A stretch of DNA of 64,000 nt from Centroberyx gerrardi. Its lineage: Eukaryota; Chordata; Actinopteri; Beryciformes; Berycidae. The stretch is from positions 17,096,676 to 17,160,675 of the forward strand of contig NC_136016.1 of assembly GCF_048128805.1 (NCBI RefSeq), read 5' to 3'. The stretch's first letter is position 1. Each line of letters starts with the position of its first letter. Below, piece after piece: positions 1 through 64,000 of the stretch. The translations under genes were made by a program, and so were the position numbers. Under the pieces are notes generated by a model. That model saw nothing but the letters and a program-made list of their open reading frames with translations, was not told the DNA's origin and did no database searches.

Positions 1-100
1 AGAATAATTTCATTCTTATTGATGAGTAATTTAATTTTTAATGGTTAAAACAGATATTTGTTTATCAGTTTCACTACAAAAACACTGAGGTCATCATCAT

Positions 101-3054
101 CTACTCACCAATTGTCTGTGTTGAATTTTCACTTCCTTGCTGTTCAATTTGCTTGTTTCTTTCCTCCAGTAGTTTGTCTTTCATCTCCAGCTGTTTATCT
201 TTCTCTCTCACTTGTTCCTGCATTTTCATTGGGGCACTCTGAAAATTTTCAAGTTGTTCATCTCTGTCTTGTCCCTCTCTGCTTGAATCTTCCCAAGACA
301 TGTCTTGGTCGTCCATATCTTGAGATTTTTTCTGTAGTTCAATTTTCATCTTCTTGTTCTCTTCCTTCATTTGATTTAGTTGCTGCTTATTTGCAGTCAG
401 TTCTTCTTTTAATTTTGTTACTTCATCTTCTGTCTCTCTTAATTTTTTTTTGGTCCTCTCCAGTTCCTTGTCTTTATGTTGCAGCTGTTTGTCCTTTTCT
501 GCCACCAGAGTGTGGTTTGGTTCATTATTTTTGAAAGGGTTCAATTTTGATAGGCTCCATCCTTGGTTACACTGCGTCAGAGCTAAACAAAAAAAAATGT
601 ATTAAATGATATGATAATTAGCAGAAAAGCTAATGAGGAAACATGAACTTGTGTCCAGTAAAACTAAGGTGGAAAGACAGATATGCTGTCAAAGGAGGCT
701 CGTTAAATATATAATTCAAGTTGTAACAGGAGGTTAACCACAGTAAGGTCCAAAGTGACCAACATATGAATGAAAATCATAAAACCTATGAGTATTTCTA
801 GACAGAGTAGCTACTGTAGCTCATCTCCCCTTTGTTGAGGGATGACAGGCAATATATGATGTATTGAGATTTTTTTCAAAGGCTGGTTCAGATTTACCTT
901 TTGGAAGATCCATCTGCAAAAAAAAGTATTGGTGTCAGTATCAAACTCTTTATAAAATCTGTCTTATATAGAAGCTAAAGTTGTAGCCCTACTTATTGTA
1001 ATATGAACTGTAAAAACAGGGGAAGTCAAGCATTTTGACCAGAATTACTTCTGATGAAAAATATGCTTCTCACAATTCCATTATGTCATTGTAAATAACA
1101 ATAAATACTGGCCATTTTGCTAAAATGTTTGCAAACAATACAAAAGTCAACAATTTATCATATTTCATCATCTATCTACTAATTCGAGGAATCTGTCTGT
1201 GAGTGAGTGTGTGTGTGTGTGTGTCCGTCGCATATCTCGAGAACCGTTCGTCCGATCTACGTCACACTTGGCGGGTGTATTGCTGGGGACCCAAGGACAT
1301 GCAGTGTCGAGTGTGAAGTTGTTTGGATGAGCGGTTCTCGAGAAAACTGCAAGCAGCAATACCGGAGGCCAAGCAATCGGCCCGTTCCGAACAGGCATGT
1401 TTTGAACGGGCACTGCACTAGTTATAATGCCCAGTCAGTCAATTTAACTGCAGACAAATTCTTATCCTGGCTGCTCTTATTTACATAAAGATCAAATTTA
1501 TGTTTATTCATGTTATATACAGAAGAGAGTGGACAAGAACCATCAAAAACTGGAATGCATGGTTTGGGTACTAAGCATACAAACATCAGCAGAATTAAGC
1601 CTCTAATGCTGGGTGAATGGGAGTAATAGGAGCAACTGGAACATGTTTCCAAATTTAGGCAAATATCACCCTCAGTATAAAACAACAAGATTATTATTGC
1701 CAGTATCACTTACAATACCTGTAAAGACTGTAAGTAAATTAAAATGTCATTTACTCATTTATTTATTTATTTAGTGGGAAAATCAATCTATTTGGTCAAG
1801 CCCAGGCTATAGTCTAATAAAAATCCTCTCTGACTAGAATTTGAATGGGGGCTGATGGAGACTGTACAGAGACAGCAGATGAATACTGTGTCTCAAACTT
1901 CCATCAATGGAACCAAACCATTTACTCTTCATCTCAGTATGAAACTACTGGCCCTATGAATATCAAAAACTGGAATGCATGGTTTGGGTAGTAAGCATAC
2001 AAACATCAGCAGGATTAAGCCTCTAATGCTGGGTGAATGGGAGTAATAGGAGCAACTGCAACATGTTTCCAAATTTAGGAAAATATCACCATCATTTAGT
2101 AAACAAGATTATAATTACCAGTATCACTTATAATACCTGTAAATAAAATTTAAATGGAAATGTCATTTACCCCCATGATTTCATAATAGAAGTTATTATT
2201 TATTTATTAATTTATTTATTGTTTGTTTGGTTTTTTGTTTTTTGTTTGTTTGTTTGTGGGACAATCAGTCTATGGCCTTATTTGGTCAAGCCCAGGCTAT
2301 AGTCCAAAATTTCCTCTTTGACTACAATTTGAATGGAGGCTGATGGAGACTGTACAGACAGCAGCCGAACACTGTTGTGACTCAAATCCTTAATTTCCAT
2401 CAATGGAACCAAACCATTTTATACTCTTCATCTTAGTTTGAAACTCCCGTCCCTCTGAATATGACATGAAAACAGGATTATGTTTCAATGATTGGATCTT
2501 GACTTCATGTACAAGAATCTTCAAGATGCTCAGAAAGTGTGATTACCTTGTGAAGAACCTCACTGACTGCATCTTTATTGCGTTGGCAGTCTAAAAGTCC
2601 CCTGGACTCATAGAAGAGACAGTCCACAACGAGTACAACAGAACTGTTGTTCACCACTCTGCTGCTGTTTGACACAGTGCAGTTTGGGTTGAAGGTGTGG
2701 TGCATCACCACCAGGATCACTGGATTAAATCCTAAGAGTTATGTAAAGACAAACAACACAGATCATCCAGTTTGCAACAAAATGCCAAATTATAATAATA
2801 CTCTACTGTCCATGTCACTTCATGTGCAATTAATGGCAGTTAATCCTTGGGATCTCTGCATGTTTACCTGAGATGTCAGATAATGCTGCCTTTATGTCAG
2901 TCTCTATGCGACTGACAATGGGACAGAAGACTATGGTCACATCACTCTTGTCAGGTGAGTCGACCTCAGTTGCACCTCCTTTGATGAGTTGTCGAACAAA
3001 TTTCTTATGAGATTCCAAAGTGTTGCCGGTTACAAGTGTATAAAATTTTTCCAT
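101..3054 (-). CDS. Uncharacterised fish protein, compact N-terminal domain plus C-terminal coiled coil (4 exons)
   Basis: Exons in transcript order: 2868-3054, 2547-2731, 898-913 (a 16-nt microexon) and 101-582. Phases agree throughout, giving 289 aa. Start is the ATG at 3054; a coding exon further upstream cannot be excluded. Residues 1 to about 125 form a compact domain with hydrophobic strand-like segments ([32 protein letters not shown]). The last 150 residues are highly charged, with repeated KDKQLQ/KDKELE-type heptads typical of a coiled coil. The N-terminal part resembles a teleost family I remember only as uncharacterised proteins. It lacks the P-loop (GxxxxGKS) of GIMAP GTPases, so I do not call it GIMAP. 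Function unknown. Intron 2 holds a local tandem duplication. Confidence is good for the gene, lower for the microexon. Confidence 0.7.
1195..1425. repeat. Interspersed repeat with internal inverted motif
   Basis: GC-richer, transposon-like block inside intron 2 of the uncharacterised gene. It starts with a short GT run. An internal inverted pair is visible: TCTCGAGAACCGTTC near 1237 and its near reverse complement GAGCGGTTCTCGAGA near 1330. I recall similar text as a dispersed repeat in other fish genomes. The class is unknown, and no clear terminal repeats were found. Confidence 0.45.
1540..2465. repeat. Tandem duplication, two diverged units
   Basis: The block starting ATCAAAAACTGGAATGCATG near 1542 recurs near 1962, a period of 420 bp. 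The block starting TTTGGTCAAGCCCAGGCTAT at 1791 recurs at 2281, a period of 490 bp. The extra length in the second unit is a T/TTTG-rich insertion around 2200-2260. The units are mostly identical with scattered substitutions and small indels. The duplication lies in the intron between the second coding exon and the microexon of the uncharacterised gene and has no open frame of note. Confidence 0.8.
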
Positions 3055-4352
3055 TTTTGCTTTCCCTGAAAAAGAATAGCTTCATTTAGTCAAAGGTTTT
3101 ACTGGTACAATCACCTAAAGCTCAAGAAAAACAGTAAAGGTCTGTTTTTTGGTGCATGAGGATTGCTGCTGTTCAATGTGATGTTTTACCTTCAACTGGC
3201 CACCAGGTGTTAGTGTTGTTCGTAGTGCTTTAACTCCTACTGTGCAGGCAAGAAAACGAAAGTTAATAATAACGACAACAATAATATTAATGAAGAAGAA
3301 GAAGAACTTTAGTAGCACAGAAGTAGAGATTTGTGAGTGATTCACAAAAATGCATAATCGCCTTTTTTAAAAAGAAGAGTTAATATAATTAAATATTTTC
3401 AACCCAAATGTTCAGTTTTAAACCATCCGTTCAAACTTTAAGTTGTAAACGTGTCTTCAGCATTTAATCATAGCCTATATTAGCCTATCACTCAGCTACA
3501 AGAGAAATTGCATTTCAAATGCTACCTCACGGTACCTTATAGGCGTCAAAATCCACCAGTGGATATTTACCCGCAGCTTCTGCATTTACGGGAAATCACA
3601 AGTATGCTTTCACTTTTACTATAACAAGTCAGCTCCAAGTTAAAGTGACACACACACACACCTACAGTTTGGTGCATTGTCATAATCTTACCACCAGGTG
3701 TCAGCATCGCTCTATCCTACTGTTTAATAATACTGTCTAGGCTTATTTATGTTTCATATCATTATAGTAGAAATCCAAAAGAGGAGAAAGAAGGCGTATC
3801 TGGAGACAAAATAAACAAAATTAAAGGTTGAATGGATGACTGACTAAAGGCAAACCAGGTTTATTTAATGGAGACAGGGTTTGGACTTAACACCACTACA
3901 CTTCGAAGCTCATCTGGGTGTTCTAAAGATCTACAAAGTCATTCTTCCATTCATTGTTAATTAACCAGCTTGAGTATATGATTAATCAGGCTTCTGCAGA
4001 TCATTCATTTGAGCAGTATTCCCTTTAAAGCTGCATTCATAACCTAATGAGGTGTCAAGTGACATTTTGATTGACGCACAAACATCAACGTGATTGGTAA
4101 TGTTTATTAGACTACGGATGATTTACAACAGGGTGTGTACAGTTTATGATGCACATGACACCATGTGCTATCTGTGAGGCTGATTCTACATGAATCTGTA
4201 ATGTAAAGATGTCTGTGTCATGCTGTATCTGCACTGTGCGTCTGATCAGTCAGGATGAGCTGAATAAATAGAGATAGATAAATAGAGCCCACACGTTAGA
4301 TAAATAGAGACCACATGTCCCCCCAGGCTTAACTTTGAGAAATGTGTGGTGC
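3055..4352. other. Intergenic, no gene seen
   Basis: Upstream side of the uncharacterised gene, presumably holding its promoter and any 5' untranslated exon. AT-rich, with a short CA run near 3650. No coding frame with family resemblance and no recognisable repeat. Confidence 0.5.
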
Positions 4353-5027
4353 CAGTGATGGAGTGGTCAATAAAAAGGTGGGCAAACCATGACCTCCAGT
4401 CGCTGGTTCTTATAAGGCAAACGACCACCAATATAAAGAAAAATGAATTCTTCTTTTACAAAGGCATTAATGTTTTACTGTGCATACCAGGGGTTTCCAA
4501 ACTAAATTGTATTTTCTGTTACAAAAATATATAATTAGAATATCAATATTACATGTAAGCTAATTTAGAAGATAATTCAATCATAACATTGTTATTAGGC
4601 TATAATACAAAACAAAACAAAAAGAAAAAAGAAAAGGGGCATCTACCCCAACTCCCCCAATCAGATTATGTTAAAATCAACCTTATTTTCAAATTTTGAC
4701 GTTGCTCTTATACTTTAAGATCAACATAAATGTTACTTGAACACATAGCCTATATATAAAAAAAAATTCTTCGTTTGATTGTTGTCTGTTTGAAGTCCTA
4801 CCTCGGGTCTTGCTCCGGGTTACCCAATGCATTCCTCTATCATTCCCTCACTTAACTTCAAGTGACTAAAATGAGTAGTGACAGTAAACTATTCTTCATT
4901 TTGCCGGACACTGTGGAGCCCCATGCATTAGTTTATGCCAGTCTTAAGACGTGGGTAAACTCTGTTCCGCAAATTAAAATGTGGGTAAAGTGATCTTTAG
5001 GTGGGTTTACCCTCCACTACATCCCTG
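4353..5027. mobile_element. Nonautonomous TIR DNA transposon, hAT-like
   Basis: The left end reads CAGTGATGGAGTGG and the right end CCACTACATCCCTG, near-perfect inverted copies. A related copy starts at 38593 (CAGTGATGTAGTGG), with the same following text about a GTGGGTAAAC-type motif. Length is about 675 bp with no transposase. The CAGTG terminus suggests hAT, but I could not find a convincing 8-bp target duplication. Confidence 0.6.
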
Positions 5028-5527
5028 GTGACACTGGAACAACAAGCTGCGCACTCAGCAGAGGTGATTATAACATTTAATCACCGGCCCTATCGCCACG
5101 CTGCCGCAGTCTGGGCAGGCTTCTCGCCCCGAGGTTTGATTTACCCGCCCTCTTCCCGAGGAAAAATCTCATTCACTAGACGGATTGCTGAGCGGGCCTC
5201 TCCGACCTGCCCCTATAAATCATTCTTTAATCAGAGGGCTCTGAGATTGGGCGCAGGCACCCACGGGAGCACCGGTGACACCTCAACTCCTCCCTCTCTG
5301 CAGCCCTGGGAGTTTTCCCCCTTCTCTTCTCTCCTCTGGCTCGTCTGCGCTTGTATCAGTCATCTTGAAAGAAAGAAAGTAAGAGGGATGACCCGCCCTC
5401 CACCCTCTGCTCACACCGACACACTCAGTTCCTCTACTAGGAGGGGAATGAACTTCAAGATGAGGGACAAGATTGCCGACTTAAGGACGCTAGGGGACGC
5501 AAACTACCAGGTCTCCTAAATCTGCAC
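5028..5527. other. GC-rich island upstream of hs3st2
   Basis: About 500 bp clearly more GC- and CpG-rich than its surroundings, starting directly at the right end of the TIR element. It contains a CCCTATAAATCA motif near 5212 and a 172-codon open frame (5001-5516) whose composition does not look like a conserved protein and which begins inside the transposon end. It could be a distal promoter or untranslated exon of hs3st2, a conserved regulatory element, or a gene remnant. Confidence 0.35.
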
Positions 5528-6169
5528 TTTCAGTTGGGTCCAGTGGTTCCCAAACTGGGGTCCCCTGCTTTCAAGAGGTCCCAGCAATGGATTAGTTCAA
5601 TTTCACTATTACTTCATTCATTCACTATAACCAAATGAGAGTATGTTTAGAAATAACTACTCTGATCAAGAGGTTTCACTCTACTTTGTTATCTCCACAC
5701 TTGCAGAAAGACAACAAAACTCTTCTCAGATGGTGGTCTCTGGAACAAAACCTTTATCAAATGAAAGTCTGCGGTCTAAAGTACATCACAATGCTTATCT
5801 TGGTTGTCTGTTATTCTCACAAATAGGCCCATTCCTGGATGGGTGTTGAGATTGGTTCTTCTGTCAAGTCAGTGGTCAGAGGGAACCAAGTTAATCATGA
5901 CTATATCTAAAGTGGTTTGGGAAATGGCACAATTGTGCACTTCTGAGCTACAAACAGAACTGCTCAGGCTCGTAAATGTATTGCAGCTAAGAGTTCTATT
6001 TTAGTGCAATAACGTTAGGTTAGTAATGAGGTAACTCATGGGGCTGGTTGCTTGTGCATGGATTAAGCCTAGTAGACTGAGATTTCAGTTTCAGTTTCAA
6101 TCAATTGATGTTAAGCTTGTAGTTCAAAAGACATGCAGGTCAGGTTGAATTGAAGACTCTAAATTGCCC

Positions 6170-6400
6170 ATAGGTGTTTGTGTGTAGTATGTTGTATGAT
6201 GTATATGATCTATGTATAGTATGTATATGTATGTAAACAATGTATATGAAGTATTTACATAGGCTATGTGACCTAGTGTAGGATGTATATGATGTGTATG
6301 TATATGTATTATGTAGTATGGAATATAACATAGTATGTAAAGCCCCTTGAGACTTGACTGTGATAAAGGGCTATATGAATAGACTAGACTAGTCAGGGAC
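6170..6400 (+). repeat. TATG-rich low-complexity tract ending in a LINE-type tail
   Basis: Degenerate TGTATG repeats run from about 6176 to 6335. They are followed by AAGCCCCTTGAGACTTGACT...AAAGGGCTATATGAATAGAC, the usual end of L2/CR1-group LINE copies in fish. No coding part is recognisable. The spacers 5528-6170 and 6400-6555 hold nothing I can name, apart from the hAT-end-like text GTGGTTCCCAAACTGGGG near 5540. Confidence 0.5.
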
Positions 6401-6555
6401 TAGGCTTAATCCATGTCCAAGCAACCAGCCCATAATGTCCTAAATTATTATCCCTATCTTTCACTTTGGTAATCATTCTATTATTTGCAGTTATAGCCTA
6501 TACAATAGGCATAAAGTCATGCATAGGGACCCATGTTTCCAATCAATAACACAAA

Positions 6556-7260
6556 GGTCAGCGGTTATTAAAGTGGGATCCGGGGACCACCAGGGGACCT
6601 TGAAAGGGTTCCAGGAGGTCCAACAGTTTAAAGCTGCATTAGGCAACTTTGTAAGTCAGCAGCTCCAAATGACATGTTTGAAAATTTGACATTTTTTAAC
6701 ATCAATACCCAGAAATCATGTAACATGAGGTCAGCAAACTGCACAGCAAGCTCATTTTTACCAACCCAGCAGGTCTGTGATCACTTTGTACTAAAGGGAG
6801 GAGAGAGGCAAAAGATCTAATGTTGGTGAGTCCAACTTTCTCGCTCGCTGCTGTTTAGGAGACCCCCTTTTGTATTTCGCTTTTAACTTTCGATTCATCA
6901 CTTCCTGTGGGCAGAGAAGTGTCTACACCTGACACCAGAATTTAATTTGGGCAAATCTACAGGGTCTCAATTAGTTGGGATGGGACGCTCTTCTCTGCTG
7001 CAGCCCCACTTTGTGATTTAGGCTGATAAGATAGTTTTTAGCTTAAAATCTTCCCTATAGTGTAGCTTTAGATAGATTTTGATTATAGGTTTCACTGCTC
7101 CCTCTACACCTACAGGCCTAGACAAAGTTATGGAAATACTATACTAAATCATATCTCACCACTAAAATCTTCGCATATGGGGTTCCTTAGGACAAAATCG
7201 GGTCCATTGTCAAATGTGCATCTAACAGGGGTCCTTAGCATGAAATAGTTGGCAGCATGA
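6556..7260. mobile_element. Nested nonautonomous elements
   Basis: Outer element: text of the form GTGGGATCCGGGGACC at 6571 and ACAGGGGTCCTTAGCATG near 7226 resembles the two halves of a hAT-type fish repeat. Inner element: about 6628-7071, with inverted ends TTTAAAGCTGCATTAGG and CCTATAGTGTAGCTTTA, near-complementary. The inner element appears to have inserted into the outer one. No transposase frame. Confidence 0.45.
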
Positions 7261-7439
7261 AATAGCTGAAAGCCTTTATCCCAATATGCTGTTTATGTAG
7301 GCTAAGCTTTCATGGTTAGAAGAAGGCTAAAAAACTATGCAGCAGCCACTCTATGGTGCGGCAAAAAATGTCCCTGCTTGATAGGAAATGTGTGAAGTGA
7401 GATGAGTGAGGTGAGGAAGCTGAATAGGTTACTTTTGGA

Positions 7440-7866
7440 AATGCAAAGATGCTCTGACGTCACGCTGTTGAAATATTTTTCTGTCGCTCAGGCGTTTGGA
7501 GCTGACAGTCCGGTGAAGTTGCCAGAGAGCGCACTTCCCTTGTTTTCCACCCGTGCGTAATGGCCATGGTCATGTCCAGGACTTCCACAGGAGGATATCA
7601 TTTCCAAACTCATTGCGCAGTGAAGGATGGCTTTTTAATTAATGAACCGAAGAGAGAGGACACAGATGGACTGGGTTGGCATGATCCGCGATGAAGTGAT
7701 GGAAGTGTAGCCTACCAATTGACAAAACGCAGAAGTGCTCTGATGTATTTTTTTTCTTCAGTAGAGACAGCGCACAGTGTTCAGGCATAGAAGCGATTAA
7801 AACAATCAGAAAGCAAGGAACGCAAAATCAATTAGAAAAACATGCACTATTCGTATCCATGGAGAG
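7440..7866 (+). promoter_or_regulatory. hs3st2: hs3st2 promoter/5' leader with CRE palindrome
   Basis: A full cAMP-response palindrome TGACGTCA lies at 7455-7462, about 400 bp before the start codon, in a CpG-richer stretch that leads into the 5' untranslated region. Two ATGs precede the chosen start out of frame, at 7842 and 7859. The former opens a frame overlapping exon 1, so translation may be damped by upstream initiation. The transcription start cannot be placed by eye. Confidence 0.45.
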
Positions 7867-10800
7867 ATGGCATGCGTGCTCCTCCTCAGTCGAGTTCTGC
7901 CGTCCTCACACAGGCTCACAAGAACATCTATTTGTTTATTATCCATCTTCCTTACATATTTGTGCTACTGTGTACTATTCTCTTCCGATACCATCATGCA
8001 AAAGTCAGGTGATCCAACGCCCAGCTGTCGGCGCGTCCCGGTTGATGGAGGCAAAAGGCGCCTTCAAAAATCTCTCTCTTGCGTTTTGCCTTTGGATGCA
8101 AGGCAGAGCAATGTGCATACATCTCAGCTGAAAACCGACCAGAGACCCCTTTCGTATTTCAACACTGTTCGGAATGACACGCCGAGTCCTTCGATGGGTA
8201 ATTTAAAGTTTGGGAATAAAAAGTTGCCCAATGCCATAATAGTCGGTGTGAAAAAGGGTGGGACAAGGGCTGTGCTGGAGTTTATCAGAATTCATCCAGA
8301 CGTGCGAGCAGTTGGCACCGAAACACACTTTTTCGACAGGAACTATGACCGAGGTCTAGACTGGTACAGGTAAGAACACGGCTTACCTGCACAGGTGTAT
8401 GTCTGAAGTCTAGTCCAGTGGTACTCAAACGTGTTCATGTCACGGACCACCAAATAGATAAATTACCAAATAGATAAATTAAGCAATGGCCACAATTTGA
8501 TAAGATTTTGTCTCAAGAACCCCCATATGGGAAGATATGTTGTTATTGATTTGTTATTAAATTGTAAAACTCACATGGAGAGATAATGGTGGAGAGTGAG
8601 ACTATGATTACAGTAGTCATTGTTATACGATTCTCTAATTGGAATGATTACTAGTAAGTTAAATTGCAGTGGAATCAAACTATTATCCTACTCATTTTGC
8701 TGGGGGACCCTCTCAAATCCCCTCAAGGACTCCCGGGGGTCTCTGGACCCGACCTTGAGAACCACTCCTCTAGTCTACTGTGCTTGCTGGATCTTGAACT
8801 CATGTACCCTATAGCTTATTTTAGGCCTGCTCTCTTCAACATAACTGGATAATGATGGTAAGACACAAGTTTATAAGATCATGTAGGCTAGATATCCCAT
8901 GTAATCTATATGATGATTTTGACCAATGTCAATTTTGGCAAATTCAAATTGAATTCCAAATTTATTCAAACAAATATATAATTCACATGGAACTCAGAGT
9001 TCAGTTTTGGTTTGTTTATACATCAATATATATGTTGTTTTATAAGTCTTGAATACTCAAGTTTAAAGGTGCTATGTGTAGCATGTTTTAAACTTAATAT
9101 GATTGTCAAATTAACTGTGATACCTTGGTGGTCTTCCACATATAAGGGTATGTGTGTGTATGTGTTTGTGGTGGGCTCTTGGCCTCTATTCATAGGTATG
9201 CTTTCTTCTTTTCTCTTGTTTTTTTTGGGGGGTGCTGCTTTAATGAATTGTGATTGATATTGTCTAATGTTTTTCTCTCTTAAAATAAAAAAATAAAGAC
9301 AAAAACCATGGTCGAAACAATTGGCAGCCTCTATCGCACGCCAGTGTTTGTTAGTGCTAGTGTTTCTCAAAATTAAGAATACATTTCCCCATAAACCCAG
9401 CTACTGCTTCCTGTGCAAAGACAATGCTGATACTGCAGCTAAAAGTTCCCCCTCCCTTTCCCTGGTGTTGCTCTCTCTGTGTGTGTGTGTTTTCTCTTTT
9501 TCACTTTACTCAAGTGGATAAACATGTTGGAAGTGCTTTCCACCGGCCCTCCACTCGTTCCGCCATCTGCCATTGCGAGAAACTTTGAAAGCTTTAGCTC
9601 TGTTTGTACTGAAAGAACAGCAGCCCTCTTCTTGTTTTGTGATGTAAAGCTATTCAGCAGATTTCTCGTAAAATCCAGCCTGGTGGTACACAATGTAAAA
9701 TGCAGTGTAGAGGCAGGTAGAGGCTGCCAGTCTTCTCAGCAATTGTCTTGTTTGTTTACGGTAATTATACTGATGTCTCAAAATTAATGTTAAAATTAAT
9801 GATTTATTGATGTTAAAATGCTACATGTAGCACCCTAAACAAAGTGCAGTCATATGACACTATCAAAGTGTATTGCCAGAAATAGTTGGCAATACATTTT
9901 ATGGACAGTTATGTTCCCATACCTATATTAAACATTCCCATCATCATTCTATACGATAAATATATACTGGAAAATACCTGTCTGTCCATAAGATTTTCAG
10001 CAGCACTTGAACTCCGGTGTATTACACATTCATGTCACTGAATAAGGGCTTCATAACAATTGCATGGCACATTCAACCTCTCATGAAATTACCATTTTAA
10101 ACTGGAAATATGTTTTGGATTTAGCCATGAAGCAGCAAGGCTTTTAACTAAATCTAAGAGGCGTGACCATATTAGCCCTATTTTAGCTTCTCTACACTGG
10201 TTGCCAGTACATTTTAGAATTGATTTCAAGACTGGACTATCACCTTACATCTCTGACCTTTTATTCCCCTATGAGCCAAATCGCAGCCTGAGATCCTCGG
10301 GCAGTACAGTTCGTGCGCTGTTCCTAAATCCAGGCTGAAAATGAAGGGAGATCGGCCTTCTCAGTAAGGGCACCGTACTGTGGAACAAGCTGCCTGAGGA
10401 GATCAGGCTGTCTTCTTCAGTCTCTTCTTTTAAATCACTCCCAAAAACGTACTTTTACAAAGTTGTTTTTACTTAGTTTTTGTGTTCAGAATGATTGCCA
10501 TCATATTTCTGTTTTACTGGTCACTTAACCAAGTGACCTTGTTTCAAAAAGTGCTCTATAGGCTAAATAAAGTTATTATTATTCTCATTAGTAGTAGTAT
10601 GAAAAGCTGCACACACATACACACGCACACACAAATACATTTAACACTAATGATTAGCTGTCATGTAGCCTGCTGCAGGGACTTTTATCAATAGTGTTAT
10701 AAAATAATCTGAGACTGAAAAATATCTCCACTAATTGGTACTTCAGCACAGTAGGCTGCTGAAGCCCTTTCATCTCAGAGATATGTCTGAACCCTAGCCT

Positions 10801-13289
10801 ATTACGGGTGTGTGATTGTCAGCTGTCAAACCTGTCAAAACAAGGTCAAAGGCTAAACCACTGACTTGTGAGGATTGCTTTCAAAATAAACATTTGCTTT
10901 TCAGCAAAAACTCTCTTTTGAATAGTTAGACAACAACAAAGGCCAACTATTCTTTTGAGTGGTCATATTATTCCATTTTTTTCTTCACAACCAGCTGGGT
11001 CCGTTATCAATCAACAGGTGATAGTAATCAAGCGGCAGGTGTCTGACTAGAGGCTTGGCAGTTGCATCACAAATCACCTAACAACCGCGGCTGGCGCCAT
11101 CATGGAGGTCCATTAGAGAATTGGCTGTGCACAAATAATGGCTAAATATAAAAGAGAACTGGCATGGCGAGAAACAGAGAAATACCTGAAAAAGATTGTT
11201 GTGGTGTGGGTGTAGATCCATTCAGTAGCGTGTGAGTGTGTTTGTCTGTCTCTCCATGTTCACCCTGTGATGGTCTAGCAACTTGGCCAGGGTGTTTCCC
11301 TGCCTTCTGCCCAGTGCATGCTGGGATAGGCTCCAGCCCCCTGAGACCCTGAAAAGTAATAAGTAGGTAAAGATAATGAACGAATGAATTAGTTTACATT
11401 CAAAAACAGCACAGAAATGAACCCTATTGCATTCTGCTCTCCTCACTGCCACTGCTGCCCAACAGCTGTGGACCTCCACTATGGCAGCCAGAGGATGCGT
11501 TAGGTCGCCTGAAAGCCCTCCATAAGAGCTCATTATCAATACCAAGAATTCAGTCGAATAAAACAATCAGAAAGCAAGGAACGCAAAATCAATTAGAAAA
11601 ACATGCACTATTCGTATCCATGGAGAGATGGAGTCGATACTTATGTCCTTGTGGGAAAATGAACTTCTCAAGAACATGAGCACAGAGAATGCATTACAGT
11701 TCGAGATGGGCTGTGCGCTTGAGCTTACAGTTTCAGTCGACTGTGCTGTAGACTATAGTGCTGTTAATTTTTGCCAGCTAATTTAGACATGGTGCATTGC
11801 TCTCACCATTTGTTCTTGTCGGTTGCCAAATCAATGCATCTTCAATACTTTGTGGATTGCAAGGAAACTTCCAGAATCTTCATCCGTCCTCTGTCCTTGG
11901 CATTCTTTTGTTTTGGAATCATACTTCTGATATTGGATATTATATCATACGCGACATGGGGGACACAAAAACGCATATTGAGAAAGTGTTACATTAGTAG
12001 GAATTAATTTTAGTTTTTTGTTGTTTCCCCCCCCCCCCTACTATTTTTAGCATGGCTCTTTTTATACCCCTATTGACACCAGCAAGGCTCTGGTGCTGAA
12101 TCAGTTGTCAAAGTTTTACATCTCACTGATGTAAAAAACATTTTTTTAGTTTAAGTGCAGGTCTACCTGTTAAAAGAATATCTTACAAGTACAATGGCCT
12201 AGTTTTTAGACCCAGAAGTAACCCAACAGAGTCACCCTCCTCTATGTGTTCTGTTTGCATACCTGGTGATTTATTACTCTTGAACCAAATGCCGGGCTGA
12301 TGCACAGGAGAGATGTCTCCGAGACAAGTCTCCTGTGACAACATACTACTATGACTTTGCTTCAGTGCTCCTATTATCATTTTCATCGGGAAACTGGGTT
12401 CAGAGCCAAACTGGAGCTTCCTAGTTAGGGTGATTTTGTGCCTTTGCAACTCACTGGCACAATCCTGGCCTAAATAGACATTTAATGTACACTTTTTCCA
12501 TTTGACAGCATAAATGGAAGGGCATTTTGTTGTATTGTTGTAAAGTAGGCAATTCAAAACAATTATACGATGAATATACTCCACTTAAAGTAATGTGAAT
12601 GTCAATATGCCTTAAGGTAAAACATATTTTACTCAGGCTTTCATTTTATGTCTTTTCATCCTTCATTCAGAGGTCTAATGCCAAGGACTCTGGAAAGCCA
12701 GATCACCATGGAGAAGACACCAAGCTACTTCGTGACAAAAGAAACACCCCACCGGATCTCTGCCATGTCCCGAGATACCAAGCTCATCGTCGTAGTTCGT
12801 GACCCTGTCACCCGTGCAATATCAGATTACACACAGACTTTATCCAAAACGCCCGACCTTCCAAGTTTCCAAGACTTGGCCTTCAGAAACCAGAGCCTGG
12901 GCCTTGTGGACACATCCTGGAATGCCATTCGGATCGGCCTGTACGCTCTGCATCTTGAGAACTGGCTTCGCTACTTCCCTCTGGCTCAGATCCACTTTGT
13001 CAGCGGAGAGCGCCTTATCACGGACCCAGCAGGGGAGTTGGCACGAGTGCAGGACTTCCTTGGGCTAAAACGCATCGTCACAGACAAACACTTCTATTTC
13101 AACCGGACCAAGGGTTTCCCTTGCCTCAAGAAGCCGGAGAGCAGTAGTTCACCCCGCTGCCTGGGCAAGTCCAAGGGTAGAACTCATGTGCAGATAGATA
13201 GGGATGCTATTGAGCAATTGCGAGACTTCTATAGACCTTACAATGTCAAATTTTATGAAATGGTGGGCCATGATTTCAGATGGGAGTGA
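7867..13289 (+). CDS. hs3st2: Heparan sulfate glucosamine 3-O-sulfotransferase 2
   Basis: Coding exons 7867-8369 and 12671-13289 (phase 2 junction), 373 aa; human HS3ST2 is 367 aa. It is a Golgi type II membrane enzyme that moves sulfate from PAPS to the 3-OH of glucosamine in heparan sulfate. The signal anchor is about residues 19-38 ([11 protein letters not shown] resembles the human TYLCYSFLC). The 5'-PAPS loop GVKKGGTR is at 127-134, the catalytic Glu in TETHFFD at about 152, and the 3'-phosphate-binding segment [18 protein letters not shown] starts at about 206. The conserved cysteine pair lies in GFPCLKKP...[10 protein letters not shown]. The C-terminus GRTHVQID...[11 protein letters not shown]...DFRWE fits HS3ST2 better than HS3ST3 or HS3ST4. 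The start at 7867 is chosen because only that frame continues into the anchor and catalytic domain. Confidence 0.95.
8416..8767. mobile_element. hAT-type miniature element in hs3st2 intron 1
   Basis: Inverted ends CAGTGGTACTCAAAC and CTTGAGAACCACTC flank 352 bp without coding capacity. The 8-bp target duplication is GTCTAGTC (8408-8415) against CTCTAGTC (8768-8775), 7 of 8 matching, which fits the hAT superfamily. The insertion begins only 38 bp after the exon 1 splice donor at 8370. A related fragment is at 62860-63000. Confidence 0.8.
9061..9840. mobile_element. TIR element in hs3st2 intron 1
   Basis: The left end GTTTAAAGGTGCTATGTGTA and the right end CTACATGTAGCACCCTAAAC are inverted copies over about 26 bp with a few mismatches. 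The 780-bp interior has only short frames with no transposase resemblance. The superfamily is unassigned. Confidence 0.65.
10110..10585 (+). mobile_element. LINE 3' fragment, L2/CR1 group
   Basis: Translation of about 10125-10335 gives the end of a non-LTR reverse transcriptase [20 protein letters not shown], then [20 protein letters not shown] and RSLRSSGS, the well-known LHWLPV block of fish L2/Rex1-type LINEs. Compared with that family, a short stretch before SPYISDL (usually containing VYKALHG) is missing, and a frame change follows PG near 10337. The tail AAATAAAGTTATTATTATT at about 10566 ends the copy. 5'-truncated and dead. Confidence 0.75.
11215..11395 (+). repeat. Widespread fish retroposon 3' end
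   Basis: Contains CACCCTGTGATGGTCTAGCA, CAGTGCATGCTGGGATAGGC and TCCAGCCCCCTGAGACCCTG, and ends in GATAATGAACGAATGAATTA. I recognise this as a retroposon tail common in many fish genomes (LINE or LINE-mobilised SINE). The exact family is not certain. Confidence 0.6.
11559..11631 (+). repeat. 73-bp exact copy of the hs3st2 start region, inside intron 1
   Basis: Identical base for base to 7798-7870, which spans the end of the 5' leader and the first ATGs of hs3st2, in the same orientation and 3761 bp downstream. The copy is bracketed by the direct hexamer AGTCGA (11552-11557 and 11632-11637). The ATG equivalent to the real start opens a different 52-codon frame here (11628-11786) because the downstream sequence differs. 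It has no resemblance to a known protein. Confidence 0.9.
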
Positions 13290-14110
13290 AGAGGTTTGAG
13301 GAATATTTATAAGTGGTACAAGAAAGACTTATGTCTTCTATGAATGTACAAAGTCTTTCAAAAATGGTTTGCCTGCAGTGAATGAGTTATATTTGTCATG
13401 GCTGAGCAGGATAGTTAGCTATCGGCAATTTCTGGACAATTTTGGAGTGAAAAAGCAAGGACAGCATTATTCTTTAGAATGACACTAATGAGCAAAGTGA
13501 AATCTGAGATGACATTGCTTTTTTGATAGTGTAATTGAATTTGTCAATTCCCAGGCAACATCAGTATCCCGTATGTTGTGAGATATAACCATCATTTTAG
13601 CTTCAGGATCTCATGATTTCTGTTCCTGCAGTATTCGTGCTGACTAGCTTCCCCATTTGCTGACTGGTGTATAAATGCAAGGAAATTCCAGAGAATGGGA
13701 TTACTTCCTCTTAAAACCTGCTTCACTAATCAAGACAGGGTTTAAAAGTGAGACCTTGGAAAATGTCAGTGATGTCTTCAGGGAGGGCAGTATTAAGCTT
13801 CAGCACTGTGGGGGTATATCTGAAATGTGAAGCCATAATGCAAATACTAAAGCACCTTCAGCTGAAGAAGCATAACTTAAGTCTCATCAGTTTCTATACT
13901 GGGCTATAGATTTTTTTTTTTATTTCATACATAGCATGAATAGGATAAGTTGTATGGTGTAATATTCAATGCTTCACTTTGTGCTTACTTTGATTTATGC
14001 AAAATCTATGTTTATGTTCCTGTTACAAAAGTAATTCCTCACTGCCTTAGCCACAATGCTTTTCCATCTCAACCTCGTTAAATAAAACAGAAACACAAAT
14101 AAATCCAATG
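13290..14110 (+). other. hs3st2: hs3st2 3' untranslated region (inferred)
   Basis: Noncoding AT-rich sequence follows the TGA. Two AATAAA hexamers at 14081-14086 and 14099-14104 are the best polyadenylation candidates. The 3' end is inferred only from these. Confidence 0.5.
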
Positions 14111-15858
14111 AAATTATTATCTCTGTCTTGGCTGAAGTAACATTTACACACCTTGACTTTGACCTTGTTATATTGCATTTCTCAAAAATGCATTTTGAAT
14201 TGAACCTCTGTCTTTTGTCCCCGTCCTAGACCATGCCTTCCCCTGATTCCTGTAATTCCAACTCAGACATCAGCCCTCTTCTAAATTGAAAATTTGGTGT
14301 CACAATTGAAAGTTGAACCTCTCATGAAAGCTGTCAAGCTGTGTACATCCCTTTCCATCTAGGTTGTGAGGCAGCTATATAATTGCAGTTCTCAACACAC
14401 CAGACCACGTAGGAGTGTTTTCATTTTTTTTTTTCACCCCTGTTACCAGTGAAAACATATCCTCATTCTTTAAGGTGCGTTGCATTCTGTAAGGTTTGTT
14501 GTGTGCCTTGCTGGTGGGTGGGTGGTGGGTGGGTGGGTGTAGATGGAGCTTGGCTAAAGAATTCCAATCACTTTTCAAAGACAAAGGAGGGAGCACCTAG
14601 TTGTGGCAGGTTATCAAATAGATTCTGGGACCACTTGTCACATGATTGCAGTGAAAAGTTTAGATTTGGCTACTTGCTATGAATACTAAAACCAGGCTGT
14701 CTGAGCTTGAGCCAGGCTTACAAAATGAGAAACAAAATTCTGCAGCAAAGAAACAATTCATGATATATGGTAAAGGGATAAAAGGACATGTCTTATGAAT
14801 TGGAACAGTGTGCATTGAATGATTAGGCAGTCAAATGCCAGAATATACAATAGGATATCCTGAACAGATCCAAAATAAAATCAGTTTGCATGGGCAGCGC
14901 AAAAAGCACTGAGCTCATCACACACAACAATGAGCAAGATATCTACAAATTTATAACAGTTCAGATCCTACACAAGAGTGAGCAGACTCATGCCGGTCAA
15001 GAGATACGAAGAGACGAAGCCTTCAGTGAAGTTCTGATAGTAAACAGAACAACAGTGACTTATTCTGCATTTTAATATGCAACTTTAAATACCACAAATA
15101 ATAGACTTAGAATCTGTTTTCTCAACCAATAATGCACTCATCAATTGGAGAGTAACATTTTCATGTCCAGTAAAATGTAGGACACATTGCTCCCCTGTGT
15201 TATCCACATACCTCAGAAGTCTATTACTTTTATCTATTTGAATAGCACTTCAAATGAAGCCGTCTTGAAATTTACAGTTTGTCATTTTACAGAATATTGT
15301 TTACAGATTTTGACTTAGAGATACAGAAAATGTTTCTTCAGCTCAGGTAAGCTAACACCTGTCCCAGCTTTTACCCCCCTATTTGTTCCTTCTCTTTTTG
15401 TTCTCATGCCTCCCCTCTTCTCCTTTTCTTTGAATTAAAAACAGTGTATTGTTATGAGAAAATCCATAGATGATACTACACTTTGTGTGTCCCTCTCTCT
15501 GCTCAAATGTCTCATTTTCCTCTTTCCTACCAGGCTCTCTTTCTCTTGCCATCTTTCTCTCTGTCCTAACATTCATTAAACTCACACGACCTGCAGGTTG
15601 GGGCGTAGGGAGTGTGGCTCCACCACCTCTGATGCCCTCCTTGTCATCATGCTCGCCAGCAGCTCATTTCTGTGGCTTATTGAGCACACACAGGTGAGCG
15701 TCAATCCAGTAGTCACTGTGAGCGGCATCTCTCTATACGGTACACATGGGTCCTAATTAGGACTGAGGGCTGGAGAGGAGCAATCCCCTAGAACACGCAT
15801 CAGCCAGAGTCTGATTAGACTCTGCCCGTGAAAGGCTCTCCAGAGATTGCTTGCAGGT

Positions 15859-15860
<2 letters not shown>

Positions 15861-15953
<93 letters not shown>

Positions 15954-15956
15954 TAG
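15861..15956. repeat. (CT)n microsatellite
   Basis: About 90 bp of nearly pure CT dinucleotides with one CACT and one CTTT interruption. Confidence 0.95.
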
Positions 15957-18269
15957 CTTTCTTCTCTAATATGAATTCTCTTAGGAACCAGCCCATGCAA
16001 ATAATGAAATCCTTTGCATTTTGTAGCACTATGACATGACCTATTTGCACCCAAGCTAATGAGGTGCTTGTTAAGCTTAATCAGTATTTGTTAAAACTGA
16101 TGTGAGGACTGTCTGGATTAATGTTGTGTGTTGTTATGAAACAACATTATGACTAAATCAATCTACAGCATGCTTACTTTTCAAACAAATCCATGTGAGG
16201 TAATGTCTAGTGTGTTAGTTTATCACTACTTAGTTGCAAACAAATTTGATGGAAAGCAATGAACCTAACATGATAGCTTAAAGCCTAAAAAAAAGACATA
16301 TTTCTCCATATCGTACTCATCCATTCACATCCCAGCAGCATCTCATCCCTATTGAGGCAGCTTGGTGATTATTAAATGCTTAAAATACCTGAAGGAGCTG
16401 AAGTAGGGATCGGTTAATGCCTTTGTGTGCTGTTGATAAGCACCAGTTACTGCTGAGAGCACAATCTTGTGTACACATAATAATAAGACTTCAAGGACAG
16501 AGCAGACACATATTGTTCTTTTTTTCTTTCACATTCCTTAGAGAGTGCTTGGTAATAATTTCCAGGCATCATGATATGATATTGATTTATGCTTGATGTA
16601 GTTTTTTTGGGGAAAACCTAAAAATAAATAAATAAATAAATTCCACTGTTTCTCTTTAGTACTGCATGACTAAAACTCCCTGACAGCAGAATAAAATCTA
16701 AAACACTGACTGAAGACAGAAATTAGCTAGGAAATTTGAAATTTTGATGCCACATACTCTGCCATCAAGTACACCATATATCCATACAGAATCCCTGTCG
16801 GCTAACTTTGCTTCAAACATTCATCCTTTTGGATTTGTAATGAGCTCAGAAACAAGTTGAAAGCATTTGCAAAGGATCATTAAACAAGTAATTTTCCCCC
16901 AAAACTCATACATCGCTGACATATTGTTACAAATACATGCCTACAGGAAAAAGCATTTTACATGTGTGCTCCATTAAAGCTGTTCTGTATTAAAATAGTA
17001 CACATTCACACAGCATTTCTCCTCCTTTGCTCGGGATGCTCAGATGAGATAGAATGAGGTTCCCTGGTATCCGAGTAAGACAGCAGCTGACACTGCAGAG
17101 GCAGAGATTCAGCACAGTACCTCGCTCAGTCCTAATGCTTCAGAATAGTTTAACTTCTGCAGCCGACAGGATGTCCCAGTGGTCGAAATCACCAGTGGCT
17201 TTGGAACCAAATTAAAATGAAGTGCTGACAACTGTGGCACAGTCACAAGCACCTAATGATACATGTTCCACAACTATTTGCAGACCAATGTTAGACCTCC
17301 AAAGTCTGCAGGGATGACACTTAGTAAATGTGTGCATGTGATGTGCTCTATTGAGCATATGGAGAATATCTAAGAGGCAATAAAGTGCAAAATGCAAATC
17401 CAGGTCCTACTGCAGCCATGCCTACTGTGTTGTTCCATTGACAAGATGATGGCATTTTACCACTCATGGACAGTCTAAAAATGGCAAAACAAAATTAACT
17501 CATTTTCATGTGCATTCAAATCTCTGCATTTATGCTACAAATAAATCAACCAGCCACCTGCACCCCCTGTTTAACTCATCCCCAACAGAGAGTGAGAGAG
17601 AGATGGCGAAGATAGGAGATTTTGTTGGGCGTGTGCCCTTTCAAGATTTAGATCTGTGAAATTCTGCAAAGTCCTCCAAATTAGAAACAGTTGTTCAATG
17701 CCATCGCCTTGTTGTTGTATCCGTTTGTCAGACTAGTGAGAGTCTGTTTTCTGTGAAGGAGCTAAAGCGAGGTAGAAAGCTGATTAGAACGGAGGAGTAG
17801 CCAGACCTCGGCGGCTCTCTCACCAGGAGATGTGTTCTAATTAGAGTGCGTGCCTCATGTCTTACTGAGGAGAATAACAAGCCTCATCCCAAGGCTGCCG
17901 CAAGACGAACCTTGCTGTTACATCTGCTGCAAACCAAAACACATCTGATGTATCAACAACCCCTGGACTACAGACCACACCTGAGTCGACGCTACATGCA
18001 TTAGGATTTTGAAGCGGTTTACATCATTTGGCAGGACTCTCTAGGCATGAATCCTTGCTAACCTGCAGCAACAACGCTGTAGACCGGCTCATGGATATGA
18101 ATGCAGCAACTGGGCCTGCCTCCTTTAGTGCCCATGTTAATCTTTCAGATAAAGCCCACATTTCCAAAGTCCAACCATAAGAGAACGGTAAAGCAAATTT
18201 GAATCATATCAGTAGGAAGGCCATTTCTATGCTTTGTGATCTAAATTGGTTGGTTGGTTGGTTGGTTGG

Positions 18270-18622
18270 TCCACAAAAACTTCCCCACCCTTTGGCGGCC
18301 ACAGTTTTTGCCCTAGGAGGCTGAAATTTGGCATGGAGGTCAAGTGTGTGTGTGTGTGTGTGAAGGTGTGTGTTTGTGTTCATGCCAATTGGCTAAAAGG
18401 GGGCGTGGTAATGGGAGTGGCCTATCGCAAAAAGACGCATAACTTCCAAATGGATTCACAGACTTGCACAGATTTTGTGGAAAGGTTGGTCATGAGCCAA
18501 AGGACAGCTGATTAATTGTTCATGCCAATTGGTAAAAAGGGGGTGTGGTAGTGGGAGTGGCCTATAACAAAAAGGTGCATACTGTAACTGTGGCCGCCAA
18601 AGGGTGGGGAAATTTTTGTGTA
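18270..18622. mobile_element. Foldback/TIR element with 37-bp arms
   Basis: Arms at 18270-18306 and 18586-18622 are inverted copies with two mismatches, sharing the core CCCCACCCTTTGGCGGCCAC. The interior holds two imperfect direct copies of a block beginning CATGCCAATTGG (18381 and 18520), about 140 bp apart. A GGTT run precedes the left arm. No coding capacity. Confidence 0.75.
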
Positions 18623-19029
18623 TGTGGTCGCAGCTATTGCAAATTCACGCTTGTTCAACATAAGGGCCACTCTAAAAGGAGGGGCAAACTCCCCAAAAGA
18701 AAGCCCAGATTACCTTTTCGGTAGGACTGTGCTCATGTGCCCCTTGCAAATGCCTTAACACATTTTGTGTGTCACGTACTGTAAATACACACAAAATAAA
18801 GGGCCATCCAATTATCATACAAGAAAGAGGGCAGGTAGGCAAGCAAATTACATTCTTAAGGGCAGTTTTTAGCTTTCTGAACCATTTCAGTGTAGAATGA
18901 TATGATATTCTATTTGATCTATTGATGCAGTTAAATCACCATCATCATTATTATTGTATTGTACATTACCATACTTAGCAGGAAGTATTCAAGACTTGAA
19001 ATTAGCTGCACACTAATGTAGAAAAAATA

Positions 19030-19034
<5 letters not shown>

Positions 19035-19071
<37 letters not shown>
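19035..19071. repeat. (TA)n microsatellite
   Basis: Uninterrupted AT dinucleotides, about 37 bp. Confidence 0.9.
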
Positions 19072-19075
<4 letters not shown>

Positions 19076-19079
19076 TATT

Positions 19080-19185
19080 GTAACACTCAAATAATAATTA
19101 ATACATTTATATTTATTAGTCCACCGACATTTTGATTTAGGCAATCTTCATCATAATCAATGAATACTGGTAGACTTCTTAGTCA
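19080..19185 (-). mobile_element. Possible Penelope-like 3' terminus, degenerate
   Basis: Read on the minus strand it gives TGATGAAGATTGCC, then AAATCAAAATGTCGGTGGAC and AATAAATA, the layout I associate with the 3' end of Penelope-like retroelements (see 54130-54920). It is a fossil fragment without coding sequence, and the assignment is tentative. Confidence 0.35.
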
Positions 19186-20576
19186 AAATCAGAATTTTTA
19201 AGCTATTATCAAGGTAATTGATAAAGAATTGCTTTCACAAATATCACAAAAATGACCCTACTTTACTCTCCAAGAATTTCAATGATATTGCATCAGAAAG
19301 AAAATTATTTGTTTTGGACATACAAATTAACATACACGTGCACACATGCGCAACCACACACACACACACACACACACACGCAGTGGAGAGAGCTCCAACC
19401 TCCCCGGGCGGCTTGTCTCAGATTGGATGTCAGATGCTGGAGACAGCTGCACTCATCACAGCTTTTATGAATACATTACCTTTTATGTTCATCCAAACAC
19501 TAATTCATCTTCCTCAGAAAATCAAACAGGACAGACATTCACCCACCACATCTCTGGAAAATTGGAACTTTCAGAAACTGTGATGTGTGTAAGACAAATA
19601 TCTAGAGCCAAAATAACTGTGAATGTTTCAGCTGGGTGGAAATGCAAACCTCATCTTTGACGGTGTGTTTGCGCGCACATGTGTGTGTGTGTTTGTGTGT
19701 GTGTCTGTGTATGTGTACCCATGATTTTTTTTTTTTTTGAGTAGAGATGGCTTATGAAATATCAAAGTGTGTTATTTGCCTTCATGATACTCCACAACAT
19801 CAAAGACCTTCCCCCACTCCCACAAGAACCCGAGAACCTACAGTTTTTTACCCATGCAGTCTCGCCTGTCTTCCATCTCAGAATTGCTCAAAAGGCAAAA
19901 GCCTCTAACGATACAAGATACGAAACAGACCGACTGCTGCCAACAAAATTGAAAAAAAAAAAAAAATGGAACAACAACTAAACAGACACATTTTGGGGGG
20001 ATGATTGACATCCCTGCATCTTTTTATTATTCCTGTGATGTTCGTCCAGACACGCTGATGCCAGAAACTGTGGCCTCACACTTTGGCTGATGCAGCAATC
20101 TGGTGATATGCGCCTCTCTGCCTGCCAACCACCTGGCTGGAAGAAGCATAATCAACCTCTCAGTCAATCACTTCTCGCACAGCCAACGGTGTAGGATGAG
20201 TGTCAGAGGAAGCGTGGCAGACATGCACTGGCTGTGTGTCCAACTTTGACACTTCACACCTTGCTCTCTAGCATCCTGATGAGTTCTCTGTATTGACGAG
20301 GCCTTGGGATTCCTGCTACCCACTACAGTGCATTATGTAGGAGGAAAGTACGTGTAGTATGTGGGAGGAATATGCCTGCTGGGTTTTATGGTTTTAGAGT
20401 CACAGGTTATAGGGTTTAAGCGAGTATATTCTCTGCCATCTTAAAGTGAAATCGCAATTTTGTTGCCTAACCGGCTAATGAATGAATGAATCAAAGCAGT
20501 TTGAATCAAATTACAATAGAATCCAAATCAAATTACAGTTAAAGCAATGGCTCAGTAGCTTGTTTGTTTGGGGATT

Positions 20577-20665
20577 TTTGTTATTTCTTTATTTTACCAG
20601 GTAAATCTCATTTAGATTAGGAATCTTGTTTCCAAGTGAGACCTGGCCAAGAAAGCAGCATCAAA
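20577..20665. repeat. Dispersed fish repeat fragment
   Basis: Contains TTTATTTTACCAGGTAAATC and AGTGAGACCTGGCCAAGAAA, text I recall as a common interspersed repeat in fish. The class was not assigned. Confidence 0.45.
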
Positions 20666-23600
20666 AACATACATACTGTAAAGGTCACAGACAAACAACA
20701 GACAAACAATGTAAATACATAGTATAAATAATCAAAAGTGCAAATGCATCAAAATGTTACAAGGTTTATAAATAAACAAAAAGACAAGGAATGGTTAAAG
20801 CAGATTCTATTCTATATGCTGGTTCTATTGTAATGAGAACATATCAAAATGATAACTGCATAGCTGGACATTTCTCAGTCTGTAATCACAAATTACTACA
20901 TATCCTAATGAGAGTTGGATCAGCCAATATCAAGCTTTTCTTAGTACCAAAAAGCTGCTGAAAGCTGCTGTGAGGACTTGGCCCGACAATCCATGGGAGT
21001 TGTCCCCAGTCCACAAACAACAGCACAGTCTCTTTGGGTGCTAAAGTTGTTTTCAAGGCACCACTCACTGCTTGGGGTTATGTAATTCAGCTGTGGTTGT
21101 CCCACATGGCACAACATCATTTATATTGCATTACCTAAAAAGCCACTCTCTCTGACTGCACTCAAGCTTGCTAGATTTTTCATCTCCAATTAAAAGGGAA
21201 TTAAAGTACTGCATCACTGGACTCAAGAGAGAAGCAATAATTGACATCCTCACTCCTGAAACAAGTGAATAATTGACTTTGTTTTTCATTTAGTGAAAAT
21301 AAAAATGGACGCACATCGAGGATGCATCTACTCTCGGCTGTGTGCAAGTTGTTGCTTATTGTGATGCTAAAATTCTGGATACTAGGATGATGAGTAGAGA
21401 TGTGTAGGAAAATAAGGGACAGAGAAATGCTTCTTGAGATTGTTAGTCATTTAGTGAGCTGCATCTTTCAGAGTACGTTTCCCCACAACACTGATGGAGA
21501 CGGACAGGAAGAGAATGAAAGAGAACGAAAGCAAACAAGAGACATAGAATTAAGCTATTTATGACATGAGAGTTTTTTTTGTCACATTGCAGTCTACTCC
21601 AATACAAAGCTTTGGCTGTTGGAAGCATTAAAGTGGACAGGTAGACCCACCCAGCCTAAGGTACAGTAACTAGAAATAGCAGCTAATGTCCCGGGTCCCT
21701 GTTTCCACAATATTGTGCATTGGAAAAATTATTTTTCTCAATTCTGATATCAGTGTAACCTTCAAGTCCTCCATTTTCTTACACAATGTGTCTTTTTGTG
21801 TCTTTTCATTTTACTTCCATTGCAAATGAATTTGTTTCCTGAATGTTCATTAATCAGGTTACAGTGTGGATTATACTACTGTGATATGCATTATTTCAAG
21901 ATATTGTCACAGTTTTAAAGAAAATTCTTGAATGAAACTGTAAGAAATTGTGTCATTATCTCATGATATTGGCAGATTTTTTTGTTACTACTCAGACAAA
22001 AAACTACTTAAACATACTACTTACTTACTACTTAGACATTTTTGCAGTGAAGTAATGTCTCGAGACACTCTCTGATCTATAAATACCGGCAGTTTTGACT
22101 TCAGTTATCAGCTCAGCTGCTACCACTTCCTTTTGAAAGTTTTCCACTTGTCTCATAGTCTCACATCTTACTTGTGTTCTCAATAGATTCAACCTAATAA
22201 TATGTTAATTAAATGCTTAAAAAGGCTTTTCTAACATGACAACATATAGGCCTTTTAACACTTGCAAATAGGTCTTCTGCACCAGAGTAGTCAATGCATC
22301 TTTCCATCCAAATAGCAAGCATGCAAGAAATGAAAGCTAATCAAGAGGATCCTACCCTTTGTCTTCTTATATCCAGGGAGAGAGAGTCTTAAAATGGAGT
22401 CTAAGCAGCAGCATTAAGGATTAAAGTTGGCCCCTGGAGAGACCAAGAGAGGATTGATCAATAAGATGAGATTGCCTGTCTACAATGTGTGAAGCCCAAT
22501 AACGTAGAAAAAGAAAAACCTGTAAACTAATTCAGCATGTTAGATGCATTATGCTCTGGAGTCAAGAAGGATAATGTCATGGTTTGTGTGTTATACTCCA
22601 GATAAAAGTTGATGAATTCTCCACTGAGGTATTGCTAATGGTGCTCTCTTGGAACTGATACAATTGGCAAATGATTATTGATTTCAGCAGAAGAGCTTGG
22701 CTCCGGCACAAAATTATCTTGTGCCAGGTTGCAGCCTGTGAATGTTTAAATCACATTCACACATGCATATTAATTGAACAATCCAATGTTTTTCTTTCGA
22801 ATAAGAGACAAAATGTTCATATCTGTATGTGATGCACAAGGTAGAGCCATCCCATTATCATCCACTGTGAAGAGCAGCATGTTCCAGCCCCATCACACCA
22901 TAGGCAATTTTGAAAATTTCATCACTTCTAAGACTGCACAAGAGGTGAGAAGTGAGAGGGCAAAAATGTAATTCCCAAAACTGATGACGGTTATACAAAA
23001 TTACAGGAATAGAAAGACAAAGAGGGGGCATTAACTCTTAATGTGCCCAGCCTTGGGCCAAACTAATATAGCCATAATTGAATCAGCTGTAAATAAATGA
23101 TGCTGCTGTAGCTTAATGCAGCACCTGTCATCTCCCACAGTGACAGCATTAGATTCGACAGTACTATATGTCTTAGTAAAGTTCAATTTGAAGGGCATAT
23201 CTTAAGGACAAATTCAAGTTTAGTGTTGCTTTATTTCCCAAACTCATTATTCTCTAATCCACTAGGATTTTGAGGCAAACGTTGAGCTCCACCAAGTGGA
23301 TAAAATTTGAATTGTAGAAATGGGAAAAAAAAATCAACCAAAGCTACAGATATCAACAAATGTTTATTTCATGACATACTTTTATTTTGTTCTTGCATTG
23401 CTAAACCAATGCCAACAAACATTGCTTTCTCCCATCAAATTGATGAATTCTGTAAAAGTCAAAACAGAATCATCAGAAAATGACATTATATCACAGCATA
23501 GAAATGGAAAAATAAAATGGAATAACCCTTCTCATGCATTTGTGAAAAATAAATAACTCCTCTTTGCATTTCGCTGTATTTATACATCCCTTTCACACGA

Positions 23601-26232
23601 TCAGCATTGTGTGTTGACTTCAAAGCTTTTCTATAGTCACTCCAGACAACTACGGATATTACTCCATTACAGAGCAAATGCAATGTTTTACGGCTTTGAT
23701 GTAACATTCTATAAGACAAGTCTCAGTTTGCATACAGATATGAAGTACAGGCATCTATTCACAAGCTGGAAGGAAGAATTTGCCAAAAAATACTGCATGT
23801 CTTGGGTGTAATACGACAATATCAACACATTGTAGCCACCAGGCACTGATGCAAAGTAAAATACCCTGCTTTATTATGCACAGTGTGCCAGTAAACGATT
23901 TCAAATAGGGTGTGTGGTCTGTCTACTTGGGCTACTGATGTATATTCATACATGAATACATACAGTATCCCTATACTTTATTGTAACGCCATATAGTAAC
24001 TCTAGCAATAATCTATCTGTATTTGGTAGGACTGCTTGTGTTGGACGATTAGTCAATAAAGCCTCCCACTTCAATCTTCTGTAGTTTAAAAAATCATTGT
24101 CTGTAATCATTAATATTAAAAAATAGGTAACTGGGTCTTCATCCAATAATGGCATGAATTTTGTTGTAAGTTTACGGGGTCATGCATCGATTTTGGTCAT
24201 ACAAGAATTAAAATCAACACATTATCAAATGTTAGAGAACATACTGTACAACTTTAGAAAAAACAGAAGAAGGCAGTGTGGTTATAAAGGTGTAGCTGAG
24301 TTCAACATCTTTTCTTGAATGGTCCCAGCTTAAAATGTCAAGGAATTTGTCTTTAGACCCAGAGAATAGGCTTGTCATAAGGTCCTATATATAACACTAC
24401 CGTCTTTGGACCAATGCCATTTGAATTTCTCAGCTCTCTCAAGGAACTGGAAAAACTTCTAATAGGTTCCCACTTAAACCTCGAATTATATAAGTTGATA
24501 AAAGAAGTCCACAACTCATCTTGTAAACTGTAGCCAAATGGTTTGTTTCTGAAGTTGTATAAAAACTTAAAAGAGATGTGCTCATCTCTTTAAGAGTTGT
24601 TTGGAATCAAACATGAGACAAATGAATACAATACAGAAAACATTAATTTGCAAGTGAATTGGTTTACTTTGAGAGGGTGAATGAGCAATACCTATCATTC
24701 ATACAAAATGTATATTACTTTGAAGAAATGTGCAAACAAAGCATTAATAAAGGATGCCTAAACATGCTCTCTGATGCTGGCATTTGGAAAAATATACAGT
24801 TAGAAATATATACACATCCAAGAGTAGCAGTTTTACATACTCAGTGTGGGCATTAGCAAGGATTTGCTTGCATAGTTAAGTGCATGCATAAGCAATTTAT
24901 CATGCAACAATTGCTGTCATACATTTCATGAATGGCGCTCGCTTTTCTCAGTCTATGTCAGTGCGTTCAATGTGGATCTGCGCGTAACGCAAAAGCTAAA
25001 GATGTGCACAAGCTGCGATGTCACAGATAAAGACAAAGAAGGATGGTCTGATTCAAGCACACCATAATGCTCTATGTACATGTATGGTGTTCAACAAAGA
25101 CATCCCAGCAAATTGTCTTTGAATATCTTGGTTGTGTGCGTAGTGGCTTTTTACATAAACCCTGTGTTCATCTGAGAGGAATGTTTTGAGGTGTCTGGCA
25201 GTCTGAATGAGAGGTTCCCCATAAGGCCATGGGCACCCGCAGTAGTTGTTGGCATCAGCAGCTGGGGGGCAGAAGTGGGAGTGGGCAGGCGGGGTCTGAG
25301 GGCACTCAGGGGGAGGGGGTAAGAAGTTATTACTGTTAAATCAATATAACCATTTAAGAACCATCAAGAACCATGGTCTCCAGACGTTTAACACCAGTGA
25401 CACAAGCTTCATTCCTGTACTTCTGCTAGGCCACATGACGACAGTCTGGAACACAAGTCTGATTTTGGCTGCACATAAATGCTGTTTAAAGGCTGTTGCA
25501 CAATTACTACATCAAGGAGCATATGTAAACAGCAGGTTCGGTTAAATAGGATTAATTGTGTATTACTTGAAACAACATTTTCAGTGCTTAATAAATATTA
25601 AAATTTAATTATAAATGTACCAACACCTGTAGTTATACAATTTAGATTAGACGTAAATACATAACTATGATTATCTGAGGCACTGATGTTTGTTGTTGAC
25701 ATATGGCTCCCAATATTTAAGGAGAGCTGTACATAGGGATTTTTTTGGAAATAATTGAGAGGTTCACTGCCTCAGCATGTTAAAAATTGCCAGTAAACTT
25801 CCTTTGGTGACTGAGTAGTCCATGTTTGATGTGATGTATCTCAAAAGGTTTCTTTCCTTCATTATACCAGGTTTCCATCTTGTGCAAAACCACACTTTTA
25901 TTTTACCTCCTACCAAGACGTTTCTCGCCCAAGTATGCTACAGACAGAACCAGGCAAAAATTTCACTATGTGTGCAGTCCATAAGTTTTTACAATACAAT
26001 ATAATATTCTTCAAAATCAATGCAATCCATACAAAGTGCTTTGTTTAAATCCATTCCTAAATAACTATTTAACAAAGTGGACAGTAACTGTCCAATATGG
26101 CAGCTGGTATTCATTAACCAATGAAAAGCTACAGGTGCTTTGAAGATGTTTCTCAAACAAGAGGTCTAGTTTGATGGTTCAAACACCTAAGAGCTGCACT
26201 AGAGAGAATGTTATCGGGCCCTCCAAATGACT

Positions 26233-29200
26233 TTACTTGGGCTTCTGGCTAGTTCGTGTAGAGTTGATGGGAATCTTTCTAGACTGCATTGTCTTTTTAG
26301 CAGGTTCTTTCTTTGAAGGTTCTTTTGCATTGGCAGAGGACTGGGTGGCCGTTTCTGCTCCAGAAGATTTGGACTTGGTGGAGGGCAGCAGCGAACGCTT
26401 AGCTGGGGTGGATGTCTTAGAGGATTCCTTGTCTTTGGCTGTGGCCAGATTAGTCTGGGCCTCTGAAGCCACATTCTGGGCCTTCTTGCTTGCTCCATCT
26501 GCTATTGCTTCTCTAGGTGCATCCCCACCACCATCCTCTGGACTTCCTTTAGCCTCCACCACCCCTGCTTTCCCACCATCAGTTGACTTACGGGTCTCTT
26601 TCTGCCTCAGAGCAGTCTTGAAGAAGGACAAACCTTTGTCCTCGGTCTTACTGTTCCTTCGAGGTCCCCTTGATGGTGGGGCTGCATTTGCGGAGGAAAT
26701 ACCCACACTTGAGGACCGAAGGCTGGTCATGGAGGAGCTGCTGCTTGAGCTTCGGCCCCCTGCCCTGTTTTCCACAGCTCGACCCAGCCTGCCCTCTGCT
26801 CTACCACTCTCTCCGCCCCGAGATGAACCACCACTCGCCCTGGAGGAAGGACCTCCATGGCTAACCTTTCTTTCTGAGACCACATTGGTCCGTGAGGACT
26901 CCCGGCTAGTACTCCTGTCTGCTGCTCTAGTCCTGCCTGAGGCTGAGGTCTTCTCACCTCCCACTCTGGGTGATGTCCTCCTCTGAGGGTGTGAGCTTTG
27001 TAATCCTGGAGAACCACTCTTCCTCTGTTGCGCAGACTCAGGATGTAATGTCTCCTGGGTTTGGGATGACCCCTTTTTGGAAGGGGTGGCTGTTTTCGCG
27101 GAGCCAGCCTTACTAGTTTTAGGGGGTCCATCGCTTTTCTCTTTGGGGTTAGATGCTGACGCAGCACTCTTGGCCTGTGTTCGAGATGGTGACTTGTCAG
27201 CGGCAGGGGATGCGTGAGATGGAGAGCTGGAGGATGTTGAGGAGGTGGCAGGGCGCTTCTTGGGACTCCTTTCAGACTCCAAGACAGTCTTGGTTGAGGT
27301 CCTTTTGACATTAGCACTCTCTGCACCCCCACTCCTTTGTTTAGGCTCCTTTGCAGTTGCCCCATGTCCAGGGCTGGCCTGCTCAGCAGCAGTGGCTACA
27401 TTATTGTTATCCCCAGCCTGGCTGGAGCTCCTCTGCTCTGCCTGCACAACGGCTTTTGAGTGAACCTGCTCCACCAGCCTCTTACCACTTGCATTACTAT
27501 CCACTGCTGCAAGGGATGACTTGCCCCCAGATAATTTGTCTGGCTTAGCTGACCCACTGAAGCAGGAGGTTGACACCTTGTCATCAACCGCCTCTCCTAT
27601 CCTCTCCAGTGTGGGGGAGGAGGAGTGGGAATCCAAGGAAAAGCGAGAGGGAGAGTTGGAACGGAGTTGGAGCTTGGCAGAGAGGGACCAGGATGGTTTG
27701 GTGCCATTCTCACTAAGCGCTAGAGGGCTGGCCATGGAAGACCTTGAGGAGAATGTCTGTCTCTGCATGCCTCTCACTGCTGGTCGGGTGGAAAAGCCTG
27801 CTTGGTAGAATAGCACAAAAAGATAAAAATCAATATTACATTGACTGAGAAAATATTCATGTTTGTCACTTTGGAAACAATGAAATCAATTCAGAAATTG
27901 TGTGTTTAAAGTGATATGAGATTGCAAACAGTGCATGTTTGGTCTTTTGGATGAGTGTCACGCACCATCGTCTTCGCTCCGTTCACCAGCAAACTCAGCT
28001 GACTCAGAGAGGGAGGCTAATGAGGTGCGTCTGGAGGAACCAGATGAAGCTTGGCTCGGTGGACGGCTACCCATCAGCCTACTAATCCAGTGTTCACACA
28101 GGGAAGAGCTGGTTGATCCTGAAGGCCAAAACAGAAGGTGGTTGAACATGTAGAATGTATTCCCTACAGAACATTCAACAGTTTATGTGAGACACTGTAC
28201 AGCCTAATGGCATGGAAACTTACCTCCCACAGAACTGTTAGCTGACCAAGACGGAATTGTGGCTCGTCTTTGATAAAACAAGATGTAGGCAGTCTGCTTG
28301 CAGACTTCGTCATCAGATATGGCTTGAACATCGCTATCATCAAAGCAGTACCACTGCCCATCAATGGAGTTCTTACAGTGAGCTACAGGACAGAGTATAT
28401 AGTAAGAGTGAAATATCACAAACATCTGGTAAGCTTTTATGATAAACAAAACAAAACAAAACAAAACAAAACAAAACAAAACAAAACAAAACAAAACAAA
28501 AAACAGTTAACACAACATCAATCCATTACACAGAGGCAACTCACACTGGTGCTTCCAGTATAGTGTATGATTGTGGATGGTGTTCTGTTACCTGTGTAAT
28601 GTCCTCCCTGCATGGTCCCATGGTGGTTGCACACAGCATACAGGTCATAAAGGTAGTCCTCAGGATCACGGCCCATCCCATAAGGCCGTCTCCATGGTGA
28701 CCAGTGCGAGGGTAGACTCCAGCTGCTCTGACTCCTCTTGACCATGTGGGGTGCCATGTCCATGCCTATCAGTGGGAACTTCACCATGTTTTGCATCTTC
28801 ATCCGTCGGTCCCCGTCCTGAAGGACACAATGCATACATTTCATTTATGAATATTGGTTCAGTGTGAACAACATGCACTTGACTAACATCAGGTGCTATG
28901 GGAGCAATGCCTATATGGTAATATGAAAAGATATAATATAAAACTCTCTCTCTCACTCTCCCTCCCTCCCTCCCTCCCTCCCTCCTTCCCTCCCTCCCGT
29001 TCTCTCTCTCCTTCCTATTTTTGTTCTCAGTGAGATTTCAGTGATTTTGTCAGCTACTTTCGTTCTGTAATCTGCACTGTCTACATCAGTACCTGTCTGA
29101 AGCGTTTGAGGTGAAGTATGAGGATGTCTGGCAGGGTCCAGAGACTGAGCTTGATGCTGCCCTGTTGAAGCTGCTTACAGTGTGGACATCGCCATGCATC

Positions 29201-32200
29201 ATCGGGAGCAAGCTGAAATTAAAGTGAAAAAAAAAACATGGATTTTAACACGATATATGTGGAAATTAATGTCACTGTGCAGCAAAGAATAAAACACTTA
29301 AGAAAAAACCTCCTCCAATCCACGCATTTGTTCAGTGTCAGTGACATTCTCAGAACTACAGTGCATGATCCATAGGATGAGCCTACCTGTTCCTCTTTGG
29401 TGTAGAGCTGAAAGCACTGGGCGAGTGAGCAGTTCTGAGGCTGCAGGTGCTGCTCCTTCATTTGACGCACACTTTCAGCATCTGGGATGTACTCATCCTC
29501 AGTCCGTTTGAACAGACTGCAGGCATAACAAGCACAAGTCATAGAGAGGTCACATGGAGCTTCAAAAGACATCACACTATTTGTGATGAAAGACATAAAC
29601 TTCAGGAGACATCAGACATAAAGACTATATATAAAGACTAGGTGCTAAGAAGGTTTCTTATCAAGTGCACTGAACTTAATGAAGTGTGTGTAATTGGTGC
29701 CTTAGTCTTTGCCAGATCTCACTTACTAGTCTTTTGTCTCTTTGTCCCATTCAACGACAATTTTGACATGTGGTGGCCCTCCAGGACCGCAAGACTTGTA
29801 TGCCCTGTTAAAAATTAGATTAACAGAAAAGCATTTACATTACATTTTCCATTTTAGGCATTTGCTGATGCTCATATCCAGAATGGCTTACATTCAGTAC
29901 TACAGTAGATTCCTAGACTGCCATCATTACGAGAGTATTTATCTGTAAACAAATATAAAATCTATATAGCTGCTATCAGAGAAAACTTGCTCTTGCCATC
30001 TCCAAAAGTCAGCATTTCTGCGAATGAAGAAAAGCAACCTTATTTTCAGATTGATGATCATGCCTTTTTGAAATGACACATTGGGTTTTGGATAGTCTTC
30101 ATAGGCCTTGGGGTCATGAAACTTACTCAGCACCTACCAATTCTAGAAAATTGGAGATCGTGGTTTTTCTTGTGCCAGTAGTGAAGCTGAATGTCATGAC
30201 CTTTAAGCATGAGAATGAGTAAGAAATAATCTCCCTTTTTTCATTCCCTTCAGTTATCTATCTTCATTCAAACATTTCAAATATCATTCTACTATATTAA
30301 AGCTCTCTAAAAAATCCATGAAAAAAATCCATGTAAAAATCACAGTTCATCTCCCTCTCAGAAGAAAATCCATAAAAATCAGACAAGCTATTCCACGTTT
30401 CAAGAAATATTTTGAAGTCAATACATCCGAGAGAGAGAGTACATGGCTCCTCGGTCGATTGAACACCATGAGGGATTGAGGTCATGGTCAGAGAGATAAT
30501 ACTTCCCCCTGGTGGTGATGCGTGACTTTACCTCTCCACAGAGGGATGGCAGAGTGGCTGCTCCTCTTGAGGCAAGAGATATGTGATTCCAACCACTCCT
30601 ACCACACGCAAACTGAAGGGCCCCACCTACAGACCATCAAGGAATATTAGAATTCCACACTTTGTCAAATATTACATAGCAGCATTATTAAAAGGCTACG
30701 TAGGTAAGTGTGTGCACGTGTGACAAAGCGTTATGTACCTGCACAAAGACTCCAGGACGCAAAAGATGCCGCATCTTCTCCAGGATCTCCTTCTGGAGCA
30801 CATCCCATGTCACTGTACGCTCCAAATACAGCACAAATGGATTACCAAACCTGCAACAGTTACAAAAATGACAGTGTCTTTCTGCAAAATAGTTTCAGCA
30901 GTTTCAGTGGTCATGATTTCCTCGGGATGATGTTTTAATCCTTGGCACAGTGTTGTTTGATTAGTAGGGATGGGACGATAGGCTCATCTCATGATACGAT
31001 TCGATACGTGATATGGGGTTCATGATTCAATACAACCATAATGTAACAAATAAAAGTTCAATGACAACAAAGTATGACTGTGCAGAATTATGTTTATTTC
31101 TGAGACACAAATCTTTCTAGCAACAGCAATTTCAAAATGTCACTTCAAAGTTCAAATAATATAATTTCAATGGAGAGCTTGTGAAATTGTGATGGGCAAG
31201 TCATCTCATTTGTGATTGCTACAGCAGAATAAAATGGAGCTAATATCACGATTCATTTTTCTGCGTATTGTCACAGTTTTGTATTGTGATATATTGCATT
31301 TTGATATATTGTCCCATCCCTATTGGTTAGTTTAGCGTACCTGCGTCCTTGCTGTCCAGCGCAGGCTCTGTTACACACCAACAGGACAATCTTGTCAGCC
31401 TGGCCGGTATTCTTATTGGGACTCGGCGGTGGGGTTGTAGGCTCTTGTATTTGTGTAGATATCCTATTATTGTCTGTGCCATACTTCAAGTTGTTCTGGT
31501 TCAGATTTGCATGTGGGCTCCCTATAATTAATGCACACATTGTAAAGTCAGTGACACAAAATGAAAAAAGTTGAAGCCCTCGTACTGTATTGTATGCTGC
31601 ACAAAGCAATCCGACATGGTGGTGAATTTGCGTAATAACTTCCTGATTAAAGCATCTCTCCAATGTTAATCCATTCATAATCTAATCTAGACTCCTACTG
31701 GACTAATACGCCAAAGAGCTAACCTGATTTCTAGGGAATCGACAGGATGTCATACCTCCTCGCTGTGAGCGGATCTGCTCTGGTCTGAAGAGCTCAGGTG
31801 TTTCAAAGGCAAAGATGGAGTCGCTCTCCTGAATGATCTCAAGGTCGTCGTCGTCGTCACAGAAGGAGCGGTGAAAGCCGTCATAATACATTTCAGTAAG
31901 GACAATCTGAACAGAGACAGGGAACAAAAGCAGGGTGTGGATTGCTTTCGGCGTCATTCGTTTGATCAAAATTGCTGTTACATAATATCTAGCTGGTAGT
32001 AACAAGAAGAGCTGTCAAATATCAGAGAGGGTTCAGATTCCTACATAGATAGATAGGGATATTTATATTCTACTGATAAAAAAAAACACTGCTCAAATCA
32101 TCTGAAAATTCATGAATACAGAAAAATAGACCATATGAAATAGATTGATTTTTTTTTTTTTTTAATCAAGCAAATAGCACATGATCCCCGTCTGCCACTG

Positions 32201-35200
32201 TGACACATCAAATACAAATGGTGGATTGTTGAGGACTGAGACAATGGCTTTCACTGTGATTGAAATGCCATCTGACACCAAAGAGGCAACATCTTGTCGA
32301 GGAACAAAACACACCGTTCCAATGATGCGAATCGCAAACATCGTCAAACCTAACCGACAAATCTTTTGATAGCCCACTGGGAACATTCCTCCTCCATCCG
32401 GTTTCCTCAAAGCAGCACATAATCGATATCTTTAAGCCACTTCATGGACTCAGAGAGGCAAGTTTCAAACGCGACAGTACCTGTTGAGAAGGGATTTTGG
32501 TCTCCTGGGCCACGGCGTTTCTCAGTCTGGACACAGTGCCGGAGAGAGGCACTGCCACCCCAACTCGCATACAGTGGGAGCACTTTCCTTGGTATACCAC
32601 CGTCACATACAGGGGCCTGGAACACAGAAAAAAGTGAAATGAAATGGCTGTTACATAGCCATAATTTGAGTGAAGTTTCAAAGACAGACAACATCTTCTA
32701 ATTTTAGCATTTTCGTGTCAGATCTAGTCTGTTTATGCTGGGTTTGACACTCTTTTTAATGCCACGTTCAATAGCAAGAACGAGACCAGATCTGGACTTA
32801 TTTGCGCTTTTAGGCGCAGGATAATTTTTTGTCCAATAGATATTGTCTTACTTATACATTAGACGCAGTATCATCTTACCGTGTGTGAGGTACCGGGATG
32901 GGCAGTGAGATGCAGAGGAAAGGATCAAAGGTGTTGCTCTGTTTCTGGCAGTGAGGGCAAGTCAGAGAGGACCTACATAGAGACATCAGTAAACAACAAC
33001 TTCAGAATAAAACAATATAGCTGTGATATACTTAGTGACAGATTTTAAAATCAGTGGTATATATTTATGAAAAAAGTAACATCCAATAGCAGGATGATCA
33101 CAGAATCACAAGCCGGGCAGTGTTAAACTTGATGTAAAGAACATGGTTGCGCATCAGTTAGTGACACCGATCTGATTCTGAGCTCTGGTATGAGGCTGAT
33201 ATTGGCCTAAAACAATGGATTGGATGTTGGAAAAAGTAATCTCATCATACCATAAAGATGACTTTCAAATGACATTCAAATTTAAAGGTTAAAGGAAGAA
33301 CTACAGTCATGTTGTGGGCTCTTTTTCCCGTCTTAAGTATGGTGCTCACTGTTTTTAGATGAATAAAAATAATCTAAAGCAGAGTGCATCCATACAAATG
33401 TCTTGTTAGTAGCTGTGTAGTTGTATACTCAGTATAGTTATCAGTGCATCTCTATGAATCAAACAGAAATGCACTGATACCACTTTAACCTTAGGCCAAA
33501 GTTAAAATTTCACCTGTATTGTGCCTGAAACAGCTCCTGTACAAAAGAGCCGGGTGCTGGTAGTGGAGATCCTTCACGGGCGTTTTCTTCTTCTAATGGG
33601 GGCTAAATAAGCGTAACACAGGTAGTACAGTCATTTAAAAGTAGCCAAAAATGCCCCATGGCACGCAAGCACAAGAAAATGAATATAAAAATACATGGGA
33701 CAGCCTAGTTGAACAGCAGTCACAAATGGTACAGTGTACAGCATATTGCAATATTCAGTTCATCTCAAGGTTTTTATCGTTGATCGAGCGATCTCTGCTG
33801 ACAAAAGAGACCACATCTTGCCACAGTATAAAAAGGTGGTTCAGGGATTTAGATTATGTTTGTGTATAGTTGAGTATATACAGTATATGTAAAGTATGAC
33901 TGTATCCTGAGTTGCTGTTTACCTTCCTGGGCGGCCTGCTCTCAGGGTGGACGATGTTGTTGAGGTCTTCGTGGACTCTGTCCAGCAGCCACAGGAGGAA
34001 CTCCTGGGCGTCGTGTTGGGCGTTGCCCCTGAACTGAAGGGCGCTCTTCGACACCACGTTCTACAATACAACAGACAGCAACGGTTTAAACAGATGAGGT
34101 TTTGGTGGATGGCTTCAAAAACAGAAAGGATTTTGTAGTGGAAGCGGTGCCATTTCTTTTCTTTTGCATTGGCTCATCATAAAATATTCAGTAAGTTTGT
34201 CCAGGATGCCCTGATCAGCACAATCCTAAAGGTCAGTGGAGGTGATGGTGATGGTGAGAGGCAGGCCTGGAGAAGCCTTTTAAAACAGCAGGACACAAGC
34301 GGAAAATCGACAGCTCAACCTCACTGACAATTAGCTATCGGCGGTCACAACAGTGTGTACTCTACAAAGCCATCCAGGCGGCAGCTGTAAAGTCACCTCT
34401 ACTCATTGGCTATCAAATGTCACGCAAGGTCAAAGATATGAGGGGACTGAGCACCGTGTGCCTCGCTGCCAGTCCTATGGGACGTTCCTCCTCTTTTTCA
34501 AGCCATTACCAAGGCAGCATCAGCACTTTATACAAAGTGTGATGCAACCAAAGTGCAAGCTTTCCATCTGCGGCTTGAACACAAACACTATCTTTAAGTA
34601 AAGGTTTGTTTTGATGAACATACATCATAAGTAAACCTATTAGGCTACACTGATTGTGAAACAAATTGAGGGAAAAACAATTGAAATTTGGAAAGTGTGT
34701 GAAATGTGGATTGAATATTAATCCTGCAAAATGTTTAAAACATCTGTGACTGTTTGTGTATCCTGTGGATAGCAGTCTGTTCCTCTGATACTTTTTAGTG
34801 TGATAAACACAGTCAATTCTAACTGACAAAAACATTTTGATGTTGCTCTTTTCCAGAGCGACTTATGATAAGTGCGAAAAATGTCAGTGTCTGGGAGCAT
34901 GATTGCAAGGAAGTAATGGAGAACAAGTGTAGGGGAGACCGGGGAAAGATTATGCACGTTTTATGCTACTATGGCAAAATAAATGTGTATTTATTTCAAA
35001 CAATAATTACTGTATACTTTAAGGAAAATACCGGTGTAATTTCAAGTTATAGCTCATTTACTTCTGTCTATGTCTAGTTGATATTTACCCCAATCTTTTT
35101 GCACTACTGTATGTTAATAGATATAACATTTACTTTCTGATGTCACACTTATCTTGAAATTAACTGGCGTCCTGGCTAACAAAGGCATCCCAAATAAGAA

Positions 35201-38200
35201 GAAATGGATGTGACAATAAGGTCTGCAAGGCCATATGTTTTTGAGGGATTATGTCCCAGTGGAGACTTCCATGTCTCCCTGTGGATGTCAGGTGATTAAC
35301 GGTAAGCAGAGCATAATGTAATGCGTGCACTGATATGAAAACACTCAACTCAGGTTAGCACAAACATAAAAACACAGATATCCTTTAAGGTGGTTGGGCA
35401 TCCATGGAAATTAAAACATTTTTGTAGCTAATACAGTTTTAGAAGTATGGCACATTAAACAGAACAAAGGTCTTTTGGCTCAACTTACCCCACAATAGGG
35501 CCAAGTTGAGCCCTAAGGGGTAAAATGTTACACAACTTCAAACCGTTATTTTTGTCCTCTTCAGTCCTTTCACTAGGCCTTTCCAGCATGCAGAGACAGA
35601 CAAGCTCTCTCTCCATTCTGTCTCTTCTGAGAAGCCTCAATTTTTTTTCTTCTATCAAACTCTAACAACTTAACTGATGTTTACTTCAACATAACAGGCT
35701 GTCAATTTCTCTTATTTTCAAAAGGATAACAATACACAACTTCGCTTAACATAACTGTCAGCACAATGTTTGTGCTGCGTGGGTGAGTGTGTGTGTGTGT
35801 GTGTGTGTGTCTGTCAGAAGCTGTTCTTGGTACATCTCCTTTCTCAATTTTCTTAATCTTTCTCTTCAGTGTCATTCTGTCTATCTTCTGTTCCCTTGCC
35901 ACTGATTGAATCAACTTCACATAGCTAATCAGACCCACAGTTATGCTACATGTTTGACTTCATATTGTACCTAATAAAGCCTCAAACACATCTTCTTCCA
36001 TTTACATACAAGAATTATGACATCTTTACTGCGACGAAATGACTTGACATAGCAAAAATCACATTTTCTCACCTGGCTTTCAGGGAAATGAATTATTCTT
36101 CCCAAATCTGTGATCACATGATTCATTTTGTTTATGGTTACCTAGATACCAGGGGGTGACTCATCTTACCCACAGGCTCAACTTATCCCGTTATCCCCTA
36201 CATTCAATCTTTTTAGTCTACAGTCTTGTTGACTATAAGGATCAACTGCCTATTGAGTTAGAGCAGGTGTAGAGTTCATTTCCATAAAACAATATATCCA
36301 TTTTGTGAAAAAGAAACAAAGCATCACCTGAAATTCATCACTGAATATCTCTAAAATACAGAGGATCCAGTCTGTAAAAAGTATTATAATTTTGTCAACC
36401 TTTAGTTACCTACTGTTCTTTACAGAGTGCAGCAGTTTGTTCAAATTTTGTGCCACCAATCATTTTGTAAATTTAGATGTCACCTTTCGCAAATGGTGGA
36501 TGTCTCTTCCCATCATCCTGGCAAATTCGTGTAGACTTTGCTTTTAGCCAGTTTGGATGGAGGATAACAACATAATCTTCAAACCAATTGCTTCTGAGAG
36601 AAAATGGATTCTGAGAGAAAATGGATAATTCCCTTGTGTTATTATTACTGATGTCTTCCTAATGATCAGTAAGTGCTCTCAATTTAGGCTCAGATTGTGG
36701 TCTGAGACAATAGGCAACGCAGCCGCAAATGTGACTGCTGAGCCTCCTGTAATCTACACTGACAACGGAAATGGTACGTATCACTAAATTTCAATTAGCT
36801 GCATTTCATCTTGTCACATATAAGTTTGAAAACAAGATCAACTGGATGAAGCACAAGTATTTTTCCAAATGCTTTAAAGAGATAGTTCAAGTTTATTTGA
36901 TTTATCAATTAACTGGGAGAACTTTAAGCCCATCCAAAAGCCTGCCTCAGTATTGTATATTTTGAGATATTAGAAGCAGAGGTTATTAGCATTTCTTTGG
37001 AAAAAAAAAAATCGAAAATATTTCCTCCTATATGGAAATTGTGTTGTTAAAGGATTAGGAAAGAGTTAGTGATGCATTTTATAGAATTGTTCATATATGT
37101 AGTTTCCAGCCAGGAAAACATAAACAAACTCTGTTACCAGTGTCTCAAAATCCAAATTACTGAGCCAAGTGTTTTTGGATAGAATGAAAGGATACCTAGT
37201 TCATGATAAAATCAGATAACAAATTTAACAAATATTCTTTAACAAAGTGCTTTACAGCGTTGAGATGCACTTTATTTCCCAACCCAGCTCAAATATATTC
37301 AAGGCCTCACACTCTGAAGGGGATAATCTATATCAAATCAGACAGTTTGTACTCTGGCTGGCAACCAAGGGAGAAAAAAAACGGACAGAAATAGTAACAC
37401 TGTCAAGAATAAGCAACGTGCTGTATGGCCCTGCTCAACTCCTCTCCAATATGTAGGCCTGTTTTGAACTTGTGAAACAGGACAATAAGTTATCAGACAG
37501 AAGCAGACAAAAAAGTATTCTCTGGTGCAAAAGAACAAGCCTTTGTGTTTTTGATAGGCAATGCTTTTCAGTGTTGGGAATGCAAGTTTATGTGGTGAAT
37601 AATGAAAACGCAGACAATGCTGGAACAAAAGCTGCTAAGTGTGGCACAGACAATCAATGGTAGCGGTCTGAGAAGAGGCAGTTTAAAAAAAAAAAGCAGC
37701 TAAGTAGGGTTTTATCACAGCTCAGCTCTAGGACTCAACACTCAGCCGGCCAGTTCATCAAGCCTCTCAGAAAAAGGAGTGTTGGTCTAGAATCACAGAC
37801 CAGACCCCTTGACTTCCTCATTTACTGTGATTTAAACAGTAAAAATCTCCTATTCTCCATCATCATCCCTCCAATAAAAGGCTTGACAATACAGGCCGCT
37901 ATTACATAACCTGTAATCATAATTGATTAGCTGTGTTGGCTCTGCTATGGATGATGGATGGATGGATCTGTGATTCTTCAGACAGAAACCATCTAGAATT
38001 TTTCATGTCTAACAATATGAAATGAAATATATATTTTTGAATTAGAGAAATTGACCAAAAAAAAGTGATTAAAATGCCATAAGATTTTGATAATGGAAGT
38101 CTGCTAGATGGCTTGATGACAAGCAAATCAGTCATTCAAGGCTACCACATTATCACTGCATTTATATCTGACCTTCTGTAATTCATCTGACAAATGAAAG

Positions 38201-39536
38201 AAATTGATGAGATAATTAAAACCGACACTTGCTGTAATTCTACCACATGTATTGGAACCAAAGCATCCATAATTGCATTAGGTATTAAGATGACATTATT
38301 TTGCAGGAGTCTAATGAAATGTGACTTCAGAATAAATGGAGAAGATATCTGATTATGTGCTGCCATCATTTTACAAAACTCACAAGGGTAAGATAGTGTA
38401 TTACTTACATGCTTTTTAATAAACTAGGCTACAGCTCTTGCACCAGGCTGCAGGCCTTTAAAAATGAGTAGTCTATTAACTGAATAACTCCAAAGTTATC
38501 CCACTAAGCCCATTTGTTACAATGTTACAACTCTTCTGTCCAGTGGTATACTTCTTTGTCATATTTTTGGAGGCACACCTGGGCCTTGTATCCAGTGATG
38601 TAGTGGTAGGCTAAATAAAAAGGTGGGTAAACAATGACCTCCAGCTGGTGATCTTCATAAGACAAACAACCACAATACAAAACAAAAATCAATGAATTTA
38701 CAGGAATGCATTTTCCCGAAGACCATATCATCCTATAACATATCAGTTTGATATGTGTACTATAGGAATTTATCGTTAAGATTGAGATGTCGGGCATAAA
38801 AGGTGTAGGGACTTTATTCCAGAACAAACAAGCGGGTAAACTGAGTTAAGGTGGGTTTGTGTCTGCTTGTGGCGCTTGTCTGCATGAACTAGGCTGCTTT
38901 TACACTTAATTTGGGGAGTTATGGGGGAGTTTTACGCTCTTTATCCCATGTCATATTTTTAAAAAAACACACAGTTGAGGAGCCTGCACCGCCAAAGCCA
39001 CAGCCTACCTTGAACTCCCGGCTGTGCTGAGGAGTGTACTCGAAAGTCCACAGCGCCCGGACAAGCCCGGAGAGCTGCTCGGTCACCTCCCCCGCCTCCT
39101 GCTGCTGGCCCTTCTTCTGCACCAGCACCCCGTTGGACTTGGCCTTGTCGTTGTTGGTCGTCTCTCCCCCGCGGAACTGCTCCAGAGCCAGGTACTCGGC
39201 GAACAGCTCGGTGTTGCTCAGGCACTGCAAGATAGCGTTCATGAAGCAGGTGTTGCCGTGGTTCTTGAGCCCGGCGACGCCCGGCACCTTGTCCCCGAAG
39301 AGGAACCCCCCGCAGTCGCTGTCGTCGGAGGGGACTGAGCATCCCGTTGTGGTCGGGACCGAAGTTGCGTCGTCCTTCTCGTCGTCGGCGGCCTGCTCCT
39401 CGGTGCCGAAATGAGACAGAGTCGACAAGGTCCGGAGAACTCGGTTCATAAAGCTCCCCACGGAGCGGACCGAGCTCCTCCGGAACAGCTTTTTGCTGAA
39501 GGATTTCTTCTCCTTGTTTGTGGCAGCTTTCGACAT
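26233..39536 (-). CDS. usp31: Ubiquitin carboxyl-terminal hydrolase 31
   Basis: Sixteen exons with consistent phases: 39009-39536, 33923-34060, 33514-33602, 32880-32972, 32481-32616, 31756-31906, 31341-31521, 30739-30850, 30532-30626, 29727-29804, 29387-29516, 29093-29212, 28592-28817, 28224-28382, 27966-28118, 26233-27797. They give 1317 aa; human USP31 is about 1352. It is a cysteine protease that removes ubiquitin. The Cys box GLKNHGNTCFMNAILQCLS holds Cys97, the QHDAQEFLLWLLDRVHEDL block follows, two CPHC zinc-knuckle motifs lie in exons 4 and 12, and the His box QGGHYT (His about 690) and WYCFDDSDV (Asp about 707) complete the triad. The last exon encodes a 520-residue Ser/Lys/Pro-rich tail, as in human. 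Start is the ATG at 39536; a GTG six bases upstream is not needed. Confidence 0.95.
28441..28502. repeat. (AAAAC)n pentanucleotide microsatellite
   Basis: About eleven AAAAC units in the 209-bp usp31 intron between exons 13 and 14. On the transcript this reads (GTTTT)n. Confidence 0.95.
28947..29012. repeat. (TCCC)n / CT-rich tract
   Basis: CTCTCT followed by repeated TCCC units, in the usp31 intron between exons 12 and 13. Confidence 0.9.
29831..29897 (-). repeat. Fish SINE/LINE tail with GCTCTGGATAAGAGC-type motif
   Basis: On the minus strand: CATTCTGGATATGAGCATCA, then GCAAATGCCTAAAATGGAAA. This is the conserved 3' end of many fish retroposons. Related tails are at 34828-34878 (minus) and 49495-49560 (plus). 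Confidence 0.6.
30965..31322. mobile_element. hAT-like miniature element in usp31 intron 7
   Basis: The ends TAGGGATGGGACGATA and TATTGTCCCATCCCTA are inverted copies. The 8-bp target duplication is TTGATTAG (30957-30964) against TTGGTTAG (31323-31330), 7 of 8. Length is 358 bp, AT-rich, noncoding. On the gene strand, the inner edge of the duplication lies about 10 nt inside the intron after the exon 7 donor (31340-31339). Confidence 0.8.
34828..34878 (-). repeat. Fish retroposon tail fragment
   Basis: The minus strand reads CATAAGTCGCTCTGGAAAAG, then AGCAACATCAAAATG, matching the tail family at 29831-29897. Confidence 0.55.
34929..36201. mobile_element. Nonautonomous TIR element in usp31 intron 1
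   Basis: The left end GTAGGGGAGACCGGGGAAAG and the right end CGTTATCCCCTAC (preceded by CAACTTATCC) are imperfect inverted copies. A GGGGTAAAATG and CCAAGTTGAGCCC pair near 35500 repeats the terminal theme. About 1.27 kb, with a GT microsatellite at 35787-35811 and no transposase frame. Superfamily unassigned. Confidence 0.5.
36202..38592. other. usp31 intron 1, unremarkable part
   Basis: AT-rich intron sequence between exons 1 and 2 of usp31. No additional exon with USP resemblance and no recognised repeat. Confidence 0.6.
38593..38865. mobile_element. Partial copy of the 4353-5027 hAT-like element
   Basis: Starts CAGTGATGTAGTGG and continues with GGTGGGTAAACAATGACCTC, closely matching the left part of the copy at 4353. 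Its last recognisable motif is AAGGTGGGTTTG near 38850, and the terminal repeat beyond it is absent. It sits about 150 bp from the donor of usp31 exon 1. Confidence 0.6.
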
Positions 39537-40570
39537 GGTCACTCAGTCTGACGGGTTTCCCCAGTTTATAGGCCTGTATTCCAGAAAGGGTCCCCTTTTA
39601 GAGCATCGCCTCGACCATTTGTCATCCCCCGGTGACAGCTCACCCACGTTAGGTTAAATGGAGCTCTACACTAGGCCTAGCATTCAGCATCATTTTAGAG
39701 GAAAATATAGGCCTGGCAGTTCTGGGGATCATATCATATCATGACACCACAGTAACATAAAACGACAAACTGGAATCAGCCCACTTGCAACACTGCGTCG
39801 GATTGCATAAACATGCTCCATGGAGAGCCACTATCACGGCGCGTTAAATGAATGCCTGGGGTAGTCCCGCACCAGCCAGGAGCCATCATCTCTAGCAGTC
39901 GGTCCGGGGGCATAACATCACGTAGCTGTCATATTCGGAGACACGAAAATAATGCGCTTTAGTTGCGTATCAATGGGCAGTGTCTTTAAAATATCAACAT
40001 CAAATCAACCTTTCAATCCAGGGAATCGCGAGCGGAATTCCTCATGATTTATTAAAGAAACCGCAGCTCCACCCTTAATAATACTATTCCTTCACCTCGG
40101 GTCATCAGTGTTTATCCGCGCTGTTGTTCAAAACTGAAGGGTCGCTGATATTTAGCCAGTGGATGTCTTCCCTAAATCGCCTCCACAGTGGACGCGCTTG
40201 CAGAGGCTCTTCCAAACTGAGGAACCCCCCGACCGGAGCGGCACGGTCCGCCGCTCCCCTCCATTCGGCTTAAAAGCGCCTCTTGTGCGCGAGATGCGAA
40301 AGGTGCATGTTTCGGTATCTCCATCCGCAAGTTTTGATTACTTGTCCCAGTCCCTTTACGGCTTATTTTCCCCTCCGCTTGTGATTCATGGCAAGGCCGC
40401 TTCTCCCGTCTCCATCATCATCTGTAGTCACCGATACTGCAGGCAGGGCGGTGACGGCTGACGTCAGGGCCAAACACTGGTCCATGTTGGAGGAGAGCAG
40501 GTAGCGGCATGTGATGCTGGACGATGCTCCATCCCCGTTTCTGCCCAGCATGCACCGTGCTGGGCGCCAA
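39009..40570 (-). promoter_or_regulatory. usp31: CpG-rich usp31 promoter and first exon
   Basis: A sustained GC- and CpG-rich stretch covers exon 1 and about 1 kb upstream, unlike the AT-rich surroundings, as usual for a broadly expressed vertebrate promoter. A full CRE palindrome TGACGTCA lies at 40459-40466. The start site itself cannot be fixed by eye. Confidence 0.6.
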
Positions 40571-41693
40571 CTGGGTAGCCATGGCAAGGTATGGGCAGCT
40601 ATCATGCCCTATAGTCTAAGTTTACATTTGATATAGTTTTTTTCATTTGTTATAAGGGAGAGAAAATCCCCATAAAATTTTCTTCAATTAAAAAAAAATC
40701 ACATAAGGTGAGCATAGGGTGTTCCCTTTATTCTGTCTGCATCTGCACAAGATAGTTTGATGACCAATATAGAATTTATTACACCTTCATGAAAAATTAC
40801 TATAGTAATCATATAATACATTTTAGAAGGATGCTACACAGATACTGTAGGTTACGACTACAGTTAAACTAAATTAAAACTAAAGTAAAACTCCTTATAG
40901 GAATATTATGAGAATACAATAACACATCAAACTATTGAGTGAGCCCACAGACACACTTTAAGTCCATATAGGAATATTATAGTGATTTTTCATAAGAGAT
41001 TGACCAAATAATGTCTTGTCATTCATCAGTAACTGCTTCACTTGTCCCTACAAATGTAGTCAATAAGCAGGTTTCAAACAATATTAGATTCAGGCACTTT
41101 GCCATACCTTTAGTTTAGTGAATTGATGCTCCTGCTCCCAAGTCTGGAGTCTCTGTCTGGCAGTGGCTGTAACCTGAATATTAGAGCAAATAAAGTCTTC
41201 TATTTTCACATGTATTCCCCAGCCAGCTGACTGTGACAGGCAGGCCTATTCTCACGACTTGAGGGTGCAAATGCATCCACTATGCAGAGCGGATGCATTG
41301 ATATGCGATTTATTAAACGTTGACTTTTCATAATGTTTTTGAATCGGTCTCCATCAGTGCTCAGATAAAACAAATAGTAAACGGAAGCATTAATACATTC
41401 TAGATCAATTCCACGCACACACACACACACACTTTTCTGGATTATGAAAAAAAGTATTTGAGGATAAAGGCCAGACATTTATTAAATTAGATTGATTACA
41501 TTACAAAATCATTCAACCCCTAATCTCATCTAGTAAATAAACAATAGAATAATAGAAAATAAGACATTTGTACAGTATCCTGTAGTGCTGTATATATTTG
41601 ATTTACAGATTTTCCAGCTATTGCATGGGAACATTTCCAATAGAGACTATCCATCTTTTTGTTAATTGCCCAGTTCAGCTTCTACTACAGCAA

Positions 41694-41696
41694 GCC

Positions 41697-41749
<53 letters not shown>
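41694..41749. repeat. (GA)n microsatellite
   Basis: About 50 bp of pure AG dinucleotides. Confidence 0.95.
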
Positions 41750-41752
<3 letters not shown>

Positions 41753-42052
41753 TTCATAACATTTCCGTCATACCTTTAACTGTAAACTCAATTACTGAAT
41801 GTGCAGCTCACCTAAGAGAAAACAGATGCAGCTCCATTCGGAAATATTACCATAGGACGATAGTTATTCAGTCCAATTAATATTATAGATTAAACCTATT
41901 AAAGACAAATAATTTGACAAATAATTAACAATGGAGCTATGGATCATATATATTTCAAATCCACTGGCACATCCCATCCCCTGACTTACATTTTGGTTCT
42001 TCCTTAGATGCTTCAACAAACTATGGGGGTTTGAATGCTGAGACTCAAGATG

Positions 42053-42411
42053 TACACTACCAGTCAGCAGTTTGGACACATGCATTTTTACTATTTTTCA
42101 CATTTTAGAACAATAGTAAAGACATCAAAACTATGAAATAACACAAATTGAATTATACAGTGACCAAAAAAGTGTTAAACAAGTCAAAACTATCTTACAT
42201 TTTAGATTCTTTAAAGTAGCCGCCCTTTGCCTTGATGGAAAGGCAAAGGCTTTAGAAAGAAATTCATACATAGGCATCAACTTCACTATTTATATTTGTC
42301 TAACCAAATTTCAAGCATTTAAGCATAAGCCTTTAGATCAAAATGGCTTTAAGAGAATGAAAAACATAGTACATTCAATCAGGTGTGTCCAAACTTTTGA
42401 CTGGTAGGGTA
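42053..42411. mobile_element. Tc1/mariner-like MITE
   Basis: Inverted ends TACACTACCAGTCAGCAGTT and ACTTTTGACTGGTAGGGTA with flanking TA fit the Tc1/mariner group. The 359-bp body is noncoding and contains a perfect internal hairpin, CCTTTGCCTT and AAGGCAAAGG, around 42234-42250. A second copy with the same internal deletion starts at 63372. Confidence 0.75.
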
Positions 42412-42818
42412 CAGTCAAGACACTTTTTCCCTTTTGGCTTGACTTCAAGGCATCATCAAAGGTGAGTCATTATTTAAAGTCTCACTTAGTTCTGGACTAA
42501 ACAGTGTGATAAAGTCTGAACCTCTTTGATTCTGCTAGGAGGTTCTCAAAACCTCCTAAATCCATACCTGTTTGGACAGGATCATCCTAATGTTACCAGA
42601 ACTAGTAAGCCCCAAGTGGGAATGGTCACTCAGAAATTTGAGATTTAAGGTACTGTAACATGTAAACAAAGTAAAAGTGAAATCAGACTGTGAATCAGAC
42701 ACTTTGCTGAAAAACCCCTGGGGAACCCGTCAAGGATGCCTGGGGGTTCCCAGACTCCCCTGCTTTAAGAGCCACTGTGTAGCGATACCTACAGCGTCTG
42801 TCTCCCTCTCCCTTTCTG

Positions 42819-50814
<7,996 letters not shown>

Positions 50815-52495
50815 TTGGCTGTCTTTCTTCCTCACTAGCGCAAACCGCTGGCTAGCATTCAGTCATACACTCTTCTTGTGTAGCCCATGTCATCGGGCCA
50901 TCGCTAGCTAAACAACTAGTTTTTCCCCAACACAGGTTTCGAGACAAATATAAAATAAATAGCCCAGGAAAATGAAATGATCATCACGACTAAATATATT
51001 TCTAACAAGGCAACGGCTTCCTCCAGAGTTAACTCGAAATGTCCACGGCATTCAAGAAGAGAAGTAAATTTCTTAAAGGTTTGATGTTTGCTGACTACCA
51101 GTGAGTTCAATTGACGGTTGACAGCAAATTCCTGTTTGTACTTTGTATTTACCTTCCCCAGAAACAAGCGCCAAGACAATAAAATGGCCTGCTAAGTAAT
51201 ATACTGTAATAACAGAATAGGGCTAAAATGTTATGTCAAAAAGTGTATCCGTCTGCGAAGAAAGACAAAGCGTACTTGTCCTACAGCAAAGAGAGAGGAG
51301 AATATATAAAGTGCTTAATTTGAAGAGACCGTCAGTGTGTCACACACGGGAGTGTCCGTGCAGAAACCCTCACAGCTCTGCACTTTGCTTCCCTCTGGTG
51401 GCTAATGACCATATACCACCTTATGGCAACTACTTTTCATGTGAAACGAATCATCTATTTATCAAAGCAGCAACAATAGTAACACTGTATAGTATGGGGT
51501 TTCTCTGATGTTGAGGTTTGTTATTTAGAGGTTTTTGAGATCACCTCAACTGGGATGACGTTAAAGTAGACCTGATCTGGATAGACACCCTCAATGTCTT
51601 GCTGGAGCTGCCCTCTACCCCTAATTAAATCACCTATTAAAATAAAATGCATGCTGTACAGTAATACCACAGTTTCAGAGTTGCAGTGCTTCAGTATTAC
51701 TGTACAGCATGCATTTTATTTTAATAAGTGATTCCACTTTTACCATGTAATATGATTGTGGGCTGAACGTTGAAATAAGTGTAACTGTTTTTAAGCTGCA
51801 AAACAAATTGCCTCAATGAGGACATTAACATTTTTTCTAAACTAATGTAACCTAATGGCCACTGTGCTCAGTGATCCTTACCCTGGAAACTGTAGCAACC
51901 CAACAGGAAAGTCACATTATCCTTGCTAGGCGAGACTTTTATGGTGTCCCTGGTGTTAATGGAATGCATCATATTGTATGTGGTTGTTTATTCTGTGTGC
52001 TTCATACATTTTTAAAATTTTTATTGTCAGTATTTGGTTTTACAATATTAGACCTGTTAATCAAGCCATCCAGGTGCTCTTGGTTGTGTTGGACCTCCTG
52101 GCCACGCTCCTGTAGACTTCTGCTGCAACTCAGTGGTCTGGTCTCACTTTGCATAGCGATTCCTCTTCTCCTATCTGCCTTAGCATGGTAAAGTACAGCG
52201 GCTGCCATCATTACATGCCAACCATGTTTTGCGGAGAGGACTTTCTTGTTGTATGATTTCAACTGGTAGGTCTCTATGTTTAAAGTAGCGTCATTACACA
52301 GTCACATTTCAGCCATTTTATATCTGCTGCAGTAGACATGGATCACTACACACATCCCATTTCATGATTATTATGCAAAACACACGGGCAACAAAGGAGA
52401 GCAGATGAACCCAGATGACACACTCTTCTTCCAGCTTCTAGCAGCTGCCTGGGAGAACACGACAAAGCAGAGGACACTTCAGCTCATTCAAAGAG
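50815..52495. other. Head-to-head spacer cog7 / myadm-like gene
   Basis: Divergent intergenic region that must hold both promoters. No CpG island as strong as that of usp31. No extra coding frame is supported. A long hairpin at 51628-51733 is listed separately. Confidence 0.5.
51628..51733. repeat. Long hairpin, 39-bp arms
   Basis: Left arm 51628-51666 and right arm 51695-51733 are inverted copies with a single mismatch, around a 28-bp loop. The arm core is AAAATGCATGCTGTACAGTA. It could be a foldback MITE without interior, or a transcribed hairpin. Confidence 0.85.
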
Positions 52496-53401
52496 ATGGG
52501 ATTTAAAGACATAATCAATGATGTTAAAGAGACAGTGTCTAAGGCGGTGTTTACCCCTGCCACTCTGATGTCTGGACGCGGGGGGCTGCACATGTGTCAG
52601 ATCATTCTGTGTCTGGTCACCTTTTTCCTGGGTGCCTTTAAAGGTGAGAGCACCCATACCTACTGGAACTATGCTATGTTCACCTGGTCCTTCTGCCCCA
52701 TCATGACCATCATCATCACCCTGATTGAGATGTTCCTGCTCGATATCCCACTCAATATGTTTTGCATGGACTGGCCCGACTTCACCACAGGCATGGCCAT
52801 GTCTTCTACCCTCATGACCCTGACTGTGGCCATTACCTATGCCAACTTCTACGCCTGCAGCAAATGCTTCTACGCCTGGCTGGTCAGTCTGTTTGCCTTC
52901 TTGTGTGGCGTGGTCTACGCGATGGAGGTGGTGAAGGATAAAATCCTGGACGGGAAAAAGGGGAGCTACCTGGCCGCTCTGCCCGGATTCTGGAAGGTTA
53001 TGGAAGCCTTTGTGACCTGCATCATTTTTATCTCGCTCACTGGCTACCATGACAGGCCTGTTCTGATCTTGTGCATTGTAGCATATATCATTCCTTTCCC
53101 CATCATCCCCCTAATCATAGTCACCAACATCCTCAAGAAACTGAAGAAGTGTTTACCCTTTAACTTGGACAGGTTTGTGTTTATTTTTCTGGTCATCTCT
53201 GTAGTGCTGTATGCATTTGCCGCTATCGTGTGGCCCATTTTCATCTTCAGGAACAATCCTCGTCCCAGTGACTGTCCAGCCAGCTACTGTATCTGGGCCA
53301 TTCAGTTTATGGTTGCTTTCATGACCTATGTGAATCTCATTCTTTTCATAGTGGACCTTGTTTTTACCCTGCTTGGGATCTGTGGCTTTAAACGCACATA
53401 A
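52496..53401 (+). CDS. Myeloid-associated differentiation marker-like protein, copy A
   Basis: Single-exon frame of 301 aa, no intron in the coding region. MYADM-family proteins have two MARVEL domains (about 8 membrane helices) and act at cholesterol-rich membranes. Here about eight hydrophobic stretches are visible. The second half carries the family-like run YLAALPGFWKVMEAFVTCII, and the last helix region reads YVNLILFIVDLVF. Human MYADM is about 322 aa. The N-terminus FKDIINDVKETVSKAVFTP is predicted amphipathic. The first polyadenylation hexamer AATAAA follows at 53527-53532. The orthology to a specific MYADM/MYADML2 gene is not settled, so no symbol is given. Confidence 0.85.
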   Translation: MGFKDIINDVKETVSKAVFTPATLMSGRGGLHMCQIILCLVTFFLGAFKGESTHTYWNYAMFTWSFCPIMTIIITLIEMFLLDIPLNMFCMDWPDFTTGMAMSSTLMTLTVAITYANFYACSKCFYAWLVSLFAFLCGVVYAMEVVKDKILDGKKGSYLAALPGFWKVMEAFVTCIIFISLTGYHDRPVLILCIVAYIIPFPIIPLIIVTNILKKLKKCLPFNLDRFVFIFLVISVVLYAFAAIVWPIFIFRNNPRPSDCPASYCIWAIQFMVAFMTYVNLILFIVDLVFTLLGICGFKRT

Positions 53402-53779
53402 ACAAGACCTGTACTTTTCTCATCATTTCTTAAAAATGTTTTCTTTAAACCCACACAGATTAAAAATTGTTGAGTAGAACCCTGAAACTGAGCATACATG
53501 AACATTCATTTATCCTCCTGAATACAATAAAATATGCAATGCTTGTAGCTTGGGCATTATCTGGGCCTCTATCTGGGTCTAATTAGTACCTGTATAATGT
53601 AAAATTAGTAAAGATGATTTACCAGGAATCCTGAAGACTTGTAAACAGTTTTGCATAGTTTTGCGTTTTGCATAGTTTTATGTGACAGTGTAATGATAGT
53701 ACGAAATTCGATGAGTCTGTTTCACCACCAATGATGCTATGCACTGTACAGTACATACATGCGAGATCAGGTCAGCCAA

Positions 53780-53991
53780 TTCGGTGTCTTCTTTTAAATC
53801 ACTTTTAAAAACACACTTTTACCGTTTTGCTTTTACGTGAACCCATTTTTGTCTTTCAAGTCATGTGACCTCTGATGTCTTACCTTTTTATGTAATTGTA
53901 TTTTATTTCTTGTCTTTTTATTTACTTATTTTTCTCTCTGTTTTGTAAAGCACTTTGTAACTGTGTTTTGATAAGTGCTATATAAATAAAG

Positions 53992-54027
<36 letters not shown>
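53780..54027 (+). mobile_element. LINE 3' tail, L2/CR1 group
   Basis: CTTCTTTTAAATCACTTTTA, then AAGCACTTTGTAACTGTG and GTGCTATATAAATAAAGTTT, ending in a (TTA)n run at 53991-54027. A very common 3' end of fish L2-type LINEs. Only the untranslated end remains. Confidence 0.75.
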
Positions 54028-54129
54028 TATATTATGTATGATTAGACACCATACATACATCATAAACATCTATACATATATACATGATGTGCACAACCCT
54101 AATGCATATAATATTTAACACAGTTTAAA

Positions 54130-54920
54130 TTGATAAAAGCTGATGCATATACACCTACAACAGGTGCATTTATCAAAGGGGATTTCACATGCAGATCATG
54201 CATCTCATGTAGTAACATGGGGTTCATTGACCAACACACAGGCAAAGAGTGCAACATTAAATGTCTCATCACATGTAACACCACCTATGTGGTATACATT
54301 TTGCTAATGCAAAAATATACATAGGTCAAACATACCAAAGTCTCAAAATCAAACTTAACAACAGAAGTATAAAACGTGGAGACATCACATCGCCTGCAGC
54401 CTGACACTTTATAAAGTGTGAGCACATGAAGTGTATTGCAAATCACACAGGTGGTGATGCTGAAAAATCTTTATTGAGAAGGCTGTTTCTGGTTACACAC
54501 CTTAAAAACATTACATCCTATTGATATGAATCAGGACTGCAATTTGATGGTCTTTCTATAAGATATTGTGTTTAAACTGAGAATTTAAATATCTTTATAT
54601 TGATTGTAGTAATGTCCAATTTATGAATGGCCCAATGCCTGATGTCTTGCAGGCAACACTCTAGTTTTATGATGTGTAATTTTCCAATGTGTATTCTATA
54701 TATTTTTCACTATGTTCCTGCGGTGTCAGATTAAATATGAAATATGTATTTAGCACTGGGAATGCGTGTTAAATGAATGAAATTGCATTACATCTATTAG
54801 AGGGTTCCCTCCAATGAGAAACGAGGTGCATCCATCATCCACAGACACTGATGAAGGCCAGAAGGCCGAAAATGTTTTGTCTCCAATGGGAATAAAGTGA
54901 ACCTCTATTAAAGACTATTT
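54130..54920 (+). mobile_element. Penelope-like retroelement fossil, 3' part
   Basis: The conceptual fragments CRSCISCSNMGF, KCLITCNTTYVVYIL and a later LKTLHPIGMNQDCNFDG-like stretch match the C-terminal region before and around the GIY-YIG endonuclease of Penelope-like elements. The noncoding 3' end carries CTGATGA...GAAA at 54848-54871 followed by AATAAAG. It is 5'-truncated, broken at several places and inactive. Only one terminal copy is present. Confidence 0.6.
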
Positions 54921-54986
54921 TTGTTGAGTGTGACCTCATTTCTTCAGTAGTAGGTGCAAAGGTTTTCAATCCAGCAGGAGAACAGT

Positions 54987-55071
<85 letters not shown>
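54987..55071. repeat. (TG)n microsatellite ending in (GA)n
   Basis: About 70 bp of TG dinucleotides with two TATG interruptions, then GAGAGAGA. Confidence 0.95.
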
Positions 55072-55638
55072 GGAGGGGTTGTCTGTATTCCTGTTTTGTC
55101 ATTTTAGAACAAGTCATGAAGAATTGGTTGAAATTAATTTGGGTCATACTGACTTGAAGCACATAGGTGTGTTAAATATTATGGGCTGACTTTGAAATCT
55201 TTGACTTTTGAATCTTTGATTATTTTTGCTTTCTAAATAAATGCATTTACAGAGAAGAGTGCATCTATATAATTTAATGAAATAAATGTAGACATGAATT
55301 GCAGAGAAATCTGCAATCTGTACATATATATATATATATATACGGATATATAATTGTTCATGGAAAACAGACTGCCAGACTCTTAGGAGCAGTTCATGCA
55401 CCCAGAGTTTTGAATAAAAAGGAGTGCCATGTGTAAACACTGATAGGATGTCTGTCTGCCTGTCTATACTGTGACTTTGCTCCATCTGAGTATGAGAATT
55501 AGAGCAGCAGTAGAAACAAGGGAGGTCGGGGCATCAGCTACTGAAGAATTAGCAGCAAGTACAATTTGTATTGACAACATTACAGAGGCTTCTGTTTCCT
55601 TACTTGTGGATTAATTACTTGGAGTACCCGATTTCAAC

Positions 55639-56454
55639 ATGTGTGGCCCATTCAAGAGCTTGCAGGGCATTTTGCGCTTGCTGGAAATAATCTTCAGTGC
55701 TTTGGCTCTCATCGTCGTCATCTTCAGAGGCAAGATGACGAGCCCGTGGGGCATCTGGTGTGAGTTTGTCTGGGTTTTCTGCATCGCCGTAGCCGTGACC
55801 CTGACTGTGGTGGAGAGCAAGAGCTGGCAGATCCTCCTAGCTGCCTTCCTGCCCAACTGGGCCGACCTGACCTGCGGGCTGACCATGCTGTGTGCCATCA
55901 TGATCAGCTCCGCCACAGTCATCTTTGTTTTTGTTTTTGTCTGCCTCACTTGCTTCACCAGCATCATCTGCGCCATATTCTCCCTGGTTGCCACCGTGAT
56001 TTTTCTGGTTGACGCTGTGATGCAAAAAATGAAGTGTCCGAGTGGCTACCTGTCCAACCTGAGAGGGATCCTCCGCATGACTGAGGCCTTCCTAGCTTGC
56101 ATTATTCTCTCTGCTGCCACTAACTATTTTCTAGGAGTAGATTTGCAGTCCCGACCTGTCGGGATGATACTGAGCATCATCGTCTTTGCTCTCTGCCTCC
56201 TGGTTACTATCATCATCATAGTTCTCCATCTGCTCAAGCTACTGCAATGTCTACTCTCATTCGGGTTAGGTATAATGGAGTTGGTGTTCAACGCTGTGGC
56301 AGTGCTGTCGTACCTGTGCGCTATTATTCTTTGGTCCGTCTATGGTTACAGGAACCACACTAACCGTAAAGACCTGAATACGGTTACAATTGGGTCCATT
56401 GTCAATGTCGTCCTTTACATTGTAGACCTAGTTTTATCCATCAAGGCTCGATAG
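55639..56454 (+). CDS. Myeloid-associated differentiation marker-like protein, copy B
   Basis: Single-exon frame of 271 aa, 2.2 kb downstream of copy A and in the same direction. It shares the MARVEL/MYADM plan: about eight hydrophobic stretches, a PNWADLTCGLTM segment aligning with WPDFTTGMAM of copy A, YLSNLRGILRMTEAFLACII aligning with its YLAALPG...EAFVTCII, and a final VLYIVDLVLS. It lacks the longer N-terminus of copy A and starts MCGPFKSLQGILRL. Identity between the copies is modest, so the duplication is old. AATAAA at 56502-56507 is the likely polyadenylation signal. The next gene, mss51, converges on it. Confidence 0.85.
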   Translation: MCGPFKSLQGILRLLEIIFSALALIVVIFRGKMTSPWGIWCEFVWVFCIAVAVTLTVVESKSWQILLAAFLPNWADLTCGLTMLCAIMISSATVIFVFVFVCLTCFTSIICAIFSLVATVIFLVDAVMQKMKCPSGYLSNLRGILRMTEAFLACIILSAATNYFLGVDLQSRPVGMILSIIVFALCLLVTIIIIVLHLLKLLQCLLSFGLGIMELVFNAVAVLSYLCAIILWSVYGYRNHTNRKDLNTVTIGSIVNVVLYIVDLVLSIKAR

Positions 56455-57194
56455 AAATCTAGACTTGAAATGTCAAGTTTATTTATATTTAATGTGTCTA
56501 AAATAAAAATGATTTGCTTATGATGCATGCTTCCGTGTCTTTCTTGGTAGGTTATTGTATGATTATTTAATGAAAACATATTTAATATACAGTAGAAATA
56601 CCTGTGATGAGTATGCAATGAATGATCAAAACATAACACACGACAAACTTAATTAGTGCATGTAATGTGGCAGACAAGAGACAAGAGAAGCCAACATGTT
56701 GTGAAAAATGAGCCAGTTCTGTGTCTTATTACAAAATCACATTTAATGATACGCTGCACTATAGAAGTGTTCGAGTCGGCCGGTGACTTCATAAAAAAGT
56801 TGAATAAATTAGATCATTGCTATTGGATGTACAATAGCAAAAGTCAACCTGGAAACTGTAATCTTGCACTGTATTGTATCAGGCAAGTGGAGTGTAATAT
56901 ATGATAGATTTACAATGCCAGTGGACATTTGACTAAGTGTTATCGTCTCCCTGCCAACACAATAATAGGTCTGAGACAGTAAATTCAAATCAGAAGACTC
57001 TGGCCGTTGAATTTCATGGAGGTGAGATAGAGAATGCAAATGTCATGGCACAGACTCACATTTGTCGTCAGAAGTAAGATGGTATCCCCCTTTTGGTTTC
57101 TAGATGTACGAAATGACTGAATTGATGGGAAGAGCAGCTGCCTCATTAAGGGTTCGTCACTCCTAACACCTCAGTTTCGGAGAGTGTTAGCACT
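56455..57194. other. Convergent 3' spacer myadm-like B / mss51
   Basis: 3' untranslated regions of both genes, nothing else seen. Confidence 0.6.
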
Positions 57195-61305
<4,111 letters not shown>

Positions 61306-61529
61306 TTGGAGCGCTGTAGACCAGTCTCTCACACTGTTCTCTGGTTCTTCTTCTGCTCCTTGGTTTGGTATGTGAGCGCTGTGGGGGGGGCTGGCTGTCA
61401 GATTTAACACCTGTGCTTTCCCTTCCAGAAAAAGTCTGACAACTCCAGGCCTTTCCTGACTTTACAAGAGGCAGGGAATACCGTGCAAAGCAGTGACAAA
61501 ACTTATAGGTATAGAGTACTGCACTGAAT
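61306..61529 (-). promoter_or_regulatory. mss51: mss51 upstream region
   Basis: Sequence upstream of the mss51 start codon, presumed promoter and leader. Not CpG-rich, and no TATA box at a convincing place was found. Confidence 0.3.
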
Positions 61530-62003
61530 TTTTACCTCCGCCAAGGAGGTTATGTTTTCGGTGCCGTTTGTTTGTCTGTTTGCCAGCAGGATTACGGAAA
61601 AACTACTGGGCCGATTTTCATGAAACTTCGTGGAAGGGTGTAGCATGGGCTAAGGAAGAACCCATTCAATTTTGGAGCGGATCCGGATCCGACTCACGAA
61701 ATTTGCATATCATAGTAGACTGGACTATTGGCCTTATGGCGGAGGTCTGCGCTCTCCGAGTGCCCTTCTAGTTTGTTTGTTTGTTTGTTTGTTTGTTTGT
61801 CTGTTTGTCAGCAGGATTACGGAAAAACTACTGGCCCGATTTTCATGAAACTTCGTGGAAGGGTGTAGCATGGGCCAAGGAAGAACCCATTAAATTTTGG
61901 AGCGGATCCGCATATTGGTTGCGCTTGTACATTTGCATATCATAGAAGACTGGACTATTGGCCTTGGCGGAGGTCTGCGCTCTCCGAGTGCCCTTCTAGT
62001 TTG
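61530..62003. repeat. Tandem pair of a 225-bp interspersed repeat
   Basis: First unit about 61538-61771, starting ACCTCCGCCAAGGAGG and ending GGCGGAGGTCTGCGC...CCCTTCTAGTTTG. The 9-bp ends ACCTCCGCC and GGCGGAGGT are inverted copies. The body (GCAGGATTACGGAAAAACTA) recurs 225 bp later. The second unit lacks the left end and instead follows a (TTTG)n run at 61769-61800. The units are nearly identical. Confidence 0.8.
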
Positions 62004-62024
62004 GTTATATTATTCTAATACGGA

Positions 62025-62585
62025 GATTCCCAAAGTTATTCATATGGAGAACTTCTAAATAGACCCACATTACACCACAAACCCTCATTTGATAAGATAA
62101 GAGACCTCGCATCTGGGAATATCTTGGGATCGAGTGATAAATGGAGACCCCATCGAAATCCCCTTAAACAATCCCTTAATTTTTGACTGCTTACTTTCTA
62201 ATATAATGAAAACTTCAGGAACTTTCCATTAATAACTCATTAATAACCATGTAAACCATGCACAAGGCATAACAAAAATCCCTTAATTACTAGTGCCTCT
62301 ATGAATCAACCCATTAATAAATCCCTTAAAAATACCCTTACTTTTTGTTAAAGCTACGTTATTTTTAATGGATAATTAATGTTTATGTAATGGAGAAATT
62401 AAGGACATTTCAGGGATAAAATACGGTGGGGACAGTGGAAGCTCTGATCGGAATAGCTATTGTTATACATTCTTTTATTGGGCTGATTCAAACGAATGAA
62501 CAGTCGGTTTAGTTAAACTATTCATTTGGATTTGGACCCCTCGGGACGCTGGTGTTCCCTGGACCTCACTTTGGGAACTGTACTA
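62025..62585. mobile_element. hAT-like nonautonomous element
   Basis: The ends GAGATTCCCAAAGT and ACTTTGGGAACTGT are inverted copies. The body near 62200-62400 is AT-rich with CATTAATAACTCATTAATAA-type repeats. The left part (ACCCACATTACACCACAAAC) resembles the fragment at 62860, so the two belong to related families. Confidence 0.5.
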
Positions 62586-62859
62586 TTTTCTGTGTGCTTT
62601 TACAACTTTCATCCACTAGAGGTCAGTGTCACACTGACTGTTTCAGCAACAAAATCAAAACAAGTCCCCCTCTGATGGAATAAAGCACAAACAAAGATGT
62701 AATGGCTTGTATAACACATTGTTATCAGGGTCGTGGATCAACATTATTAATATTTTCACACATCAGCTCAGCATGCAGCACAGCAATTCACATTTCCATA
62801 TCAAACATGTAAAACAATAAAACAACATTTAATTGATTGCTACAGATAGCAGTCTCACA

Positions 62860-63000
62860 GCAGGGGTTTTCAAATGTTTCATGTCTTGGACCCCCACATA
62901 GACACACATTAGACCACAGACGCCCCATTTGATAGCCTATGATTTTTTCTGAGCGACCCCCCATATGGGACGATTTTTGTTATTGGTTTAGAACTGCATA
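62860..63000. mobile_element. hAT-type fragment
   Basis: CAGGGGTTTTCAAATG at the left, then CCCCCATATGGGACGATTTT and GTTATTGGTTTAGAACTG. It matches the left half of the element at 8416-8767 (CCCCATATGGGAAGATATG); the right half is not present. Confidence 0.5.
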
Positions 63001-63108
63001 ACTGTCTACACTCTTCATGTACAAAACTACGGCACTAAAGGATGGGAATGTGGCAGACTTGCCCCCCAAACAGGCTTTGATATTCCTTATTACGGCTCCT
63101 TTAAAGTC

Positions 63109-63316
63109 TTAGCTGTCCGGGTCGGGTCCCTCAAGCTCTTCTTGCGGCAGCAGGCCCTGGAAACAGAGGTAGTGAGAGTTGCAGTAGACGGGGTTTTTGT
63201 TGGGACAGGCCTGCACCTGCTCTGGTTTCTGCGAGGTGAAGGGATTGGGTCCGCTGCCCCGGATGTTCATCTCCAACTCCTGCAGGATCTGCAGGGAGTG
63301 CTCGAGCTCCATCTCA
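63109..63316 (-). CDS. mss51-like gene, last exon only (gene continues past the window)
   Basis: Acceptor CTGCAG before 63316, then a phase-2 entry S-EMELEHSLQILQELEMNIRG...NPFTSQKPEQVQACPNKNPVYCNSHYLCFQGL, stop at 63109-63111. It aligns over its whole length with the last exon of mss51 at 57195-57399 (SLQILMELEMDMKGSG, NPFASLKPE, VYCNSHYFSFQGL), with about 60 percent identical residues by eye and the same intron phase. It is therefore a local duplicate in the same orientation whose upstream exons lie beyond 64000. The frame is intact, so nothing suggests a pseudogene from this exon alone. Confidence 0.85.
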
Positions 63317-63371
63317 CTGCAGGGACAGGGAGACAACAAATTAATCAATGAATCAATGCATCAAGTTAGCT

Positions 63372-63707
63372 TACACTACCGGTCAAAATTTTGGACACAC
63401 ACATTTTTCTTTATTTTTACTATTTTTCACATTTTAGAATAATAGTAAAGACATCAAAACTGTGAAATAACACAAATGGAATTATGCAGTGACCAAAAAA
63501 GTGTTAAACAAATCAAAACTATCTTATATTTTAGATTCTTTAAAGGAGCCGCCCTTTGCCTTGATGGAAAGGCAAAGGCTTTGGAAAGAAATTCACACAA
63601 AGGCATCAACTTCACTATTTATATTTGTCTAGGAAACACATTTCAAGCATTTAAGCATAAGCCTTTAGATCAGAGTGGCTTTAAGATAATGAAAAACAGT
63701 AATAGTT
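63372..63707. mobile_element. Tc1/mariner-like MITE, second copy
   Basis: Starts TACACTACCGGTCAAAATTT and follows the 42053 copy closely, including the hairpin CCTTTGCCTTGATGGAAAGG. It stops matching after GATAATGAAAAACA, where LINE-like sequence follows, so the right terminal repeat is missing. Confidence 0.7.
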
Positions 63708-64000
63708 TATTATCCTCAAAAGGAATTTTCACAGCCTCTGCACAGAAAAATAAGTTACACACCTATTCACAGATACAACAGCAAACAGCTTTACAGTAAT
63801 TACAGAGGAACCGTATGAACAGAAGAACAAGATCAACACGGGAACCACACCAGTAATGCCAGTATGTGATCAGGTTCCAGTACAGAAGGGGAGTTTATTG
63901 AGAGTGTGTGTAGCAGAGGGAACAAAGCTTTTCTTGAGCTTGGCATTTCTACAAAAGGGACATTTGCTGGTATCTGCGACCAGAGGGAATGGAGCGTGAA
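63708..64000 (-). mobile_element. LINE C-terminal fragment (CR1-group type)
   Basis: The minus strand encodes NAKLKKSFVPSATHTLN, matching the RFKKSFVPSAIRLLN-type end of fish non-LTR retrotransposon ORF2. The rest is noncoding tail. It abuts the truncated MITE and runs off the window. Confidence 0.45.

Follow-up and report, generated by a model that had tools for sequence, protein, structure and literature searches.

The 64,000-nucleotide stretch of Centroberyx gerrardi DNA analysed here, referred to as the window, contains a gene that, judged from its protein matches, is a heparan sulfate 3-O-sulfotransferase gene. The second exon (query 12672-13289) matches HS3ST3A1 in the PDB with an E-value of 3e-110, and 3-O-sulfotransferases 5 and 1 are matched more weakly. 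Both exons match the Pfam family Sulfotransfer_1, exon 1 only barely (22.5 bits with a cut-off of 22). From the N-terminus and the neighbouring genes we take the gene to be hs3st2 and not one of its close paralogues. Exon 1 runs to 8369 and is followed by a splice donor site, GTAAGA, at 8370, and frame analysis places the opening of the frame running into this site at an ATG at 7867 (start codon 7867-7869). The leader contains two further, out-of-frame ATGs at 7842 and 7859, which open frames of 56 and 90 codons, respectively (region 7842-8131). Both frames extend across the main start codon (7867), and upstream-frame control of the sulfotransferase is possible.

Intron 1 of the gene carries an exact copy of the sequence around the gene's own start codon. 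BLASTN and direct comparison within the window have shown that the intron segment is identical to the exon 1 segment at 73 of 73 bases (Table 1). Since the start codon lies at 7867, the donor segment consists of 69 nt of leader followed by ATGG. The two segments have the same orientation on the same strand and lie about 3.69 kb apart. A longer match of 76 out of 77 bases (11555-11631 against 7794-7870; E 3e-33 within the window) includes a single mismatch, T7797 versus A11558, so that of the CGAT adjoining the donor only CGA (11555-11557) is intact in the acceptor and T is replaced by A. The hexamer AGTCGA flanks the intron copy on both sides, and the description of the locus in the first-pass annotation as a perfect 73-bp copy bracketed by AGTCGA thus holds base for base. 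A 6-nt direct repeat was found around a random 73-nt segment in 0.08% of 200,000 random placements, when hexamers that abut the segment, or that stand one base away from its left end (the case at 11558), were counted. The copy begins with TAAAACAA and ends with GAGATGG, and a poly(A/T) run of at least 5 nt is present at neither end.

Table 1. Positions in the window of the copied segment, its junctions, the interrupted repeat and the second exon of the host gene.
Feature	Position	Strand	Basis
Donor: 69 nt of 5' UTR and ATGG of the 3-O-sulfotransferase gene	7798..7870	+	Exact match to 11559-11631
CGAT adjoining the left end of the donor	7794..7797	+	Direct reading; 76/77 match
TCAGTCGA beyond the donor	7886..7893	+	8-mer equal to the left target flank 11550-11557
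Old dispersed repeat split by the insertion	11520..11985	+	Loci L003-L008; limits approximate, matches patchy (74-88%)
Left AGTCGA of the probable 6-nt target duplication	11552..11557	+	Direct reading, paralogue alignments
Lone A at the left junction	11558	+	T expected from both donor and duplicated target
Acceptor copy in intron 1	11559..11631	+	73/73 identity, no match found outside this locus in two genome searches
Right AGTCGA of the probable 6-nt target duplication, running on into the old repeat	11632..11637	+	Direct reading, paralogue loci
Exon 2 of the 3-O-sulfotransferase gene	12671..13289	+	PDB and Pfam matches, frame analysis

The genome assembly of the species (778.9 Mb, 278 contigs) was searched with very common words and simple repeats skipped, and so the counts of repeat copies are lower bounds. 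A query consisting of the donor and its downstream sequence matched two places, the donor and the acceptor, and no third place for the 73-mer was found in the 778.9 Mb with either the donor or the acceptor query. A pattern scan of IMG/VR with a 33-mer of the copy gave no matches, which is uninformative here. The acceptor query also matched six further loci, L003-L008, only by the sequence to the right of the copy. These matches begin at the first base of the right AGTCGA in four of the six loci and 23-24 nt further in for the other two. The identity of these loci to the window is 80-97% over the pieces returned by the genome search and 74-88% over the pieces of the follow-up alignments, and on this similarity the six loci represent whole or partial copies of an old dispersed repeat.

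At the corresponding point of this repeat, AGTCGA is present once and free of any insert in four of the six paralogues (L003, L004, L005 and L007), L008 differs there and L006 falls short of it. When the filled site was aligned with MAFFT, the insert was not opened as a gap, and pairwise alignments were used instead. L003, L004 and L005 align straight across the junction when the two flanks are joined, with scores of 102, 102 and 110, respectively, versus 94, 82 and 90 when the insert is kept. The scores of L006, L007 and L008 are equal with or without the insert because their best local alignment begins at or to the right of the junction. The 28 nt to the left of the hexamer give a summed score of 65 over five family left flanks (L006 was left out for lack of an anchor, and L007 adds only 4), and none of 3000 random pieces of the window reached 65 (maximum 64). 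The insert-free paralogues with a single AGTCGA, together with the alignment across the joined flanks, indicate that the intron copy is the derived one and that the hexamer is probably a duplicated target. From these alignments we conclude that the insertion entered a pre-existing repeat copy with a single AGTCGA, with exon 1 as the donor and the intron as the acceptor. The suggestion made in the first-pass annotation, of a target-site duplication or a templated repair insertion, is thereby supported. The segment 11300-11390, some 160 nt upstream from the insertion, resembles a fish retroelement's 3' tail (GGGATAGGCTCCAGCCCCC...GAATGAAT).

Repair-mediated duplications, as described by Pace et al. 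(2009, PLoS Genet; PMC2671141), comprise 824 human cases with a donor within 5 kb and 80 cases in zebrafish. Their description asks for an insert of at least 50 bp breaking a dispersed repeat; the insert here is 73 nt long, and three of the six repeat loci align across the joined flanks. The inserted sequence should occur at exactly one other genomic place, and here it is found at the donor and acceptor only, in a search where repeat counts are lower bounds. In the published class the distance to the donor is over 50 bp and under 5 kb; here it is about 3.69 kb, on the same strand, and both ends of the copy are free of a terminal poly(A/T) of at least 5 bp. The junction signs are the duplicated AGTCGA, the CGAT common to donor and target and the changed last base of that CGAT in the copy. 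In every respect compared, the intron copy agrees with this description, and it very probably belongs to this known class. A single proximal donor, microhomology with a short target duplication, examples from fish and donors in 5' UTRs (five human donors lie within a 5' UTR) are likewise reported in PMC2671141, where the junctions show microhomology of 2-9 nt, target duplications of 4-21 nt and filler of 1-68 nt. In contrast to the cases of that report, the empty site here comes from paralogous repeat copies rather than from related species, three of the six aligning across the junction, and the host repeat family is known from six loci rather than from a curated consensus.

These observations lead to the interpretation that the intron copy is very probably a repair-mediated duplication, that is, the scar of imperfect break repair within an old repeat copy in intron 1. 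The junctions read AGTCGAT followed by ACTT in the target and GCGAT followed by TAAAAC in the donor, and hence CGAT is common to both at the left junction. This CGAT, shared with the target AGTCGAT at 11632-11638, is a possible priming microhomology. On the likeliest route, held with slightly better than even confidence, a staggered break, or two close opposite nicks, would have arisen at AGTCGA(T), and the filled-in 3' end ending in AGTCGAT would have annealed through CGAT to the donor at 7794-7797, 3.7 kb upstream on the same chromosome. The 73 nt up to 7870 would then have been copied, and the released strand would have been sealed by end joining to the second filled-in end, AGTCGATACTT, with AGTCGA left on either side and one altered base at 11558. 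The A at 11558 may be a priming error, a one-base filler or a later substitution. The ancestral empty site would read AATTCAGTCGATACTT if the target was duplicated in this way. It is probably by chance that the copy stops so close behind the start codon. CST/Pol alpha fill-in at staggered breaks is reported to give small tandem duplications (PMC8355091) and could account for a short target duplication where a staggered break is joined; unlike the intron copy, the duplications described there have immediately adjacent copies with no 73-nt templated patch between them. Target duplication accounts for only six of the 39 repair-mediated duplications inspected in PMC2671141 (three with microhomology, two with microhomology and filler, and one with filler and deletion), and this minority share counts against the route preferred here.

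Simple fill-in also leaves unexplained the 8-mer TCAGTCGA, which begins 15 nt past the right end of the donor and may represent a second homology used in the repair. Within the same class of event, the left AGTCGA could instead be a second patch templated from donor positions 7888-7893, through template switching or synthesis-dependent strand annealing at the TCAGTCGA homology, together with a 2-nt deletion of the target; the ancestral site would then be AATTCCAAGTCGATACTT. The plus strand of the window contains this 8-mer at three positions (7886, 11550 and 11733) and the minus strand at none, and estimates of the chance of such a coincidence run from 0.06% (with a fixed target and all sources) up to 0.95% (in a loose test). 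The left flank of the window, AATTC-AGTCGA, is about 2 nt shorter than CCAAGTCGA, the form of four of the five listed family flanks (L008 has CCAAGTTGG), and so a small deletion is also possible; this shortfall of about 2 nt in the window form, TTCAGTCGA, suits a second patch. Such a route, however, requires either that 17 nt of the donor were jumped or that 17 nt were later deleted with no homology at the junction, whereas plain duplication of the target requires no extra step, and the coincidence of the 8-mer was spotted only post hoc. A second patch is therefore regarded as a tentative and rather unlikely account of the left junction.

Origins outside break repair with a proximal DNA template carry much less weight. 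Retrotransposition, or the capture of a 5' UTR RNA fragment whose reverse transcript served as a patch, would be compatible with the 6-nt duplication and with a donor that, from its position ahead of the start codon, is presumably a transcribed 5' leader, but the copy has its 3' end at the start codon, within the message, and the donor is just 3.69 kb away in the same orientation. Templated sequence insertion polymorphisms (TSIPs), as described in PMC5110952, likewise carry an insert copied from elsewhere in the genome. A target duplication of at least 5 bp is common to the LINE-mediated class 1 of that report and to the 6-nt AGTCGA here, but class 1 is described with poly(A) and a LINE-1 TTTT/A target, and neither a poly(A) of at least 5 nt nor a TTTT/A target is seen at the present junctions. 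Poly(A/T) was likewise absent from all 39 proximal repair-mediated duplications inspected in PMC2671141. An RNA intermediate is thus improbable. Class 2 of PMC5110952 is described as having no target duplication, and it differs in this from the intron copy, with AGTCGA on both sides and only once in four of the six paralogues. A short local mis-join in the assembly could account for the perfect identity of the two copies, yet the window contains no N and lies in a contig of 25.9 Mb, the edge has the look of repair with its 6-nt target duplication and one mismatch, and the host repeat is broken at the insertion point while its relatives are uninterrupted; an assembly artefact is very improbable.

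Two further candidates were rejected. An older large duplication is contradicted by BLASTN searches of 7000-8700 and 11200-12000 against the window, which found no collinear similarity beyond the 77-nt match. A mobile element, DNA transposon or MITE is contradicted by the finding of the sequence at only two places in the search of the 778.9 Mb assembly and by its ends, TAAAAC and GAGATGG, which are not inverted repeats.

The first-pass annotation had further proposed that the copied ATG could act as a decoy start, and that the identity of the copies must make the insertion recent, polymorphic or constrained. The ATG at 11628 does open a new frame of 52 codons ending at 11786, as had been noted, and it retains the context GGAGAGATGG, which speaks for a functional decoy start or for an alternative first exon that selection has retained. 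Frames of at least 52 codons, however, follow 116 of the 1358 plus-strand ATGs of the window (8.5%) and 137 of the 1385 minus-strand ATGs (9.9%), and since about 9% of ATGs do as well, the 52-codon frame is ordinary. The two other copied ATGs open frames of only 19 codons, the 52-residue product has no Pfam match, and a crude scan for donor patterns found a single donor-like site, at 12615, in the stretch from the copy to exon 2. The decoy start is thus unsupported, and its maintenance by selection is highly improbable. It is conceivable, but barely so, that the patch, with the native start codon, its context and both upstream ATGs, has acquired a role in intron 1 and tunes translation of the sulfotransferase, for instance by serving as an alternative first exon or by competing with the gene's own leader for a leader-binding factor. 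The intron copy is probably without function.

Substitution rates of 2e-9 to 1e-8 per site per year were assumed for the age of the copy. With these rates, zero changes in 73 nt give 95% upper age limits of about 4-20 million years if the copy alone drifts and 2-10 million years if both segments drift. It does not follow from identity, with so loose a bound of 2-20 million years, that the insertion is recent or constrained; that claim was too strong, as an age of several million years is allowed and the edge carries a mismatch at 11558.

A survey of 260 kb around the locus (including 7500 N) for pairs of 40 bp or longer with 90% identity or more and a spacing of no more than 10 kb, with overlapping and tandem pairs included, found 61 raw pairs in this one region of one chromosome, a sample that gives no genome-wide rate. 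Three pairs were left after removal of those with multiple partners within the 260 kb and of low-complexity sequence. Two of the three are inverted, with members about 350 bp apart, and the third, the 73-nt copy, is the only pair in the same orientation. The inverted pairs lie in the flanking chromosome (L012:6953-7526 and L017:8014-8742) and consist of sequences of 111 and 200 nt with 90-95% identity, about 350 nt apart. Elsewhere in the window, local direct duplications are present at 1542-2094 (96%), 61566-62006 (96-98%) and 18377-18581 (88% identical), and a sequence of about 285 nt, probably a dispersed repeat, occurs in two copies 21 kb apart with 92-95% identity (42084-42366 and 63413-63698).

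The intron copy offers a clean fish example of the capture of proximal DNA at a break, in which the donor, the acceptor, the duplicated target and the uninterrupted paralogous copies of the host repeat can all be seen within one genome. It is a datable case of 5' UTR and start-codon sequence moved into an intron of its own gene, and it leaves the picture of the sulfotransferase gene itself unchanged.
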